Origin: Acidobacteriota bacterium
GTDB lineage: Bacteria; Acidobacteriota; Thermoanaerobaculia; UBA5066; Gp7-AA6
Length of the DNA: 64,000 nt
Reading direction: 5' to 3'
Assembly (NCBI GenBank): GCA_027307335.1
Contig: DAHUXD010000023.1
Location: 62,001-126,000 of the forward strand
The first letter of the stretch is position 1. Each line of letters begins with the position of its first letter. Of this stretch, positions 1 through 64,000 are shown one piece after another. Below the pieces are notes generated by a model that was not told the DNA's origin, made no database searches, and was given only the letters and a program-made list of their open reading frames with translations. The translations under genes and the position numbers were made by a program.

Positions 1-483
1 GACGAGGGCTACAAGACCGACATCCAGCGCCTCGCGTACGTGCTGCGGCCGGGGGAGACCGAGGCGCCGCCCGAGGTCGCGGCCGCGTTTGCGACCGTGC
101 GCGCCGCCAACCGAGCGGCGGCGGCCGCGCTGAAGCCCGGAGCGACGGGAACCGCGGTCGACACGGCCGCACGCCGCGTCGTGACGGATGCCGACTACGA
201 GGAGTATCCGCACGCGACGGGCCACCCGATCGGCTTCTACACGCACGACCTCGGGCCCCTGCTCGCGCCCGCCTGGCCGGACCGCTACGGCAAGCTCGGC
301 AGCTACGTGATCGAGCGCGACCAGACGTTCGCCATCGAGCCGGCGCTCGAGGTGGAGCTGCCCTGGACGATGGGCGGCAAGGTCGGTTTCGGGCTCGAGG
401 AGGACTACGTCGTCACCGACAAGGGGAGCGAGCCGCTCGGGACGCCGCAGGAAACGCTGATCCTGATTCCGAGCGGATCGTGA
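1..483 (+). CDS. M24 family metallopeptidase (Xaa-Pro aminopeptidase type), 5' truncated
   Basis: The frame is open from base 1 and gives the last 160 residues of a larger protein cut by the window edge. It shows the M24 'pita-bread' metal site: an Asp in the YKTDIQR segment near the start, a His in the GHPIGFYTHD loop, a Glu in AIEPAL and a last Glu in GLEEDY. By family these residues hold two divalent metals for cleavage of an N-terminal residue next to proline. The upstream part with the first metal-binding Asp is not visible, so Xaa-Pro aminopeptidase versus another M24 member is not settled. The stop overlaps the GTG start of the next gene, which implies co-translation. Confidence 0.85.
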   Translation, partial: DEGYKTDIQRLAYVLRPGETEAPPEVAAAFATVRAANRAAAAALKPGATGTAVDTAARRVVTDADYEEYPHATGHPIGFYTHDLGPLLAPAWPDRYGKLGSYVIERDQTFAIEPALEVELPWTMGGKVGFGLEEDYVVTDKGSEPLGTPQETLILIPSGS

Positions 484-1112
484 GCCGTCGCGCCGGGCAG
501 GTTGGGTTCGTGGTGGTCGCCGTCGTTCTCGCCGTCGGCTGCGGGGGCGGGCTGAAGACGGTCGGCAGGGACGGCTACCGCGCGGTTCTGTCGTTTTCGA
601 AGGACCAGCGCTTCGAAGTCGCCGTGCACGGCGAGTCGAAGCGCGTCGAGGCGCGCATGGACGGCGCGCCGCTCGTCAAGATCATGCGGCCGGATCTGAA
701 GAAGACCTGGCAGTTCCGCCCGACGACGAAGCGGATCCTCGAGACCGCCTGGCAACCCACCGACGAAATCGTTCCGGGCTATCCGCTCGAGCCGCACTTC
801 GACCCGCAGGCGTACGCCGACCGGTTCGGCGGCACGATCCGGAAGATCGGCGACGACGCGCACGGCCTGCACCCCTGCGATCGGTGGCGGATGAGCCTTC
901 CCTCGGGCGACCAGGTGACGATCTGGGCGGCGCGCGATCTCGAGGGCCTCGTCGTCAAGATCGAGCACGCGAAGAAGGATCAGGGCGACGAGTATCAGCC
1001 GTTCACGACGACCGAGCTCCTCGACGTCCGCCCCGGCGCGGACCCCGACCTGTTCGAGAAGCCGAAGGGGTACACTTCCGTCACGACGTATCAGGACCTG
1101 CTCAAGCCCTAA
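480..1112 (+). CDS. Putative exported lipoprotein, LolA/outer-membrane lipoprotein-sorting-like
   Basis: A 210-residue protein starting at a GTG that overlaps the upstream stop by four bases (GTGA). The N-terminus has a basic start, a hydrophobic stretch and a Cys at about residue 21 (VLAVGC), compatible with a signal peptide and a weak lipobox; Ala at the -3 position is not ideal. The rest is rich in beta-strand-like segments with a conserved-looking WxF-type core (KKTWQFRP, then DRWRMSLPSGDQVTIW), which resembles the beta-barrel-like fold of DUF4412/LolA-related periplasmic proteins. The function is unknown. The next gene is an exported M1-like peptidase 34 bases downstream, so this may be one transcription unit. 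Confidence 0.7.
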   Translation: MSRRAGQVGFVVVAVVLAVGCGGGLKTVGRDGYRAVLSFSKDQRFEVAVHGESKRVEARMDGAPLVKIMRPDLKKTWQFRPTTKRILETAWQPTDEIVPGYPLEPHFDPQAYADRFGGTIRKIGDDAHGLHPCDRWRMSLPSGDQVTIWAARDLEGLVVKIEHAKKDQGDEYQPFTTTELLDVRPGADPDLFEKPKGYTSVTTYQDLLKP

Positions 1113-1146
1113 GCAGCCGGCGCGGGAAAGCCGGCGGGAGGCCCCG

Positions 1147-3186
1147 ATGAAGCTCCGAGGGCTCCTCCTCCTGGGAGCGCTCCCGGCGTTCCCCGCTCTC
1201 GCCGCGGAGATCTCCGCCGATCACCTCGTCCCGATCATCGAACGCTACGAGAAGCTGCAGGTCGCCGCCGAATCGTCCCGCGCCTCCGACGTCCGCCTCG
1301 TGTCGGGGCATCTCGCCTGCCTGCTCACCTCCGGGAGCCTCGCGTACGTGAAAGCGGGCGAGGAGGTCGTCGGCGTTTTTTTCCAGGGCAACGGAAGCCT
1401 GGAGTACGTGTCGGAAGACCCGATCGAGTTTCCGGTCGTCTCCTTCGTGGCGCGGAAGAACACGTCTCTGACTCCGGAGAAGACCGACAAGGGGCTGCGG
1501 TTCCGGGATCGCTTCACGACTCTTCTCTGGCTCGTGACCGGCGACGCGGTGCCGAAACTGGAGAATCCGTCGGGCACGAGCCTCGAGGCGGCGTTCCGTT
1601 CGCATCGCGAGAAGACGCAGCATCAGCGCGGCGAGCGCCTCTCCTCGGCCTTCGCGGCGGCGAGGCTCAACGCGCCGACGGCGCCGTTCTATTGGGTCGA
1701 GATGCAGGGAGGCGCGGAGGATCTCCTGTTCCGACGGAGAGGCGAGTTCAATCCGTACGAAGCGCTCGCCTTCATGCACCAGAGCACCTCCGGTGAAGTG
1801 GTCTTCAAGGATGCGACCAGTCCGGTGCCCCTGTCCGTCCAGCCGGTCGGCAGGGATCCCCGCGATCCGCCGGCGGCCCGTTTCGTGCTGACCGACGTGG
1901 ACCTCGAGCTGCACGCCTCGGACGACAAGGACGTGCGCATGGAGGTCGTCGAGACGCTCGTTCCGCAGCGGGAATCCCTGAGGGTCTTCGCCTTCGATCT
2001 CGAGGGAACCGTCTACACGACCTTCGGCGCCCACCTGACGACCCGCAGCGAACACGTGCGCAAGATCTCCGACGGTCAGGGACGAGCGCTTTCGTACGCT
2101 CACGACAACGATCGGCTCCTGGTGGAGATGCCGGAGGCCGTCCCGCCGGATCGGCCGGTCCAGCTGCGCTTCGAGATCGAGGGCGACTTCCTGGTTCATC
2201 CCGGCGGCAGCAATTTCTGGGAGCTCGGCGTGTGGGCCTGGTTTCCGCAGCCGAAGCTCTGCGAACAGTTCTACACGTTCCACGCGGTCGTGCACGTGAA
2301 GAAGCCGTTCGTTCCGTTCGCTCCCGGGAAGACCGTCCGCCGGACCACCGAGGGCGACGAGAACGTCCTCGAAACGAAGATCGACGTTCCGGTCCAGTTC
2401 GCCGTCGTGCTCGCGGGCGATTACACCTTCAAGGAGGAGAACCGCGACGGCGTGACGATTCGGGTCGCCACGTACGCGCTGAAGAACGAGCGCGCGATCA
2501 AGCAGCTCACCGACCTCTCGGCGACCATCATCCGTTTCTACCAGGAGTTCCTGGGCGCGTTTCCCTTCCCCGAGTTCAACATCCTGGAGATCGATGCGTA
2601 CGGCTTCGGGCAGGCGCCGCCCGGCGTCATGTTCATCACGAAGGAGGCGTTCAACCCCCTCGGCGGCTCGGAAGAGAACCAGACCTATTCGGGCGGCGTG
2701 AACGAGCGGTTCGCGCACGAGATCGCCCATCAGTACTGGGGTCACGTCGTGAAGATGCCCGGTCACGAGGAGCAGTGGATCACCGAGTCGTTCGCGGAAT
2801 ATTCGGCGGCGCTCTTCATGAAGGCGGGCAAGGGAGACGCGGAGTACAAGTCGATCGTCAACCACTGGAGGCCGGGTGCGAGCCTCGCGACCGACAAGGC
2901 GCCGATTCCGCTCGCCAACCGCGCCTACGACCCTTCGGAACGGCGCATCCAGTCCGCGATCCGGAGGGGGTTGCTGTATGAGAAGGGGCCGCTGCTCCTC
3001 TACGCCCTTCACCGCGAGCTCGGAGACGAGGCGTTCCTGACGTTTCTGAAGTCCTACCAGAAGTCCTTCCGCTGGAAGTTCGGCTCGACGAAAACGATCG
3101 CCGCCTTCCTCCAGTTCATGACGAAGAAGGACTACATGCCGTTCTTCGAGCAGTACTACTGGGGGACCGGGATGCCCAAGGAGTAA
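1147..3186 (+). CDS. Exported M1-like zinc metallopeptidase (gluzincin)
   Basis: A 679-residue protein with a short signal peptide ending near LAAEIS. The C-terminal half holds the gluzincin zinc site: HEIAHQYWGH at about residue 523, followed 18 residues later by the third ligand Glu in TESFAEY. This spacing and the WxxESFAEY context are those of the M1 aminopeptidase clan. The usual M1 exopeptidase motif GxMEN is replaced by a GQAPPGVMF segment, so classical aminopeptidase activity is uncertain. The N-terminal 350 residues form a beta-rich region without a recognised catalytic motif. It probably acts in the periplasm or at the envelope. The family call is firm; the substrate is unknown. Confidence 0.85.
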   Translation: MKLRGLLLLGALPAFPALAAEISADHLVPIIERYEKLQVAAESSRASDVRLVSGHLACLLTSGSLAYVKAGEEVVGVFFQGNGSLEYVSEDPIEFPVVSFVARKNTSLTPEKTDKGLRFRDRFTTLLWLVTGDAVPKLENPSGTSLEAAFRSHREKTQHQRGERLSSAFAAARLNAPTAPFYWVEMQGGAEDLLFRRRGEFNPYEALAFMHQSTSGEVVFKDATSPVPLSVQPVGRDPRDPPAARFVLTDVDLELHASDDKDVRMEVVETLVPQRESLRVFAFDLEGTVYTTFGAHLTTRSEHVRKISDGQGRALSYAHDNDRLLVEMPEAVPPDRPVQLRFEIEGDFLVHPGGSNFWELGVWAWFPQPKLCEQFYTFHAVVHVKKPFVPFAPGKTVRRTTEGDENVLETKIDVPVQFAVVLAGDYTFKEENRDGVTIRVATYALKNERAIKQLTDLSATIIRFYQEFLGAFPFPEFNILEIDAYGFGQAPPGVMFITKEAFNPLGGSEENQTYSGGVNERFAHEIAHQYWGHVVKMPGHEEQWITESFAEYSAALFMKAGKGDAEYKSIVNHWRPGASLATDKAPIPLANRAYDPSERRIQSAIRRGLLYEKGPLLLYALHRELGDEAFLTFLKSYQKSFRWKFGSTKTIAAFLQFMTKKDYMPFFEQYYWGTGMPKE

Positions 3187-3279
3187 TCACTTCGGAACCC
3201 CGCTCCCTTCGTTTCAAGTCACCCCCTCGCGGAGCGAGCGACCCGGTTACCCTCCGGCCCCGTTAGAATACCCGCTCCC

Positions 3280-4284
3280 ATGCTCCCAATCGGCCCGCTC
3301 CGCATCGACCCGCCGCTCGTGCTCGCGCCCATGGCGGGCATCACGGACCACGTGTACCGGCTGATGCTGCGCCGCATCGGCGGCGTGGGTCTCGTGACGA
3401 TGGAGTTCATCTCCTCCGAGGCGATCACGCGCGGCAACGCGCGGCAGCTGCGCAAGCTCGTCTTCGCCGACGAGGAGCGGCCGCTGTCGATCCAGATCTA
3501 CGGCTCGGACGCCGGGCGGATGGCCGCGGCCGCCGACATCGTGGAGGAGCTCCGCCCCGACGCCTGCGACATCAACATGGGCTGCCCGGCGAACAAGGTG
3601 CTCAAGGGCTGCGCGGGTGCCGCGCTGATGGGCGACCTGCCGCTCGCGCGGGCGATCGTGCGCGCGGTGAAGGCGCGGCTGACGATTCCGCTGACGGTGA
3701 AGTTCCGTCTGGGTCTCGATCCGGCCCGCATCAATTTCCTCGACCTCGGCCGCATGTGCGAGGACGAGGGTGTCGCCGCCGTCGCGATGCACGCGCGCAC
3801 CGCGCGGCAGATGTACACCGGACAGGCGGATCGGAGCCGCATCGCGGAGCTCAAACGCCACCTCGCGATTCCGGTCGTCGGCAACGGCGACGTGGCGACC
3901 GCCGAGGATGCGCTCGCGCTCTTCGCCGAGACGGGCTGCGACGGCGTGATGATCGGCCGCGCCACGATGAAGAACCCATGGATCTTCCGCCAGATCGCCG
4001 ATCGACTGGCGGGAGGCCCGGCGCGGGAGGCCGCCCTCGACGAGCGCCGGGACCTGATGCTCGCGCACTTCGACGCGATCGAGGCCTCGGCGCACGACGC
4101 GAAGGAGGCCCTCCACAAGCTGCGCACGATGACCGGCTGGTACACGAACGGCCTTCCCCACGGGCGGGCGCTCCGCGTCCGCATCTCCGAGCTCCGGACG
4201 CCGGCCGACTTCCGGGAGGCGGTGGCGCAGTTTTTCGACGGGCTGGCGTCCCTGGCCGCGCCGGCGGAGGCCCTCGCCTCCTGA
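3280..4284 (+). CDS. dusB: tRNA-dihydrouridine synthase, DusB type
   Basis: A 334-residue protein covering the whole Dus family. It reduces uridines in the tRNA D-loop using FMN and NADPH. Visible motifs in order: LAPMAGITD (FMN-binding N-terminal strand), the catalytic Cys at about residue 102 in NMGCPANKV, KFRLG, the HARTARQMYTG segment, GNGDV and GVMIGRATMKNPW, which binds the FMN phosphate. The C-terminal helical domain is present (HKLRTMTGWY). The length and TMKNPWIF favour the DusB subgroup. It lies between unrelated exported proteins and looks monocistronic or loosely linked with the next gene 44 bases downstream. Confidence 0.93.
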   Translation: MLPIGPLRIDPPLVLAPMAGITDHVYRLMLRRIGGVGLVTMEFISSEAITRGNARQLRKLVFADEERPLSIQIYGSDAGRMAAAADIVEELRPDACDINMGCPANKVLKGCAGAALMGDLPLARAIVRAVKARLTIPLTVKFRLGLDPARINFLDLGRMCEDEGVAAVAMHARTARQMYTGQADRSRIAELKRHLAIPVVGNGDVATAEDALALFAETGCDGVMIGRATMKNPWIFRQIADRLAGGPAREAALDERRDLMLAHFDAIEASAHDAKEALHKLRTMTGWYTNGLPHGRALRVRISELRTPADFREAVAQFFDGLASLAAPAEALAS

Positions 4285-4328
4285 CGGCGGGAATTCCCGG
4301 GCATGTCTCCTCGGTTCGATCCTTCCGC

Positions 4329-6236
4329 ATGAGACTCCGGCTCGCGCCGCTCGCCCTCGCCGCGTCCGGCCTCCTCGGTCTCGCCTTTCCGGCCCCGGCG
4401 CAGGCCCCGCCGCCCCCACCCGAGCAGAACCGCGACACGGACCTGTCGACCTCCGCCGGGAAGTTTCCGCTCCACGTAACCGCCGAGTACCTGGGGATGG
4501 CCGGCCTGAAGACCGTCACGCGCATCCGGCTGCGCGCCCCGGAGCTCTCGATGGCCGCGGGCAAGCGCGGGCTGACGAGCTTCTCGGGCGAGCTCGAGGG
4601 CAGCTTCCTGAAGGGCACCGAGGTCGTTCAGGCGTTCAAGTACCCCGTCTCGGGAGAGATCGGGACCCGCACGACCTTCACCTACGCCTTCCTGCGGGCG
4701 ATCGAGCCCGGCTCCTACTCGCTCAAGCTGATCCTGATCGCTCCCGGGAATCGCCAGGTCGGCGAGGCCACGACCGAGCTCTCGGTGCCGGAGGTCGGCG
4801 CCAAGTTTGCCGCGGACATGGCGCCCGGCGAGGCCTCGACCCTGCCCTCGGCCGAGGCGGTCGTCATCGCCGACGAGGCGGCGAACGCCGCGTCGCCGAG
4901 CGAGTCGAAGCTGAAGATCCTGCCGCCCGATCGCGAGGCGCCCGTGGGGCTGCTCCGGCTCGAGGCGGACGCGCAGCCTCCGATCTCGCGCGTCGAGTTC
5001 TACCTCGAGGACAAGCTGATCGTGCGGCGCACCCGGCCTCCCTACTCCGTCGAGATCGACCTCGGCCAGATCCCGCGCAAGCAGACCGTGCGCGCGGTGG
5101 GCTACGACTCGAGCGGCCGCGTCATCGACGAGGACGCGTGGTCCATCAACCAGGGCTCCGCGCGGCTCGCGGTGAAGATCCTGCCGGAGCCCGACCCGGC
5201 GGGCGGCAAGGTGCGCGTCAAGGTCGCCGTCCAGTCGATCTCCGGCGGCGTCGCGAGACAGGTCGAGCTCTTCTTGAACGACAAGAAGATCCACACGTGG
5301 ACGGACTCGGGACCGTACGAGGTCACGATCCCGTTCACCGAGTACTCGAAGTCGGACTACCTCCGGGCCACGGCCATCGGCGAGGACGGCAAGGAAGCGA
5401 ACGACCTCCGCATGCTCAAGGGGCCGAACACGACGATCGAGAGCGTCCGCGTCGACGTCGTGCAGCTCCACGTTTCCGCGCTGGACAAGGAGAATCGCTT
5501 CGTCAAGGGGCTCGGCGAGGGCGACTTCACCGTGGAGGAGGACGGCCGGAGGCAGACGATCACGGGCTTCGAGATCGCCGAGAAGCTCCCGCTGACCATC
5601 GGGCTCGTGGTCGACGGCTCGGGCTCGATGGAGAAGTCGATGCCGTTCGTCCACGACGCCTCGGTCGAGCTGTTCCGCGGCCTGATCCGGGACAAGGACA
5701 AGGGATTCATCATCGAGTTCCGGGAGCAGCCCCACATGATCCAGGAGCTCACGGGCGATTCCGCGTCGTTGCAGCGCGCGTCGCGCGAGACGTCCGCGCG
5801 CGGGGCGACGGCGCTCTTCGACTCGATCGTCCTCGGCCTGTATCAGTTTCGGACGCTGCAGGGCCGCAAGGCGCTCATCGTCATCTCGGATGGCGCGGAC
5901 AATCACTCGCACGTCGACTACACGACGCTGCTGCGGTACGCCCGCTCGGCCGGCGCGCCCGTCTACATCATCGGCGTCGGGATCTCGGTCCTCGACTTCG
6001 GCATCCGGAAGGAGATCAACGAGATCGCCCACGAGTCGGGCGGCGAGGTCTTCCACATCTCGAACGCCGCGAAGATCGGCGAGATCACGAAGCGCATCGA
6101 GGAGGAGCTGCGGTCGCAGTACATCGTCGCCTTCCGCACCGACTCGCAGAAACCCGACGGCGAATACCGCACCGTCGCCGTCTCGATCGACAAGCCCGGC
6201 GTGACGGCGCGGACCATCAAGGGCTACATCCCCTGA
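4329..6236 (+). CDS. VWFA-related domain protein, exported (acidobacterial type)
   Basis: A 635-residue protein starting at ATG 4329, where a signal peptide (Arg-rich start, Leu/Ala core, cleavage near PAQA) begins; the open frame extends further upstream but those residues overlap dusB. It has Ig/carbohydrate-binding-like beta domains over the first 400 residues, then a von Willebrand A domain with the MIDAS motif DGSGSM in GLVVDGSGSMEKS and the later ISDGAD. This resembles the 'VWFA-related acidobacterial domain' family, which is expanded in Acidobacteriota; its role is unproven, probably metal-dependent protein binding outside the cytoplasm. A dispersed palindromic repeat follows the stop. 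Confidence 0.88.
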   Translation: MRLRLAPLALAASGLLGLAFPAPAQAPPPPPEQNRDTDLSTSAGKFPLHVTAEYLGMAGLKTVTRIRLRAPELSMAAGKRGLTSFSGELEGSFLKGTEVVQAFKYPVSGEIGTRTTFTYAFLRAIEPGSYSLKLILIAPGNRQVGEATTELSVPEVGAKFAADMAPGEASTLPSAEAVVIADEAANAASPSESKLKILPPDREAPVGLLRLEADAQPPISRVEFYLEDKLIVRRTRPPYSVEIDLGQIPRKQTVRAVGYDSSGRVIDEDAWSINQGSARLAVKILPEPDPAGGKVRVKVAVQSISGGVARQVELFLNDKKIHTWTDSGPYEVTIPFTEYSKSDYLRATAIGEDGKEANDLRMLKGPNTTIESVRVDVVQLHVSALDKENRFVKGLGEGDFTVEEDGRRQTITGFEIAEKLPLTIGLVVDGSGSMEKSMPFVHDASVELFRGLIRDKDKGFIIEFREQPHMIQELTGDSASLQRASRETSARGATALFDSIVLGLYQFRTLQGRKALIVISDGADNHSHVDYTTLLRYARSAGAPVYIIGVGISVLDFGIRKEINEIAHESGGEVFHISNAAKIGEITKRIEEELRSQYIVAFRTDSQKPDGEYRTVAVSIDKPGVTARTIKGYIP

Positions 6237-6247
6237 CAAAGCAAGCT

Positions 6248-6335
6248 CCCCTCTCCCTCCGGGAGAGGGGGTAGGGGTGAGGGGGGAACTACCGCCACGG
6301 CATTAACCCCCGCCCCTCTCCCTCCGGGCGTCCTC
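6248..6335. repeat. Dispersed GC-rich palindromic repeat, one full and one partial copy
   Basis: A full copy (6248-6286) consists of CCCCTCTCCCTCCGGGAGAG plus a GGGGGTAGGGGTGAGGGG tail; a second, degraded copy starts near 6310. The core CCCTCTCC/GGGAGAGGG can form a hairpin. The same element recurs near 30.6, 32.3, 42.5, 44.0, 44.9-45.1, 49.9, 56.7 and 61.7 kb. It fills the gap between convergent genes, so it may also serve as a bidirectional terminator. Confidence 0.85.
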
Positions 6336-6346
6336 CAGCCGTCTCC

Positions 6347-8008
6347 CTACGGCCCCGGATAGTTCGCCACGATGGCGTGGCGTCCCGCCCATCGCACCAC
6401 CCGCGCCGGAGGGACGGCGGTCATCATCTCCACGACGTCCTGCAGGCGCACGAGCGCGAGCATCGGCCGGTCGCTCTTCCACTCCCGCCAGAACTTCTCC
6501 GAGGACCAGAGGAGCCTGTCCCGGACCGCTTCGTCGGTCTCGAAGACCGGTTCGAGCTCGCCCACGTACGCCGCGACCGGAATCGGCGTCGCCAGGGCGA
6601 CGCTGACGCCGTTGACGTAGTCCTTGTAGCCGACGAGCGGCACGCGCCCGGGCGCGCCCTGCGCCCTGGCGGCCGCGGCGAGCTCCGCGGGAAATCGTGC
6701 CTGGGGCACCTGCGGCCACGCGAGCACGACGGCCGCGAGGAACGCGCCCCAGCCGGCGGCGAGCGACAGCAGGGCGAGCCGCGGGGCGTCCCGCGCGAAC
6801 ACGAGCGCGGCCCACGCCACGAGCACGAGGATCCCGAGCGCCGGCGCGACGAGCGCCTGCAGGCGGTTCTCCATCAGGAAGCCGCGGGCCACCGGATGAA
6901 GGACGAGGGCCGCCGCGAACGCGGTCGCGAGCACGGCGTGGACCGCCCACGGTCCCCGCCGCCGCGCCTCCGCGGCGACGCCGCCCGCGAGCACGGCGGC
7001 CGCCGGGATCGCCGGGAAGAGGTACGGCGGCAGCTTGCTCCGCGAGATCGAGAAGAAGACGAACACGACCGCGAACCACACCAGGAAGAAGAATCGCGGG
7101 TCTCTCCGCCGCGAAGCCCCCCGGAGGGACGCGAGGAAGAACGCGAGTCCCGGCAGAAAACCGAGGACGAAGACCGGCACGAAGTAGTACGGCGGCCCGG
7201 CGCGCTTCGCCGCTCCCGTCGCGAAGCGCTGGAAGTGCTCGTGCACGAAGAAGAAGTGCAGGAAGCCGGGATGCCGCCGCTCGACGAGCACGAACCACGG
7301 CGCCGCGAGGACGAGGAACACGAGCGGAGCGGGAGAGGCCAGCAGCGCGAAGAGGCCGCGCGGGCGCCCGGTCGCCGCCGCCCAGACGAGGAGGACGAGC
7401 CCCGGGAGCACGAGCGCGATCAGTCCCTTCGTGAGGAAGGCGCCGGCGGCCGCCGCCCCGGCGGCGGACGCGAGAATTCGCCAGGGACGGTTCTCCTCGC
7501 GCCGCTCGATCGCGGCCCGCGCGGCGAGGAGCGTCGCCGTGAGGAAGAAGGTGAGCAGGCCGTCGGTCAGGTTCGTGCGAACCAACAGGAAACCGATGGG
7601 GCTCGCGAGGAGCAGGATGCCCGCGGCGAACCCGTCCCGCCGCCGCGCGCCCGCCCCGGCCGCGAGCACGACGAGGAGGACGGTGCCGAGTCCCGCCAGG
7701 CGCGTCGGCAGCCGGGCCGCCCAGGGCGTCGTTCCCAGCAGCCGGAACGCGACCGCGTTCGCCCAGTAGAGGAGCGGCGGCTTCTCGAAGTAGGGCAGGC
7801 CGTTCAGCCGCGGCACCACGAAGTCGCCGGCCGCCAGCATCTCCCGCGGAATCTCCGCGTAGCGGGTCTCGTCCGGCTCCGCGAGGCCCGAACCCGCCGG
7901 CTCGAAGATCGCGACGGCAGCCAGGAAGAAGAGGGCGGCGACCAGGGTCCGTTCGGGGCCCGAAGAGGGGCCAGGCTGAAGCCTGGCCCCGCTCTCCCTT
8001 GCATCCAT
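6347..8008 (-). CDS. ArnT-like glycosyltransferase, GT39/PMT family membrane protein
   Basis: A 553-residue polytopic membrane protein with about 11-12 hydrophobic segments. The first periplasmic loop carries the PMT/ArnT signature: an acidic EPDETRYAEIPREML stretch, whose Asp/Glu pair binds the lipid-phosphate sugar donor, and then NGLPYFEKPPLLYW. In this family (dolichyl/undecaprenyl-phosphate-mannose mannosyltransferases and the lipid A Ara4N transferase ArnT) it transfers a sugar from a polyprenyl-phosphate donor on the outer face of the inner membrane. The acceptor cannot be told from sequence; no arn operon is nearby. It is transcribed divergently from the FabI-like gene with only 35 bases between starts. 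Confidence 0.85.
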   Translation of the reverse strand: MDARESGARLQPGPSSGPERTLVAALFFLAAVAIFEPAGSGLAEPDETRYAEIPREMLAAGDFVVPRLNGLPYFEKPPLLYWANAVAFRLLGTTPWAARLPTRLAGLGTVLLVVLAAGAGARRRDGFAAGILLLASPIGFLLVRTNLTDGLLTFFLTATLLAARAAIERREENRPWRILASAAGAAAAGAFLTKGLIALVLPGLVLLVWAAATGRPRGLFALLASPAPLVFLVLAAPWFVLVERRHPGFLHFFFVHEHFQRFATGAAKRAGPPYYFVPVFVLGFLPGLAFFLASLRGASRRRDPRFFFLVWFAVVFVFFSISRSKLPPYLFPAIPAAAVLAGGVAAEARRRGPWAVHAVLATAFAAALVLHPVARGFLMENRLQALVAPALGILVLVAWAALVFARDAPRLALLSLAAGWGAFLAAVVLAWPQVPQARFPAELAAAARAQGAPGRVPLVGYKDYVNGVSVALATPIPVAAYVGELEPVFETDEAVRDRLLWSSEKFWREWKSDRPMLALVRLQDVVEMMTAVPPARVVRWAGRHAIVANYPGP

Positions 8009-8043
8009 CGCCGGTCCGGAGTCTACCCTTCGGCGGTGCTAAG

Positions 8044-8868
8044 ATGCCCGCCGCTTTGAGCCCCGACGCGCGCTCCCGCTGGGCCCTGGTGCTGGGCGCC
8101 TCCTCCGGGTTCGGCGAGGCCTGTTCGCTCGAGCTCGCCCGCGCCGGTTGGAACGTCTTCGGCGTGCACCTCGACCGCAAGTCGACGCAGCCGAACGTGG
8201 ACCGCATCGTCGGCGAGATCCGGGCGCTCGGGCGGCGGGCCGAGTATTTCAACGTCAACGCGGCCGACGACGCGCGGCGCGGCGAGGTCGTGGAGGCGAT
8301 CCGGAAGACCTGCGGCTCCGACCCGGCCGAGTCCCGCGTCTCGGTGCTGCTCCACTCGCTCGCGTTCGGCACCCTGAAGCCGTTCTTCGCCGAGCCCCGC
8401 GAGAACGCGATCTCGAAGCCCCAGATCGAGATGACGCTCGACGTGATGGCGAACTCGCTCGTGTACTGGACGCAGGACCTCTTCTACGGCGGCCTGCTCG
8501 CGCCGGGCGCGCGCATTTTCGCGATGACCTCGGCGGGAGACCACATCGTGTGGCCCGCGTACGGCGCCGTCTCCGCGGCGAAGTCCGCGCTCGAGTCCTA
8601 CGTGCGCCAGCTCGCCGTCGAGCTCGCGCCACACCGCGTCGCCGTCAACGCGCTGCGGGCGGGCGTGACCGACACGCCCGCGCTGCGCAAGATCCCCGGC
8701 AACGAGGCGATGATCGAGCGCGTCTCCGCGATGCACCCCGCGGGACGGCTCACGGTCCCCTCCGACGTCGCGAAGGCGCTCGTCGCGCTCTGCGGCGACG
8801 GGGGATCCTGGATCAGCGGCAACGTGATCGGCGTCGACGGCGCCGAGGACGTCGCGGGGGGACGATGA
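8044..8868 (+). CDS. Short-chain dehydrogenase, enoyl-ACP reductase-like (FabI/FabL type)
   Basis: A 274-residue Rossmann-fold SDR. The N-terminal nucleotide motif is GASSGFG, and a SLAFG segment corresponds to the region after strand 4. The active-site Tyr and Lys (about Y173 and K180, in AYGAVSAAK) are six residues apart rather than the usual three; this Y-x6-K spacing marks the enoyl-ACP reductases FabI and FabL. It is therefore likely to reduce trans-2-enoyl thioesters with NAD(P)H in fatty-acid synthesis or a related pathway. ATG 8044 is chosen because homology starts just after it; an in-frame ATG at 7999 would run into the divergent promoter region. Confidence 0.82.
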   Translation: MPAALSPDARSRWALVLGASSGFGEACSLELARAGWNVFGVHLDRKSTQPNVDRIVGEIRALGRRAEYFNVNAADDARRGEVVEAIRKTCGSDPAESRVSVLLHSLAFGTLKPFFAEPRENAISKPQIEMTLDVMANSLVYWTQDLFYGGLLAPGARIFAMTSAGDHIVWPAYGAVSAAKSALESYVRQLAVELAPHRVAVNALRAGVTDTPALRKIPGNEAMIERVSAMHPAGRLTVPSDVAKALVALCGDGGSWISGNVIGVDGAEDVAGGR

Positions 8869-8884
8869 CGCGAGCTCGCCGGAT

Positions 8885-10258
8885 TTGAGCTCGGCTCCCC
8901 CCCGGCCGGCCGCCGCCGCGGCGCCCCCCTCTTCCTCCCCGAACCCGGCCTACGAGCTGCTCGCGGAGAAAGCCGGCTTCCGCGAGTTCCGCCTGAAGAA
9001 GAACGGCCTGCGCGTCCTCCTCCTCCAGAACCGCGTCGCGCCGGTCGCGACCTTTGCGATCGTGTACCACGTCGGCAGCCGGAACGAGGCCGTGGGGCAC
9101 ACCGGCGCGACGCACCTGCTCGAGCACCTCATGTTCAAGGGCACGCCGGAGTTCGATCGCGCGAAGGGAACGGCGGTCGCCGCGGTGCTCGAGGCGATCG
9201 GAGCGCGGTTCAACGCGACGACCTGGTTCGACCGCACGAACTACTACGAGACCGTTCCTTCCGACGCGCTCGACACCGCGCTCGCGATCGAGGCCTCCCG
9301 CATGCGGAGCGCGCTCCTCCGGGACGAGGACCGCGCGCCGGAGATGACGGTCGTGCGCAACGAGTTCGAGCGCGGCGAGAACTCGCCCTTCCAGGTGCTC
9401 TACAAGGAGACGTTCGCGACCGCCTTCCGCGAGCACCCGTATCACCACCCGACGATCGGCTGGCGGACCGACATCGAGGGCGTGTCGACCGAACGGCTGC
9501 GCGAGTTCTACGACACGTTCTACCACCCGAACAACGCGACGGCGATGCTCATCGGCGACTTCGACGAGGCCGTCGCGCTCTCTTCGATCGAGCGGCGCTT
9601 CGGCGCGATCCCGCCGTCGCTCCGTCCGATCCCGAAGGTGTACACGGCCGAGCCGCCCCAGGAGGGCGAGCGGCGGTTCGTCGTCCGCCGCGCGGGCGAG
9701 GTCGCCTGGTGCGGGCTCTCGTGGCGCACCGTCGAGGCACGCCATCCCGACACCCACGCGCTCGCGGTCCTCGGCCACATCCTCGGCGGCGGCATCACGG
9801 CGCGCCTGCACCAGGCGCTCGTCGAGAAGAGCCTCGCGCTGTCGGTGACCGTCGTGCCCTGGCAGCTGCGCGACCCGGCCCTCTTCTCGGTCTTCGCGCC
9901 GGTGCGGCCCGGGATCGAGCCCGCGGAGGTCGAGGGCGTGATCCGGCGAGAGGTCGCGCGCATCGCGGCCGAGTCGGTGACCGAGGCCGAGTGCGAGAAG
10001 GCGCGCACCCAGATCGAGGCCGAGGTCGTGTTCGACCGCGACTCGACCGACCAGATCGCGGCGTCGCTGTCCGAGGCGATCGCGGTCGCGGACTGGCAGT
10101 GGTACGCCGACTATCCGGAGGCGATCCGGCGCGTCGGGCCGGCCGACGTGCAGCGGGTCGTGTTGACGTACCTCCACGACGACGGGCTGACCGTCGGCCA
10201 GTACCTGCCCCGGCCGCCGGCGGACCTCGCGATCGACGCGGAGGAGCCGGGGGAATGA
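8885..10258 (+). CDS. M16 zinc peptidase, catalytic subunit
   Basis: A 457-residue protein with a TTG start and an Ala/Pro-rich N-terminus. The inverted zinc motif HxxEH is intact (HLLEHLMFKGTPEF, about residues 78-82), and the third ligand Glu lies in VVRNEFERGENSPF about 75 residues later. These are the hallmarks of M16 (pitrilysin/MPP-like) metallopeptidases. The size is that of one M16B half-clamp, so it is expected to pair with a second subunit. The next gene overlaps it by four bases (ATGA) and encodes such a partner. No clear signal peptide is visible. Confidence 0.92.
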   Translation: MSSAPPRPAAAAAPPSSSPNPAYELLAEKAGFREFRLKKNGLRVLLLQNRVAPVATFAIVYHVGSRNEAVGHTGATHLLEHLMFKGTPEFDRAKGTAVAAVLEAIGARFNATTWFDRTNYYETVPSDALDTALAIEASRMRSALLRDEDRAPEMTVVRNEFERGENSPFQVLYKETFATAFREHPYHHPTIGWRTDIEGVSTERLREFYDTFYHPNNATAMLIGDFDEAVALSSIERRFGAIPPSLRPIPKVYTAEPPQEGERRFVVRRAGEVAWCGLSWRTVEARHPDTHALAVLGHILGGGITARLHQALVEKSLALSVTVVPWQLRDPALFSVFAPVRPGIEPAEVEGVIRREVARIAAESVTEAECEKARTQIEAEVVFDRDSTDQIAASLSEAIAVADWQWYADYPEAIRRVGPADVQRVVLTYLHDDGLTVGQYLPRPPADLAIDAEEPGE

Positions 10259-11559
10259 GCGCGGCCGCCGTCGCGCCGCCGCCGCGCCGCCCGTTCGAAG
10301 AGACGGTCCGGCGGCGGACGCTCCGGAACGGCGCGCGCCTCTTCGTCCTCGAGAACCGCTTCAATCCGACCGTCGCGCTCTCCGGGTCGCTCCGCGCGGG
10401 CCGGCTCTACGCGCCCGAGGACCGCCGCATGATCGCGTCGATCGCGGCGGGCGAGCTGATGAAGGGCACCGCCCGGCGCACGAAGCTCGAGCTCGCCGAG
10501 GACCTCGAGAGCCGCGCGGCGAGCCTCTCCTTCTCCTCCGACGCGAGCGACCCGGTCGGCGTCGACGTCACCGGCGCCGCGCTCTCGCGCGACACCGACC
10601 TCCTGATCGACACGCTCGCGGAGGTCCTCCGCACGCCGACGTTTCCGCGGGACGAGCTGGACAAGGAGAAGAAGCGCCTCGTCGGCGCGATCCGGCAGCA
10701 GCAGGAGCAGACGTCGATGCGGGCGTACGAGGCCGCGATGCGGCGCATCTATCCGCTCGCGCACCCGATGCACCGCCTGACCGGGGCCGAGCGGATCTCC
10801 CGCGTCGAGTCGCTGGACCGCGCCGACCTCGAGGCGTTCTACCGCGACCGGTACGGCGCGGCGTCCCTCGCCATCGTCGTCGTCGGCGACGTGGACGCCG
10901 ACCGCGTCCTCGACCGCCTCGAGGCGGGGCTCGAGCCCTGGGCGGCAGGCCCCTCGACCGGCATCGCCGCGCCGCCGATTCCGGCCCCCTCGCCGGGGGA
11001 GGAGACGGTGCGGATGCCCGACAAGGCGAACGCCGATGTCGTGCTGGCCGTGCCGGCAAACCTCGCGCGCACCGACCCCGAATTCCTCGCCTGCTCGCTC
11101 GCGAACTCGGCGCTCGGCCAGTCCTCGCTCACCTCCCGCCTCGGCGTGCGCGTCCGCGACACCGAGGGCCTGACGTACGGCATCCACTCGAGCTTCTCCG
11201 CCACGCACCTGCCGGGGCCGTTCGTCGTCAGCCTCACCGTCAAGCCGCAGAGCCGTGGCCAGGCCCTCGCCGCGACGCTCGACGAGATCCACAAGTACCT
11301 CTCGGGCGGCATGACCGAGAAGGAGCTCGCGGAGGAGAAGAGCGCCAGGATCGGGCGGTTCAAGGTGGACCTCGGCTCGAACGCGGGGATCGCCCAGGCG
11401 CTCGACGCGGCGATCTACTACGGCTTCGGGGTCGGCTACCTCGACGTGTTCCCGCAGAAGGTGGCGGCGGTGGCGAAGGCCGAGGCGGATGCCGCGTTCT
11501 CGGCGCGGGTGCGTCCCGACGCGTTCACGGTGGTGAGCGCGGGGACGTTCCCGCCGTGA
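10255..11559 (+). CDS. M16 peptidase-like, non-catalytic partner subunit
   Basis: A 434-residue M16-fold protein starting at ATG 10255, overlapping the previous stop. The position of the HxxEH motif reads SIAAGELMKG, so both His residues are lost and zinc binding is not expected. The C-terminal half retains the conserved RVRDTEGLTYGIHSSF stretch, which in M16B heterodimers supplies the substrate-positioning Arg/Tyr. Together with the upstream catalytic gene it should form a two-subunit clamp like mitochondrial processing peptidase. The substrate is unknown; short peptides are typical. Confidence 0.9.
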   Translation: MSAAAVAPPPRRPFEETVRRRTLRNGARLFVLENRFNPTVALSGSLRAGRLYAPEDRRMIASIAAGELMKGTARRTKLELAEDLESRAASLSFSSDASDPVGVDVTGAALSRDTDLLIDTLAEVLRTPTFPRDELDKEKKRLVGAIRQQQEQTSMRAYEAAMRRIYPLAHPMHRLTGAERISRVESLDRADLEAFYRDRYGAASLAIVVVGDVDADRVLDRLEAGLEPWAAGPSTGIAAPPIPAPSPGEETVRMPDKANADVVLAVPANLARTDPEFLACSLANSALGQSSLTSRLGVRVRDTEGLTYGIHSSFSATHLPGPFVVSLTVKPQSRGQALAATLDEIHKYLSGGMTEKELAEEKSARIGRFKVDLGSNAGIAQALDAAIYYGFGVGYLDVFPQKVAAVAKAEADAAFSARVRPDAFTVVSAGTFPP

Positions 11560-11601
11560 CTTGCGCTTTTCCGCCGCATCCATGACAGAATCTCCCCTCG
11601 A

Positions 11602-11958
11602 ATGAGACGCCCCCAGCACCGGCGCCCGCTGCGCCGCCGCCCCGGCGAGGCGCCCGCCACGCACCGCGTGTGGGTGTCTCAGGATCAGCCGCTCCGCGAG
11701 CAGGCACCGGACGGGAAGACCTATTTCCGGATCCGCCTCGACGGCGAGCCCTCTCCCGAGTGGATGCGCGCCTACCGCGCGGGGCTCCTCGGCCTCGTGC
11801 CCGAGGACCGCGACGCGGTGCTGCGGTTCGAGTTCCAGGGCGACAGCGTCCGCTTCGCCGCGTCCGACGCCGAGGTCGGACGACTCCGGAAGGTGCTCGA
11901 GCGCCGGGTCGAGGCCGTGAACGGGATCCTGTCCGGCGGCCGCTCGATCAGTTCCTAG
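11602..11958 (+). CDS. Conserved hypothetical small protein
   Basis: A 118-residue protein with a strongly basic N-terminus (about nine Arg in the first 20 residues) followed by a compact acidic domain (YFRIRLDGEPSPEWMRAYR, then VLRFEFQGDSVRFAASD). I recognise no family. Good codon use and sense with the neighbours support it as a real gene. It lies 42 bases after the M16 pair and converges with the phospholipase D gene; the stops are only four bases apart. Confidence 0.6.
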   Translation: MRRPQHRRPLRRRPGEAPATHRVWVSQDQPLREQAPDGKTYFRIRLDGEPSPEWMRAYRAGLLGLVPEDRDAVLRFEFQGDSVRFAASDAEVGRLRKVLERRVEAVNGILSGGRSISS

Positions 11959-11962
11959 GAAC

Positions 11963-13096
11963 CTACTTTCTCTTCTTCGGCTTCTTCGCCTTCGCGGCGG
12001 ACCCCTTCTTCTTCGGTGAGGCGGCCTTCTTGCCCCTGACCGCCTTCTTCGCCGCCTTCTTCATCGCCTTTTTCTTCGCCTTCTTCTTCGCCTTTTTCCT
12101 CGTCTTCTCGTCGGCATCGATGGCGAGGGCCTCCGCCGCGCCCTCCTGACGGTCCTCGAGGTCGGCGAGGAGGCCCTCGTCGGAAAGGTCGAGCGGATGG
12201 GAGTTCTCCCAGTCCTGCTTGGCGATCCTGTGCAGGCGGTCGACCACCTCCGGGTCCCGCACCTCGATCGCGAGCTCGCGCCGGCTGTCGAAGCTTCCCG
12301 GCGCGAGGTTGATCGAGCCGACGATGGCCGCGACACCGTCGGCGAGCAGCATTTTCCCGTGGAGCTTCAGGCCCTTGAGCTTGTGGATCTTGATCCCGAC
12401 GTCGTCGAGGATGCGCAGGCCGCCCACGCCTTCGACGAGCTTGTCCTTCTTGAGCGTGTGCGGAGGTTTCGCCATGACGTGGACCTTGACGCCTCGCTCG
12501 GCGGCGCGCACCAGGCGCTCGAGGATGACGCTGTCCTGGTATCGCTCGTTCTGCACGAAGAGCGTGTGCTTGGCGTCGTCGATGAATCGGGCGATGCGGT
12601 CGCGCCCGTTGATCGGGCACCAGATCATGTGGGCCTTCTCTCCCGGCTGGAACGACTTGCGGTTCCAATCGGCCTCGAAACACGCAACGACCTCTTCGAC
12701 TTCGTGCCGATGATCGGTGATGACGGCGTAGTCCCGCGTCTCGGTCAGGTTCTTGGTCTCCCAGTTGAGCGATTTGATGAAGGCGACGGAGTCGTCCACC
12801 ACCATCGACTTCTCGTGCGTGAGGTCGACTTCGGGACTGCTGTCTCTGACCTCGACGCCCGCGGCGTGAAGCCTCTTACGCGTGGCCTCGTTGTCCTCCT
12901 CGCCGCTCCGCCGCTCGGGGTTGAGCATGACCTGCACTTTGACGCCGCGCTTGTGGGCAGCGATCACCGCGTCGAGGAGGGCCGGGTCCGAGAACACGAA
13001 CATCTTGACCCGGAGGGACTTCTTCGCGCCGGCGATCGCGTCGACGATCGGCTTGGCGGCGTCATCGGGCAGGACGACGAGGGAGCGGGACGACAT
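11963..13096 (-). CDS. Phospholipase D-like protein with lysine-rich C-terminal tail
   Basis: A 377-residue cytoplasmic-looking protein with two complete HxKx4D motifs: H94/K96/D101 (LTHEKSMVVDD) and H246/K248/D253 (KLHGKMLLADG). Both motifs are followed by the usual SxN-type residues (SLNW, GSINLAPGS). Such pairs form one phosphodiesterase active site acting on phospholipids or nucleic acids. From about residue 327 to the end the protein is a run of Lys/Ala repeats like a histone H1 tail, which suggests nucleic-acid binding and so a nuclease rather than a lipase. There is no signal peptide. The ABC exporter gene starts upstream on the same strand, 28 bases away. Confidence 0.87.
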   Translation of the reverse strand: MSSRSLVVLPDDAAKPIVDAIAGAKKSLRVKMFVFSDPALLDAVIAAHKRGVKVQVMLNPERRSGEEDNEATRKRLHAAGVEVRDSSPEVDLTHEKSMVVDDSVAFIKSLNWETKNLTETRDYAVITDHRHEVEEVVACFEADWNRKSFQPGEKAHMIWCPINGRDRIARFIDDAKHTLFVQNERYQDSVILERLVRAAERGVKVHVMAKPPHTLKKDKLVEGVGGLRILDDVGIKIHKLKGLKLHGKMLLADGVAAIVGSINLAPGSFDSRRELAIEVRDPEVVDRLHRIAKQDWENSHPLDLSDEGLLADLEDRQEGAAEALAIDADEKTRKKAKKKAKKKAMKKAAKKAVRGKKAASPKKKGSAAKAKKPKKRK

Positions 13097-13124
13097 CGGT
13101 TTCCTCCTGGTCGAATCGGTTCCT

Positions 13125-14978
13125 TCAGGCTCTGGCGATCGGGCCGGGCGGGGCCGCCGGGGCGGGCGGGACTCCCGCCTCCGACGGGAACTGGATCCGG
13201 TAGAGCTCGGCGTAGAGGCCGTTCAACTTGAGCAGCTCGGCGTGCGTGCCCTGCTCGTGGACGAACCCGTCCTTGAAGACGACGATCTTGTCGGCGTCCT
13301 TGATCGTCGACAACCGATGCGCGATGGCGATCGCGGTGCGGCCCTTCATCAGGTTCTCGAGGGCGTCCATCACGACCTTCTCGGATTCCGTGTCGAGGGC
13401 GGCCGTGGGCTCGTCGAGGATGAGGATGGGGGAGTTCCGGATGATCGCGCGCGCGATGCCGATCCGCTGCCGCTGGCCGCCCGAGAGCGTCATGCCGCGC
13501 TCGCCGACCTCGCTGTCGTAACCCTTCGGCATCCGCGAGATGAACTCGTCGGCGTTCGCGAGCTTCGCGGCGGAGACGACCTCCTCGCGCGAGGCGCCGG
13601 GCTTCCCGTACGCGATGTTTTCGGCGATCGTCCCGGCGAAGAGCACGGTGTCCTGGAGGACGCAGCCGACCTGGTTCCGCAGCGCCTTCAGCTTGAATTC
13701 CTTGACGTCGGTGCCGTCGATGAGGACGCGGCCCTGCGTCGCGTCGTAGAAGCGGGGAATCAGGCTCGCGACCGTGGACTTGCCGCCGCCCGTCGCGCCG
13801 ACGAAGCCGACGAGCTGTCCCGGCCGGATCTTGAAGCTGATCTCCTTCAGGACCGGCGACTCGGGCTTGTACGCGAACGCCACCTTCTCGAAGGTGATCT
13901 CGCCCTTCACGCCGGCGGGCTCCCGAGCGTCCGGCTTCTCCGGGATCATCTCGTCCGCGGCGAGGATCGTCTGCACGCGCTCGACGGCCACGGCCGCCTG
14001 CGCGATCGAGTTGGTCATCTTCGCGAGGTCCTGCACCGGCTTGAAGAACTTGTTCAGGTACGAGAGGAACACCGTCAGCGCACCGATCGTCATCGCGTCG
14101 CGCAGGATCAGCGACGCGCCCCGGTAGAGCACGAAACCCGTGCAGAGCGAGACGACCACGGTGACGACCGGCGACAGGAGCGACTTGATCCGGCGGGCCT
14201 TCAGCGCCGCGTCGACCGCGGCCTGGCTCGCGTCCTTCAGGTGCTCTTCCTCGAGCTGCTCGCGCCCGTACGCCTTGACGACGCGCATCGACTCGAGGCC
14301 CTCCTGGACGACGGCGACGATGTCGCTCTGGCGGTGCCGCACCTCGTGCGTCGCCTTCTTGACCGCCTTCTTGAAGCGCGACACGAACAGGAGGAGGAAC
14401 GGCGTGACCGCGACCGCGATCAGCGTGAAGTCGAAGTTCAGCCAGAACATCAGGCCGAGCATTCCGATGATCGTGAGGATGTCGACGAAGATCCCGAGCG
14501 TCGAGCCGGAGGCGAAATTCTGGATCGTCGTGATGTCGGTCGTGATCGTCGAGAGGAGGTTCCCGGTCTGCTGCTTGTCGTAGTAGCCGAGCGAGAGCCG
14601 GTCGAGGTGGTGGTAAACGCGCATCCGGAGGTCGTTCGCGACGTATTGGCCGACGCTCTCCGTGTAGTAGTTGTCGATGTAGCTCGCGATCGAGCCGAAC
14701 ACGGCGATGACGACGATGAGGCCCGCGGCGACGGCGGCGAGCCCCATCTTGTGATCCGCGAGCTGCGGCCCGATCAGGCTCGCGATCCAGTGCGGCATCG
14801 GGTGGTGGCCGATGACGCTGTCGAGCACGATCTTCAGCGGCCAGGGTCCGGCGAGGCTCATCGCGGTCTCGACGAGCATCGCGGCGAGGATGATCACGAG
14901 CCACCCGCGGTAGGGGCGGAGGAGCTCGCGGACGAGGCGGGTCATCCCGCTGCGGTCGGACAAATCGGGTTTGGACAC
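13125..14978 (-). CDS. ABC exporter, fused membrane and ATPase domains (MsbA-like)
   Basis: A 617-residue half-transporter. The N-terminal 320 residues hold six membrane helices of the type I exporter fold; the ATPase domain follows with Walker A GATGGGKST, the signature LSGGQRQRIGIARA, Walker B ILILDEPTAALD and the switch His in IAHRLST. It should act as a homodimer moving lipids, peptides or drugs outward. It is like MsbA and multidrug exporters, but substrate specificity cannot be read from sequence. It probably shares a transcript with the phospholipase D gene downstream. Confidence 0.93.
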   Translation of the reverse strand: MSKPDLSDRSGMTRLVRELLRPYRGWLVIILAAMLVETAMSLAGPWPLKIVLDSVIGHHPMPHWIASLIGPQLADHKMGLAAVAAGLIVVIAVFGSIASYIDNYYTESVGQYVANDLRMRVYHHLDRLSLGYYDKQQTGNLLSTITTDITTIQNFASGSTLGIFVDILTIIGMLGLMFWLNFDFTLIAVAVTPFLLLFVSRFKKAVKKATHEVRHRQSDIVAVVQEGLESMRVVKAYGREQLEEEHLKDASQAAVDAALKARRIKSLLSPVVTVVVSLCTGFVLYRGASLILRDAMTIGALTVFLSYLNKFFKPVQDLAKMTNSIAQAAVAVERVQTILAADEMIPEKPDAREPAGVKGEITFEKVAFAYKPESPVLKEISFKIRPGQLVGFVGATGGGKSTVASLIPRFYDATQGRVLIDGTDVKEFKLKALRNQVGCVLQDTVLFAGTIAENIAYGKPGASREEVVSAAKLANADEFISRMPKGYDSEVGERGMTLSGGQRQRIGIARAIIRNSPILILDEPTAALDTESEKVVMDALENLMKGRTAIAIAHRLSTIKDADKIVVFKDGFVHEQGTHAELLKLNGLYAELYRIQFPSEAGVPPAPAAPPGPIARA

Positions 14979-15018
14979 CGGTGGGAATTCTATTGCGGTC
15001 CCGTGACGGAGGGGGACG

Positions 15019-15855
15019 CTAGGTTCTCCCCTCCCACTCGAGAGTCCGGTAGTCGAAGGTGGCCGCGTGGCGGGGCGAGAACTTCACGATTTCGAAGTAC
15101 GGCGAGAGGTCGAAGTCGCGGGGCACGCAGAGGGTCGGGTGCCGGGCGCGGAGGAGGCCGCTGTACGCGCGCCGGGTCGGCCGGCCGAGGATCTGCTGGC
15201 GCATCCTCTCGGCGACCGTGTGGGGCTTGCGGCGGACCGGCACCGGGAGGATCGGGAAGCCGACCCGCCCGAAGGCCTCGGCCAGCAGCGTCGAGCAGAT
15301 CGTCTCGGTCTCGCGGCCGCTGCCGAAGTGGAGCGCGTCGTCCCGAAGGCTCGACGGGATGAGGTGGAAGGGCAGGAGGTACCGCGTCAGGTCCCAGAAG
15401 TTGCGTCGGTCGTACTTCAGGCCGATCCGGGCGATGACGTAGTCGAGCACCACGGCGAGGTCCTCGGGCCTCAGCCCGACCGGCCGGCAGATCCGCAGGT
15501 TCAGGTCGGCGTACTTCGCGAGCGGCGAGACGACGACGCCCTTGTCGACGAGCGCCTCGACGATCAGGTGCTTCGCCTCGCGGCCGAAGCGCCGGTGCAT
15601 CTCGGCGCGCAGCTGCGGATCGCGCTTCAGGAGCGAGTCGCCGATGTAGAGCGCGCTGTGCGACCAGGCGCTTGTGGTGAGCAGCTTGATCGCCTGCGAG
15701 ATTCGCTGGTCGCCGTCGACGAGGATGACGTCGCCGGGCCGGACGGTCGCCTTCAGGATCGCGGGAGAGGTCTCGCCGAAATGCCGGTAGCGCTTGCGGG
15801 GTTCCGTGAGGATCCGTACGAACCAGGCCGAGATCGCGCGGCGCATGTGGCGCAC
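15019..15855 (-). CDS. YiiX-like permuted NlpC/P60 (papain-like) hydrolase
   Basis: A 278-residue protein with the circularly permuted NlpC/P60 arrangement: the conserved His comes first in AWSHSALYIGD after the VRPGDVILVDGD strand, and the Cys comes late in ETICSTLLAEAF. This is the YiiX/YebB-type family of amidases or thioesterases whose substrates are cell-wall peptides or lipid-linked amides. The N-terminus (MRHMRRAISAWFVRIL) is basic and amphipathic and could tether it to the membrane. It is the last gene of a minus-strand series with gaps of 36-46 bases. Confidence 0.78.
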   Translation of the reverse strand: MRHMRRAISAWFVRILTEPRKRYRHFGETSPAILKATVRPGDVILVDGDQRISQAIKLLTTSAWSHSALYIGDSLLKRDPQLRAEMHRRFGREAKHLIVEALVDKGVVVSPLAKYADLNLRICRPVGLRPEDLAVVLDYVIARIGLKYDRRNFWDLTRYLLPFHLIPSSLRDDALHFGSGRETETICSTLLAEAFGRVGFPILPVPVRRKPHTVAERMRQQILGRPTRRAYSGLLRARHPTLCVPRDFDLSPYFEIVKFSPRHAATFDYRTLEWEGRT

Positions 15856-15901
15856 GGTTCTATTGTGCGCCTGATTCCGAGGCGCGCAAGGTCAGGGTGT
15901 G

Positions 15902-16306
15902 TTACTCGTCCGGAAGCTCCGGCTCCTCCTGCACCTCGCGCTTGGTGCCGGGCGCGAGGAGGTCCATGACGAGGTCGGGCAGGGTCTCCGAGAACTCGCT
16001 GCGGGGCATGATGCGCGACACGCCGGCCGCCTGGGCCTTCCCGGCGAGCTCCTTGTCGACGTGGGACAGGAACCCGATGATCGGCAGCGCCGCCGTCGGG
16101 CTCTTCCGGCGAAGCTCCTGCACGGCCGCGAGCATCCGGCCGTTGCCGGAGAGCTCGAGCAGGACCGCCGCGGCGTGGTCGTCGCAGGCGGCGGCGAGCT
16201 CCCCCGCCCCGACGAAACGCACCGGCGCGTTGAGGTGTCGCGCGGTCGCCTCGATCTTCGAGCGGAAAAAGAGATCCTCGACGCAGGCGATCAGGATTTT
16301 GCCCAT
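15902..16306 (-). CDS. Degenerate response-regulator receiver-like protein
   Basis: A 134-residue protein whose predicted alternation of strands and helices fits a CheY-like receiver (KILIACVEDLFFRSKIEATAR start, AAAVLLELSG, LPIIGFLSHVD, GVSRIMPRSEF). The phosphoacceptor Asp at the end of strand 3 is replaced: the segment reads VLLELSGN. The acidic pocket is also reduced to ED. It is therefore likely a pseudo-receiver used for protein binding, or a fold that looks like one. It sits 36 bases downstream of the kinase/outer-membrane-protein operon and may belong to it. Confidence 0.65.
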   Translation of the reverse strand: MGKILIACVEDLFFRSKIEATARHLNAPVRFVGAGELAAACDDHAAAVLLELSGNGRMLAAVQELRRKSPTAALPIIGFLSHVDKELAGKAQAAGVSRIMPRSEFSETLPDLVMDLLAPGTKREVQEEPELPDE

Positions 16307-16342
16307 GGACAGTCGGATTCTATACGGTTGCGGCCCGATCGT

Positions 16343-17449
16343 TCAGAACATCTTCACCAGGTCGACCGTGACGCGATTGACCCAGTGGTACGAGTCGAGC
16401 CGTCTCTGCCACATGACGGAGGGCTGCACGTAAACGAGCGGCAGCACCGTGTAGGCGAATCCCGCCCGATATCCCTCGGCCCACGTGTGCCACCACCAGT
16501 CGTCCGTGTTGTAGGCGCCCACGAGCGCGTCCCGGCCGATGTACTGGTAGACGAAGAAGGCGCGCCAGCGGCCGGGCGTGCCGACGCCGCCGACGGTGAC
16601 GGCGGCCTCGTACGCGTTCGGTCCCGTTCCGACGATCCCGAAGTTGTGCACGAAGTCGAGGCTGATGGACGCGGGAACGCCTCCGAGCGGGAACCGGAGC
16701 AGGACCAGATCGTCGAGCAGCTGGAACTTCGACAGGTACGACGGCCTTCCGTCGGGGCCGATCCGGATCCGGTTCTCCCGGTAGTACTGAGGCGCCACGT
16801 CGTCCATGTTCATGTTCCAGAAGGCGGACGACGCCTGCACGGCGAATCGGCTCTCGTCCCCCCAGTTCCACACGACCTGGCCGACGCCGAGGAGCGACTT
16901 GTCCTGGTAGCGCTGCGCGCTGTAGATGCCGGCGGCGGTGAACGTCAGCGTGGACGCCGGGCCGAGCGTGTGGACGTACGAGAGCGCGGCCCCGGGCGTC
17001 GTGACGTCGCGATGGTCCCACATCATCTCGCTCGCGACGACCGGGATCCCGAATGCGCCGGCCTGGAACTTCCACGCCCCGGGCGTCCACTGGAAGAAGT
17101 ATTCGTCGACGACGGCGCCGCGCGAGACGTAGTTGTCGCCGTAGAGCGCGTTGTCGTAGTTCGGCTCCGTGCCGTAGTCGAAGACGGCCCGCACGCCGAA
17201 CTTCACGGTGGGGGAAACGAGGAAGTCGAGCTCGGGCCGGAGCTCGAAGCGGCCGCGGCTGATGATCGACGTGTAATAGGTGTAGTCCTCGAGATGGTTG
17301 ATGTTGTCGTAGCGCGCGAGGAAGTCCCACTGGAAGGCGAGGTGCGGACGGGCGGATTCCTCGAAGTACTGCGGCGCGGCGTCCTGGGCGCCGGCGATCG
17401 CCCGAACGGCCAGAAGGAGCAGACTCGCCGTCAGCGATCGCGCCGTCAA
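16343..17449 (-). CDS. Putative outer-membrane beta-barrel protein
   Basis: A 368-residue protein starting at a TTG that overlaps the kinase stop (TTGA). This start gives a good signal peptide (LTARSLTASLLLLAV, cleavage near AGAQD). The mature part is rich in alternating aromatic/polar strands (RYDNINHLEDYTYYTSI, FELRPELDFLV) and ends in VDLVKMF with a terminal Phe, the usual signal for outer-membrane assembly. I do not recognise the exact family. Translational coupling to the kinase suggests that the kinase and this porin-like protein work in one pathway. Confidence 0.75.
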   Translation of the reverse strand: MTARSLTASLLLLAVRAIAGAQDAAPQYFEESARPHLAFQWDFLARYDNINHLEDYTYYTSIISRGRFELRPELDFLVSPTVKFGVRAVFDYGTEPNYDNALYGDNYVSRGAVVDEYFFQWTPGAWKFQAGAFGIPVVASEMMWDHRDVTTPGAALSYVHTLGPASTLTFTAAGIYSAQRYQDKSLLGVGQVVWNWGDESRFAVQASSAFWNMNMDDVAPQYYRENRIRIGPDGRPSYLSKFQLLDDLVLLRFPLGGVPASISLDFVHNFGIVGTGPNAYEAAVTVGGVGTPGRWRAFFVYQYIGRDALVGAYNTDDWWWHTWAEGYRAGFAYTVLPLVYVQPSVMWQRRLDSYHWVNRVTVDLVKMF

Positions 17450-19569
17450 GCCGTCACCCGCGTCAGCGCCTCGTACAGGTCGTTGACGCTCTGGTACCGC
17501 TCCTTCGGGTCCTTCTGCATGCACTTGAGGATGATCTGCGAGACCTTCGGGTCGATCTTCGGGTTCCGCGCCTGCGGCGACGGCGGATTCTCCTGGATGT
17601 GCTTGAGGACGACCGCGAGCGGCGTGTCGCCGTCGAACGGCAGCGTGCCGGTGAAGACCTCGTAGAGCACGACGCCCGTCGAGTAGATGTCCGACCGGAA
17701 GTCGAGCGCAATCCCGCGCGCCTGCTCCGGCGACATGTAGTCGGGCGTGCCGACGACCGTTCCCTCGGCCGTCATGCCGCGCTCCTCCTGGAGGCGGGCG
17801 ATGCCGAAGTCCATGATCTTCAGGCCGCCGGCGGCCTCGATGATGATGTTCTGCGGCTTGATGTCGCGGTGGATGACGCCGACCTCGTGGGCGGCGGCGA
17901 GACCCGCGCAGAGCTGCTTGGCGATGCGCAGCGCCACGGGGGTCGGCAGGATGTCGCTCGCCTCGATCAGCTGCTTGAGCGTCAGGCCGCGCACGAACTC
18001 CATCGAGAGATAGCGGAAGCCGCCCGACTCGCCGAGGTCGTGGGTCCGGAGAATGTTCGGGTGCGTGATCCGCCGAGCGAGCCGGATCTCCTGCTTGAAG
18101 CGATCGAGCAGGCCGGGGTCGGCCGAGAGGGCCTCGACGCGCAGGGTCTTGATCGCCACCGCGTCGTCGAGGTCGCGGTCGTGCGCGCGGTAGACGACGC
18201 CCATCCCGCCGCGGCCGAGCACGCCCTGGATGTCGTAGCGGCCCGCGAACACCTCGCCGACCCGCGGCTCGCCGCCGGCCGCCGCCGCCACGACGCCGGA
18301 CATCGCCACGGTCTGCTCGTCGCTGCCCATCTTCGCGTTGAGCGAGGCGACGTATTGCTCGAGCGCGGCCTTCTCCTTCAGCTCCTCGAGCATCGCGCGG
18401 AACGAGCGCGCGAGGATGCCGATCTCGTCCTTTGCGTCGAGCGGCAGCTCCGGCGTCTCGAGGTTCCCGACGCGGACCTGCTCGGTGGCCGCGACGAGGC
18501 GCTCGACCGGTCCGGTGATCCGCCGCGCGAGGAAGAACGACAGGACGAACGCGGCGACGAGCGCCACGAGGCCGACGAGCACCTGCGTGTTCTGGATCTG
18601 CCGGAACGCCGCGAGCTCCCGCTCGCGGCTCCGGAGCGCCACGGCGGCGCCGACGAGCTGGTCGGACGACGAGCGGATCGGGAGGAGATAGGCGAGGTAC
18701 GTCTCGCCGCCGACGTCGAGCGCGAGCGGGCCGATCGTCTTGCCCTCCCGCAGAACGGCCTGCACGAGGTCGTCGCGGCGTTCGATCGCCGACAGCGCGG
18801 CCGCGCCGAGCGGGCCCATCGTGGACGCCGCGAGGGCGGCCTTGGCCGGGGCGCCCGGCTTGCCCGCGTCCGCCAGGAACACGACCTGGGTGTTCAGGAG
18901 CTGCTCGAGGTTGCGCGCGACCTCGTCGTCGATCTGGAAGCCCGCCGCGATCGCGCCGACCAGGCGGGAGCCGCCCTCGAGCACCGGCGCCGCGACGACG
19001 TCGTACAGCTTGCCGCCCGAGAGCCATATGCCCTCCGTCGGCTCGCCCTGCAACGCGCCGGCGATCGTCGGCACGCCCGCGAGGTCGGCGGCGTAGGGGA
19101 GCGGCCGGTCGGTCCGCGCGAGCGCCTGACCCTTCGAGTCCGTCGCGATCAGGAAGTCCGCGCGCGCGCTCGACGCCTGCTCGCGCTTCAGAGTGTCGAA
19201 GACCGTCGCCGCGTCGGGCTTTCCGGTCTCGGGCACGAGCGTCGTCATCAGCGAGATCGTCCCGGCGCTGTTCACGACGACGGCGAGCGAGCGCTGGAGC
19301 TCGGCGTAGCGGTTCTGCTGGAACGACTCCCACGCGGGGCCGGACTTCTTGAGGTCCTCCGCGATCTTCGCGTCCGCGACGGCGCGCGAGCGAACGGCCG
19401 AGACCGCCACCGCGCCGCCCACGGCGATGAGGATCAGGAGCGCCGCCGTCGCGAAGATCTTGAGCGTCAGCGAGAAGCGGGGCGGATCGGGCGGAGGAAG
19501 CCGGAGCCCCTTGAGCACCGGCCCGCTCGCGGTCAGTCCGGCGGTCGACGGCGCCTCAGTAACGCTCAT
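17446..19569 (-). CDS. Transmembrane Ser/Thr protein kinase with CACHE-like sensor and HAMP
   Basis: A 707-residue receptor kinase. In order: a Pro-rich cytoplasmic start, a membrane helix at about 38-58, a periplasmic CACHE-like sensor at about 60-325, a second helix at about 327-348, HAMP at about 349-402, a short coil and a Hanks-type kinase domain from about 445. The kinase has the glycine loop GRGGMG, the ATP-binding Lys (about K474 in VAIKTL), the catalytic HRDIKPQN (Asp about 569) and DFG (about 587-589), so it looks active. A CACHE-HAMP input is more usual for histidine kinases or chemoreceptors. It overlaps both neighbours, so the three genes form one translational unit. Confidence 0.92.
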   Translation of the reverse strand: MSVTEAPSTAGLTASGPVLKGLRLPPPDPPRFSLTLKIFATAALLILIAVGGAVAVSAVRSRAVADAKIAEDLKKSGPAWESFQQNRYAELQRSLAVVVNSAGTISLMTTLVPETGKPDAATVFDTLKREQASSARADFLIATDSKGQALARTDRPLPYAADLAGVPTIAGALQGEPTEGIWLSGGKLYDVVAAPVLEGGSRLVGAIAAGFQIDDEVARNLEQLLNTQVVFLADAGKPGAPAKAALAASTMGPLGAAALSAIERRDDLVQAVLREGKTIGPLALDVGGETYLAYLLPIRSSSDQLVGAAVALRSRERELAAFRQIQNTQVLVGLVALVAAFVLSFFLARRITGPVERLVAATEQVRVGNLETPELPLDAKDEIGILARSFRAMLEELKEKAALEQYVASLNAKMGSDEQTVAMSGVVAAAAGGEPRVGEVFAGRYDIQGVLGRGGMGVVYRAHDRDLDDAVAIKTLRVEALSADPGLLDRFKQEIRLARRITHPNILRTHDLGESGGFRYLSMEFVRGLTLKQLIEASDILPTPVALRIAKQLCAGLAAAHEVGVIHRDIKPQNIIIEAAGGLKIMDFGIARLQEERGMTAEGTVVGTPDYMSPEQARGIALDFRSDIYSTGVVLYEVFTGTLPFDGDTPLAVVLKHIQENPPSPQARNPKIDPKVSQIILKCMQKDPKERYQSVNDLYEALTRVTA

Positions 19570-20227
19570 CGCTCGAGGCGCCGGCGTTCGGGGGGTAGTC
19601 CTTTCCGTACTTGTTCTTGTGGGGTTCCGGTTTGAATCCCGTCGCGTCGAGCCGGAGCTCGAGCGGCGCGTCGCCGGCGGCGCGCACGGTCACGGGCTGG
19701 GAGATCTGGCCCGCCTCCTCGTGCCACGCCTTGAGCACGTAGGACCCCGGGGGGATGCCCTCGAACCGGAAGGCGCCGGTCGGCCCCGTCAGGGCGACGT
19801 GGTCGGAGTCGACGACGACGATGAAGCCGACCATCTGAGGATGGATGTTGCAGTAGACGCGGACGATGCCCGCCTCCTCGAACTTCTTCGACTTCGAGGC
19901 GCCGCTGCGGTAGAGGCCGAGGTCGAAGCGGTTGCCGCCCGAAACGGAGAACACGTTGTGGTAGATCGGATCGTCGTTCGGAAACCCGACGGTCCCGTCC
20001 TTCTCGATCGCCACGACCTTCGGCTGGAACCGCTTCGACTCCTGCTTCATGTCCGCCTTCGCCGGTCCCGCGCCGGCGCGCGGCGCGCCCTCGAGCCAGA
20101 CGACCGCGTTGGAGGCGTCGGCGCGGGGCTTCCCGTCCTGGACGAGCGACACGGTGCCCGCGAGCACGGCACCCGCGAGCGGCGCGGTCACGGGGAGGGC
20201 GAGGACGGCGGCAGCGAGAAGGCGCAT
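19556..20227 (-). CDS. Exported cupredoxin-like protein with C-terminal carboxypeptidase-regulatory-like domain
   Basis: A 223-residue protein with a signal peptide (cleavage near LAGAV or VLAGT). A plastocyanin-like domain is visible with the type 1 copper ligands in order: His in DPIYHNVFS, Cys and His in VYCNIHPQ and Met in the adjacent QMVG. After about residue 150 a small beta-sandwich (GAFRFEGIPPGSYVLKAWHEE) matches carboxypeptidase-regulatory-like domains. It could carry electrons or sense copper in the periplasm. Its last 14 bases overlap the start of the kinase gene, making it the first gene of the operon. Confidence 0.82.
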   Translation of the reverse strand: MRLLAAAVLALPVTAPLAGAVLAGTVSLVQDGKPRADASNAVVWLEGAPRAGAGPAKADMKQESKRFQPKVVAIEKDGTVGFPNDDPIYHNVFSVSGGNRFDLGLYRSGASKSKKFEEAGIVRVYCNIHPQMVGFIVVVDSDHVALTGPTGAFRFEGIPPGSYVLKAWHEEAGQISQPVTVRAAGDAPLELRLDATGFKPEPHKNKYGKDYPPNAGASSDERY

Positions 20228-20328
20228 GGACTCGGAATCCTAGCAGCCCGCCTCGCGGGCTGACCGACATGAGAGGGATGTCGCGGTCGCGTCACCGTCC
20301 AGTATCATCGCGCCAACGCGGAGGAGCC

Positions 20329-20544
20329 ATGAGCGAGAAGCGGGTCGAGATCTTCGGAAAGGACACCTGACCCCACACGACCGCGGCCCGTGAGGACTAC
20401 GCGAAGCGCCAGTACTCGGTTCGATACCTCGACGTCAAACACGACAAGAAGGAGCTCGAACGGATGATCGAGCTCTCCGGCGGCCGCCAGGTGCCCGTCA
20501 TCCTCGAGAACGGGCGGGTCACCATCGGATTCGGGGGCACCTGA
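20329..20544 (+). CDS. Glutaredoxin-like selenoprotein with in-frame UGA (Sec14)
   Basis: The frame from ATG 20329 (Shine-Dalgarno GGAGGAG just upstream) reads through a TGA at 20368-20370 to a second TGA at 20542. If the first is selenocysteine the product has 71 residues: VEIFGKDT-U-PHT at the N-terminus, the cis-proline stretch QVPVILENG and the end IGFGGT. These are the thioredoxin-fold glutaredoxin landmarks, and U14 falls where the active-site Cys of CPxT/CPxC should be. It resembles the small 'Uxx-star' glutaredoxin-like (seleno)protein family. A hairpin suited to a bacterial SECIS element lies 12-33 bases after the UGA. It should be a thiol/selenol oxidoreductase in the cytoplasm. SelA/B/C/D would have to be encoded elsewhere. 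Confidence 0.85.
20382..20403 (+). promoter_or_regulatory. Candidate bacterial SECIS hairpin
   Basis: CGCG (20382-20385) pairs with CGCG (20400-20403). G20386 pairs with C20397, and CC (20388-20389) with GG (20394-20395), closing a GUGA loop at 20390-20393; there is one mismatch and a two-base bulge. The loop begins with G about 20 bases after the UGA, which agrees with the known bacterial SECIS rule (a small apical loop with an early G, about 16-37 bases downstream). The fold was made by eye. Confidence 0.65.
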
Positions 20545-20554
20545 GGAGTCTGAG

Positions 20555-20571
20555 GCGCCCCGTCGGGGCGC
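20555..20571. terminator. Hairpin after the selenoprotein gene, possible terminator
   Basis: GCGCCCC-GTC-GGGGCGC forms a perfect 7-bp stem ten bases after the stop. There is no clear T-tract; instead TATAAT at 20575-20580 follows and may be the -10 box of the OPT transporter gene. Confidence 0.45.
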
Positions 20572-20618
20572 ACATATAATCCCCCGGCCCAATAGCCTGA
20601 ATTTCGAGCGGAGGTCGC

Positions 20619-22628
20619 ATGGCGCATGAAGCCGCCTCGTCCGGGTCCGAGTTCCAGCCCTACGTTTCGCCCGGACGCGAGGACGTTCCCGAGTTCACGG
20701 CCAAGGCGATCCTCCTCGGCATCTTCTTCGGCGTCCTCTTCGGCGCCGCCACGGTCTACCTGGCGCTGCGCGCCGGCCTGACGGTCTCCGCGTCGGTGCC
20801 CATCGCGGTGCTCGCGATCGCGGTCTTCAAGAAGCTCGGCAAGTCCACCATCCTCGAAAACAACATGGTGCAGACGATCGGCTCCGCGGGCGAGTCGGTG
20901 GCGGCCGGCGTCGTGTTCACGATGCCGGCGCTGCTCTTCCTGACCGACGGCGCCAACTACTTCAAGTACGTGACGATCTTCGTGCTCTCGGCGGTCGGCG
21001 GCACGCTCGGCGTCCTGTTCATGATTCCGCTGCGGCGCGCGCTCATCGTCAAGGAGCACGGCAACCTCCGCTACCCGGAGGGCGTGGCCTGCGCCGACGT
21101 GCTCATCGCCGGCGAGAAGGGCGGCGACCTGGCGCGCATGGTGTTCAAGGGCGTCGGCGCCGCGATGCTCTACAAGTTCCTCTACGGCATCCTCGGGCTC
21201 TGGAACGAGACCGCGACCTGGTTCAAGACCGGCCGGGACGGCAAGATCCCGGACGCGACGCTGAACTGCGACGTCACGCCCGAGTACCTCGGGCTCGGCT
21301 ACATCATCGGGCCGCGCATCGCGGGCGAGCTCGCGTCGGGCGGCGTCCTTTCGTGGCTCGCGCTGATCCCGCTCATCTCGATCTTCGTCGCCGAGGGCCG
21401 CATCGTCCAGGACCTGAAGAACCTCGGGTTCACCGACGCGTGGATGGCGAGCCACTCGCACGCCGAGTGGATCTACCGCGCGTACGTGCGCTACATCGGC
21501 GCGGGCGCCGTGGCGTGCGCGGGCGTGATGACGCTGATCAAGACACTGCCGACGATCGTCTCCGCGTTCCGCGAGTCGGTGAAGTCATTCGGCAAGGGCG
21601 GCAAGGCGAACGAGGCGGTCCGCACGGAGCGGGACCTCGGCATGGGCCTCGTCGTCGTCGGCTCGGTCGTTCTGGCGCTCCTCATCACGGTGCTGCCGAA
21701 CTTCCCGCACGGGCCGTTCCCGGGCTCGCTGATGATGGGCCTGCTCGTCGTCGTGTTCGGCTTCTTCTTCGTGACGGTGTCGTCGCGCATCGTCGGCATC
21801 ATCGGCACGTCCTCGAACCCGATCTCGGGCATGACGATCGCGACGATCATGGCGACCTGCGTCGTCTTCGTCGCCCTCGGCCGCACCGGCGACGTCTACC
21901 AGTCGGTGGCGCTCTGCGTCGGCGCGATCGTCTGCGTCGCCGCCGCCAACGCCGGCGCGACGTCGCAGGACCTGAAGACGGGCTACCTCGTGGGCGCGAC
22001 GCCTCGCCGCCAGCAGATCGGCTTCATCATCGGGGTGCTGACGTCGACGCTCGTCATCGGCGGCACGCTCTTCCTCCTCGACAAGACGTACGCGATGGGC
22101 GAGGCGCACGGCATCGGCGGACCGAAGCTCGCCGCGCCGCAGGCGACGCTGATGGCGACGATCATCAAGGGACTGCTCGCGAACAACCTGCCGTGGGCGC
22201 CGGTGCTCGTCGGTGTCGCGATGGCGTTCATGGCGCAGATGGCCGGCGCGCACGCGCTCTCGTGGGCCGTCGGCGCGTACCTGCCGCTGTCGACCACGTT
22301 TCCGATCTGGATCGGCGGCATGATGAAAGCGCTCGCCGACAAGGTCACCCATCGGAAGGGCGAGGAGAGCGAGCTGTCGTCCGGAATGCTCTACTCGACG
22401 GGCCTCGTCGCGGGCGGTTCGCTCGGGGGCGTCCTCATTGCGCTCGTGGCGTTCATCGGCGACTCGGTGCTCCACATGGAGAATCCGACGCTGATCGAGC
22501 GGCTCGACCTCGGACAGAGGTTCTATCCGGACATCAAGAACGGGTTGGCCGGCAACGTGATCTGCGCGCTCGTGTTCGCGTTCCTGTGCTGGCTCCTGGT
22601 CGCGAACGCCCGGAAGAAGCTGGAATAG
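20619..22628 (+). CDS. OPT family oligopeptide/metal-chelate transporter
   Basis: A 669-residue inner-membrane protein with about 14-16 hydrophobic segments. It starts with the family's [18 protein letters not shown] segment and contains the conserved [18 protein letters not shown] motif and the RYPEGVACA motif, both typical of bacterial OPT proteins. The family imports small peptides, or iron chelates in the YSL branch, with protons. A good Shine-Dalgarno (GGAGGT) precedes the ATG. It appears monocistronic. Confidence 0.93.
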
Positions 22629-22693
22629 GGGGCAGGTCTCCGAATGTGTGACTTTCGGTCCGAAGGTCACACAAAGAGAGACCTGACCTCGTC

Positions 22694-23872
<1,179 letters not shown>

Positions 23873-23889
23873 CGCGGTCTCCGGCGCGC

Positions 23890-24360
23890 TCAGCGCCCGT
23901 CCGACAGGATCCTGCCGGCGACGCGCTCGCCGGGAAACGCGGCGTGCAGCGCGGCCAGGGCCTTGTCGAATGCGTCGGTGCTCGAGGCCATGATCTCGGC
24001 GCATAGGGTCGGCGTGCGCACGAACTCCATCGTCCCGGTCGTGCCGCGCACGACGATCGAGTCGGCGGGCTGCTCGACGTAGAACAGGATGCCGTCCGCG
24101 TCCTCGAGCGCCGAGGCCGCCGCGTGGCGGGCCTTCTCGACCTCCTCGCGCTGCAGGCAGACGCCCGCGAGCCCGACGACCTTGTAGTGGTTGGGCTCGA
24201 ACTCGGTGCGGTCCCAGTTCTTCCAGACGCGGTCCCGCGGCACGAGCTGGAACCGGTAAGCGACGTTCGAGAGCCGCGATTCCTCGAGCGCGAACTCGGC
24301 GATGCGGCGCGGCGTCAGCTCCTGGGTCGGATCGGGTTTCGGCGGCTTGCTCGTGGGCAT
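23890..24360 (-). CDS. Conserved hypothetical protein
   Basis: A 156-residue soluble protein starting at ATG 24360. The middle has the segment NVAYRFQLVPRDRVWKNWDRTEFEPNHYKVVG in two parts, then a mixed alpha/beta region. No catalytic motif or membrane segment is visible and I do not recognise the family. It lies 17 bases upstream of kbl on the same strand, so the two are probably co-transcribed. Confidence 0.65.
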   Translation of the reverse strand: MPTSKPPKPDPTQELTPRRIAEFALEESRLSNVAYRFQLVPRDRVWKNWDRTEFEPNHYKVVGLAGVCLQREEVEKARHAAASALEDADGILFYVEQPADSIVVRGTTGTMEFVRTPTLCAEIMASSTDAFDKALAALHAAFPGERVAGRILSDGR

Positions 24361-24442
24361 GCGGTCTCCGGTTCGGACGTTTCCGATGGCCCGGGAATCT
24401 ATCGCAACTCGCCTCCCGCGCCGCCGTAGGCGAAAGGGCTTC

Positions 24443-25381
24443 CTAGGGACTCTGCGGCCGCTCGAGCGCCTTCCGGTCCCACATCCCGAGGTTCGCCGCC
24501 GCCTCGTAGGTGGATTGCAGGAAGGCGAGCAGCGTCTCGTCCGGCGAGCGCGACACGCGCACCGCGTCGTACGGGAGGAGGAACTCGCGCAGCGCGGGGC
24601 TGTAGAACGCGGCGCCCGGCTCGACGCGCGCCTTCGCGAAGCCGTCGGGCTCCGGGTACGCGTACGCATAGAACGCCGCGTGCCCGATCGCACCGCCGCC
24701 CGGCCACCAGCCGCAGCTGCTGACCTCGTGCGAGTACGCGTCGCGCGTGACCTCGTCGGGCAGGTTCGGGATCCCGCCGGGATGCTCGGGCGCGACGCGT
24801 CCGGAGAAGCGGGTGACGGCGAGATCCGGCGCGCCCCAGAAGTAGTGCACGGGGCTCGCCTTGCCGACGAAGCGCGCTCGGAAGACCTTGAAGACGCGAT
24901 CCGCCTGGACGAGCACGCGCCAGAACCGGTGCGCGTACTCGCGGTCGTAGGACGCGTGCCGCTCGTCCTCGTCGAACGGGACCGGCTCGGCGACCTCGTT
25001 CGGCTTCTTCACGATGCGGGCATCGATCCGCAGCCGGTCGAGCGCGGCGAAGACGAGCCGGTAGAACGCGGCGACGGACTGCGGCTGGAGCGCCACGCGC
25101 TCGACCGCTCCCTCCGCCGTCCGGACCTCGAGGGCGTGCTCGACGAAGTCGAAGTCGATCTCGAACACGCGCGTACCGAAGGGGATCGGCGAGGTCGTCA
25201 GCCCCCGGGCGGTCACGTACAGCGTGTCGCTCCAGCAGTGCGCGAGCTGCGGCGACAGCGTGTGCCGGATCTTGCCGACGATCTGGGTCCAGAGGTGGAG
25301 GGTCGCGTACGTGTCCGCCCAGGCCTCGAGGGGGAGGCTCGGCCACGTCTCGGAGGCCGTCGAGCGGCTCGGGGCGCTCAC
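24443..25381 (-). CDS. DUF5996 family protein
   Basis: A 312-residue soluble protein that matches what I know of DUF5996: WPSLPLEAWADTYATLHLWTQIVGKIR at the start (shown by its WADTYATLHLWTQIVGK core), later PVHYFWGAPDLAVTRFSGR, and an SSCGWWPGGG region followed by FYAYAYPEP. The family's function is not established. It is preceded by no obvious partner and is divergent from the small secreted protein gene at 25478. Confidence 0.82.
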   Translation of the reverse strand: MSAPSRSTASETWPSLPLEAWADTYATLHLWTQIVGKIRHTLSPQLAHCWSDTLYVTARGLTTSPIPFGTRVFEIDFDFVEHALEVRTAEGAVERVALQPQSVAAFYRLVFAALDRLRIDARIVKKPNEVAEPVPFDEDERHASYDREYAHRFWRVLVQADRVFKVFRARFVGKASPVHYFWGAPDLAVTRFSGRVAPEHPGGIPNLPDEVTRDAYSHEVSSCGWWPGGGAIGHAAFYAYAYPEPDGFAKARVEPGAAFYSPALREFLLPYDAVRVSRSPDETLLAFLQSTYEAAANLGMWDRKALERPQSP

Positions 25382-25477
25382 GCTCCAAGGCTATACCCCG
25401 CGGGGCGCGCGCGGGGTCGAGGGGAGTAGAATCCGCCCCAAGTTTCGTCCGGTTTTTGTTTCAAAAGGAGGAACGGA

Positions 25478-25942
25478 ATGAAGACGCGCTCGATCCTCGC
25501 GGTTCTCGTTTTTCTCTCCGGCGTCGGTCTCGCCCTCGCGGCGGACACCGACGTCACGATGCAGATGGGCACCTGGAAGCTCAACGACGGCAAGTCCAAG
25601 TTCTCTCCCGGGGCCGCCAAGAACACCACGGTCGTCTACGCCCCGGCCGGCGACATGATCAAGATCACGACGGACGGCGTCGACAAGGACGGCAAGCCCA
25701 CGCACTCCGAGTGGACCGGCAAGTTCGACGGCAAGGACTATCCGGTCACGGGGACGACGAGCCACGACTCGCGTTCCTACATGCCGGCCGGCAAGCACTC
25801 GCTGAGCTTCACGGTCAAGAAGGCCGGTAAGACGATTCAGACCGGCAAGGTCGCCGTCGCCGCGGACGGCAAGTCGCGGACCGTCACGACCACCGGCGAC
25901 GATCCCTCGATGAACAACACCTCGGTCTACGACAAGCAGTAG
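25478..25942 (+). CDS. Small secreted protein, lipocalin-like fold (paralogue of the gene at 31793)
   Basis: A 154-residue protein with a clear signal peptide (cleavage near LALAADT). The mature part starts with MGTWKLNDGKSKF, like the GxW entry of lipocalin-type barrels, and then has eight or so short beta-strands (EWTGKFDGKDYPVTG, SRSYMPAGKHSLSF). It ends with DPSMNNTSVYDKQ. A second copy lies 6 kb downstream with roughly two-thirds identity. Function unknown; perhaps ligand binding in the periplasm. Strong Shine-Dalgarno AGGAGG. It is followed 34 bases later by a secreted cupin, probably in one operon. Confidence 0.8.
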   Translation: MKTRSILAVLVFLSGVGLALAADTDVTMQMGTWKLNDGKSKFSPGAAKNTTVVYAPAGDMIKITTDGVDKDGKPTHSEWTGKFDGKDYPVTGTTSHDSRSYMPAGKHSLSFTVKKAGKTIQTGKVAVAADGKSRTVTTTGDDPSMNNTSVYDKQ

Positions 25943-25976
25943 GCCGTCGAATCCGAACGAAAGAAGGAGTGAATCG

Positions 25977-26447
25977 ATGAAGCCCGTCCGCCTCGCCGCC
26001 CTCGCGTTTCTGTCGGCCGGCGTCCTGCTCGCGCAGGCCGCTGCGCCGGCGCACAAGGACACGAACGCTCCCGTCTTCATGCCCGCCGCGGACCTGAAGT
26101 GGGTGGACCTCGATGCGAAGACCGCTCCGGGCGTCAAAATCGCCGACGTCTGGGGCGATCACACGAAGGGCGGCTACGGCGCCTTCATCAAGTTCCCGGC
26201 CGGCTTTTCCGTGCCCCTGCACTACCACACGCACGCGGCCAAGCTCGTGATCATCTCGGGCACGTTCGTCCAGGTGCCCGAAGGCAAGCCTGAGGTGCGG
26301 CTCGGTCCCGGGTCTTACCTGATGCAGCCCGGCAAGAGCTACAAACACACGACCGCGTGCGACAAGGCGTCGGACTGCCTCTTTTTCTCGGAGGGCACCG
26401 GCGCCTTCGACATCATCATGGCCAAGGCCCCGGCGGCGAAGAAGTAG
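25977..26447 (+). CDS. Secreted cupin-domain protein
   Basis: A 156-residue protein with a signal peptide (cleavage near LAQAAAP). It has a single cupin barrel with the metal-binding motif VPLHYHTHAAKLVIISG (three His, then E/G positions partly altered) and the second motif PGSYLMQPGKSYKHTT. It resembles the DUF4437/ChrR-like cupins. It may bind a metal and a small ligand in the periplasm; no reaction can be assigned. It ends before a strong hairpin terminator. Confidence 0.8.
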   Translation: MKPVRLAALAFLSAGVLLAQAAAPAHKDTNAPVFMPAADLKWVDLDAKTAPGVKIADVWGDHTKGGYGAFIKFPAGFSVPLHYHTHAAKLVIISGTFVQVPEGKPEVRLGPGSYLMQPGKSYKHTTACDKASDCLFFSEGTGAFDIIMAKAPAAKK

Positions 26448-26463
26448 CTCTCGAAGGGTGAGT

Positions 26464-26484
26464 GGGGGCGTCCGAGACGCCCCC
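26464..26484 (+). terminator. Rho-independent-like terminator hairpin
   Basis: GGGGGCGTC-CGA-GACGCCCCC forms a perfect 9-bp stem with a 3-base loop, 17 bases after the cupin stop and followed by GTTACAATTT. It separates the small secreted-protein operon from the phosphatase gene. Confidence 0.75.
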
Positions 26485-26502
26485 GTTACAATTTCTCCTC
26501 AC

Positions 26503-27741
26503 ATGATTTCGTCTCGCCGCGCGCGGTTCTTCTCGGGCGCCGTCCTCGTCGCGCTCGCGGCCGCCACGCGGGCCGCGGCCGCGCCGCGGATCGTCGCCAT
26601 CGCCGACGTGCACGGCGACCTGCCCGCGTTCAAGGCGATCCTCGCCCAGGCCGGTCTCGTCGACGAGTCGGGCGCCTGGACCGCGGGCGGCGATTCGATC
26701 CTGATCCAGGTCGGCGACCTGATCGACCGGGGCCCCGCGATGCGCGCGACGCTCGACTACGCGATGGCGCTCGAGAGGGACGCGGCGAGCCGGGGCGGCC
26801 GCGCGGTGTTCCTCCTCGGCAACCACGAGGTCATGAACATGACCGGCGACCTGCGCTACGTCGCGAAGGAGAACTGGGCCGAGTTCGCCGGCCCGGACTC
26901 CGAGAAGCGGCGCGAGGACGCCTGGAGCGCGGTCGCGGCGCTGCGCACGCGGCGCGCGAAGCAGCTCGGCAAGCCGGACCCCGCGGTCGGCCCCGAGGCG
27001 AAGCAGCAGTGGCTCGCCGCCCACCCGCCGGGCTTCGTGGAGCAGCGCGAGGCCTTCGGGCCGGACGGCATCTATGGCAAATGGCTCCGCGGTCACGCCG
27101 CGATCGTCCTCGAGCAGGGGAGCGTCTTCCTCCACGGCGGCATCGCCTCGCCCGAGCCCCTCGCCGACATCGAGCGAAAGATCCGCGACGAGCTCGCGAC
27201 GTACGACGAGGACAGACAGACCTTCGTCACCCAGGGCCTGATCCTGCCGTTCTTCGACCTGCAGGAGACCTTCGCGGCGCTGCACGAGGTGCTCGACGCG
27301 CTCGACGCGCGCGATGCATCCCGCGGCACGACGTCGCTGACGTCCGACGAGGGCGTCCGCCGCGCCCGCTACACGCGGTTCCTCGCGTGGGACGAGTGGG
27401 CGATGAACAGCCCCGACGGACCGCTCTGGTTCCGCGGCTACGCGAAGTGGTCCGACGCCGAGGGCCGGTTCCAGCTGCCCCGGATCCTCGAGGCGCTTCA
27501 CGCCGACCGCCTCGTCGTCGGCCACACCGTCCAGCAGAAGGGCGCGATTCAGGTACGCTTCGGCGGCACCGTGTACGAGATCGACACCGGCATGCTCGAC
27601 GGCGCGTTTTTCCCCGGCGGACGCGCGTCCGCCGTGACGCTCGAAGGCGGCACGGTCACGGCGCTCTATCCCGGCGAGCCGCCGCAGGTGATCTCGCCTC
27701 CTCCGGGAAAGAAGCCGGCGAAGGCCGCGGCGCTCCGGTGA
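26503..27741 (+). CDS. PPP-type metallophosphoesterase, exported (Shewanella-like phosphatase type)
   Basis: A 412-residue protein starting at ATG 26503, which gives a signal peptide (RRARFF, hydrophobic core, cleavage near AAAAPR). The calcineurin-like metal motifs follow in order: DVHGD (ADVHGDLPAF), GDLIDRGP, GNHEVMN and a late GHTVQQKG His. GDxxDRG plus GNHE is the PPP signature, and the exported form with this order resembles bacterial Shewanella-like phosphatases. The substrate, phosphoprotein or small phosphoester, is unknown; a Ser/Thr kinase is encoded 7 kb away. The stop is 19 bases before the next gene. Confidence 0.87.
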   Translation: MISSRRARFFSGAVLVALAAATRAAAAPRIVAIADVHGDLPAFKAILAQAGLVDESGAWTAGGDSILIQVGDLIDRGPAMRATLDYAMALERDAASRGGRAVFLLGNHEVMNMTGDLRYVAKENWAEFAGPDSEKRREDAWSAVAALRTRRAKQLGKPDPAVGPEAKQQWLAAHPPGFVEQREAFGPDGIYGKWLRGHAAIVLEQGSVFLHGGIASPEPLADIERKIRDELATYDEDRQTFVTQGLILPFFDLQETFAALHEVLDALDARDASRGTTSLTSDEGVRRARYTRFLAWDEWAMNSPDGPLWFRGYAKWSDAEGRFQLPRILEALHADRLVVGHTVQQKGAIQVRFGGTVYEIDTGMLDGAFFPGGRASAVTLEGGTVTALYPGEPPQVISPPPGKKPAKAAALR

Positions 27742-27760
27742 GGCCGGCGAGGCTTCCCCC

Positions 27761-30556
27761 GTGGTGACCGCGGTGCTCTCGCGGGCCTTCAACCTCCAGC
27801 GCGGCGACGGCCGGCGCGCCGCACTCCTGTTCACGTACCTCCTCGTCATCATCACGGCGTACCAGCTCGGCAAGACGGCCCGCGACGCGCTCTTTCTCTC
27901 CGTCTTCAAGGCGTCGAAGCTCCCGTACGCCGACATGGCGATCGCGCTCTCGGTCGGCTTCGTCATCGCGATCTACGTGACGATCGGCCGCCGCGTCCAG
28001 CTCCGCGACCTGCTCGTCGGGTGCCTGCTCCTCTTCGCCGTGGTCCAGACCGGGTTCTGGTACCTGGCGAAGTTCCATCCCGGGCTGACGTGGCAGTACC
28101 CGGCCTTCTACATCTGGGTCGGGATCATCGGCGTGCTCGCGCCGACGCAGGTGTGGACGCTCGCGAACTATCTCCTGACGACCCGGGAGGCGAAGCGCGT
28201 CTTCGGAATCGTCGGCGCGGGCGGGATCAGCGGCTGGATCGTCTCGGGCGTCCTCGCCGACAAGCTCGCGTCGACGAAGGGGCTGGGGACCGAGAGCCTG
28301 CTCCTCGCGATGGCCCTCCTCCTCGTCCTCTGCTCCTTTCTCGTGATCGCGCTCTGGCGCGAGCGCGGCCGCACCGCCGGTTCGGGCGCCGCGGCGCCGC
28401 ACTCGAAGCCGTCGGCGAAGGGGCTCCGCGAGAGCCTCGGCACCGTCTTCTCCTCGCCCTACCTGATGTCGATCGCGCTCCTCATCACGCTCGCCTCGCT
28501 CGCGACCTGCTTCGCGGGCTGGCAGTTCAAGGCGATCGCGAAGGCGGCCTACCCGGACAAGAACGCGCTGACCGCCTTCTTCGGCCGCTTCAATTTCTGG
28601 GCGGGCATCGCGTGCCTCGTGCTGCAGCTCCTGCTGACCTCCCGCTTCCTCCGCCGCTTCGGCCTCGGCCCCGCGCTCCTGATCGTGCCGCTCGCGGTCC
28701 TCAGCAGCGAGATCGCGGTGCTCGCCATCGGGACGCTCGGCGCGGCGATCCTGCTGAAAGGCGGCGACTCGGTCGTGCGGTACTCGCTCGACAAGTCGTC
28801 GGTCGAGCTGCTCTACCTGCCGATTCCGCCGGACGTGAAATTGCAGGCGAAATCGGCGATCGACACCGTCATCTGGCGCGTCGGCGACGGGCTCTCCGGC
28901 CTGACGCTCGCGATCTTCACCGACAAGCTCCACTGGTCGGCGCAGCGCGTCTCGTTCGTCAACATCGTGTTCGCCGTGGGCTGGATCGCGTCGGCGATCG
29001 CCGCGCGCCGCCGCTACGGCGACACGCTCCTCCAGAGCATCCGCCAGCGCCGGCTCGACGCGGAGAAGCAGCTCGCGCCGGTCCTCGACAAGTCGACCGC
29101 GGACATCCTCGCCAGCCAGCTCGACTCCGCCGACCCGAAGCAGGTCCTCTACGCGCTCGAGATGTTCGGCGTCTCGCAGGGCGGCGCGAGCCACCCCGCG
29201 CTGCGCGACCTGCTCCGGCACCCCGAGGCGGCCGTGCGCCGGCGCGCCCTGGAGCTGCTCGACAGGGCCGGCGACCTGTGGGTGCTGCCGCGCGTCGAGG
29301 AGATGCTGAAGGACCCCGACGCCGACGTGCGTTCGACGGCCATGCTCTTCCTCGCGCACCACGCGCCGCTCGATCCGCTGACGCGCGTGCAGGAGCTCGA
29401 CGGCCTCCAGGGCGTGTCGGTGATGGCCGGGATCGTCGCGTTCCTGGCGCAGTCGGGCGACGCCGACCGCCTGCCGGAGGCGGCGCTCCTTCTCGACCGC
29501 ATGATCGCCGACAAGGGCGAGGCGGGGAAGAAGTCGCGCCTGGAGGCCGCGTCGCTGATCGGCGCGAGCCCGGACGCCTTCGACGACCAGCTCGACGCGC
29601 TCCTCGACGACGAAGACCCCGAGGTGCTCCGGGCCGCCGCGAAGGCGGCCGGCCGGCTCCGCAAGCGCCGGGTCGCGCCGCGGCTGATGGCGCTCGTCAA
29701 CGACGCCCGGGTGCGCGACGAGGCGGCGGACGCGCTCGTCGCGATGGGAGAGCGCGTGCTCGGCGCCCTTCGCGACCAGCTCGTCGACGGCGACACGCCG
29801 CCGGCGGAGCGGCTGGAGGTGCCCGGCATCCTCGCCCGCATCGGCACGCCGGACGCCGCGGCCGCGCTCGTCGGGAGCCTCCTCGAGGGCGACGCCGAGC
29901 TCCGCTTCCGGACGATCTGCGCGCTGAACGACCTGCGCAAGGAGCGGCCGAGCGTCTCGATCGAGGGGCCGCGGCTGCGCGCGGCGCTCGGCTTCGAGAT
30001 GATGCTGCACACGCGCACGAACCAGATTCTCTCGGTCGCGGGACCGGCGGGCAGCGCGAGTGCGGCCGCGCCGGTGGGGCAGCCGACCGAAGTCGTGCGG
30101 CGCCTCGAGGCGGAGCGGGTGCGGGAGATCGAGCGGATCTTCCGGCTGCTCTCGCTGCTCTACCCGTCGACCGACTTCCGGAGCGCGCATTTCGGGCTGC
30201 GGTCGGGTGACGTGACGGCCCGCGACCACGCGCTCGAGTTCCTCGAGATCAACCTCGACGGCGAGCTGCGCCGGTCGCTCGTGGCGCTCCTCGATCCGAC
30301 CGTCAGCGTCGACGCGCGCCTGGCGCCGATCCTGAAGCGCACGCACGTCGCGCCGCCGAACGCGGACGAGCTCGCCGCGGCACTCGTGGACAGCGAGGAC
30401 ATGTGGCTGCGCGCGTGCGGCATCACGGCCGTCGGGGCGCTGCGCATCCGCCACCTCGTCGCGCGCGTCGACGCCTGTCTCGACGCCGACGACGAGATCC
30501 TGCGCGAGGCGGCGCGCGAGGCGAAGCGCCAGCTGGGGGAGCAGGGGAGAAAGTAG
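27761..30556 (+). CDS. NTP/NDP exchange transporter (ATP:ADP antiporter family) fused to HEAT-repeat domain
   Basis: A 931-residue protein with a GTG start. Residues 1 to about 420 form a polytopic module with about 12 hydrophobic segments typical of the Tlc/Npt family (YQLGKTARDALFLSVF near the start; TREAKRVFGIVGAGGISG in the middle; VKLQAKSAIDTVIWRVGDG late). From about residue 440 to the end the sequence is helical with HEAT/armadillo-like repeats (ALRDLLRHPEAAVRRRALEL, and similar units). The family exchanges nucleotides across membranes in intracellular bacteria and plastids; in free-living bacteria its substrate is uncertain. The HEAT part may bind a protein partner in the cytoplasm. 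Confidence 0.87.
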   Translation: MVTAVLSRAFNLQRGDGRRAALLFTYLLVIITAYQLGKTARDALFLSVFKASKLPYADMAIALSVGFVIAIYVTIGRRVQLRDLLVGCLLLFAVVQTGFWYLAKFHPGLTWQYPAFYIWVGIIGVLAPTQVWTLANYLLTTREAKRVFGIVGAGGISGWIVSGVLADKLASTKGLGTESLLLAMALLLVLCSFLVIALWRERGRTAGSGAAAPHSKPSAKGLRESLGTVFSSPYLMSIALLITLASLATCFAGWQFKAIAKAAYPDKNALTAFFGRFNFWAGIACLVLQLLLTSRFLRRFGLGPALLIVPLAVLSSEIAVLAIGTLGAAILLKGGDSVVRYSLDKSSVELLYLPIPPDVKLQAKSAIDTVIWRVGDGLSGLTLAIFTDKLHWSAQRVSFVNIVFAVGWIASAIAARRRYGDTLLQSIRQRRLDAEKQLAPVLDKSTADILASQLDSADPKQVLYALEMFGVSQGGASHPALRDLLRHPEAAVRRRALELLDRAGDLWVLPRVEEMLKDPDADVRSTAMLFLAHHAPLDPLTRVQELDGLQGVSVMAGIVAFLAQSGDADRLPEAALLLDRMIADKGEAGKKSRLEAASLIGASPDAFDDQLDALLDDEDPEVLRAAAKAAGRLRKRRVAPRLMALVNDARVRDEAADALVAMGERVLGALRDQLVDGDTPPAERLEVPGILARIGTPDAAAALVGSLLEGDAELRFRTICALNDLRKERPSVSIEGPRLRAALGFEMMLHTRTNQILSVAGPAGSASAAAPVGQPTEVVRRLEAERVREIERIFRLLSLLYPSTDFRSAHFGLRSGDVTARDHALEFLEINLDGELRRSLVALLDPTVSVDARLAPILKRTHVAPPNADELAAALVDSEDMWLRACGITAVGALRIRHLVARVDACLDADDEILREAAREAKRQLGEQGRK

Positions 30557-30573
30557 AGGGGGGGCTACGGGAC

Positions 30574-30613
30574 GCCCCTCACCCCTACCCCCTCTCCCGA
30601 AGGGAGAGGGGTG
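30574..30613. repeat. Dispersed palindromic repeat, single copy (reverse orientation)
   Basis: CGCCCCTCACCCCTACCCCC followed by TCTCCCGAAGGGAGAGGGG is the reverse-complement form of the repeat at 6248. It lies between convergent genes. Confidence 0.85.
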
Positions 30614-30623
30614 TCGGTTCTTT

Positions 30624-31634
30624 TTAGCGCGGCTGCGCCGCGGACTCCTCCACCGACTTGCCCACGGTCTTCGGCGCGTACCACACGAAGTCGTACAGCA
30701 CCTGGTTCTCGCCCTTCTCCGCGATGAGCTTGTCGATCCGCTCGAGCAGGAGCTTGCGCCGCGTGAAGAGCGCGTCGAGCTCGAACGTCGTGAGGTAATC
30801 CTTCAGGCGCTTCCGCGCTTCCTTCTCGTCGAGCGCCTTCAGCTTCGCGTAGAGCTGACGCTCGCACTGGTTGATCGGGCTCTGACTCTGGAGGTCCGTG
30901 TTGCGGCGGAACGTCCGCGAGTGGTCGATCATCCAGAGCCGCCAGTCCGGCGTGATGATGATGTTGCCGCGGTTGCGGTCCACGTTGTAGATGAGCGCGT
31001 CGAAGACGTTCATCATCTGGACCTGCTTCTTCCACTCCTGTTCGTCGGGCGGCTGCAGGTGCTCCTCGAGCTCCCGGCGCTCGGTGATTGCGTTCTCGAT
31101 GAAGATCTGGACGCTGCCGCTCGTGCGCTCGTACTTGCGCAGCGTCGCCGGCGGGACGTTGTCGAGGCCGAGCATCATCGCGAGCTCGTAGGCGGCCGGC
31201 TCGAAGATGTACGAGTCCTTGAAGAAGAGCTCGTTCCGACCGCCGCCGAACGTCGGAGTGTTCTTCTCCTCGTTGACGTCCCGGAAGACGGCGCTCGCCT
31301 GCACGCCGTTCTTCTCGAGGAGGAGCTTGCGCGGGTTGTTGATCCCGCCGCCGAGGCGCGTCGCCGAGACCACGTCCGCCGTCCGCAGGAAATCCAGCAT
31401 CTCGGCCTCGGAGCCGAACGGCAGGGGCTTGCCCTGCGGATCGGTCCAGTGGCGCGCCGCCGCATACGAGACCGTGGGCCCGGGCCCGGCCGGAGTGGTC
31501 GCCGGAGCGAGCGAGGGGGCATTCGTGGGAGCGGGAACGGGAGTCTCCGCGGGCGCCGGGGCCTGCGCGGCGAGCGGTCCCGAGAGAACCAGCCCGGCCA
31601 GGAGAGTCGCCGGGATGCGACAGGATCCTTTCAT
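30624..31634 (-). CDS. Secreted kinase-fold-like protein
   Basis: A 336-residue protein with a signal peptide (cleavage near LAAQAPAP) and a Pro/Ala linker to about residue 55. The C-terminal part has FDALIYNVDRNRGNIIIT followed by WRLWMIDHSRTF. This D-x-x-x-x-N plus DxH arrangement resembles the catalytic loop and metal-binding DFG/DH segment of HipA, PI3/4-kinase-like and Fam20-type kinases. An earlier LLLEKNGVQASAVFRDV stretch could supply the ATP-binding region. A kinase acting outside the cytoplasm would be unusual in bacteria, so this is a fold suggestion only. Confidence 0.6.
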   Translation of the reverse strand: MKGSCRIPATLLAGLVLSGPLAAQAPAPAETPVPAPTNAPSLAPATTPAGPGPTVSYAAARHWTDPQGKPLPFGSEAEMLDFLRTADVVSATRLGGGINNPRKLLLEKNGVQASAVFRDVNEEKNTPTFGGGRNELFFKDSYIFEPAAYELAMMLGLDNVPPATLRKYERTSGSVQIFIENAITERRELEEHLQPPDEQEWKKQVQMMNVFDALIYNVDRNRGNIIITPDWRLWMIDHSRTFRRNTDLQSQSPINQCERQLYAKLKALDEKEARKRLKDYLTTFELDALFTRRKLLLERIDKLIAEKGENQVLYDFVWYAPKTVGKSVEESAAQPR

Positions 31635-31792
31635 TGGCTCCTCCGATCGCCGCCGGGACGCCCGCGTCGGCGGGCCGCCCGGACGGCCGACCCCCCTATC
31701 AAACCACGGGATTCGGGCCCCCGTTTCGGGCCTTCCGGCGTAGAATCCCCCGGTTTCGAAGAATGTGCTTCGAAATTGGGAGGGAAAGAATG

Positions 31793-32260
31793 ATGAAGAC
31801 GCGCACGATCCTGGCGTCCCTGGTGGTTCTTCTCGCTGGAGTGGCCTACGGGCTCGCGCAGACCGACGCGAGCGCCTACATGGGGACCTGGAAGCTGAAC
31901 GAGGGCAAGTCGAAGTTCGCGCCGGGCTCGGGCAAGAACACGATGGTCACCTACAGCCCGGCCGGCGACAACATGGTCAAGGTCGTCACCGACGGCACGG
32001 ACAAGGACGGCAAGCCCGCGCACACCGAGTGGACCGGCAAGTTCGACGGCAAGGACTACAAGGTCACCGGCACGGACATGTACGACACGCGCTCCTACAT
32101 CCCGGCCGGCAAGCACTCGCTCTCGATGACTATCAAGAAGGGCGACAAGACGGTCATGACCGGAAAGGTGACGGTCTCTCCGGACGGGAAGAGCCGGACG
32201 GTCACGACGACGGGCTCGGATCCCTCGATGAACAACGAAGCGGTGTACGACAAGCAGTAA
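31793..32260 (+). CDS. Small secreted protein, lipocalin-like fold (paralogue of the gene at 25478)
   Basis: A 155-residue protein with a signal peptide (cleavage near GLAQTD). The mature sequence follows the upstream paralogue closely: MGTWKLNEGKSKFAPGSGKN, EWTGKFDGKDYKVTGT, RSYIPAGKHSLS and the end DPSMNNEAVYDKQ. Two ATGs in tandem (31790 and 31793) follow a strong GGGAGGG ribosome-binding site; the second has better spacing. Function unknown. A palindromic repeat lies directly after the stop. Confidence 0.8.
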   Translation: MKTRTILASLVVLLAGVAYGLAQTDASAYMGTWKLNEGKSKFAPGSGKNTMVTYSPAGDNMVKVVTDGTDKDGKPAHTEWTGKFDGKDYKVTGTDMYDTRSYIPAGKHSLSMTIKKGDKTVMTGKVTVSPDGKSRTVTTTGSDPSMNNEAVYDKQ

Positions 32261-32457
32261 GAGGGCCAGACACCCCTCTCCCGGGCGGGAGAGGGGTTAG
32301 GGATGAGGGTGCCCACTCGGCACCCCTGGCTGGAAGGGCGGGGCGAGCCCCCGCCCTTTTTGTTTTCCCTCCGCTTCGGGGCCGATTCGGCCCGAAGGTT
32401 GCACGGACGCCTCGCCGGAGGCAAGAGACGAGCAACCGAACCTGCGGCCCACCGGGA
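32261..32457. repeat. Intergenic stretch with dispersed palindromic repeat
   Basis: A copy of the dispersed repeat (ACCCCTCTCCCGGGCGGGAG, then GGGTTAGGGATGAGGG) lies at 32272-32311. The remaining 150 bases have no recognisable gene. The region near 32330-32360 (GGGCGGGGCGAGCCCCCGCCC then TTTTTG) could form a terminator for the secreted-protein gene. Confidence 0.7.
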
Positions 32458-34023
32458 ATTTTCTGCGTCTTCGCGGCGGCCGTCGGCCTCGCGCTCGCGT
32501 CCCGGTCGGGCGCGCAAAGCGTGGCGAGCGGTGATCCGGCCGGGCCGCGGTCCTTCTCCCTCGGCCTCGATGACGCCCTCCAGGCCGCGGCGCCGTACCG
32601 GCTCGAGGCGGCGGCGGCCGATGCGGCGCCGATCTCCTGGACGGTCGTGCCCGCGTCCCCGTCGGCCGGCGAGGACCTCTTCCCGAACTCCTTCGCGCCT
32701 CCCGAGGGCGCCGCGGCGCCGCCTCCCGCTCGAAAGCGCTTCTGGCTCGCCGCGGGAGAGGTGGCGCTGATGGAGTTCCTCCCGTGGGCCTGGGACCGCT
32801 ACGTCACGAACGAGGACTTCGCGCGGATCTCCTGGCACACGGTCAGCCAGAACTTCAAGGCGGGCTTCGGGTTCGACAACGACGACTTCAACACGAACCA
32901 GTTCGGGCATCCCTACCACGGCTCGCTCTTCTTCAACGCCGCCCGCTCGAACGGATTCACCTACTGGGAGTCCGGCCTGTTCACCCTCGCCGGCAGCCTG
33001 ATCTGGGAGTGCTGCATGGAGAACACGCGGCCCTCATGGAACGACCTCGTCAACACGACGCTCGGCGGCATGGCGCTCGGCGAGATGGAACATCGCCTGT
33101 CGATGGTCCTCCTCGACAACACCGCGACCGGCGCGGAGCGCTTCTGGCGCGAGCTCGGCGGCGCCATCGTCAACCCGATCGGCGCCTTGACGCGCCTGAT
33201 CGACGGCGACATGAGCCGCGTCTATCCCAACCCGGAGGAGCGCTATCCGGACGGGTTCCGGCTGGTCGGTCAGTTCGGCTACCGCCGCGTCGAAGGTTCC
33301 GCGGCGCAGAACCCGAACCAGGGCGCGATCAACCTCGCCGCCGCGTACGGCGACCCCTTCGACGCCGACGTGCGGAAGCCGTTCGACGCCTTCCGGGGCG
33401 AGCTCGACCTGAACTTCCCCGGCGGCTCCGCGATCTCGCTCGCCGAGGTGCGCGGCATCCTGCGCTCGTGGGAGCTGACCGAGCGCACATCCACCGCTCG
33501 GCAGGTCCTCGAGGTCTCGCAGGAGTACCAGTACATCAACAACCAGGCCGAGGTCTTCGGCGCCGAGATGTTCAGCGGGGGTTGGATGTCCCGCTATCTC
33601 CTCGGCGGCGGCTGGGTCGCGGCGACCGACCTGAACGCGCTCGCGATCCCGCTCGCGGGCGTCAAGACGATCGGCTTCACCGCGCCGCAGACGGGACGCG
33701 ACTACGATTACGGCCCGGGCGGCGGCGTGCGCGCCGGCGCGCGTCTCTACGCGAAGGACGATCAGATCGTCGAAGCCTCCTACAGCGTCGTGTGGACGCA
33801 CACCGTCAACGGCGTCTCCGACAACAATACGCTCCAGTTCTTCCGCGCGACCGCGGTGATCCCGATCGTCGGACCGCTCGGCGTGGGCGGCGAGTACGAC
33901 TGGTACAGCCGAAGGACCAGCTACGTGGGCCGCCTCTTTCAGCCGCGCTCGACGCAGACGCAGTGGGGCGTCTTCCTCGTTCTGACCTTCGGCGCGCACG
34001 GTCTGCGCAAGCCGAAGGATTGA
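32458..34023 (+). CDS. DUF3943 outer-membrane-type protein, start uncertain
   Basis: A protein of about 521 residues. The mature part fits DUF3943: WAWDRYVTNEDFARISWHT, NQFGHPYHGSLFFNAARS, then WECCMENTRPSWNDLVNT and several long amphipathic strands to the end. The family is thought to lie in the outer membrane. A signal-peptide-like core (FAAAVGLALA, cleavage near RSGAQS) begins at about 32461, but no ATG, GTG or TTG precedes it in frame; the first candidates are an ATT at 32458 or a GTG at 32521 beyond the signal peptide. Either a rare start is used or a frameshift (for example in the AATTTTC run) joins it to a TTG at 32399 in another frame. Confidence 0.75.
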   Translation: MFCVFAAAVGLALASRSGAQSVASGDPAGPRSFSLGLDDALQAAAPYRLEAAAADAAPISWTVVPASPSAGEDLFPNSFAPPEGAAAPPPARKRFWLAAGEVALMEFLPWAWDRYVTNEDFARISWHTVSQNFKAGFGFDNDDFNTNQFGHPYHGSLFFNAARSNGFTYWESGLFTLAGSLIWECCMENTRPSWNDLVNTTLGGMALGEMEHRLSMVLLDNTATGAERFWRELGGAIVNPIGALTRLIDGDMSRVYPNPEERYPDGFRLVGQFGYRRVEGSAAQNPNQGAINLAAAYGDPFDADVRKPFDAFRGELDLNFPGGSAISLAEVRGILRSWELTERTSTARQVLEVSQEYQYINNQAEVFGAEMFSGGWMSRYLLGGGWVAATDLNALAIPLAGVKTIGFTAPQTGRDYDYGPGGGVRAGARLYAKDDQIVEASYSVVWTHTVNGVSDNNTLQFFRATAVIPIVGPLGVGGEYDWYSRRTSYVGRLFQPRSTQTQWGVFLVLTFGAHGLRKPKD

Positions 34024-34051
34024 GAGGACGGCGCGCGAGGGAGAGCGGGCG

Positions 34052-34246
34052 CTACGAGACCTGCCGCGGCGCGGGGCGTCTCGTCGGGTAAGAGGCCGGA
34101 AGCAGGACGCCGTTCCGGATCCGGCTCGGCTGCACCTGGGTCCGGTTGCTGCAGGTGAGGCACTCGCTGGTGCCGTCGAGCCCGACCTCGGTCGAGTTGG
34201 AACAACCGCAATGGCGGCATTTCCAGACGCGGAGCGCGTACTTCAT
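34052..34246 (-). CDS. Small zinc-ribbon protein
   Basis: A 64-residue protein with two Cys pairs, CRHCG near residue 10 and CLTCS near residue 29, spaced as in a rubredoxin-like zinc ribbon. The rest is a short basic tail. It could be a protein- or nucleic-acid-binding adaptor. It is convergent with the DUF3943 gene (28 bases apart) and divergent from the RRM gene leader. Confidence 0.6.
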   Translation of the reverse strand: MKYALRVWKCRHCGCSNSTEVGLDGTSECLTCSNRTQVQPSRIRNGVLLPASYPTRRPAPRQVS

Positions 34247-34385
34247 GGAGTCATCCGTTCTCTTCGACGACCGGCGACTCGTGATCGGGGGTTGCGGAAT
34301 TGCAGCCCGGAGCGGGTCGGAGGAGATCGAGGAAATTCAGGGTATCACGCGGTTTCCGTCGCGCCGGGCGGCTCCGGGCAGGTGT

Positions 34386-34519
34386 GATACAGTCTCCACG
34401 TTCTCGCTTCGCTCGCCCTTGCCGGTCGTCCCGACAATCCGAACGAAAATATCCGAGAATGCGAGGCCCCGTGCCGGCGGCGGCTTCGCTCATTTGCCCC
34501 GGCGTTCGAGGAAAGTCTC
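34386..34519 (+). ncRNA. Candidate structured 5' leader RNA of the RRM gene
   Basis: About 134 bases before the RRM start match, base by base over long stretches, the region 46574-46710 before an unrelated gene. Shared elements: GATACAGTCT/GATAGACTCT at the start, CGTTCTCG paired with CGAGAATG (34399-34406 with 34454-34461), TCGCTCGCCCTTGCCGG, an inner hairpin GTCG-TCC-CGAC (34425-34435) and CTTCGCTC near the 3' end just before the ribosome-binding site. Such conservation in a non-coding leader suggests a regulatory RNA element. Function unknown. Confidence 0.6.
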
Positions 34520-34789
34520 ATGAAGCTCTACGTAGGTAACCTTCCGTACAACATCTCCGATGACCAGCTCCGCGACATGTTCGCGAAGTTCGGCACGCCC
34601 GATTCGGCGCGCGTGATCACGGACCGCGACAGCGGACAGTCGAAGGGATTCGGCTTCGTCGAATTCAGCAACGATCAGCAGGCCCGCGAGGCGCTCTCGC
34701 TGAACGGAACCGATTTCGGCGGCCGGGCGCTCAAGGTCAACGAGGCGCGGCCGAAGACCGAGTCGTTCGGGAACCGCTCGCGTTACTGA
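34520..34789 (+). CDS. RRM-type RNA-binding protein
   Basis: An 89-residue single RRM protein, the size of the small RNA-binding proteins (Rbp) of cyanobacteria and Acidobacteriota. RNP2 is LYVGNL (residues 3-8) and RNP1 is KGFGFVEF (residues 42-49), with the aromatic residues that stack on RNA bases. A short tail follows the domain. It probably binds cytoplasmic RNA, perhaps in cold adaptation. It sits between a structured leader and a strong terminator, so it is monocistronic. Confidence 0.93.
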   Translation: MKLYVGNLPYNISDDQLRDMFAKFGTPDSARVITDRDSGQSKGFGFVEFSNDQQAREALSLNGTDFGGRALKVNEARPKTESFGNRSRY

Positions 34790-34813
34790 GTTCGGCCGGC
34801 ATTCGGCCATCGA

Positions 34814-34841
34814 GGCGGGGCGATGCCCCGCCTTTTTCTTT
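34814..34841 (+). terminator. Rho-independent terminator of the RRM gene
   Basis: GGCGGGGC-GAT-GCCCCGCC gives a perfect 8-bp stem followed by TTTTTCTTT. It lies 24 bases after the RRM stop. Confidence 0.93.
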
Positions 34842-34896
34842 GTGGGGTGGGGCGTCACACGAGCCGAGCCCGTTTCGGGCATATGATGTCGAGCAC

Positions 34897-35166
34897 GTGA
34901 ACAAGCTATTCGTCGGCCACGTGCGATTCGCGGCCGACGGCGTGCCGGAGTTCGCGACCGGTTGGAACGAGACCGAGGCCCCGAAGACCCGCGTTTCGAG
35001 CGACGCTCATCCCTCTTGGCGCGCCTCCCGCTGGTGGTTCGACGCCTACACGTCGTCCAACGAGGCGGGCCCTCTCGCGATCGAGCCCTGCCAGTGCGGC
35101 GCGAAGCGGCTGACGCCGGGCCTCGGGAGGCCGGTGAAGCCGTTCACCAAACCGAACGCGCGATAG
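34897..35166 (+). CDS. Hypothetical small protein
   Basis: An 89-residue open frame from GTG 34897 with normal GC-rich third positions. It contains several Trp residues (SWRASRWWFDAY) and a CxCG pair (PCQCGAKR) near the C-terminus. No family is recognised. A TTG at 34840 would add 19 residues but overlaps the terminator of the preceding gene. It may be real; evidence is codon use and position only. Confidence 0.45.
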   Translation: MNKLFVGHVRFAADGVPEFATGWNETEAPKTRVSSDAHPSWRASRWWFDAYTSSNEAGPLAIEPCQCGAKRLTPGLGRPVKPFTKPNAR

Positions 35167-35206
35167 GCCCCGCCCCGGCCCCGAGCGGGGCGATATCGTC
35201 CGTTCG

Positions 35207-35881
35207 ATGCCGTCCGCCCGCGTCCTCTCCGTCGCCGTCGGCCGCCCTCGCGACTTCGACTACCACGGCCGGCCCGCGAAGAGCGCGATCTGGAAGTCGC
35301 CCCTCTCGGGCCGCGTCGCCGCGCGCGGCGTGAACCTCGACGGCGACGACCAGGCGGACCGCCAGGCGCACGGCGGTCCCGACAAGGCGCTGTACGCCTA
35401 CGCGATCGAGGACGCGCGCTGGTGGGAGGGCGAGCTCGGCCGCGCGCTCGTGACGGCGGAGTTCGGGCAGAACCTCACGACGGAGGGCGTGGACGTCAAC
35501 GGCGCGCTCGTCGGCGAGCGCTGGGCGATCGGGTCGGCCGTCTTCGAGATCTCCGAGCCGCGCGTTCCGTGCTGGCGCCTCGGGGTGCGCATGAACGATC
35601 CCGCCTTCGTCCGGCGCTTCACCGAGGCGCAGCGTCCCGGCGCCTACATGCGGATCGTGCGTGAGGGCGACGTCGGCGCGGGCGACGCGATCGAGGTCGT
35701 CTCGAGACCCGGTCACGACCTGACGGTTCGCGACGTCTTCCGCATCTACACGCGCGACCGGGAGGAGTGCGGCCGCCTGCTCGAGGTGCCGCAGTTGTCC
35801 GAGGCCTGGAAGCGCTGGGCGAAGGGCACGCTAGAGCGCCGGGCCGCGGCGAAGGACCCGGAGACGCCCGGCTGCTGCTGA
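35207..35881 (+). CDS. MOSC domain protein (YiiM-like)
   Basis: A 224-residue protein with the MOSC beta-barrel found in molybdenum-cofactor sulfurases and in YiiM/YuaD. Visible motifs: GVNLDGDDQADRQAHGGPDKA, with the HGGxDKA signature, GQNLTTEGV and a conserved Cys in EPRVPCWRLG that would carry the sulfur or bind the cofactor. A YiiM-type C-terminal three-helix domain follows, ending in GCC. YiiM-type proteins detoxify N-hydroxylated base analogues using molybdenum cofactor; that activity is inferred from the family. Confidence 0.9.
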   Translation: MPSARVLSVAVGRPRDFDYHGRPAKSAIWKSPLSGRVAARGVNLDGDDQADRQAHGGPDKALYAYAIEDARWWEGELGRALVTAEFGQNLTTEGVDVNGALVGERWAIGSAVFEISEPRVPCWRLGVRMNDPAFVRRFTEAQRPGAYMRIVREGDVGAGDAIEVVSRPGHDLTVRDVFRIYTRDREECGRLLEVPQLSEAWKRWAKGTLERRAAAKDPETPGCC

Positions 35882-35927
35882 CCGTCCGCGCGCCGGAACC
35901 CGGTTTTTCCTGGAAACTTACCTAGCA

Positions 35928-35948
35928 ATACAACGTATAGTGTGATGC
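35928..35948 (+). promoter_or_regulatory. padR promoter with small palindrome; probably leaderless start
   Basis: ATAC-AAC-GTAT (35928-35938) overlaps a -10-like TATAGT (35936-35941). Transcription would start about 7 bases on, next to the padR ATG at 35949, so the message may have no leader. The palindrome is a likely PadR operator for autoregulation. Confidence 0.5.
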
Positions 35949-36320
35949 ATGGTCACAAAGCCCGAGACCGATCAGCCGGACAACTGGGAGCGCCAGCTCA
36001 AGAAGGGCTGGCTGGAGCTCGCGATCCTCGCGAGTCTCCGGGACGAAAGTCTCTATGGCCTCGAGATCCTGCGCCGCCTCGAGGAGGGAACCGACCTCGT
36101 CGTGGCCGAAGGGACCGTCTATCCCATCCTCAGCCGTCTGAAGGCGGAGGGTCTCGTCGAAACGAAGTGGGTGGAGGGGGAGGCGGGCCACCCGCGCAAG
36201 TACTACCGGTTGACGTCCGCCGGCCGTTCCCGCGCCGCGGCGATGGCCCGCTACGCGTCCGGGTTTCTCGGATCGATCAGCCGGATCATCGCGCCGCTCC
36301 TGGCGAAGGGGGAGAAATGA
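35949..36320 (+). CDS. PadR family transcriptional regulator
   Basis: A 123-residue winged-helix regulator. It has the PadR family core: KKGWLELAILASLRDESLYGLEILRRL in the first helices (for example LAILASL and YGLEIL), the VAEGTVYPILSRLKAEGLV recognition region and the GHPRKYYRLT wing. It would bind DNA as a dimer, usually repressing its own operon. It is the first gene of a three-gene unit with overlapping stops and starts (padR, HAAS protein, M48 peptidase). Confidence 0.93.
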   Translation: MVTKPETDQPDNWERQLKKGWLELAILASLRDESLYGLEILRRLEEGTDLVVAEGTVYPILSRLKAEGLVETKWVEGEAGHPRKYYRLTSAGRSRAAAMARYASGFLGSISRIIAPLLAKGEK

Positions 36321-36922
36321 GTCAGTCGGACGTGCTGCAGAAGCGCATCGATTCCTATCTCGCGGAGCTGAGGCGATGTCTCGGAGAGCTGCCGCCGGAG
36401 GAAGTCCACGACATCCTCCAGGAGATTCGCGGACACATCCTCGAACGGGCCGAGGCGAGCGGAGATCTGACGGAGGAGCGTCTCGTCGCCATTCTGAAGG
36501 CGCTCGGCCGTCCCGAGCAGATCGCGCCGCTCTACCAGGTGGACTCGGTCGTCGCGAAGGCGCGCGTCAGCCTTTCGCCGCGGCTCGTGATGCGCGGAAT
36601 CCAACGCTGGTCTTCGGTCAGCGCCTGGGGATTCGTTCTCTTCGTGCTCGGTGTCGTGGGTTACGCGACCGGCTTCTCCCTGATGCTCTCGGCCGTCGCC
36701 AAGATCTTCTCGCCCGACAAGATCGGCGCATGGATCCACGGGGGGTCCTTCAGCATCGGGACGACCACGGATCCGGCCGCGCGCGACGTGCTCGGGTGGT
36801 GGCTCGTCCCCGTGGGCCTCGCGGTCGGAGTGCTCGTCGTGTTCGGAACCACGCGGCTCCTTCGCTGGACGCTTCGCTTCGCCCGGATCCGAAGGCCGAC
36901 GGGACAGTCGGTAGTCGCATGA
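36317..36922 (+). CDS. HAAS-domain membrane protein
   Basis: A 201-residue protein starting at ATG 36317 (ATGA overlap). Residues 1-75 match the HAAS/DUF1700 helical domain (IDSYLAELRRCLGELPPEEV, LQEIRGHI, LGRPEQIA), and two membrane helices follow (at about 105-130 and 155-180). PadR-HAAS pairs are common in Acidobacteriota and Firmicutes and are thought to sense and signal at the membrane to PadR. The C-terminus is basic and cytoplasmic. Confidence 0.85.
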   Translation: MSQSDVLQKRIDSYLAELRRCLGELPPEEVHDILQEIRGHILERAEASGDLTEERLVAILKALGRPEQIAPLYQVDSVVAKARVSLSPRLVMRGIQRWSSVSAWGFVLFVLGVVGYATGFSLMLSAVAKIFSPDKIGAWIHGGSFSIGTTTDPAARDVLGWWLVPVGLAVGVLVVFGTTRLLRWTLRFARIRRPTGQSVVA

Positions 36923-38232
36923 GGAGCGCGCGCACGGCCGCCGTTCTGCTCGCAGCGGGAATAGTCGCCGCGACGCTCTTCGCGCAGCCGGCGCAAGCGC
37001 CCGCGCCGCCGCTGGCCGTCTCGGCTCCGAGCCGCGGCGCTCCCGCGACCTACACGCTCACGCCCGAGAAGCGCGCGCAGGCGATCGCGTACGCCCGAGC
37101 CCGCTACCGCCTCCACTTCGGCGCGTTCGGGTGGGGCTGTCTGGTTCTCCTCGGGATCATCGCGTTGCGGCTCGGTCCCCGCTTCCGCGACGTCGCCGAG
37201 TCGGCGAGCCGGCGCCGGATCGTCCAGGCGGCCGTCTTCGTGCCGCTCCTCTTCGCGACCGAGGGCGTGCTCGAGCTGCCGCCCGCCGCGTACGGCCACC
37301 ACCTCGCGCGCTTCTACGGCCAGTCGATCCAGGGCTGGGGCTCGTGGATCTGGGACCAGGCGAAGGGCCTCCTCGTCGGCCTCGTCATCGCGATCCCTCT
37401 CGTCTGGCTCCTCTACGCGATCCTCCGCAGGAGCCCCCGCCGCTGGTGGCTGTGGTTCTGGCTCGCGCTGCTGCCGATCCTCGTCTTCCTGATCTTCCTG
37501 ACGCCGCTCGCGATCGATCCGCTCTTCTTCCGGTTCGACCCGCTCGCGCCCGCGCACCCGGAGCTCGCGCGGGAGATCGGGAAGGTGGCCGCCCGCGCCG
37601 GCGCGCCGATTCCGTCCGAGCGCATGTTCGCGATGAACGCGAGCACGAAGTACACGGGGATCAACGCGTACGTCACGGGCCTCGGCGCGTCGAAGCGCGT
37701 CGTCGTGTGGGACACCACCCTCGCGAAGGCGACGATCCCGCAGACCCTCTTCGTCTTCGGCCACGAGCTGGGCCACTACGTTCTCGGCCACGTCCCGAGG
37801 ACGATCGCGTTTCTCTGGGCGCTCCTCTTCGTGATCCTGGCGCTCGGGGCGTGGATTCTGGATCGAGTCTTCCGCCGTCCCGATCGGTGGGGGATCCGCG
37901 GCCTCTCCGACTGGGCGTCGCTGCCGGTCTTACTCCTCGGCGTGACCGTCGCGGGCGAGGTCGCGATGCCGGCCGTCAACGGCTACAGCCGCGCGCAGGA
38001 GCACGCGGCCGACGTCTTCGGCCTCGAGGCGATCCACGGACTGGTCCCCGATTCCCCGCGCGCCGCGGCCGAAGCCTTTCAGCTCCTCGGCGAGACCAAT
38101 CTTTCCGATCCCGACCCGGCCCCCTTCATCACGTTCTGGCTCTACTCGCATCCGCCGCTCGCCGACCGCCTGCGCTTCGCGGCGGAATACGACCCCTGGG
38201 GGAAAGGGGAGGCTCCGCGGTACGTGAAGTGA
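36919..38232 (+). CDS. M48 family metallopeptidase (Ste24/CAAX protease-like)
   Basis: A 437-residue membrane peptidase starting at ATG 36919, overlapping the HAAS gene. After an N-terminal hydrophobic stretch and several membrane helices it shows HELGHYVLGH (zinc His pair with catalytic Glu) and the third ligand Glu in the later EHAADVFGLEA. The arrangement, with RMFAMNASTKYTGINAYVTG ahead of the site, is that of Ste24-type M48 proteases. In bacteria these probably degrade misfolded membrane proteins. The operon context makes it the likely effector of the PadR/HAAS pair. Confidence 0.92.
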   Translation: MRSARTAAVLLAAGIVAATLFAQPAQAPAPPLAVSAPSRGAPATYTLTPEKRAQAIAYARARYRLHFGAFGWGCLVLLGIIALRLGPRFRDVAESASRRRIVQAAVFVPLLFATEGVLELPPAAYGHHLARFYGQSIQGWGSWIWDQAKGLLVGLVIAIPLVWLLYAILRRSPRRWWLWFWLALLPILVFLIFLTPLAIDPLFFRFDPLAPAHPELAREIGKVAARAGAPIPSERMFAMNASTKYTGINAYVTGLGASKRVVVWDTTLAKATIPQTLFVFGHELGHYVLGHVPRTIAFLWALLFVILALGAWILDRVFRRPDRWGIRGLSDWASLPVLLLGVTVAGEVAMPAVNGYSRAQEHAADVFGLEAIHGLVPDSPRAAAEAFQLLGETNLSDPDPAPFITFWLYSHPPLADRLRFAAEYDPWGKGEAPRYVK

Positions 38233-38430
38233 GGGGGACGCTCCGGGCCCCCTTCGCGAAATATTCCCGTCGCGCAACGGCGGGATGACCCGGCGGGCGG
38301 CGCCCGAAGGATCTATTTGGATCTGGCGCGATGCCGCCGGCCGAAGAAAACTCCTCCTGGCGCCTCGGAAATTTGCCCGGGGTGCCCACGCCGGGTACGC
38401 CCGGCCGGCGTGCCAGAAAAGGAGGATCCG
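38233..38430. other. Intergenic region with small hairpins
   Basis: About 200 bases without a recognisable gene. It contains short GC-rich inverted repeats (for example CCGTCGCGCAACGGCGGG near 38267) and ends in a good ribosome-binding site, AAAAGGAGGATCCG, for the rubrerythrin gene. No promoter can be named with confidence. Confidence 0.4.
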
Positions 38431-39060
38431 ATGTTTCGCAAGACGCTTTTCTCCGTCCTCGTCCTCGCCATGACCGTGATGCCGTTCGAAGCGCCGGTCA
38501 GCGCCGACACCAAGCCCGCCGGCAAGACGCTGGCCAACCTCGAGACCGCCTACAACGGCGAAAGCAACGCGCAGGCGCGGTACCTCGCCTTCGCCAAGAA
38601 GGCCGACGCCGATGGCCTCGCGCCGGTGGCCTCGCTGTTCCGCGCGGCGGCGCGCGCCGAGGAGATCCACGCCGCCAACCACGCGAAGGTGATTCGCGAG
38701 CTCGGCGGAGTTCCGAAGGCCCAGATCGAGGAGCCGAAGGTGGGTGCGACCAGTGAGAACCTGGGCGCCGCGATCAAGGGCGAGTCGTACGAGCGCGACA
38801 CGATGTACCCGGACTTCATCAAGACCGCCCGCACCGAGGGCCAGAAGGGCGCGCTCGAATCGTTCAACTACGCCAAGAGCGCCGAGGCCGAGCATGCGAA
38901 GCTCTACACCGTCGCTCTCGAGACCATCGGCACGTCCACGGGCAAGGCGCCGGTCACGTACTACGTCTGCACGGTGTGCGGTTTCACGACGACGAAGCTC
39001 GACTTCACGAAGTGCCCGGCGTGCTTTTCACCGAAGGACAAGTACATCCTGGTTGGCTGA
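38431..39060 (+). CDS. Exported rubrerythrin-family protein
   Basis: A 209-residue protein with a signal peptide (FRKTLFSVLVLAMTVM, cleavage near VSADT). The four-helix diiron domain is intact: Glu in YNGESNAQARY, ExxH in RAEEIHAANH, Glu in GESYERDTMYP and ExxH in SAEAEHAKLY. The C-terminal rubredoxin-like domain has CTVCG and CPAC. Rubrerythrins are normally cytoplasmic peroxidases, so an exported copy is unusual. It should reduce hydrogen peroxide in the periplasm, fed by an unknown electron donor. A DUF2231 membrane protein follows 60 bases later. Confidence 0.9.
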   Translation: MFRKTLFSVLVLAMTVMPFEAPVSADTKPAGKTLANLETAYNGESNAQARYLAFAKKADADGLAPVASLFRAAARAEEIHAANHAKVIRELGGVPKAQIEEPKVGATSENLGAAIKGESYERDTMYPDFIKTARTEGQKGALESFNYAKSAEAEHAKLYTVALETIGTSTGKAPVTYYVCTVCGFTTTKLDFTKCPACFSPKDKYILVG

Positions 39061-39120
39061 GTTCGCTCCGCTGCCGGCCGCGATGGCGGCCGGCAGCATC
39101 CTGACCGAGGAGGCTCCATC

Positions 39121-39681
39121 ATGAACGGGCTCCCGCCGCTGCCGTCCTGGGACGGCCTGCATCCCCTGATCGTGCACTTTCCGATCGCGCTGCTTCTCGT
39201 GGCGCCTCTCTTCGTCGTCCTCGGTGTCGTCCTGCGGCGCGGCCGCCCCCTTCTCTGGGCCGCTCTGCTTCTGATGGCGATCGGCACGACGGCGACGTTC
39301 TTTGCCGTGTCGACCGGCGAAGCCGCGGGGAAGCTGGCCGAACGGACTCCCCAGATCAACGCGGTTCTCGAGCATCACGAGAATCTCGCCGAAACCACGC
39401 GGGTCGTTTTCACGGCTCTGACGGTCGTCTTCGCGGCGATCGTGGCAGCCCCGGTCGTAATCCGCCGATTGCAGGTCCCTGCGGTCCGGATCGTTCTCCC
39501 GCTGGCGTTCCTGCTGCTCTACGGCGCCGGCGTCGTCGTCCTCGCGAACACGGCGCACAACGGCGGGCGCCTGGTGCACGAGCTCGGCGTCCAGGCGCTG
39601 ATGGCGCCCGCATCGTCGCCGGCGGCCGAGCCGGTGGAAAAAGAGGTTGCCCGGTCTCTGAAGGAACCGAGAACGCCCTGA
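39121..39681 (+). CDS. DUF2231 membrane protein, probable haem/electron-transfer role
   Basis: A 186-residue inner-membrane protein with four or five hydrophobic helices and conserved His residues at helix ends: HPLIVHFPIAL near the N-terminus, EHHENLAE in the middle and AHNGGRLVHELG near the C-terminus. These match DUF2231, whose members are thought to bind haem. It may pass electrons to the exported rubrerythrin encoded just upstream; that link is inference from gene order. Confidence 0.83.
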   Translation: MNGLPPLPSWDGLHPLIVHFPIALLLVAPLFVVLGVVLRRGRPLLWAALLLMAIGTTATFFAVSTGEAAGKLAERTPQINAVLEHHENLAETTRVVFTALTVVFAAIVAAPVVIRRLQVPAVRIVLPLAFLLLYGAGVVVLANTAHNGGRLVHELGVQALMAPASSPAAEPVEKEVARSLKEPRTP

Positions 39682-39788
39682 GCCGTGAGCGCTCTCTCGC
39701 GGCGGCGAAGGAGGGTGTATCGGTCCCCCTGTGAGAGGGATGCTATCGGACCCGGACCCACGGGAGCCGAGCCGTCCAGGTCATCTGT

Positions 39789-40964
39789 CTATCTCTCGTC
39801 GATCGCGCCGTCGAGCGCCTCCTGCATCGCCTTCTTCGAGAAGTTCGAGACCCACTTGCGGAAGCCTTCGGGGAGCGGCTGGCCCGGCGGGTAGCCGAGC
39901 GCGATCCGGTCGACGTCGACCGCCGCCTGCACGTCGGCGAGCGTCACGCGACCGCTCTCGAGCGCCGCGTGCACCTGGGCGATCACGGTCGCCATGAGCT
40001 CGATCGTGCGCCGCAGGTAGGTCTTGTCGTGCATCGTCGGCCCCTGTCCGGGGACGATCGCGCGGAGGTCGAGTGCGTCGAGCCGGCGCAGGCTCTCGAC
40101 CCATGGCGTGACCGCGTACGAGTTCGTCGTCCAGGGAGGCGGACCCTGACCGTTTTCCGGGCTGACGAGCGCGTCGCCGGTCGCGAGGATCCTCTCGTCG
40201 GGGACATACATCACGGTCGACGCGGTCGCGTCTCCGGTGACGCTCATCAGACGAAACTCGCGCCGGCCGCTCCAGAAAGCCATCTCGTCGCGGTAGACGA
40301 CGTTCGGAAGGACCCGCGGCAGCGCGGCGACCTCCTCCATGAACTGCTCGCGCTGCCGGAGCTTCTCCTCCTTCTGCGCGCGGATCGCCGGCGTCAGCGG
40401 CGAGCCGTCGGGGAACCTGCCCGTCTGGATCGCCGCCGCGAGCTCCGCCTGCCGGAGCTTCTGCCCGGCGTCGAGCCCCTTCAGGAAATACGCCGCCGGC
40501 ATCCGCTTCATGTAGTCGCGGGTCTGATCGGTCGCCACGATGCGCAGGCCGGGGAACGCCTTCGCGTACTCGTCGTTGCCCGACCAGTGGTCCTGGTGCC
40601 AGTGGGAGTTGATGAGGACACGCACGGGCTTCGGCGTGAGCCTGCGGATCTCGGCGATTACCGCGCGCGCCGTGACCGCGCGCGTAGGGCTGTCGAAGAC
40701 GACGACGTCCTCGTCGTTGATCACGACGACGGAGTTCGTCGACGTCCAGTAGTCGAGTTCCTCGGGCGCGCGGAAGACGTGGACGCCGCCGCCGAGGTCC
40801 TCGTGGATCAGCATCGCTTGGGCCCTGGCGACTTCGGTCTCGAGCGGCCGGGCGGGCGCCGGACCGGCAGCGGCCGCGAGAGTCGTTCCCGCCAGGCAGG
40901 AGGACGAGAGCAGGATGTTCCTCAGAAGCGTCGAAGACATCGCGGGACCCCCCGCCCGTTTCAT
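39789..40964 (-). CDS. Exported MBL-fold (metallo-beta-lactamase) hydrolase
   Basis: A 391-residue protein with a signal peptide (Leu/Ser core, cleavage near LAAAAGP). The MBL zinc site is INSHWHQDHWSGN (HxHxDH), followed by further ligands in the VTGDATASTVMYV segment (Asp) and later His residues. The extra C-terminal helices are longer than in minimal MBL proteins. The substrate is unknown; such exported MBL proteins often act as esterases, lactonases or sulfatases. A start at the internal ATG 40940 is equally likely. Confidence 0.83.
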   Translation of the reverse strand: MKRAGGPAMSSTLLRNILLSSSCLAGTTLAAAAGPAPARPLETEVARAQAMLIHEDLGGGVHVFRAPEELDYWTSTNSVVVINDEDVVVFDSPTRAVTARAVIAEIRRLTPKPVRVLINSHWHQDHWSGNDEYAKAFPGLRIVATDQTRDYMKRMPAAYFLKGLDAGQKLRQAELAAAIQTGRFPDGSPLTPAIRAQKEEKLRQREQFMEEVAALPRVLPNVVYRDEMAFWSGRREFRLMSVTGDATASTVMYVPDERILATGDALVSPENGQGPPPWTTNSYAVTPWVESLRRLDALDLRAIVPGQGPTMHDKTYLRRTIELMATVIAQVHAALESGRVTLADVQAAVDVDRIALGYPPGQPLPEGFRKWVSNFSKKAMQEALDGAIDER

Positions 40965-41057
40965 ACGGCACGCCGGCAGGGGAGTTCGAGACTCGATGAG
41001 CTCTGCGCCACGGTGCTCGAAAGGACGGCCGCGCCGCGAACGCTTCTCTTCGTCCTC

Positions 41058-41315
41058 CTACTTCTCCTCGTCCTCTTCGCCGAGCTCCTCGACGGATTCG
41101 CGCGTCTTCTCGCTGATGACGCTCGAGCCGCCGCCCCCGCGCTCGGTCGAGCCGACGCCCCCGAATCCGGTCCCCGCATGGACGTTGCCGCCCACGCCGG
41201 GATTGTTCGGATAGCCCCGGTAGCCGTGCTTGCGCGACTTGCGGTGCTCGGGCTCCTCGGGCTCGGGGTCCGGCTTCAGGAACTCGTCCTCCGGCGGCAG
41301 GTCTTTCGGACTCAT
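41058..41315 (-). CDS. Small acidic, glycine-rich hypothetical protein
   Basis: An 85-residue low-complexity protein: acidic Pro-rich start (PPEDEFLKPDPEPEEPEH), a Gly-rich middle (GVGGNVHAGTGFGGVGSTE) and an acidic C-terminus (EELGEEDEEK). It is probably disordered. A strong ribosome-binding site (AAAGGAG, seven bases before ATG 41315) supports it as a real gene. No function can be given. Confidence 0.6.
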   Translation of the reverse strand: MSPKDLPPEDEFLKPDPEPEEPEHRKSRKHGYRGYPNNPGVGGNVHAGTGFGGVGSTERGGGGSSVISEKTRESVEELGEEDEEK

Positions 41316-41460
41316 CGTGAACTCCTTTCGAGTGTCCTCGAAACGTGCAATCCGCTTGCCGGACCGGACTACGCCGCCGCGGGCAGGGCCGTTGTCCTTC
41401 GGTCTCGGCCTCCGTCTCAGCAACCGCGCTGCTATCGTGCCGGGCGAAGGAGTCCTCCGC

Positions 41461-42450
41461 ATGAGACGTCTCGTCACACCCGCGCTCCTCCTCTTTGTCG
41501 CGCCGCTCACCCTCCCCGCCTCCGACGCCCCCATCCCGCTTCGCCCCGTCCACACGTTCTCGATCGTCGCGCGCGACCCGGCGACGGGGGAGCTCGGCGT
41601 CGCGGTCCAGTCGCACGCCTTCTCGGTCGGCTCCGGCGTGTCGTGGGCGGAGGCGGGCGTCGGCGCCGTCGCGACGCAGTCGTTCATCGACCCGAGCTAC
41701 GGGCCGCTCGGCCTCGACCTGATGCGCGCGGGCCGGAGCGCGCCGGACTCGCTGAAGAGCCTGATCGCGGGCGACGAGGGGCGCGACGTGCGCCAGGTGG
41801 CGATGATCGACGCCTCGGGTCGCGTGTCCGCCTACACCGGCGCAAAGTGCATCCCCTCGGCCGGCAATCACGTCGGCGACAACTACTCGGTCCAGGCGAA
41901 CCTGATGGACAACGACGGCATCTGGCCCGCGATGGCGAAGGCGTTCGAGTCCGCGAAGGGCGATCTCGCCGAGCGGATGCTCCAGGCGCTCGAGGCGGCG
42001 CAGGCGGCGGGCGGCGACATCCGCGGCATGCAGTCGGCGGCGATCCTCGTCGTCAAGGGCGCGTCGAGCGGAAAGCCGTGGAACGACAGGATCTTCGACC
42101 TGCGCGTCGAGGACAGCCCGCAGCCGCTCGCCGAGCTGCGCCGCCTCGTCAACTTCCAGCGTGCGAACAATCTCGCCAACGACGGCGACCGGTACCTGGA
42201 GAAGAAGGACTACGCGGCCGGGCTGAAGGCGTACGCAGCCGCGGAGGCGCTCCTGCCGGACTTCGCGGAGATGGCGTTCTGGCACGGCGTCGCGCTGGCG
42301 AACACGGGCAAGGTGGACGACTCGCTGCCGGTCTTCGCGAAGGCGTATCGCCTCTACCCGAAGTTCCGCGAGCTGCCGCCGCGCCTCGCGAAGGCGGGCC
42401 TCCTGCCCGACGACCCGAAGGTGATTGCGCGGATCGTCGCGGCGAAGTAG
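41461..42450 (+). CDS. DUF1028 protein with TPR-like C-terminal region, exported
   Basis: A 329-residue protein with a signal peptide (cleavage near LPASDAP). Residues 30-250 match DUF1028, an Ntn-hydrolase-like family: HTFSIVARDPATGELGVAVQS, VGAVATQSFIDPSYGP, GKPWNDRIFDLRVED. The C-terminal 70 residues are helical pairs (YAAGLKAYAAAEALLP) like TPR units. DUF1028 may have amidase activity but is not characterised biochemically. A dispersed repeat follows the stop. Confidence 0.88.
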   Translation: MRRLVTPALLLFVAPLTLPASDAPIPLRPVHTFSIVARDPATGELGVAVQSHAFSVGSGVSWAEAGVGAVATQSFIDPSYGPLGLDLMRAGRSAPDSLKSLIAGDEGRDVRQVAMIDASGRVSAYTGAKCIPSAGNHVGDNYSVQANLMDNDGIWPAMAKAFESAKGDLAERMLQALEAAQAAGGDIRGMQSAAILVVKGASSGKPWNDRIFDLRVEDSPQPLAELRRLVNFQRANNLANDGDRYLEKKDYAAGLKAYAAAEALLPDFAEMAFWHGVALANTGKVDDSLPVFAKAYRLYPKFRELPPRLAKAGLLPDDPKVIARIVAAK

Positions 42451-42457
42451 CGAGGAT

Positions 42458-42503
42458 CTCCTCCCTCTCCCTCCGGGAGGGCCGGGGCGAGGGGCGTGGT
42501 TGA
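42458..42503. repeat. Dispersed palindromic repeat, single copy
   Basis: CCTCCCTCTCCCTCCGGGAG followed by GGCCGGGGCGAGGGGCG, directly after the DUF1028 stop. A fragment CCCTCTCCGGGGC at 42519 may be a second, decayed copy. Confidence 0.8.
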
Positions 42504-42591
42504 GCCGAGTGTCTGACTCCCTCTCCGGGGCGGCGTGACGGGCGCCCGAAAGCGGCGGGCCTTTTGCATTGGAGCGCTCAGGAGCGGACAC

Positions 42592-43962
42592 ATGACAATC
42601 ACCCGAGCGCGCGAGCACCGCGGGGATCGCCCGGCCCCCACACCCGGGCCGCGCGCCCACCGCGTCCCGCGCCGCCCCAGGCGCACCCTCCTCCACGTCG
42701 CCGGCATCGTCCTTCTGTCCGCGGCGGCGGGATACACGATCGCGGTCTCCATCGCGAAGACGAGCGCCCCGAAGCAGACGGTCTACACGCTGCCGCACGA
42801 CTTCACCGTCGGCGACGCGACCTTTCTGCCGTCGGCGCTCCCCGGGGCATCGATGACCGCGGGCAACGGAATCGAGATCCTCGAGAACGGCGACGGCATC
42901 TTTCCGCCGATGCTCGCGGCGATCGGCGGCGCCCGCAAGACCGTGAACTTCGAGGCGTACATCTTCTGGTCGGGCTCGGTGGCGTCGCGGTTCCGCGACG
43001 CGCTCATCGAGCGTGCCGCGCACGGCGTCGAGGTGCGCGTCCTGCTGGACGCGGTCGGGTCTCCGGGCCGGAAGCTGAAGGCGAGCGACGTCGAGGCGAT
43101 GCAGCGCGCCGGCTGCCGCGTGGAGTTCTTCCATGCGCGGGCCCCGTGGAAGATCTGGGTGCTGAACCATCGGACGCACCGGCGCATCCTCGTCGTGGAC
43201 GGCAGGGTCGGGTTCACCGGCGGCGCGGGATTCGCCGACGAGTGGAGCGGCAGCGCGGACTCGCCGGCGCACTGGCGGGAAACGCAGGTGCGCGTCGAGG
43301 GACCCGCGGTGCGCGGCCTGCAGCGCGCGTTCCAGGAGAACTGGTCGGAGGTCACGGGCGAGGCGCTCGTGGGCGACGACTTCTTCCCGGCGCTCCCGCC
43401 GGCGGGCTTGGCCGAGGCGGCCGTGGTGCCGTCCTCGCCGCTCGCGGCGATGTCGGGAGCCGGGCGCGTCTACGCGATCTCGCTCGCCGCTTCCACGAAG
43501 GAGGTCTGGATCTCCAACTCGTACTTCCTGCCGGACGAACCGACGGAGGGCCTGCTCGTCGCCGCGGCGAAGCGAGGCGTGGACGTGCGGGTCATCGTTC
43601 CGTCGGACGCGCACGACGACGTGCCGGCGACGAAGGCCGGCGGCCGCGCGGCGTTCGGGCGGCTCCTCGAGGGGGGCGTGAAGATGTTCGAATTCCAGCC
43701 GACGATGTTCCACCCGAAGACGATGGTCGTCGACGGCATCTTCTCGACCGTCGGGTCCGCGAACTTCGACGATCGCTCCTTCCACTTGAACGAAGAGATC
43801 AACGTCTTCGTGTACGACGCCGACTTCGCCGCCCGGATGCGCGAGCTCTTCGAGCGGGACCTGAAGCGCTGCCGCGAGTACACGCTCGCCATGTGGAAGG
43901 AACGTCCGCTGAAGAAACGGATCGGCGAGTGGCTCGCCGGACCGTTCCGTTCGGAGCTGTAG
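42592..43962 (+). CDS. Cardiolipin synthase-like phospholipase D family protein
   Basis: A 456-residue protein starting at ATG 42592 (AGGAG seven bases upstream) with one N-terminal membrane anchor at about 32-55. Two PLD motifs follow. The first reads H196-R-R-x4-D203 (THRRILVVDG), with Arg where the catalytic Lys usually is; the second is standard, FHPKTMVVDG with SANFDDRSF behind it. Overall order and EAYIFWSG/ENWSEVTGE motifs fit cardiolipin synthase, which joins two phosphatidylglycerols at the membrane. The Lys-to-Arg change may lower activity or alter the reaction. Confidence 0.88.
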   Translation: MTITRAREHRGDRPAPTPGPRAHRVPRRPRRTLLHVAGIVLLSAAAGYTIAVSIAKTSAPKQTVYTLPHDFTVGDATFLPSALPGASMTAGNGIEILENGDGIFPPMLAAIGGARKTVNFEAYIFWSGSVASRFRDALIERAAHGVEVRVLLDAVGSPGRKLKASDVEAMQRAGCRVEFFHARAPWKIWVLNHRTHRRILVVDGRVGFTGGAGFADEWSGSADSPAHWRETQVRVEGPAVRGLQRAFQENWSEVTGEALVGDDFFPALPPAGLAEAAVVPSSPLAAMSGAGRVYAISLAASTKEVWISNSYFLPDEPTEGLLVAAAKRGVDVRVIVPSDAHDDVPATKAGGRAAFGRLLEGGVKMFEFQPTMFHPKTMVVDGIFSTVGSANFDDRSFHLNEEINVFVYDADFAARMRELFERDLKRCREYTLAMWKERPLKKRIGEWLAGPFRSEL

Positions 43963-43978
43963 TCATAGAAAGGAAAGC

Positions 43979-44077
43979 CACCCCTCTCCCTCCGGGAGAG
44001 GGGGTAGGGGTGAGGGGCTCGCGTGCAGGGGAAACGCCACCCCTCTCCCCCCGGGAGAGGGGCAGGGGTGAGGGGGC
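43979..44077. repeat. Dispersed palindromic repeat, two direct copies
   Basis: Two copies in the same orientation, 43979-44018 and 44038-44077, each CACCCCTCTCC-NN-CCGGGAGAGGGG plus a tail. They fill the gap between convergent genes and end just at the lipoprotein stop. Confidence 0.88.
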
Positions 44078-44548
44078 CTACTTCACCGTGAACGTCTTAG
44101 ACGGTCCCGGCTTCCCGTCCACGGTGGTCTCGACCTTGTAGCTTCCCTTCGGCCAGCCCGAGGCCTTCTGGATCGAGAACTCCGTCGTCGCCGGACCCGT
44201 CGGCGCGATCGTCTTCGTGTCTTCCTTCACGGTCTGCCCGTCGCCGAAGGTCCACTTCACGGCGATGACCGACGATGCGGCCGAGCCGTCGGTCGACACG
44301 ACGGCGAAGATGGTGTCCTTCGGCTTGAACGTGTCGCTCGGTGCCTGCACCTTCTTGTCCGGTCCCAGGGCCTTGCCGAGCGAGAGATCCGTGATCGTGA
44401 CGGCCGGCGCCGGCGTGGGCGCGGCGGTCGGCATGGGAGCGGCGGTGGGCTCGGGCGGCGGCGCGGGCGCCTCCTTCTTGCACGCCGCGAGGACGAGGGC
44501 CGAAGCGAGGAACGCCGTGACGAGGACGGACCGATTGCGTGTGTTCAT
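44078..44548 (-). CDS. Lipoprotein with Ig-like (PKD-type) domain
   Basis: A 156-residue protein with a good lipoprotein signal (VLVTAFLASALVLAAC, lipobox LAAC). After a Pro/Ala/Thr-rich linker it holds a single beta-sandwich with VKWTFGDGQTVKEDTKTI and GSYKVETTVDGK, reminiscent of PKD or bacterial Ig-like domains. It is probably anchored in the outer membrane or facing the periplasm. Function unknown. It lies 34 bases before the LysM gene on the same strand, which suggests an envelope role for both. Confidence 0.75.
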   Translation of the reverse strand: MNTRNRSVLVTAFLASALVLAACKKEAPAPPPEPTAAPMPTAAPTPAPAVTITDLSLGKALGPDKKVQAPSDTFKPKDTIFAVVSTDGSAASSVIAVKWTFGDGQTVKEDTKTIAPTGPATTEFSIQKASGWPKGSYKVETTVDGKPGPSKTFTVK

Positions 44549-44582
44549 CTGAACTCCTTCCGGCAGCGTGCTTCGCCGGCGA

Positions 44583-44843
44583 TCAATCGGGAATCTGGAG
44601 CTTCCAGCCCGGCTGAATCAGGTCCGGATTCTTCACGACGTCCCGGTTCGCCTCGAAGATCTTCTTCCACGACGTCGCATCGCCGTAGAACCTTTTCGCG
44701 ATCTTCGAGAGGCTGTCACCGCTCTGGACGATGTACATCCGAGCGGTCGGCGCGTTCGCCGCGGCGCCTCCCGAGGGCGATGGCGCGGTCGACGAGCTTC
44801 CCGACACGACGTCCGAGAAATCTGGCTTGGGATCATCCGGCAT
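44583..44843 (-). CDS. LysM domain protein
   Basis: An 86-residue protein with a Ser/Pro-rich N-terminus and one complete LysM domain at about residues 36-85 (YIVQSGDSLSKIAKRFYGDA, NRDVVKNPDLIQPGWKLQIP). It would bind peptidoglycan or related glycans. There is no signal peptide, so it is either cytoplasmic like the E. coli YgaU type or exported by another route. The length and single domain favour a YgaU/BON-LysM relative. Confidence 0.88.
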   Translation of the reverse strand: MPDDPKPDFSDVVSGSSSTAPSPSGGAAANAPTARMYIVQSGDSLSKIAKRFYGDATSWKKIFEANRDVVKNPDLIQPGWKLQIPD

Positions 44844-44891
44844 GGCCGTCTCCTTCCCGAAGCGCCGAGTCTATGCCCAATACAAAGACCA

Positions 44892-45080
44892 GCCACCCCT
44901 CTCCCTCCGGGAGAGGGGGTAGGGGTGAGGGGAGAACGAATCGCCGGGTGCTCCACTCCCTCACGAATCGCCGCGTGCTCCACCCCTCTCCCTCCGGGAA
45001 AGGGCCGGGGTGAGGGGAGCTAATCGCCGGGTGCCCCGCCCCCTCTCCCTCCTGGACGGGGCAGAGGTGAGGCGGGGGAC
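44892..45080. repeat. Dispersed palindromic repeat, three copies in tandem
   Basis: Copies at about 44892-44935, 44981-45020 and 45040-45078, all in the same orientation, with decay increasing from the first to the third. Between the first two there is a short repeated GAATCGCCGGGTGCTCCAC / GAATCGCCGCGTGCTCCAC unit. The region separates the LysM gene from the higBA promoter. Confidence 0.85.
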
Positions 45081-45100
45081 CGCCTCGGGCCTCCGGCCGG

Positions 45101-45131
45101 TTGCGTACCGTTTCCCGTTAAACGGTATAAT
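45101..45131 (+). promoter_or_regulatory. higBA promoter with operator palindrome
   Basis: TACCGTTT-CCCGTT-AAACGGTA (45106-45127) is a perfect 8-bp inverted repeat whose right arm overlaps the -10 box TATAAT (45126-45131). A possible -35 is TTGCGT at 45101. This is a typical HigA autorepression operator; the higB start is seven bases on from the end of the -10 box. Confidence 0.75.
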
Positions 45132-45137
45132 CCCGTC

Positions 45138-45428
45138 GTGATCCGTTCGTTTCGATCACGGACGACCCAGGACCTCTTTTACGACCGCGACGTTCCACGC
45201 CTGCGCGGGATCGAACGCGCGGCCAGGCGAAAGCTCATGATGTTGCACAGCGCTTGCTCGCTCCAGGACCTGCGTGTTCCCCCCGGCAACCGGCTCGAGC
45301 AGCTCAAGGGTAAACGCTCGGGACAGCACAGCATCCGGATCAACGACCAATGGCGCCTTTGCTTCACCTGGTCCGGCAGGGACGCCTTCGACGTCGAAAT
45401 CGTCGACTACCATGGAGGGAAACGATGA
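45138..45428 (+). CDS. higB: HigB-type toxin (RelE/ParE superfamily)
   Basis: A 96-residue protein, the usual HigB size, with the family order: MIRSFRSRTTQDLFYDRDVPR at the N-terminus, the RRKLMMLHSACSLQDLRVPPGNRLE stretch (for example LQDLRVPPGNRLE) and QHSIRINDQWRLCFTW near the end. HigB toxins cut mRNA on the ribosome. The start is GTG. As in other hig loci the toxin comes before the antitoxin, and the antitoxin ATG overlaps its stop by four bases. Confidence 0.92.
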   Translation: MIRSFRSRTTQDLFYDRDVPRLRGIERAARRKLMMLHSACSLQDLRVPPGNRLEQLKGKRSGQHSIRINDQWRLCFTWSGRDAFDVEIVDYHGGKR

Positions 45429-45817
45429 GCACACTCGACCCGATCCACCCCGGTGAGATTCTGGAAGAGGAGTTCATGAAGCCGCTCGGTCTTTCCGCCA
45501 ATGCGCTCGCCCACGCTCTCGACGTTCCGGTGACCCGGATCTCCGAAATCGTCCGCGGCCGGCGCGGCGTCACTGCCGACACGGCGCTGCGCCTCGGGCG
45601 TCTCCTCGGCACGACGGCCGAGTTCTGGCTGGGCCTCCAGTCCGAGTTCGACCTGAGGGTCGCGCGCAGGAATTCCGGGCGCGCGATCAGCGAGGCAGTC
45701 TCACCGCTCAGGGGCGCTCGAACCAGCGACGCCCTCCAGGTTCGCGAGGCGAAGGCGCGCTACGGCCCGGCCGCGGAGCGAGGAATCGATCGCAGACGCC
45801 GGCGGAGCGCAAGGTAA
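45425..45817 (+). CDS. higA: HigA-type antitoxin (XRE HTH)
   Basis: A 130-residue protein with the HigA signature HPGEILEEEFMKPLGLSANALA and the helix-turn-helix VTRISEIVRGRRGVTADTALRL, followed by FWLGLQSEFDLRVARR. It neutralises HigB and represses the operon. Typical members end after about 100 residues; here about 30 extra basic residues follow (ending DRRRRRSAR), possibly because the original stop has been lost. Confidence 0.92.
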   Translation: MSTLDPIHPGEILEEEFMKPLGLSANALAHALDVPVTRISEIVRGRRGVTADTALRLGRLLGTTAEFWLGLQSEFDLRVARRNSGRAISEAVSPLRGARTSDALQVREAKARYGPAAERGIDRRRRRSAR

Positions 45818-45872
45818 GCCGCATCACGATCGCCGCGGAGGGGCCGCCGGAGCCTCCTTCCCATTCACCCGT

Positions 45873-46472
45873 TCACCGCTTCGCCCCTTGCGACTCCCTC
45901 ATCATCTCGCCGACCGCGCGATCGAGCTCCTCGACCAGTGGGCTCAGTCCCCGCGCCTCGAGCGCGCGCGTGACGGCGCCGTAGTACCAGAGCACGTCTT
46001 CCTTCGGCGCGCTGAACCGCTTCCAGACGTTCTCGCCTTCGCTGCGGTAGTCCCGCAGGATCGACCGCGCGTTGTGCAGCTTGTCGGCCGCCGCCACGAG
46101 CCGCACGGACCGGTGCGCGGCCTGCAGATGCGCGAGATAGGCCTCCTTGCGCGGCCGCCACTCCGGCTTCGGGCTCTCGAGCGTGTCCGTGCAGCCCTCG
46201 ACGATCGCGGCCACCCCCATCCCGAACTTCTGCCGGATCTCGTCGAGCGCCTCCTGCCCGCCGCAGTCCTCCGCCACGTCGTGCAGGAGCGCCGCGATCA
46301 CCTCGTCCTCGCCGCCGCCGAACTCGAGCACCAGGCTCGCCACCGCGAGCGGATGAGAGATGTAGGGGATCCGCGTCCCCTTGCGGTTCTGTCCCGCGTG
46401 CTTCTCCGCGGCGTGGGCCAGGGCCCGGCCGTAACGCTGCGCCGACGCGTCGGGAGTCTTCGACTGTTTCAT
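45873..46472 (-). CDS. HD-domain protein, small alarmone hydrolase-like (SpoT HD family)
   Basis: A 199-residue single-domain protein matching the HD hydrolase half of RelA/SpoT and the Mesh1-type small alarmone hydrolases. Motifs in order: RKGTRIPYISHPLAVASLV with the first His, LLHDVAED with the HD pair, and AADKLHNARSILRDY. It probably removes pyrophosphate from (p)ppGpp using Mn2+. No synthetase domain is present. It stands convergent with higBA and upstream of a toxin-antitoxin-rich segment, which may be coincidence. Confidence 0.87.
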   Translation of the reverse strand: MKQSKTPDASAQRYGRALAHAAEKHAGQNRKGTRIPYISHPLAVASLVLEFGGGEDEVIAALLHDVAEDCGGQEALDEIRQKFGMGVAAIVEGCTDTLESPKPEWRPRKEAYLAHLQAAHRSVRLVAAADKLHNARSILRDYRSEGENVWKRFSAPKEDVLWYYGAVTRALEARGLSPLVEELDRAVGEMMRESQGAKR

Positions 46473-46573
46473 CGGAACGCCTCCAGGTGTGACGAGGTCG
46501 AACGAGCGACACCTTCACGATCGCTTTCGACGTCTCGGGTCCGCCGATCCGGCCGCACGGGTCGCTTCGAGGT

Positions 46574-46710
46574 GATAGACTCTACTCGTTCTCGGCTCGC
46601 TCGCCCTTTGCCGGAATTCGTCCGGCGAACTCCGACCGAACAACCGACGAGAATGCAGGGCGCCGCGCCGTGGTGTCTTCGCTCGATTTCCATCGGCGAA
46701 GGAGAAAACC
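46574..46710 (+). ncRNA. Candidate structured 5' leader RNA (homologue of 34386-34519)
   Basis: The leader shares with the RRM-gene leader the GATAGACTCT start, the CGTTCTCG/CGAGAATG pairing (46587-46594 with 46648-46655), TCGCTCGCCCTTTGCCGG and CTTCGCTCGATTTCC near the start codon. The inner hairpin is here GCCGG-AATTCGT-CCGGC (46610-46626): same place, different sequence from the other copy. CTTCGC...GCGAAG next to the ribosome-binding site GGAG could form a translation-controlling hairpin. Confidence 0.6.
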
Positions 46711-47364
46711 ATGCGTGGCATCCCGCGTTCGTTCCTGACGGCGGTTCTGTTGACCCTGGCGGCCGGATTTGCCCTGTCCCAGGAAGCCGGCGCGCCGCTG
46801 CCGCCCCTCGCTCCGGACGTCGCGGCGCCGGTCGTCGAGCTTCCGAAGCTTCCCGTCGTCGTGGCCCCCGTTCCGGGCGCCGACGCACCGGCCGTCGATC
46901 CCGCGGTCACGATCGATCCGAGCGTCCTGGCGGTCGCGCCCGCCGGTGTCGAGACCGCGCGAGCCCCCGAGCCGGTGAAGCCGGTGGTCGCGACGGTCCC
47001 GGGGCGCGTGGCGATAAAATCGCCGGCGAAGCCCATCGCGAAGCCTTCCGTCGAAGCGACCGGATCCTTCCAGCCCGTCACGGTCGAGAGCCTGAATCCC
47101 CCCGGCGCGCCGGCGAACACGGCGTCCGCCAGGGGCCAGGCGGTTGCGGCGACCGCGGTGAACTCGGTGATCCCCGAATCTGCGGCGGCGAGCGGATCCC
47201 GGACGATGATCATCGGCGAGTGGGTGCTCGCCGGGCTCCTGCTCGTGGGGCTCTACGGCTTCGTCAACTGGCTGCGCCATCGCGGGACGCGGCCGCGAAG
47301 TTCCGTCATCGCCATCCCGGTCCTCGACACCGAGCTGAAGCCCGCCCCGGTGGCGCGCATGTAG
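46711..47364 (+). CDS. Exported protein with C-terminal membrane anchor, unknown function
   Basis: A 217-residue protein with a signal peptide (cleavage near ALSQEAG), a long Pro/Ala/Val-rich middle (about residues 25-160) that is probably extended or disordered, and a membrane helix at about residues 167-187 (GEWVLAGLLLVGLYGFV) followed by a basic cytoplasmic tail. No family recognised. Its leader is homologous to that of the RRM protein gene, so the two may be under the same control. Confidence 0.65.
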   Translation: MRGIPRSFLTAVLLTLAAGFALSQEAGAPLPPLAPDVAAPVVELPKLPVVVAPVPGADAPAVDPAVTIDPSVLAVAPAGVETARAPEPVKPVVATVPGRVAIKSPAKPIAKPSVEATGSFQPVTVESLNPPGAPANTASARGQAVAATAVNSVIPESAAASGSRTMIIGEWVLAGLLLVGLYGFVNWLRHRGTRPRSSVIAIPVLDTELKPAPVARM

Positions 47365-47397
47365 CTTCGGGTTGTGGGGGTCCCCTGGCTCTCTGAT

Positions 47398-47446
47398 TTG
47401 GAGCTCTTCGACGATCTGCTATGCTCGCCATACTTGTATTACAAGT
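47398..47446 (+). promoter_or_regulatory. Promoter and operator of the RHH/RelE toxin-antitoxin pair
   Basis: TTGGAG (47398-47403) and TATGCT (47420-47425) have a 16-base spacer and fit a -35/-10 pair. Downstream, ACTTGTA-T-TACAAGT (47432-47446) is a perfect 7-bp inverted repeat just before the antitoxin ribosome-binding site, a likely ribbon-helix-helix operator. Confidence 0.7.
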
Positions 47447-47455
47447 GAGGCAATC

Positions 47456-47683
47456 ATGACCAGATCCGTTTCAGTCCGACTCGCCGATGAAACCGCCCGC
47501 GCGCTCGAGAAGCTCGCCAGGGCGACGGACCGGCCGAAGACCTACTTCATCGAAAAGGCGCTCGAGTCGTACCTGGCAGATCAAGCCGACTACCAGGTCG
47601 CGATCGACAGGCTGAGAGACAAGGACGACCCCGTCATCTCGGCGGCCGAGCTCAGGAAGCGGATTGCCCGCCGCAAGGGTTGA
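47456..47683 (+). CDS. Ribbon-helix-helix (CopG/RelB-like) antitoxin
   Basis: A 75-residue protein. The N-terminal strand SVSVRLADETARALEKLA and following helices are the RHH DNA-binding fold; the tail (DDPVISAAELRKRIARRKG) would wrap the toxin. It binds and blocks the toxin encoded next and represses the promoter upstream. The toxin gene begins 20 bases before its stop. Confidence 0.92.
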   Translation: MTRSVSVRLADETARALEKLARATDRPKTYFIEKALESYLADQADYQVAIDRLRDKDDPVISAAELRKRIARRKG

Positions 47684-47930
47684 GTACAAGGCCTCGGTCG
47701 CGGGAGACCTCGGCCGGCTCGATCGCGGCGTAGCCCTTCGGGTGCTCAGGAAGATCGAGAAGTCCCTCGCGGATCTCGGAGCGGCTGGCGAGCCCCTGTC
47801 GGGTGAATTCGCCGGCCTTTTCCGTCTCCGCGTCGGCGACTACCGGATCATTTACGCCCGCACGACCGAGGGATTTCTCGTTCTGCGGATCGGCCATCGT
47901 GGGGAGGTCTATCGACGCGGTCGACCCTGA
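47664..47930 (+). CDS. RelE/ParE family toxin
   Basis: An 88-residue toxin starting at TTG 47664. It has the RelE fold order: EYKASVAGDLGRLDR, then PLSGEFAGLFRLRVGDYRIIYAR and a C-terminal VLRIGHRGEVYRR, in which the Arg/His/Tyr residues match those used for mRNA cutting. It overlaps the RHH antitoxin gene, as expected for co-translated pairs. Confidence 0.9.
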   Translation: MPAARVEYKASVAGDLGRLDRGVALRVLRKIEKSLADLGAAGEPLSGEFAGLFRLRVGDYRIIYARTTEGFLVLRIGHRGEVYRRGRP

Positions 47931-48046
47931 CTGCGCAATCTTCACCCACCTTCGCCTCGTCGGGATGGCGAGCAGTGGCGCCGCCCGAGCACCTCTCGGC
48001 TTCATGCCATTCGTGGCGCGATCCCGCACTCGAGACAGCTTGGTTT

Positions 48047-48077
48047 GTACATTTCGTACATCATGTACCTGTAGTAC
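48047..48077 (+). promoter_or_regulatory. Operator-like ladder of four GTAC sites at 9-bp spacing
   Basis: GTAC occurs at 48047, 48056, 48065 and 48074, each exactly nine bases apart, directly upstream of the Phd antitoxin gene. Several carry flanking T/A matches (TGTACA, CGTACA, TGTACC, AGTACA). Evenly phased sites suggest cooperative binding of Phd dimers. Confidence 0.65.
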
Positions 48078-48087
48078 ACTTCGCTTC

Positions 48088-48333
48088 ATGACTCGCCTTC
48101 GCGCCAGCAAAGCCCGGCAGGAATTCGCCGACACCCTGAACCGGGTCGTTTACGGCGGCGAGCGGATCGTGCTGGCCCGACGGGGGCGCGATCTCGCGGC
48201 GATCGTCCCCATGAACGACCTCGAGCTGATTCGGGCCATCGAGGACCGAGTCGATCTGCGGAAGGCAAGAAGGGCTCTCAAGGAAAAGGGAAGCGTCCCC
48301 TGGAAGAAGGTCAAGGCCGACCTCGGACTCTGA
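48088..48333 (+). CDS. Phd/YefM family antitoxin
   Basis: An 81-residue protein. RLRASKARQEFADTLNRVVYGGERIVLARRGRDLAAIVPMNDLE contains the Phd fold, visible in parts such as ASKARQEFADTLNRV and RRGRDLAAIVPMNDL. The C-terminus (KEKGSVPWKKVKADLGL) is the toxin-binding tail. It would repress its own operon through the GTAC ladder upstream. The partner toxin starts 12 bases downstream. Confidence 0.92.
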   Translation: MTRLRASKARQEFADTLNRVVYGGERIVLARRGRDLAAIVPMNDLELIRAIEDRVDLRKARRALKEKGSVPWKKVKADLGL

Positions 48334-48345
48334 TCCCGTTCCCGC

Positions 48346-48609
48346 ATGATCTACGAGGTTCGGCTCAAGCCCTCCGCGGAGCGCGTGCTCCGAAAGCTGC
48401 CGGCCGGGATCCGCTCCCGCATCGCCAGTCGCCTGGATCAGCTCTCGAGCAATCCTCGTCCCTCTGGCTGCGAGAAGCTCGGCGGTGTCGATGACCTTTA
48501 CCGCGTCAGGGTCGGAGACTACCGGGTGGTCTACCAGATCTCCGATGAGGTGCTCGTCGTGCTCGTGGTGACGATCGGCCACCGAGGCGACGTGTACCGA
48601 CGACTCTAG
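48346..48609 (+). CDS. relE: RelE/ParE family toxin
   Basis: An 87-residue toxin of the RelE subgroup: YEVRLKPSAERVLRKLPAGI, then PSGCEKLGGVDDLYRVRVGDYRVVYQI (for example LYRVRVGDYRVVYQI) and the end VTIGHRGDVYRRL. The RVGDYRVVY and HRxxVYRR parts resemble the toxin at 47664, so the two may be distant paralogues with different antitoxins (RHH and Phd). It probably cuts mRNA in translating ribosomes. Confidence 0.9.
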   Translation: MIYEVRLKPSAERVLRKLPAGIRSRIASRLDQLSSNPRPSGCEKLGGVDDLYRVRVGDYRVVYQISDEVLVVLVVTIGHRGDVYRRL

Positions 48610-48689
48610 ACGCCGCGCAGGAGATCGGGCCGGGCCGGAACTCGATAAGATTCCCTCGCCGACTCGCACCGAAAGGAAGACCTCGCTCG

Positions 48690-51600
48690 ATGAAGCACCG
48701 TCTCGCCGCCGCTCTCGCCCTGCTCCTCGCTCTCCCTCTCCTCACGTCCGCCCAGCAGCCCCCGAAGCCTTCGCCTCCGATCGACAAGCCGCCGCTCGCC
48801 CCGCCGACCGCGGACGCGTCGAAGGAGAAGGAGAAGGACAAGGACAAGCCGAAGTGGGACGTCGCCAACCCGCCGTACCCCTACGACGTGACCGTCCACC
48901 TCGACGTCACCTCCGGCACGTGGATGTCGCTCGACGTCTCGCCCAACGGCAAGGAGATCGCCTTCGACCTCCTCGGCGACATCTATACGCTGCCGATCGG
49001 GGGCGGTGAGGCCAAGTCACTCACCTCCGGCATCCCGTGGGACATGCAGCCGCGCTACTCGCCCGACGGCAAGTGGATCGCGTTCACGTCCGACCGTTCC
49101 GGCGGCGACAACATCTGGATCATGGACCGCGACGGCAAGAACCCGCAGCAGGTCACGAAGGAGAGCTTCCGTCTCCCCAACAGTCCCGCGTGGACGCCCG
49201 ACTCGCAGTTCATCGCGGCGCGCAAGCACTACACCGGCACGCGCTCGCTCGGCGCGGGCGAGATCTGGCTCTACCACCGCACGGGCGGCGAGGGCCTCCA
49301 GATGACCAAGCGCGCGACCGAGCAGAAGGACGACGGCGAGCCCGCGTTCTCGCCCGACCCCGCCGGGCGCTACCTCTACTGGTCGTCCGACACGACGCCG
49401 GGAAAGATCTTCGACTACAACAAGGACCCGAACGGCCAGATCTACGTCATCAAGCGCCTCGACCGCGACACGGGCAAGATCGTCGACTACGTCACGGGCC
49501 CCGGCGGCTCGATCCGACCCACGCCCTCGCCGGACGGCAAGTCGCTCGCCTTCATCCGCCGCGTCCGCTACAAGTCCACGCTCTTCGTCAAGGACCTCGA
49601 GTCCGGCATCGAGCGCCCGATCTACGACGGCCTCGACCGCGACATGCAGGAGACCTGGGCGATCCAGGGCGTCTATCCCGGCATGGCGTGGACACCGGAC
49701 TCGAAGTCGATCGTCTTCTGGGCCGGCGGCTTCATCCAGCGCGCGGACTTATCGACCAACCAGGTCTACAAGATCCCGTTCCACGTCAAGGACACCCGCA
49801 AGACCGCGACGGCCGTCCGCTTCCCGGTCGACGTCCTCACCGGCGTCATGGCCGCATCGGCATCGCCGTACATCAAAGGCACCGTCGCAGGAGACGCCCC
49901 TCACCCCAACCCTCTCCCGAAGGGAGAGGGAGTAACGATCGCCGGCTTCTCTTACCCCTCTCCCACCGGGAGAGGGGCAGGGGGTGAGGGGAGAACTCCA
50001 GGGAACCCCGTCTTCCCCGTCCGCATGCTCCGCTGGGTCACCGTCTCGCCCGACTCCAAGCGCGTCGCCTACTCCGCCCTGGGCCACATCTACGTCCGCG
50101 ACCTCCCCACCGGCACTCCGCATCGCCTCACCAAGCAGACCGCCGACTACGAGTACTTCCCCTCCTGGTCCCGCGACTCCAAATCCCTCGTCTACGCCAC
50201 GTGGAACGACGACACCCTCGGGACAATCCGGACTGCCACAGTCGCGACGGGTACGTCCAAGACCATCACCGACCACCCCGGCCACTACGTCGACCCCGTC
50301 TTCACCCCCGACGGCTCCCGCGTCGTCTACCGCAAGTCCGACGGCGGCTACCTCGTCTCGACCGCCTGGTCCGCCGACCCCGGCCTCTACTGGGTGCCGT
50401 CCTCAGGCGGCAAGTCCACGCTCATCACCGAGGACGGCTTCGGTCCCCGCTTCGGCAAGCCGAACGACCGCGTCTTCTTCGTCAAGACCGAGGGCGGCGG
50501 GGACCAGATCGCTCCGGAGAAGCGCATCCTCGCCTCGATCAAGCTCGACGGCTCCGAGCCGCACGAGTACTACCTCTCGGACCTCGCCACCGAGTTCGCC
50601 CTCTCGCCCGACGGGAAGTGGCTGGCTTTCCGCGAGGGCTTCAACGCCTACGTCACGCCGTTCGTCGAGACCGGCCGCCGCGTCGAGATCGGCCCGAAGA
50701 GCAAGGCCGTCCCGCTGACCCGCGTCTCCAAGGAGGCCGGCGAGTTCCTCCACTTCTCGGGCGACTCGTCCCGCCTCTACTGGTCCTACGGCCCCGAGCT
50801 CTACCAGCGCGACCTCAAGGAGGCCTTCGCGTTTCTCCCCGGCGCGCCCGAGAAGCTCCCCGAGCCGGCGGCGCAGGGCATGAACATCTCCTTCGTCGAG
50901 CCCGTCGACATGCCGCCGCCGGCGAGCACCATCGCCTTCACCGGCGGCCGCGTCGTGACGATGAAGGGTGACGAGGTCATCGAAGACGGCGTCGTCCTCG
51001 TCGAAGGCAACCGCATCAAGGCCGTCGGCCGAAAGGATCAGGTCGCCATCCCGCAAGGCGCGAAGACCTTCGACGTCTCCGGCAAGACCATCCTCCCCGG
51101 CTTCGTCGACGCCCACTACCACGGCTCCTTCGGCGCCGACGGCGTCATCCCGCAGCAGAACTGGCACAGCGACGCCTCGCTCGCCTTCGGCGTCACCACC
51201 GTCCACGATCCCTCGAACGACACCGACGAGGTCTTCACCGCCGCCGAGCTCGCGCGCGCCGGCCTCTTCCGCGCCCCGCGCATCTTCTCGACCGGCACGA
51301 TCCTCTACGGCGCCGCCGGCGACTTCAAAGCCGAGATCGACTCGCTCGACGACGCGCGCGCCCACCTCCACCGCCAGAAGGCCGCCGGCGCCATCTCCGT
51401 CAAGAGCTACCAGCAGCCCCGCCGCGAACAGCGCCAGCAAATCCTCGCGGCAGCCCGAGAGGCGGGAATCATGGTGGTGCCCGAGGGCGGATCGCTCTTC
51501 GAGATGAACATGAACATGGTCGTCGACGGCCACACGACGATCGAGCACACCGTCCCCGTCGCCAACATCTACCAGGACGTCGAGGCCCTCTGGCCGCCGA

Positions 51601-52154
51601 CGAAGGTCGGCTACACGCCGACGCTCCTCGTCGGCTACGGCGGCATGTTCGGCGAGATGTACTGGTACGCGAAGACCGACGTGTGGGCGAACCCGCGCTT
51701 ATCCAAGTTCGTCCCGCCCTTCGTCCTCGATCCCCGCTCCCGCCGCCGCATCACCGCGCCCGACGACGAGTGGAACCACGTCAGCCTCGCGAAGATCGCC
51801 GAGAAGCTCCACAAGGACCACGTCCTCGTCAACACCGGCGCCCACGGCCAGCGCGAGGGCCTCGGCCTCCACTGGGAGATCTGGATGCTCGCCCAGGGAG
51901 GCCTCTCGCCGCTCGAGGCCCTCCGCTGCGCGACCTTCAACGGCGCGAAGAGCCTCGGCATGGACAAGGACATCGGCTCGCTCGAACCCGGCAAGCTCGC
52001 CGACCTCGTCGTCATCGACGGAAACCCCCTCCAGGACATCCGCCAGTCCGAGAAGGTCGCCTGGACCATGGTGAACGGACGGCTCTACGATGCAGCGACG
52101 CTGAACGAGACGGGGGCGCGGGAGCGGAAGCGCGGGAGGTATTGGTGGGAGTAG
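48690..52154 (+). CDS. Exported TolB-like beta-propeller/amidohydrolase protein with in-frame repeat insertion
   Basis: A 1154-residue protein. Signal peptide (cleavage near TSAQQP), a charged linker, then PD40/TolB-like propeller blades (SPDGKWIAFTSDRSGGDNIW, and more) over about residues 60-720. A metal-dependent amidohydrolase domain follows from about residue 750 (GGRVVTMKGDEVIEDG, FVDAHYHGSFGADG, EHTVPV, NTGAHGQ, LEPGKLADLVVIDG). The organisation is that of the WD40-type amidohydrolases of Acidobacteriota and Bacteroidota, possibly acting on peptides or amides. At about 49890-50000 a pair of the dispersed repeats is inserted in frame, adding a Pro/Gly-rich loop (PHPNPLPKGEG, PSPTGRGAGGEGR). 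Confidence 0.9.
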   Translation: MKHRLAAALALLLALPLLTSAQQPPKPSPPIDKPPLAPPTADASKEKEKDKDKPKWDVANPPYPYDVTVHLDVTSGTWMSLDVSPNGKEIAFDLLGDIYTLPIGGGEAKSLTSGIPWDMQPRYSPDGKWIAFTSDRSGGDNIWIMDRDGKNPQQVTKESFRLPNSPAWTPDSQFIAARKHYTGTRSLGAGEIWLYHRTGGEGLQMTKRATEQKDDGEPAFSPDPAGRYLYWSSDTTPGKIFDYNKDPNGQIYVIKRLDRDTGKIVDYVTGPGGSIRPTPSPDGKSLAFIRRVRYKSTLFVKDLESGIERPIYDGLDRDMQETWAIQGVYPGMAWTPDSKSIVFWAGGFIQRADLSTNQVYKIPFHVKDTRKTATAVRFPVDVLTGVMAASASPYIKGTVAGDAPHPNPLPKGEGVTIAGFSYPSPTGRGAGGEGRTPGNPVFPVRMLRWVTVSPDSKRVAYSALGHIYVRDLPTGTPHRLTKQTADYEYFPSWSRDSKSLVYATWNDDTLGTIRTATVATGTSKTITDHPGHYVDPVFTPDGSRVVYRKSDGGYLVSTAWSADPGLYWVPSSGGKSTLITEDGFGPRFGKPNDRVFFVKTEGGGDQIAPEKRILASIKLDGSEPHEYYLSDLATEFALSPDGKWLAFREGFNAYVTPFVETGRRVEIGPKSKAVPLTRVSKEAGEFLHFSGDSSRLYWSYGPELYQRDLKEAFAFLPGAPEKLPEPAAQGMNISFVEPVDMPPPASTIAFTGGRVVTMKGDEVIEDGVVLVEGNRIKAVGRKDQVAIPQGAKTFDVSGKTILPGFVDAHYHGSFGADGVIPQQNWHSDASLAFGVTTVHDPSNDTDEVFTAAELARAGLFRAPRIFSTGTILYGAAGDFKAEIDSLDDARAHLHRQKAAGAISVKSYQQPRREQRQQILAAAREAGIMVVPEGGSLFEMNMNMVVDGHTTIEHTVPVANIYQDVEALWPPTKVGYTPTLLVGYGGMFGEMYWYAKTDVWANPRLSKFVPPFVLDPRSRRRITAPDDEWNHVSLAKIAEKLHKDHVLVNTGAHGQREGLGLHWEIWMLAQGGLSPLEALRCATFNGAKSLGMDKDIGSLEPGKLADLVVIDGNPLQDIRQSEKVAWTMVNGRLYDAATLNETGARERKRGRYWWE
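49893..49997. repeat. Dispersed palindromic repeat pair inserted inside a coding region
   Basis: A reverse copy (GCCCCTCACCCCAACCCTCT to 49932) and a forward copy (ACCCCTCTCCCACCGGGAGA to 49997) face each other within the propeller/amidohydrolase gene. Reading stays open through both. Confidence 0.9.
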
Positions 52155-52196
52155 AAGTTACTCATGTGGTCCCCTCAGGCGAGGCATCGACCCAGG

Positions 52197-55100
52197 CTAG
52201 GGCTGGGGCACGTTTAGCGCCTGCATGAGCTCCGTGGGAACGGGCGTGGTGAGTCGCCACTGCACGGTAATTGGCCTCTCTCCCTGCCAGCTCACGAACT
52301 CTACTTGGCCGGCATAGAGGAATGGGGCAGCCGTCCCGTTCGCGCCTCTGGTCTTGGACCTGACGAACAGGTGCACGGGTACGCCGAGCTGCTGGTGGCC
52401 TCGGATGGTCTGGCCGTGCTTGCTGGCTTGGGTCGTTCGATTCTGACTCTGCCATTGGAATCTGTCAGGCGCCAAGAATTGGTCTCGATACTTGAACTTC
52501 TCCGCGTGTTGGCCCTTGTCCAGCGTGACCAGGAGGACCATCTGACCGCCCTGCAGGACGAACCCCTGCTGCCAGACGGCGGCGGAATACGTCAGGCCGA
52601 AGAGCTTTGGAATCTCCTCGCGCGAATAGCGCCGCCATAGCTGGAGAGCGCCGTCACGTCTGCTCACTGGCGTGAGGACTAGCTCGCCCTTGTGAGTCTC
52701 GAAGACGACGCGGTGATCGGTTCCAGGCAGTCCGGCATCGGCGCCGAACCACCCTCTCATGAGTTCGGGTAGTTGATTGGTGTCAGAACCGCTACTGCGG
52801 ATGACGTTGACAGCGATTTTCACGAAGTTCGCTTCGTACCGTTCGCCGTCTATCTTCACGTTCACCCAGCCCTCCGGAATGGTTGAGTTAGCGGCGCGAT
52901 CTGGGAGAAACAGAATCGGGCGGCCGTCCGAGTGACTGACCTTGCATTCAAAACGCCCTTCCGCGTCAGCTGATGAGTCAGCTCGGCGCAGGTACTCCGC
53001 CAGCCTCCATTCAGCTAGCTCGCGAGTGAGCTGCTGGAGGGCCTGGCGATTGGGCTCGCTGCTTCTCATGATCGTCGAGAGGTTTCCGTTCTCGTATCGG
53101 AAGTAGGGGACCTGGCCGGTCCCCTTACCCCCAACCCAAGCCTGGATCGGGTTCGTCTCGAGAAGCCGTCGAAGCGCGGCCTCGTCGCTGAGATCAACAG
53201 ACAAGTCCGTCTTGAGTGTTGCCGAGCGCTCGGCGACCCTCCTGACCGCCCCGCTAAGGTCTTGGATAGAGATCTCGCCGGGGAAGCGATCCGCATTCAA
53301 CATCGCAAGGAGGACGAGAATCTTGTAGCTCCTCGTCATCTCGGTCGTCTCAAGCGCATCGAGAAAGTCGCCCGATTCGGCAAGCGCGGCAGCCTGAACT
53401 GAACTGAGGTCGCCCATCGAGCTCACGAACCGAAGCCAAGAGCCGTACGATTTTCGGACCGAGCGGGGCGCGTAGCCTTCGTGAAAAGTTTCAACCGCAA
53501 GTGGCCGGGTTCCATGAAGGGCTCGAAAGTCTTCGTAGAAGCGCTTAAGGGCATCTTCACGGCCGTCGCGGAGAAGTCCCTTCAGGATATCGACTGCCTC
53601 CAAGTCATAAGTGACTTCGCACCCCGGCGGCAGCTCGAAGTCGCCTCGTTGGAGTCGATCCAAGGCATACCGAACTTCATGGTCACTGGAGCCGAGCTGG
53701 AGGAGTGTCTGCGGCTTGAGAAGGAACGTCCGATGATTTCCTATGTAGTCAATGACCGTAAGTCGATCCTTCCCCTCCGCCTTTCGGAGGCCCCGGCCAA
53801 ATTGCTGAAGCCAGAGAATTCGTGACTCGGTCGGCCGCAGCATCACGATGGTGTCGAGGTCCGGCAGATCAACTCCCTCATTAAACATGTCCACTGCGAA
53901 GACGACGTCGAGATCGCCAACCTCAAGCTGATCGAGGGAAGTCGCTCGTGGCGCGCTGCCCTCACCAGAGTGAACCGCTACGGCACGTAGGCCTTCATTG
54001 CGGAAGAATTCGGACATGAAGTCGGCGTGACGCTGGGAGACGCAAAACGCCAGAGTTCTCTTGCCGCCACGGGTACGGTATTGCTCCAGCGCGTTGGTCG
54101 CTCGTGCGCGGGTCGAGACCGCTTTCGTGAGAGCTTCCTCATCGAATCTGCTGCTTCGCCAAGGGATATTCGAATAGTCAACCTCGTCTGGCACGCCGAA
54201 GTAGTGGAAGGGGGAAAGGTGCCCGCGCCGTATGCCTTCCGCGAGGTCGCACCTGTAGACCAGATTCTCTTGGCAAAGGGCCAGCAGATCCCCGCCGTCT
54301 GTCCGCTCGGGTGTAGCGGTCAGGCCAAGAAGAAACTTGGGACGGAAGAAGCTGATGAGGCGGCGGTAGGTAGCGGCAGCAGCATGATGGAACTCATCGA
54401 CGATCAGATAGTCAAATTCGTCTGCCCTAAAGGTGTCTAGATGGCTTCGCTTGCCTAACGTTTGAATTGAGGCGAACAGAACGTCCGCGTCCTGATCCTT
54501 GGCCTGGCCAGAGAATCTGCCGAGGTGTGCCGACGGACGGATACGCCGGAAGGTCCTTAGCGCTTGCTCAAGGATTTCCTCTCGATGAGCTACGAAGAGG
54601 ATGCGGCGATATTCCGGTCGGTTGCTGTCGAACGCAGATAGCCAGGTCTTGCCGAGGCCCGTTGCCAGTACCACCAGGCCGGCCGTGTTGCCCTCAACTC
54701 GCGTCCTGTCGAGCGCCGCTAGCGCCTCTTTCTGGATGTCATGAGGTTCCGGGGGTGGTTGGATCGGCTCAGGAGCTTCCGCGTCCGCTACTGCGCCAAG
54801 GGGAGTTCGCCGCGTTCTTTCGTAGCGATCAATCCAATCGGGCGTCATGGGCCGGGTCGCCGAATGTGCGAAAAGACCTTCGAATCCCCGGGTAATGTCG
54901 GCGAACCCCCGTTCGTCGCGGGAGGAGACGACTCGGTAATTCCACTCGACGCCGACCGCTAGGGCGATACGACTGAGGTTTGAACTTCCGACAAATGCGG
55001 CACCCGTGCCGTTCCTGCGACGAAAGATGTAGGCCTTCGGGTGAAACGGGTGCGCGGCCGCGGTTTTGCCATAAAGAGCGACTGGTTCACTCGTCTCAAA

Positions 55101-55766
55101 AATGCGGCGGTCGATGTCACCTTCTAGATCCAGAAGCCGTCTCAGGGCTCGCGGTTCCGTAACGTCCAGGTAGTCTCCGGTTACGAACCGAACTCGACCG
55201 CCTCGCGCCAGAAGATCGCGGAGATGTTCATCTAGCATCGCCATGCCGCTCTCCAGGACGAAGGCGACCGCGATATCTGCGCTATCGCACTGATCCAGCT
55301 CTGTACGCAGGTGGGGCAGTAGTGGGTCGCTCTCTCCTGTGATCAGCGCCGATTCGATCGCGGCATTTTCCATGCCTGGGACGGCTGATAGGTAATTGGC
55401 CTTCTCGCGAAAGATGTGTCTGACGCCGCCCCGAGGGTCGGCGACGTCTCCCTGGTAGCGAGGGATGACGTGAACATGGAGATGGAAGACAGTCTGGCCG
55501 GCAACCTCTCCGACGTTGATGCCGATGTTGAACCCGTTCGGTTTGTTCTTCCCCATGACGACGTTGCGGGCCAACACGACGGCCTCAGTGAGCTCCAGTC
55601 TTTCCTCTGAGGTTGAGTCGAACCAGCTTGCGACGTGTCGTTTGGTAATGAGCAGGGCGTGGCCCGGGCTCACCGGAAACCGGTCCCAGATCCCCATGAC
55701 GAGCCGTCCATGGTGAAAGATGCGGTCAGGTTCGACGGCGCAAAACGGGCAAGACCCGTCGTTCAC
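52197..55766 (-). CDS. HIT-PLD-SF2 helicase-DUF3427 fusion protein
   Basis: A 1189-residue protein from a GTG that overlaps the SprT-like stop by four bases. Residues 1-125: HIT domain with CPFC and the catalytic H95-L-H97-V-H99. About 135-305: single PLD nuclease unit with H242-P-K244 and SSN at 261-263. About 335-770: superfamily 2 helicase with ATGLGKT (368-374), DEFH (457-460), GLTATPERTD and QFGRGLRKAEGK. The last 400 or so residues fit DUF3427. PLD-helicase-DUF3427 proteins are known, probably acting on nucleic acids, and similar sets occur near defence genes; the HIT part could remove nucleotidyl groups. GC content is clearly lower than in the neighbours, a sign of transfer. Confidence 0.87.
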   Translation of the reverse strand: MNDGSCPFCAVEPDRIFHHGRLVMGIWDRFPVSPGHALLITKRHVASWFDSTSEERLELTEAVVLARNVVMGKNKPNGFNIGINVGEVAGQTVFHLHVHVIPRYQGDVADPRGGVRHIFREKANYLSAVPGMENAAIESALITGESDPLLPHLRTELDQCDSADIAVAFVLESGMAMLDEHLRDLLARGGRVRFVTGDYLDVTEPRALRRLLDLEGDIDRRIFETSEPVALYGKTAAAHPFHPKAYIFRRRNGTGAAFVGSSNLSRIALAVGVEWNYRVVSSRDERGFADITRGFEGLFAHSATRPMTPDWIDRYERTRRTPLGAVADAEAPEPIQPPPEPHDIQKEALAALDRTRVEGNTAGLVVLATGLGKTWLSAFDSNRPEYRRILFVAHREEILEQALRTFRRIRPSAHLGRFSGQAKDQDADVLFASIQTLGKRSHLDTFRADEFDYLIVDEFHHAAAATYRRLISFFRPKFLLGLTATPERTDGGDLLALCQENLVYRCDLAEGIRRGHLSPFHYFGVPDEVDYSNIPWRSSRFDEEALTKAVSTRARATNALEQYRTRGGKRTLAFCVSQRHADFMSEFFRNEGLRAVAVHSGEGSAPRATSLDQLEVGDLDVVFAVDMFNEGVDLPDLDTIVMLRPTESRILWLQQFGRGLRKAEGKDRLTVIDYIGNHRTFLLKPQTLLQLGSSDHEVRYALDRLQRGDFELPPGCEVTYDLEAVDILKGLLRDGREDALKRFYEDFRALHGTRPLAVETFHEGYAPRSVRKSYGSWLRFVSSMGDLSSVQAAALAESGDFLDALETTEMTRSYKILVLLAMLNADRFPGEISIQDLSGAVRRVAERSATLKTDLSVDLSDEAALRRLLETNPIQAWVGGKGTGQVPYFRYENGNLSTIMRSSEPNRQALQQLTRELAEWRLAEYLRRADSSADAEGRFECKVSHSDGRPILFLPDRAANSTIPEGWVNVKIDGERYEANFVKIAVNVIRSSGSDTNQLPELMRGWFGADAGLPGTDHRVVFETHKGELVLTPVSRRDGALQLWRRYSREEIPKLFGLTYSAAVWQQGFVLQGGQMVLLVTLDKGQHAEKFKYRDQFLAPDRFQWQSQNRTTQASKHGQTIRGHQQLGVPVHLFVRSKTRGANGTAAPFLYAGQVEFVSWQGERPITVQWRLTTPVPTELMQALNVPQP

Positions 55767-56278
55767 GAAAGTTCCCGTTTGATCACAATCAGCCGACCTG
55801 GGAGACCTGCAGCGCGGCACTCCGGACATCGCCACGTAGGAACCGAGCGCCGAGCGAGGCGATTGAACTGACAGACTGGGCAACGGTGCTCGTACCGGGA
55901 TCCGTTCCGGCGCTTGACAGGGTACCGAAGAGTTCGACCCAGCGGCGCGTTGGAGTGGGGCGCGAAGCCGGCCATCCGGACTAGTGCGCGCCATTGAGAA
56001 CCGTGCGGACGAACCTGGCGACCCGCCTTTAGGTAAACGGCTACGTGCGCAGCCTCATGACAAAGCGTTTCTGTAAAGCGACGGCGTCGCGTGTTTCTGA
56101 GTGCCGGGTTCAGTTCGACAACACCGATCGAAAGCTTCGATCTCCCGAGAGAAGTTCGAAGACGAGAGTTTTCCACCACTCGAATTCGCTTAGGGAGCTG
56201 TGGCACACCCCAGATCAGCGCCCACTGGCCTAGGAGCCTGTTGGCCCGTCGACGGTAGGTACCCTCCAACTCCTTCAA
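55763..56278 (-). CDS. SprT-like zinc metalloprotease
   Basis: A protein of about 171 residues. The SprT domain begins at about KELEGTYRRRANRLLGQW and has the zinc site ETLCHEAAHVAVYL (HExxH) with a third His in RPHGSQW, followed by a zinc ribbon (CPVC...CPEC) at the C-terminus. Its eukaryotic relative Spartan digests DNA-protein crosslinks. The start is uncertain: TTG 56278 is the best in-frame candidate; the frame is open further but would run into the divergent dodecin gene. It overlaps the helicase gene by four bases, so both are translated together. Confidence 0.83.
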   Translation of the reverse strand: MKELEGTYRRRANRLLGQWALIWGVPQLPKRIRVVENSRLRTSLGRSKLSIGVVELNPALRNTRRRRFTETLCHEAAHVAVYLKAGRQVRPHGSQWRALVRMAGFAPHSNAPLGRTLRYPVKRRNGSRYEHRCPVCQFNRLARRSVPTWRCPECRAAGLPGRLIVIKRELS

Positions 56279-56452
56279 AGGGGAAAACTCTGGATCATTG
56301 GCAAACCCAGGGCGGAGTGGGAACCCTTCGTTCGCGCTCGAGCATCGGTCTCGGAATGTGGCCGGCCATCGTACCTCAGCGCCGCTTTGACGATGGCCGA
56401 CACCTCCCCTGATACCCTCGCGCCCGCACGAGGAGATACAGGAGGAGGACCG

Positions 56453-56659
56453 ATGTCCGGAACCTACAAGAAGATCGAGATCGTCGGAACGTCCCCGGTG
56501 AGCATCTCCGAAGCGATCAAGTCGGCCGTCAGGGAAGCCGGCAGGACCGTCCGCCACATGAACTGGTTCGAAGTCGTGGAGACGCGCGGGAGGATCGCCG
56601 ACGGAAACGTCGAGGAGTTCCAGGTGACGCTTCTCATCGGTTTCAAGCTCGAGGGCTGA
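56453..56659 (+). CDS. Dodecin family flavin-binding protein
   Basis: A 68-residue protein, the full dodecin size. YKKIEIVGTSPVSISEAI at the start and MNWFEVVETRGRI, with the conserved W38 that stacks on flavin, are typical. Dodecins form hollow 12-mers that store riboflavin or FMN. A strong Shine-Dalgarno (AGGAGG) lies 8-14 bases upstream. It borders the low-GC insert and has the normal high GC of the chromosome. Confidence 0.92.
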   Translation: MSGTYKKIEIVGTSPVSISEAIKSAVREAGRTVRHMNWFEVVETRGRIADGNVEEFQVTLLIGFKLEG

Positions 56660-56683
56660 GGGCGGCCTCAGTCCCCGCGCCGG

Positions 56684-56756
56684 AGGGAGAGGGGATAAGT
56701 TGCGGCGTAGTCGCGCCCCTCACCCCGGCCCTCTCCCGGAGGGAGAGGGAGAAGAG
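56684..56756. repeat. Dispersed palindromic repeat, partial and full copy
   Basis: A fragment (CGCCGGAGGGAGAGGGGATA at about 56688) and a full reverse copy (GCGCCCCTCACCCCGGCCCT through 56755) after the dodecin stop. Confidence 0.8.
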
Positions 56757-56787
56757 AGAATTAAGACATGCTGACCCTGCCGCCTGG

Positions 56788-56825
56788 TCGATATACTAAA
56801 GACTATCAATTCGATATACTATAAT
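56788..56825 (+). promoter_or_regulatory. Promoter with direct repeats upstream of the HTH-nucleotidyltransferase pair
   Basis: TCGATATACTA occurs twice (56788-56798 and 56811-56821), and the second copy runs into TATAAT (56820-56825), a good -10 box. The HTH gene starts eight bases downstream. The repeats are likely operator sites for its product. Confidence 0.65.
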
Positions 56826-56832
56826 CCCCGTC

Positions 56833-57150
56833 ATGAGCGCCTCGGCGTTCCTCCGTTACGCCCGACGAAAGGCGAACCTCAGCCAGCGCGAGCTGGGCCG
56901 TCGCGCCGGCGTCACGCAAGCCACGATCGCCCGCGTCGAGGAGGACCGCATTTCGCCTCGGTTCGAGACCCTCGAACGCCTGCTCGAGGCGTGCGGCTTC
57001 GAGCTCCAGGTGGTGCCTCGCCGGGGAGTCGGCGTCGATCGGACCGCGATCCGGGAGCTGCTGCGCACGAGTCCGGGCGAGCGGGCTCGTCTCGCTGGCC
57101 GAGAGGCGCGTCAGCTCGAGAAACTCGAGCCCAGGCGGAAGAAGACCTGA
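56833..57150 (+). CDS. XRE-type HTH protein, putative antitoxin
   Basis: A 105-residue protein with a clear helix-turn-helix (LSQRELGRRAGVTQATIARVEED) and the following ERLLEACGFELQVV, typical of small antitoxin-type XRE repressors. The C-terminal 40 residues are basic and helical and may bind the partner. Its stop (TGA) shares a base with the ATG of the nucleotidyltransferase gene. Confidence 0.87.
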   Translation: MSASAFLRYARRKANLSQRELGRRAGVTQATIARVEEDRISPRFETLERLLEACGFELQVVPRRGVGVDRTAIRELLRTSPGERARLAGREARQLEKLEPRRKKT

Positions 57151-57650
57151 TGGAGCTCCGTGCCTTCGATCCGGAGCGGCTGCTCGAAGCCCTGCTCCGC
57201 CACAAGGTCCGATTCGTCGTCATCGGCGGGATCGCGGGCAGGCTCCTCGGATCGCCGACCCTGACCAACGATCTCGACGTCTGCTACGCGCGCGACCGCA
57301 AGAACCTCGCGGCGCTCTCGGCGGCCTTGATCGAGCTCGATGCGCGGCTTCGCGGGGCGCCCGAAGGCCTCCCGTTTCGGCCTGACCCGCCCACTCTGGA
57401 GGCCGGCGACCATTTCACCCTTTCGACGAAGGCGGGGAACCTCGATTGCCTCGGAACGCCCGCCGGGTCGGCCGGCTTCCACGACCTCATCGGCGGCGCG
57501 ACCCTCATGAAGGTCGGCAGGGCGAGCGTGCCGGTCGTGGCGATCGAAGACCTCATGCGTCTCAAGCAAGCCGCGGGGCGGCCGAAGGATCGGGTGGAAC
57601 TGGAGATCCTGGGAGCGCTGAAGGAAGAGAGGGAGCGGAAGAAGTCCTGA
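57150..57650 (+). CDS. Nucleotidyltransferase-fold protein (AbiEii/DUF6036-like), putative toxin
   Basis: A 166-residue protein with the polymerase-beta-type nucleotidyltransferase core: VVIGGIAGRLLGSP with GG at residues 26-27 and the metal-binding NDLDVCY with Asp41/Asp43; the third acidic residue may lie in GNLDCLGTP. Together with the preceding HTH gene it resembles AbiE/MenAT-like type IV toxin-antitoxin pairs, in which the enzyme modifies tRNA ends. That activity is inferred from the fold. Confidence 0.8.
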   Translation: MELRAFDPERLLEALLRHKVRFVVIGGIAGRLLGSPTLTNDLDVCYARDRKNLAALSAALIELDARLRGAPEGLPFRPDPPTLEAGDHFTLSTKAGNLDCLGTPAGSAGFHDLIGGATLMKVGRASVPVVAIEDLMRLKQAAGRPKDRVELEILGALKEERERKKS

Positions 57651-57722
57651 CTGCCGCGCCCGCCGCGATCAGGGCTTCGTCACTTCGCGTCGCCATCGAT
57701 GCGCTTCTCGACGCGCGCGAGT

Positions 57723-57780
57723 TATTAAAGTAAACAAGTCTATGCTTTAATAGCGAAGGACCGTAGTCAAGAGGCTTTAA
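57723..57780 (+). promoter_or_regulatory. Inverted repeat upstream of fic, likely operator
   Basis: TATTAAAG (57723-57730) and CTTTAATA (57745-57752) are perfect inverted arms 14 bases apart; a third half-site CTTTAA lies at 57775-57780 at the Fic start. The AT-rich stretch likely holds the promoter. The winged-helix end of the Fic protein may bind it. Confidence 0.6.
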
Positions 57781-57785
57781 TTGAG

Positions 57786-58967
57786 ATGAGGCGAGGGGCA
57801 ACCGGCGAATACGTCCCGATTTCCACTGTCGGCACAGAGGCGACGAAAGCTTTTGTTCCGAAGCCGCTTCCTCCCGACCCTCCACTCGACGTCGACTCGG
57901 GGATCCGCGACCGCCTCGACGGGGCCCTGCTCGCGTTGGGCCGATTGGACAGCGTCGGGACCTTGCTCCCGGACACGCATCTCTTCCTCTACACGTACGT
58001 CCGGAAGGAGGCGGTTCTCTCGTCGCAGATCGAGGGAACGCAGTCGTCGCTTTCGGATCTCCTTCTTTTCGAGCTCGAAGAAGCACCGGGGGTCCCCATC
58101 GACGATGTCGTGGAGGTTTCTAACTACGTCGCGGCTCTGGAACATGGACTGACTCGAACGAGGGAGGGTTTCCCGCTTTCGAATCGCCTCCTGCGGGAGA
58201 TGCACGACATTCTGCTCTCTCGAGGTCGGGGGGCGGGCAAGCAGCCGGGTGAGTTTCGACGTTCTCAGAATTGGATCGGAGGATCCCGGCCAGGAAACGC
58301 CCACTTCGTTCCCCCGCCTCCGGAAAAGGTGCCGGAGTGCATGGCGTCGCTCGAACGGTTTCTCCATGACGAGCCCGAGCGCATGGAGCGTGTCGTCAAG
58401 GCCGCTCTGGCTCATGTGCAGTTCGAAACCATTCACCCCTTCCTGGACGGCAACGGGCGAATCGGCCGCCTGCTGGTCACGTTGCTCTTCTGCCTGGACG
58501 GTCTCTTGAGGGAGCCGCTTCTCTACCTGAGTCTCTACCTCAAGCAGCATCGGTCCGAGTACTACGAACTCCTGGATCGTGTGCGGACCGAGGGCGATTG
58601 GGAGAGCTGGATTGGTTTCTTCGCCGAAGGCGTTCGCGTGACGGCGGACGCCGCGGCAAGAACCGCGAGATCCCTGGCGCAGATCTTCCAGGACGATCGA
58701 GCGAAGGTCCGGAGCCTGGCGCGATCCGCCGGCTCCGCGCTGCGGGTTCACGAGGCGCTGCAGCGCCGGCCGGTGGCATCGATCGCGAGCCTCGTCGCAC
58801 AAAGCGGGCTGACGACCCCGACCGTTACGGCGGCGATCACGGGCCTGGCGAAGCTGGGGATCGCGCGGGAGATCACGGGTCGCCGTCGGAATCGGCTGTT
58901 TTCCTACGAGGCCTATCTGAAGCTCCTTCAGGAAGGGACCGAGCCGGAGGGAGCGCCGCGTCCCTGA
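57786..58967 (+). CDS. fic: Fic family AMP-transferase-type protein with winged-helix C-terminus
   Basis: A 393-residue protein. An N-terminal Fic_N region contains the inhibitory helix motif S79-x3-E83-G84 (SSQIEGT), placed before the Fic core as in class II Fic proteins. The core has the full active-site loop HPFLDGNGRIGR (H217 to R228). A winged-helix domain closes the protein (ASIASLVAQSGLTTPTVTAA). It should transfer AMP from ATP to protein hydroxyls, with the own helix holding it back until relieved. It is probably autoregulated through the inverted repeat at its start. Confidence 0.93.
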   Translation: MRRGATGEYVPISTVGTEATKAFVPKPLPPDPPLDVDSGIRDRLDGALLALGRLDSVGTLLPDTHLFLYTYVRKEAVLSSQIEGTQSSLSDLLLFELEEAPGVPIDDVVEVSNYVAALEHGLTRTREGFPLSNRLLREMHDILLSRGRGAGKQPGEFRRSQNWIGGSRPGNAHFVPPPPEKVPECMASLERFLHDEPERMERVVKAALAHVQFETIHPFLDGNGRIGRLLVTLLFCLDGLLREPLLYLSLYLKQHRSEYYELLDRVRTEGDWESWIGFFAEGVRVTADAAARTARSLAQIFQDDRAKVRSLARSAGSALRVHEALQRRPVASIASLVAQSGLTTPTVTAAITGLAKLGIAREITGRRRNRLFSYEAYLKLLQEGTEPEGAPRP

Positions 58968-59036
58968 CGCCCGGAGGGAGTGAGACCCCCGCGCTCTCGG
59001 AGGAAGTGGCGAAAGCGGTGCACGGCAGTCTCGGTC

Positions 59037-59070
59037 TTGACAGAGACCAATAAAGGTGGTCATATGACCA
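59037..59070 (+). promoter_or_regulatory. Promoter with perfect palindrome; leaderless start
   Basis: TTGACA (59037-59042) and TCATAT (59060-59065), spacing 17. The 14-base palindrome TGGTCATATGACCA (59057-59070) covers the -10 box. Transcription would start about two bases before the ATG at 59074, so the message is probably leaderless. Related half-sites GACCA (59045) and TTGGTC (59077) flank it. Confidence 0.7.
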
Positions 59071-59073
59071 CAT

Positions 59074-59409
59074 ATGTTGGTCAGTAGTTCTTCCCCTTTC
59101 GGGAGTGCCACACGCACGAGCGCCCTGATCGCTCTGGACCTGCTCGAGACGAGCTATCCGCGGGAGCTCGCTCGCGTTCTCGAACTGCCGCTGTTTGGAG
59201 TCCAGCGCGCGCTCTCGGGGTTGGAGAAGGACGGACTGGTGGCCGGGCGACTGGCTGGCCGCACGAGACTCTATCGGCTCAATCCGCGGTACTTCGCCTT
59301 GAGGGAGCTGCGGACATTTCTCGCTCGGCTCGCCGAGCCCGAGGAGGCCCTTCGGACGAGAGTCGAAGATCTTCGGCGAAGGCCGCGCCGGGCGGGAAAG
59401 AGGCTGTGA
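59074..59409 (+). CDS. Winged-helix (ArsR-like) DNA-binding protein, putative antitoxin
   Basis: A 111-residue protein with a winged helix (YPRELARVLELPLFGVQRALSGLEKDGLV in outline: RELARVLEL, VQRALSGLEKDG) and the wing GRTRLYRLNPRYFA. It ends in a basic tail. It likely binds the palindrome at its own start. The next gene, a nucleotidyltransferase, overlaps by four bases (GTGA), giving a second pair of the same kind as at 56833. Confidence 0.8.
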   Translation: MLVSSSSPFGSATRTSALIALDLLETSYPRELARVLELPLFGVQRALSGLEKDGLVAGRLAGRTRLYRLNPRYFALRELRTFLARLAEPEEALRTRVEDLRRRPRRAGKRL

Positions 59410-59978
59410 AGATCGGCCCGGACTCGACGTTGGCCGAGGTCGCTGCGGCGGTCGCAATGGCTCTGGAAGAGGCCGACATCCGGGCGGTCCTGACGGGCGG
59501 AGGAATCGCCACGATTCACACGGGCGGCGACTACAAATCGGAGGATCTCGATTTCATCCTGCAGTCGGCGCCGACACGAACGGAACTCGATCGAGCCCTC
59601 GGAGCGGTCGGCTTTCAGCGGGCGGGCGACCACTATGAACATCCAGCCAACCGTTTCTTCGTTGAGTTTCCGCGAGGGCCGCTCTCGATCGGCCGGGATC
59701 TCGACATCCGTCCGGTCGCCGTCAAGGCGGCGCGAGGACGGGTTCTCGGTCTCTCCGCGACGGACTCGTGTCGCGACCGACTGGCGGCTTTCTACTTCTG
59801 GAGCGATCGCCAGAGTCTCGACGTGGCGCTTCTCGTGGCGCTTCGCGAGCGAGTCGATCTCGAAGTGATCCGGCGCTGGTCGGAGAGCGAGCAAATGGAA
59901 GAGCGATACCGCGAGTTCGAGCGGGAATTGAAGAGGCGCCGTTCTCGGCGCAAGCCGAAAGCCGGGGTGAAGAAATGA
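59406..59978 (+). CDS. Nucleotidyltransferase-fold protein, putative toxin (DUF6036/AbiEii-like)
   Basis: A 190-residue protein with GTG start. Core motifs: LTGGGIATIHTGG (glycines at residues 31-33) and SEDLDFIL with Asp47/Asp49 for metal binding; a third Asp may be in GRDLDIRPV. The C-terminal 70 residues are helical and end in a basic tail. It is related in fold to the protein at 57150 but differs in sequence and length. Its stop overlaps the DEAD helicase start by four bases. Confidence 0.78.
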   Translation: MKIGPDSTLAEVAAAVAMALEEADIRAVLTGGGIATIHTGGDYKSEDLDFILQSAPTRTELDRALGAVGFQRAGDHYEHPANRFFVEFPRGPLSIGRDLDIRPVAVKAARGRVLGLSATDSCRDRLAAFYFWSDRQSLDVALLVALRERVDLEVIRRWSESEQMEERYREFERELKRRRSRRKPKAGVKK

Positions 59979-61663
59979 CTTCCGGGAAACCGTCCCCCTC
60001 GACCTTCGCATCCCTCTCGCTCGACCCCCGCCTGCTCTCCGCCCTGACGGCCCTCGGCTACGAGGAGCCGACGCCGATCCAGCAGCAGGCGATCCCGCCG
60101 CTCCTCGAGGGGCGCGACGTGCTGGCGCAGGCGGCGACGGGGACGGGGAAGACGGCGGCGTTCGCGCTGCCGATCCTCCACGCGATTGCAGCGGAACCGA
60201 CGAAGGGAGCGGGTCCCGCCGCCCTGATTCTCGTTCCGACGCGCGAGCTGGCGATGCAGTTGGCGGAGGCGGTGCATCGCTACGGGAAGACGATCGGGGT
60301 GCGGGTGCTGCCGGTGTACGGGGGAGCCTCCATGGAGTCGCAGCTGCGGGCGCTCCGGCGCGGGGTGGACGTGGTCGTCGCGACGCCCGGGCGGGCGCTC
60401 GACCACGTGAACCGGAAGTCGCTGAATCTCGACGGCATCCGCACGCTGGTCCTCGACGAGGCGGACGAGATGCTGGACATGGGGTTCGCGGAGGATCTCG
60501 AGGCGATCCTGGCGGCGACGCCTTCGGCGCGGCAGACGGCCCTCTTCTCGGCGACTCTGCCGCCGCGCATCGTGACGATCGCGGGCAAGCACCTGAAGAA
60601 CCCCGTGCGCATCGCGATCGCACGCGAGACGACGGCCCACGGCAAGCTGCCGAAGGTCCGCCAGACGGCCTACGTCGTCGCGCGCGGCCACAAGCGGGCG
60701 GCGCTCGGGCGGGTGCTGGACCTGGAGTCGCCGACGGCGGCTCTCGTGTTCTGCCGGACGCGGCTCGAGGTGGACGATCTGACGGAGTTCCTGAAGGGAC
60801 AGGGGCTGCGCGTCGAGGCGCTCCACGGAGGGATCTCGCAGGGGGAGCGGGACCGGGTGATGAAGAAGCTGCGTGCGGGAACGCTCGAGCTCGTCGTGGC
60901 GACGGACGTGGCGGCTCGGGGGCTCGACATCGGGCACCTCTCGCACGTCGTCAACTACGACGTGCCGTCGTCGCCGGACGTCTACGTCCACCGGATCGGC
61001 CGCACGGGGCGCGCGGGGCGCGAGGGCGTCGCGATCACGCTGGCCGAGCCGCGCGAGCACTGGCAGCTGAAGAACATCGAGCGCGCGACGAAGCAGAAGA
61101 TCGAGATCGGGAGCGTGCCGACGGTGGCGGACCTGCGCGCGAGGCGGCTCGAGCTGACGCGGGCGTCGCTGCGGGAGTCGCTGCTGTCTGACGCCGGCGG
61201 GCTCGACGCCTACCGCGTGGTCGTGGAGTCGCTCGCCGAGGAGTTCGATCCGCTGGACGTGGCGGCCGCGGCGGTGAAGCTGGCGGATCCGTCGGCGGAC
61301 GGGTCGGGGTCGGCGGGCGAGGAGCACGAGATCCCGGCGGTCGCGGTGGCGCCGCCGCCGGCGGGCCTGCGGGCGGGGAAGGATGGAAAGAGTGGCCCGA
61401 GGGGTGGCCGGCCGCGGGACGGCAGCCTCGCGAGCATCTTCATCGGCTCGGGACGGGCGGACGGCCTGAGGCCCGGGGATCTCGTGGGCGCGATCGTGAA
61501 GCTGGCGAAGGTCCATCCGCGCGAGGTCGGGTCGATCCAGATCGCGGAGAGGTTCTCGCTGGTGGAGGTGCCGGAGGCGATCGCCGAGGACGTGATTCGC
61601 GCACTGCGGGCTGAGGGGGTGCGGAGGAAGAAGGTGACGGTGAGGCGGGACAAGGAGCGGTGA
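59975..61663 (+). CDS. DEAD-box ATP-dependent RNA helicase with DbpA-like RNA-binding tail
   Basis: A 562-residue protein with all DEAD-box motifs: Q motif YEEPTPIQQQAIP, ATGTGKT, PTREL, VLDEADEM, SAT, and in the second domain RGLDIGHLSHVVNYD and HRIGRTGRAG. A Gly/Arg/Ala-rich linker leads to a C-terminal domain of about 75 residues (ASIFIGSGRADGLRPGDLVGAI, VEVPEAIAEDVIRALRA) that fits the DbpA/CsdA RNA-binding domain. It remodels structured RNA, such as rRNA or mRNA. It overlaps the nucleotidyltransferase gene, but the link may be positional only. Confidence 0.94.
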   Translation: MTSGKPSPSTFASLSLDPRLLSALTALGYEEPTPIQQQAIPPLLEGRDVLAQAATGTGKTAAFALPILHAIAAEPTKGAGPAALILVPTRELAMQLAEAVHRYGKTIGVRVLPVYGGASMESQLRALRRGVDVVVATPGRALDHVNRKSLNLDGIRTLVLDEADEMLDMGFAEDLEAILAATPSARQTALFSATLPPRIVTIAGKHLKNPVRIAIARETTAHGKLPKVRQTAYVVARGHKRAALGRVLDLESPTAALVFCRTRLEVDDLTEFLKGQGLRVEALHGGISQGERDRVMKKLRAGTLELVVATDVAARGLDIGHLSHVVNYDVPSSPDVYVHRIGRTGRAGREGVAITLAEPREHWQLKNIERATKQKIEIGSVPTVADLRARRLELTRASLRESLLSDAGGLDAYRVVVESLAEEFDPLDVAAAAVKLADPSADGSGSAGEEHEIPAVAVAPPPAGLRAGKDGKSGPRGGRPRDGSLASIFIGSGRADGLRPGDLVGAIVKLAKVHPREVGSIQIAERFSLVEVPEAIAEDVIRALRAEGVRRKKVTVRRDKER

Positions 61664-61682
61664 GGGGGGCTGGTGGCTTGGG

Positions 61683-61781
61683 GACGCCCCTCACCCCTAC
61701 CCCCTCTCCCAAAGGGAGAGGGGTTTCGTTTCTCTGTATGGCCCCTCACCCCGGCCCTCTCCCGGAGGGTGAGGGGGAAAT
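61683..61781. repeat. Dispersed palindromic repeat, two reverse copies
   Basis: 61683-61728 (GACGCCCCTCACCCCTACCC...) and 61741-61781 (GGCCCCTCACCCCGGCCCTC...), both in the reverse orientation, after the helicase stop. Confidence 0.87.
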
Positions 61782-61818
61782 TCGGTAAGCTGACTTCGCG
61801 ACAATAGGCATCAGGGAC

Positions 61819-62186
61819 ATGGACAGCGAAACCGCGGAAGAGATTCGCCGACACTTCAACGTGGTGGGCGAGAGCCTTCGGACGGAGATCCGCGCGGTCG
61901 CGGAAGGTCTCGTCGGCCTTCGCGTCGCAACCTCGAGGGCGACGAGCGGCGAGCCCGGCTCGACCTCCCGCTCGCAGACGTGAACGTCGTGGCGGAAGCC
62001 CCCGATGTGGCGATTCCGAGAGCCGTTCGGCTGCCGGAGAAGGACGCACCGATCCTGAGGGCGGCCCTGGCCGCCGGCGCCACGCACCTCCTGACGGGCG
62101 ATCTGCGTGACTTCGGACATCTCCTGGGGCGTCAGGTGGGAGGATTGAAAGTCCAGACGCCCGGGGCGTTCCTGCGGTCGCGGTGA
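61819..62186 (+). pseudogene. Decayed toxin-antitoxin remnant: antitoxin-like start and C-terminal PIN domain
   Basis: From ATG 61819 a helical start (MDSETAEEIRRHFNVVGESL) runs to a TGA at 61981. In another frame, up to 62186, a fragment VRLPEKDAPILRAALAAGATHLLTGDLRDFG matches the C-terminal half of PIN-domain (VapC-like) nucleases, visible in ATHLLTGDLRDFGHLLG with the acidic GDLRDFG motif. The N-terminal acidic residues needed for catalysis are missing. It looks like a PIN gene lost by deletion and frameshift. Confidence 0.6.
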
Positions 62187-62275
62187 TCGGTAACGGTTCG
62201 GGATCCGTGGTGGCGATTCTTACCCTTCTCCCCCAGCGGGGGAGAGGTCCCGGAGCGCCCGGACCCAAAAAGAAA

Positions 62276-62295
62276 GAGGCCCCAAACGGGGCCTC
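62276..62295 (-). terminator. Rho-independent terminator for the minus-strand monooxygenase-like gene
   Basis: GAGGCCCC-AAAC-GGGGCCTC forms an 8-bp stem. On the minus strand it is followed by TTTCTTTTT, 35 bases after the gene's stop. Confidence 0.88.
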
Positions 62296-62330
62296 AGTTG
62301 AACGGGCGTTGCCGCCCATTCGATTAGCCG

Positions 62331-62627
62331 TTAGGCGCGCGCGTACGAGCTGGCGTTCTCGTAGGTCTCGACCGTCGGAGTTCCCTCGAGGACGGTCGTG
62401 AGCTTGGCGAGAACCTGCGGATACGTGCCCGTCTGATACGCGTCGGCGCTCTGGCGGTTGTCCCAGAGACTGATGGCGTGAGCGCCCTTCGGATTGACGA
62501 GCGTCACTTCCTCGAGGAAGCCGTTCTGCTTCCGAAGCATCGGAAGGACGTCCTTCTCGAAGAGGCCGGCGAACTCCTGCTCCTTGCCGTTCTTGATCTG
62601 GAAATGGACGTTGCGTGCGAATCGCAT
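62331..62627 (-). CDS. Antibiotic biosynthesis monooxygenase (ABM)-like small protein
   Basis: A 98-residue protein of ferredoxin-like fold: FARNVHFQIKNGKEQEFAGLF, then MLRKQNGFLEEVTLVNP, HAISLWDNRQSADAYQTGTY and a short C-terminal strand. These are the usual landmarks of ABM/YgiN-like proteins, which are dimeric quinone or small-molecule oxygenases or stress proteins. ATG 62627 has a fair ribosome-binding site (CCAGGAGTAC). It is followed by a strong terminator and seems monocistronic. Confidence 0.8.
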   Translation of the reverse strand: MRFARNVHFQIKNGKEQEFAGLFEKDVLPMLRKQNGFLEEVTLVNPKGAHAISLWDNRQSADAYQTGTYPQVLAKLTTVLEGTPTVETYENASSYARA

Positions 62628-62806
62628 GGCAGTACTCCTGGTCCTTGAGTGAATGGCCTCCGTCGGGAATCTCCCCGACTTCGAAGGAAGGACGGCGACG
62701 ACAAGGTTCCGAGGCCGACTGGTTCTTTGAAGGGAACTCGACCGTAGCACACATCCGCTGACGCGGGGGGTTTATCTTCAGAGGGCTCGCGGAGACCGCA
62801 GGTGGT

Positions 62807-62824
62807 CGCCCCGGCGCCGGGGCG
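62807..62824. terminator. GC-rich palindrome, possible terminator of the minus-strand gene at 62828
   Basis: CGCCCCGGCGCCGGGGCG is a perfect 18-base palindrome three bases past the stop of the minus-strand gene. No T-tract is seen. The other bases of 62628-62806 show no gene. Confidence 0.45.
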
Positions 62825-62827
62825 GCG

Positions 62828-63148
62828 TCATCTGGAGTTGGCGGCAAGAACGATCTTGAGGCCCCTCTCGATCAGTCGTGCCCGACTGATGTGCAGTTCC
62901 TTCGCCAGCTTGTCTGACCGCTGAAGGAGACCTCGTTCGACGCTCACGGCGATGACCTTGACACCCTTGCCGCGTCGAGGCCGGCCGGGCTTGTGTTGAG
63001 CCTGTATCCAGCGACGCTGAGCGACGGTGGACATGGGTTTGAAGCGATCGATGATCATCTCCTCGCCGTAGGACGCGGTCGCTTCGGCTAGCTCGCAGGA
63101 CAGGCGCGCGCTGAAGTTCGTGCGGTAGCGTGACCGGCGACGCTTCAT
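62828..63148 (-). CDS. Hypothetical protein with RHH-like C-terminal segment
   Basis: A 106-residue basic protein starting at ATG 63148. The last 40 residues, VIAVSVERGLLQRSDKLAKELHISRARLIERGLKIVL (in outline VIAVSVERGLLQ and ISRARLIERGL), look like a ribbon-helix-helix unit: a strand and two helices with a turn of the ISRARLI type. The N-terminal part is unassigned. It may be a DNA-binding regulator or an orphan antitoxin, divergent from the DUF4160 gene across an AT-rich promoter region (63150-63180). Confidence 0.55.
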   Translation of the reverse strand: MKRRRSRYRTNFSARLSCELAEATASYGEEMIIDRFKPMSTVAQRRWIQAQHKPGRPRRGKGVKVIAVSVERGLLQRSDKLAKELHISRARLIERGLKIVLAANSR

Positions 63149-63218
63149 TTGGTAATTAATTATATAAGAAATAAAGGCTTGGACGTCAAGTGTCCGATTG
63201 ATCCGCAATGATGATGTC

Positions 63219-63488
63219 GTGCCAGAGATCAGCCGTTTCTTCGGAATCGTGGTTCGGATGTTTGTCGAAGCGGGCGGTCCACACCACAGACCGCACTTTC
63301 ACGCCTACCACCAGGGACGGGTGGGTATCTTCGCTGCCGATTCGGTCGAGAAGATCGGGGGAGGCCTTCCCCTCCGCCAGGAGCGATTGGTCATAGCCTG
63401 GGCCGAAATCCATCGAAGCGAGCTCCTCAATGACTGGGCGCTTTTGCAGGCGGGCGGAGTGCCCGCTAAGATTGAGCCTCTGAGGTAA
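63219..63488 (+). CDS. DUF4160 protein
   Basis: An 89-residue protein from GTG 63219: VPEISRFFGIVVRMFVEAG, then HHRPHFHAYHQGRVGIF and the end WAEIHRSELLNDWALLQAG. This is the DUF4160 pattern, with the conserved HxPHFH stretch. The family is found next to DUF2442, as here (three bases between genes), in sets suspected to be toxin-antitoxin pairs. The His-rich loop could bind metal. Confidence 0.87.
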   Translation: MPEISRFFGIVVRMFVEAGGPHHRPHFHAYHQGRVGIFAADSVEKIGGGLPLRQERLVIAWAEIHRSELLNDWALLQAGGVPAKIEPLR

Positions 63489-63491
63489 CGT

Positions 63492-63788
63492 TTGAGGCAC
63501 GCGGTCCATGCCGTCACCGGTTTCGAGAAGGTCGCACCCTTCACGCTGCGGGTTCGCTTCGAGGATGGGACGGCACAGGTCGTGGACTTTCGGCCGGTGC
63601 TCGCCGGCGAGGTGTTCGGTCCTCTCGCCGATGCGAGGGTCTTCGACCAGGTGAGGCTCGACGAGGAAAGCCGGACCCTTGTCTGGCCGAACGGCGCAGA
63701 CTTCGACCCCGCGACCCTTCATGACTGGCATGAGGAGGGGCCGCGGATGGCCGCGCTCGCGAAGAGCTGGACGCCGGTTCGGCGGTAG
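63492..63788 (+). CDS. DUF2442 protein
   Basis: A 98-residue protein with a TTG start. It has the DUF2442 landmarks: LRVRFEDGTAQVVDFRPVL, FGPLADARVFDQVRLDEESRTLVWPNGADFDP in parts (for example ESRTLVWPNGADFDP) and LHDWHEEG. Members appear to be DNA-binding antitoxin-like partners of DUF4160; this is inferred from repeated association and small size. The two genes are co-transcribed. Confidence 0.85.
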   Translation: MRHAVHAVTGFEKVAPFTLRVRFEDGTAQVVDFRPVLAGEVFGPLADARVFDQVRLDEESRTLVWPNGADFDPATLHDWHEEGPRMAALAKSWTPVRR

Positions 63789-64000
63789 GACTCCCTGGCA
63801 CTCTCCCGATCCGCTGGCTCGGAGAATTCAAATTCTCGTTGGCTCGATTTCAAGCTTCCGTCGTTAACGACGACCGGGCCATCTTCGGGCCACCTCGCAA
63901 TTCGGGAGTAGCGCGGCCGTTCTCTCCGTTGTGCAGCGCAACAACGCTCCCCCCCGGGTCGTCGCGGAGCGGAAAGGAATCGTCGTGAGCATCGGTCCGG
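63789..64000. other. Gene-free end of window with two inverted repeats
   Basis: About 210 bases without a recognisable gene. GAGAAT-TCAA-ATTCTC (63821-63836) may be a small hairpin after DUF2442, and CGTCGTTAACGACG (63859-63872) is a perfect palindrome that could be an operator for a gene beyond the window. Confidence 0.45.

Follow-up and report, generated by a model that had tools for sequence, protein, structure and literature searches.

How is a short gene to be read when UGA occurs in its frame three times within 75 codons, and what kind of protein would result? The question is raised by a locus in the window (the whole 64,000-nucleotide stretch of DNA analysed here), where in-frame UGA stands at codons 14, 72 and 75 counted from ATG 20329. 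Read to codon 75 with UGA as selenocysteine (Sec), the product has 74 residues, MSEKRVEIFGKDT-U-PHTTAAREDYAKRQYSVRYLDVKHDKKELERMIELSGGRQVPVILENGRVTIGFGGT-U-GV, before the third UGA; the N-terminal piece MSEKRVEIFGKDT precedes U-PHT and the C-terminal end is GFGGT-U-GV-stop [Table 1]. Judging from sequence comparison, UGA14 and UGA72 are almost certainly sense codons and UGA75 the stop of a double-Sec gene, in which UGA would be used twice for Sec and a third time for termination within one tiny gene. We regard the gene as real; standard gene calling would overlook it or would truncate it at either UGA.

The preliminary description of this locus had pointed out a strong Shine-Dalgarno site, a TGA exactly at the active-site Cys of a glutaredoxin, and the downstream segments QVPVILENG and IGFGGT. 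All of these are present in the sequence, and the Pfam glutaredoxin model PF00462 matches the product with an E value of 7e-8 when residue 14 is given as C; this model has no second match elsewhere in the window's genome. The same description had counted one TGA only and placed the end of the gene at 20544, whereas 20542-20544 is the second Sec TGA and the gene ends at TGA 20551-20553. Its identification of a glutaredoxin-like selenoprotein is supported, with two Sec residues in place of one.

Table 1. Features of the locus in the window, and Sec-related genes on other contigs (C) of the same genome.
Feature	Position	Strand	Evidence or remark
Shine-Dalgarno GGAGG	20320..20324	+	4 nt before ATG 20329; read from sequence
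UXX-star family 1 gene, CDS	20329..20553	+	74 codons plus stop; NF041114 and alignment A1 (47 members)
UGA codon 14, predicted Sec (U-P-H-T active site)	20368..20370	+	UGA in 47/50 members, TGC/TGT in 3/50
UGA codon 72, predicted Sec (C-terminal U-G-V-stop)	20542..20544	+	UGA in 49/50 members; TAG/TAA three codons later in 14
UGA codon 75, predicted true stop	20551..20553	+	column across 50 members: TGA 36, TAG 8, TAA 6
Candidate SECIS for Sec14	20382..20403	+	CGCG/CGCG stem, inner CC/GG; apical loop GUGA from 19 nt after UGA
Candidate SECIS for Sec72, past stop codon	20555..20571	+	GCGCCCC-GUC-GGGGCGC; loop from 17 nt after UGA
OPT-family oligopeptide transporter, next gene downstream	20619..22628	+	PF03169, E 2e-85
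tRNA-Sec	C28:49939-50034		Rfam RF01852, 66.5 bits; 96 nt, UCA anticodon
Formate dehydrogenase alpha gene with UGA (L123)	C44:5290-7149	-	
Formate dehydrogenase alpha gene with UGA (L124)	C22:38435-39202	-	
Formate dehydrogenase alpha gene with UGA (L125)	C33:111581-112348	+	

The 74-residue product matched NF041114, 'UXX-star selenoprotein family 1', with 113.1 bits (E 5.3e-33) over model positions 1-70 of 70, the curated cut-off of this model being 72 bits. When the product was cut at the second UGA (71 residues), the score was 103.9 bits and the match ended at model position 67, so that the last three residues account for the rise to 113.1 bits and for the match reaching 70/70. NF041114 is covered in full only when both UGAs are read through, and the protein is therefore predicted to have two selenocysteines. 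The window gene also has the U-x-x-stop end (UGA 20542, Gly, Val, stop 20551) and UPHT at codons 14-17. A 2026 review lists NF041114 as 'Distant Grx-like protein 1 (UXX-star selenoprotein family 1)', with UxxT and two Sec, and credits it to the 2008 GOS survey (PMC13188914). Both the family and its pair of Sec residues are thus on record already, and the window gene is a well-supported new member.

We then examined the distribution of the family and the conservation of its codons. When 396 genomes of the window's phylum were searched, 43 had a match above the NF041114 cut-off, nearly all of these matches holding two TGAs, and further members come from Syntrophaceae and another deltaproteobacterium. 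The family is carried by about one tenth of the sampled genomes of the phylum, and the window's lineage joins the carriers of double-Sec UXX-star proteins. Codons were counted over the 50 collected members for which both ends were available (the window and 49 other loci). Frame, protein sequence and, almost always, both special codons are common to the window and these 49 other loci, and for this reason the arrangement is far from what chance would give. Invariant columns of alignment A1 include G10, K11, P15, T17, A20, R21, V55, P56 and G67, and position 14 is Sec or Cys without exception; the homologues with Cys or Sec at this position that the preliminary description had proposed to look for were thereby found. 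Between the two UGAs, dN/dS is ∼0.34-0.40 for the window against its three nearest loci and 0.08-0.16 for several close pairs of members, and purifying selection is evidently acting on this stretch. A point mutation that disrupted a glutaredoxin gene of the Cys type, or a sequencing error, could be imagined from a TGA that lies one base from TGC/TGT in a draft assembly of 65 contigs, but it is practically ruled out by TGAs shared among independent genomes, both being present in nearly all homologues from many families of the phylum and from Syntrophaceae, by the dN/dS below 1 downstream and by the complete Sec machinery.

A 71-residue glutaredoxin-like protein with Sec14 alone, ending at UGA 20542, would agree with the in-frame UGA at that place and with the match that the shorter form still makes to NF041114 (103.9 bits). 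It is nevertheless very improbable: UGA stands at codon 72 in 49 of the 50 members and is always followed by two residues more and then a stop, a hairpin lies at SECIS distance after codon 72, and the last three residues add to the family score. Fourteen of the 50 members use TAG or TAA as the stop at codon 75, and the protein therefore ends at 75 and not at codon 72. The only member departing from UGA at codon 72 has Gly (GGA); it is L055 (G001:C211:17734-17955), a second copy in genome G001 in which Sec14 is kept, and Sec72 is apparently dispensable in some copies such as this paralogue. At residue 14, the three members with a Cys codon are L074, L078 and L079, and one more member, L097, also has Cys there; all four keep the C-terminal UGA, the active-site Sec having changed to Cys or the reverse.

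The double-Sec reading was next considered with respect to SECIS-type hairpins. One base separates the stop codon from the hairpin after Sec72, whose folding energy is -15.1 kcal/mol; the stretch 20551-20580 gave a z score of -3.0, which was weaker in longer stretches. When the 3' hairpins were aligned with MAFFT, their stems fell out of register, the distances being variable, and the alignment was replaced by a stem search with the loop placed 14-24 nt past UGA; as such a search selects for pairing, shuffled sequences served as the control. Across 49 members, the best stem after UGA72 had a mean length of 6.8 bp, the mean in dinucleotide shuffles being 3.9 (200 shuffled sets, the highest reaching 4.6). 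The stem sequences differ between members yet pair, every stem position being occupied by several kinds of base pair, and the loops are mostly GGUC, GUC, GGC, GGU or GUU. The feature expected of a bacterial SECIS, a suitably spaced hairpin whose apical loop contains G, was thus found after Sec72, strongly in the window and throughout the family. A scan of the gene region with Rfam found no named RNA element.

The hairpin after Sec14 is a candidate that draws its support from the family and is weak in the window's own sequence, where the minimum-free-energy fold of 20368-20410 was not better than shuffles. Among the Sec members, the Arg codon at +7 after Sec14, which supplies the GU of the loop, is CGT in 35 of 47, while CGT makes up 7% of the Arg codons elsewhere in the same family genes and 6% in nine window genes (Fisher 2e-21, an upper limit on the significance as related sequences are not independent); none of the three Cys14 members has CGT at this codon. 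Stems after UGA14 were also longer than in shuffled sequences (4.7 vs 3.2), which was not so at two control offsets.

The bacterial selenoprotein gene set is complete in the window's genome, with SelA on contig C29, SelB on C44 and SelD on C22 in addition to tRNA-Sec, bearing out the working Sec system that had been predicted from the locus alone. Across the phylum, selA was found in 39 of the 43 genomes bearing the family versus 213 of the 353 others (Fisher 4e-5); the four family-bearing genomes without a selA match are all drafts, and all four have selB. Three formate dehydrogenase alpha genes of the window's genome have UGA at sites canonical for Sec (U-HAPSV, U-HIPTV and U-HGPTV), and they carry SECIS-like GGUCU/AGUCU loops at a spacing after UGA similar to that in the UXX-star gene.

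We propose that each Sec UGA would be recoded by SelB with Sec-tRNA via a hairpin of its own, UGA14 via the one within the coding sequence and UGA72 via the one past the stop codon. UGA75 would terminate, presumably for want of a loop at the proper spacing downstream, as it sits at the foot of the second hairpin and not ∼17-19 nt before a loop. With the Sec72 codon, the stop UGA and the hairpin beyond the stop all within 30 nt, the locus is a compact natural test of Sec-UGA versus stop-UGA.

To predict a possible role for the protein, we considered its fold and motif. An AlphaFold2 model built from alignment A1 with Cys for Sec (pLDDT 93) has the order beta-alpha-beta-alpha-beta-beta, and its nearest solved folds are glutaredoxins; the model predicts a glutaredoxin fold that lacks the C-terminal helix and breaks off at the expected start of the third helix. 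Glutaredoxin 3 and NrdH keep a helix after the last strand. Sec14, in the motif U-x-x-T, would give a monothiol-type active site where helix 1 begins, and Sec72 would occupy the point at which ordinary glutaredoxins enter their third helix. Together they may form a two-selenol site, serving thiol/disulfide-type exchange without glutathione or the binding of soft metals or organometals. The glutathione synthetase ATP-grasp domain PF02955, the one Pfam domain searched for this purpose, was not found in the window's genome (96.5% complete), while the identical search finds glutathione synthetase in E. coli.

A monothiol glutaredoxin of the classical, glutathione-dependent kind, with Sec just speeding deglutathionylation, would share the glutaredoxin fold, the U-P-H-T site and the V-P cis-proline segment, and glutathione may be imported by the neighbouring OPT transporter or come from other enzymes. 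We consider such a glutaredoxin unlikely in a genome without the glutathione synthetase ATP-grasp domain and for a protein in which the third helix of glutaredoxins is missing and Sec stands in its place. The absent synthetase domain and the fold without a third helix therefore favour a glutathione-independent two-selenol site. On fold and motif, a glutathione-free two-selenol function in redox exchange or soft-metal binding has at best an even chance of being correct; metal binding has been suggested for the Sec residues of UXX-star proteins (PMC13188914). More tentatively still, Sec72 may replace the glutathione-binding end and pair with Sec14 as a diselenide or a two-selenolate metal site, with hairpin spacing alone setting Sec, Sec and stop. 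If so, bacteria without glutathione synthesis would possess a glutathione-free 'glutaredoxin', and inside 75 codons of one short mRNA a single cell would take UGA twice for Sec and once for stop.

No function was read from the gene neighbourhood, the OPT link being confined to the window's order. Adjacency of UXX-star and OPT genes was seen at six loci in five genomes of that order (the window, G001 twice, G002, G004 and G006); it is not kept outside the order, other lineages showing nothing consistent beside the family gene. In Syntrophaceae, the neighbours are a Crp-like protein and a DegP-like protease, identified by reading the sequences. At most, the OPT neighbour hints at peptide or thiol uptake. 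Of the two UXX-star/OPT pairs in G001, the one with L055 has the OPT closer to the window's (88% vs 76%). A TATAAT hexamer lies at 20574-20579, just past the 3' hairpin and with the start codon of OPT ∼40 bases further downstream, and the transporter gene may have its own promoter here; a consensus scan for this promoter found no full sigma-70 site. On the other strand, at 17446-19569 (-), the window encodes a large Ser/Thr protein kinase with a double Cache and HAMP fused to the kinase domain in a receptor-like layout, and this gene is syntenic in relatives.

Among known systems, E. coli glutaredoxin 3 and NrdH (PDB 3grx, 1h75) share the fold of the window protein (TM ∼0.76-0.77 by query length) and its V-P cis-proline segment. 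They differ in having Cys where the window protein has Sec, and in the absence of a C-terminal Sec. The selenoprotein glutaredoxin with UxxC has reportedly been studied in Clostridium oremlandii. This selenoprotein, Grx, has the same fold and likewise carries Sec at the N-terminal active-site position, but with UxxC and one Sec (PMC13188914), in contrast to U-P-H-T and a second, C-terminal Sec in the window protein. With UXX-star family 1 (NF041114), the window gene shares the full-length match, both Sec positions and the C-terminal U-x-x-stop, and it differs by ordinary sequence divergence alone, its UGA stop being the one used by 36 of the 50 members.
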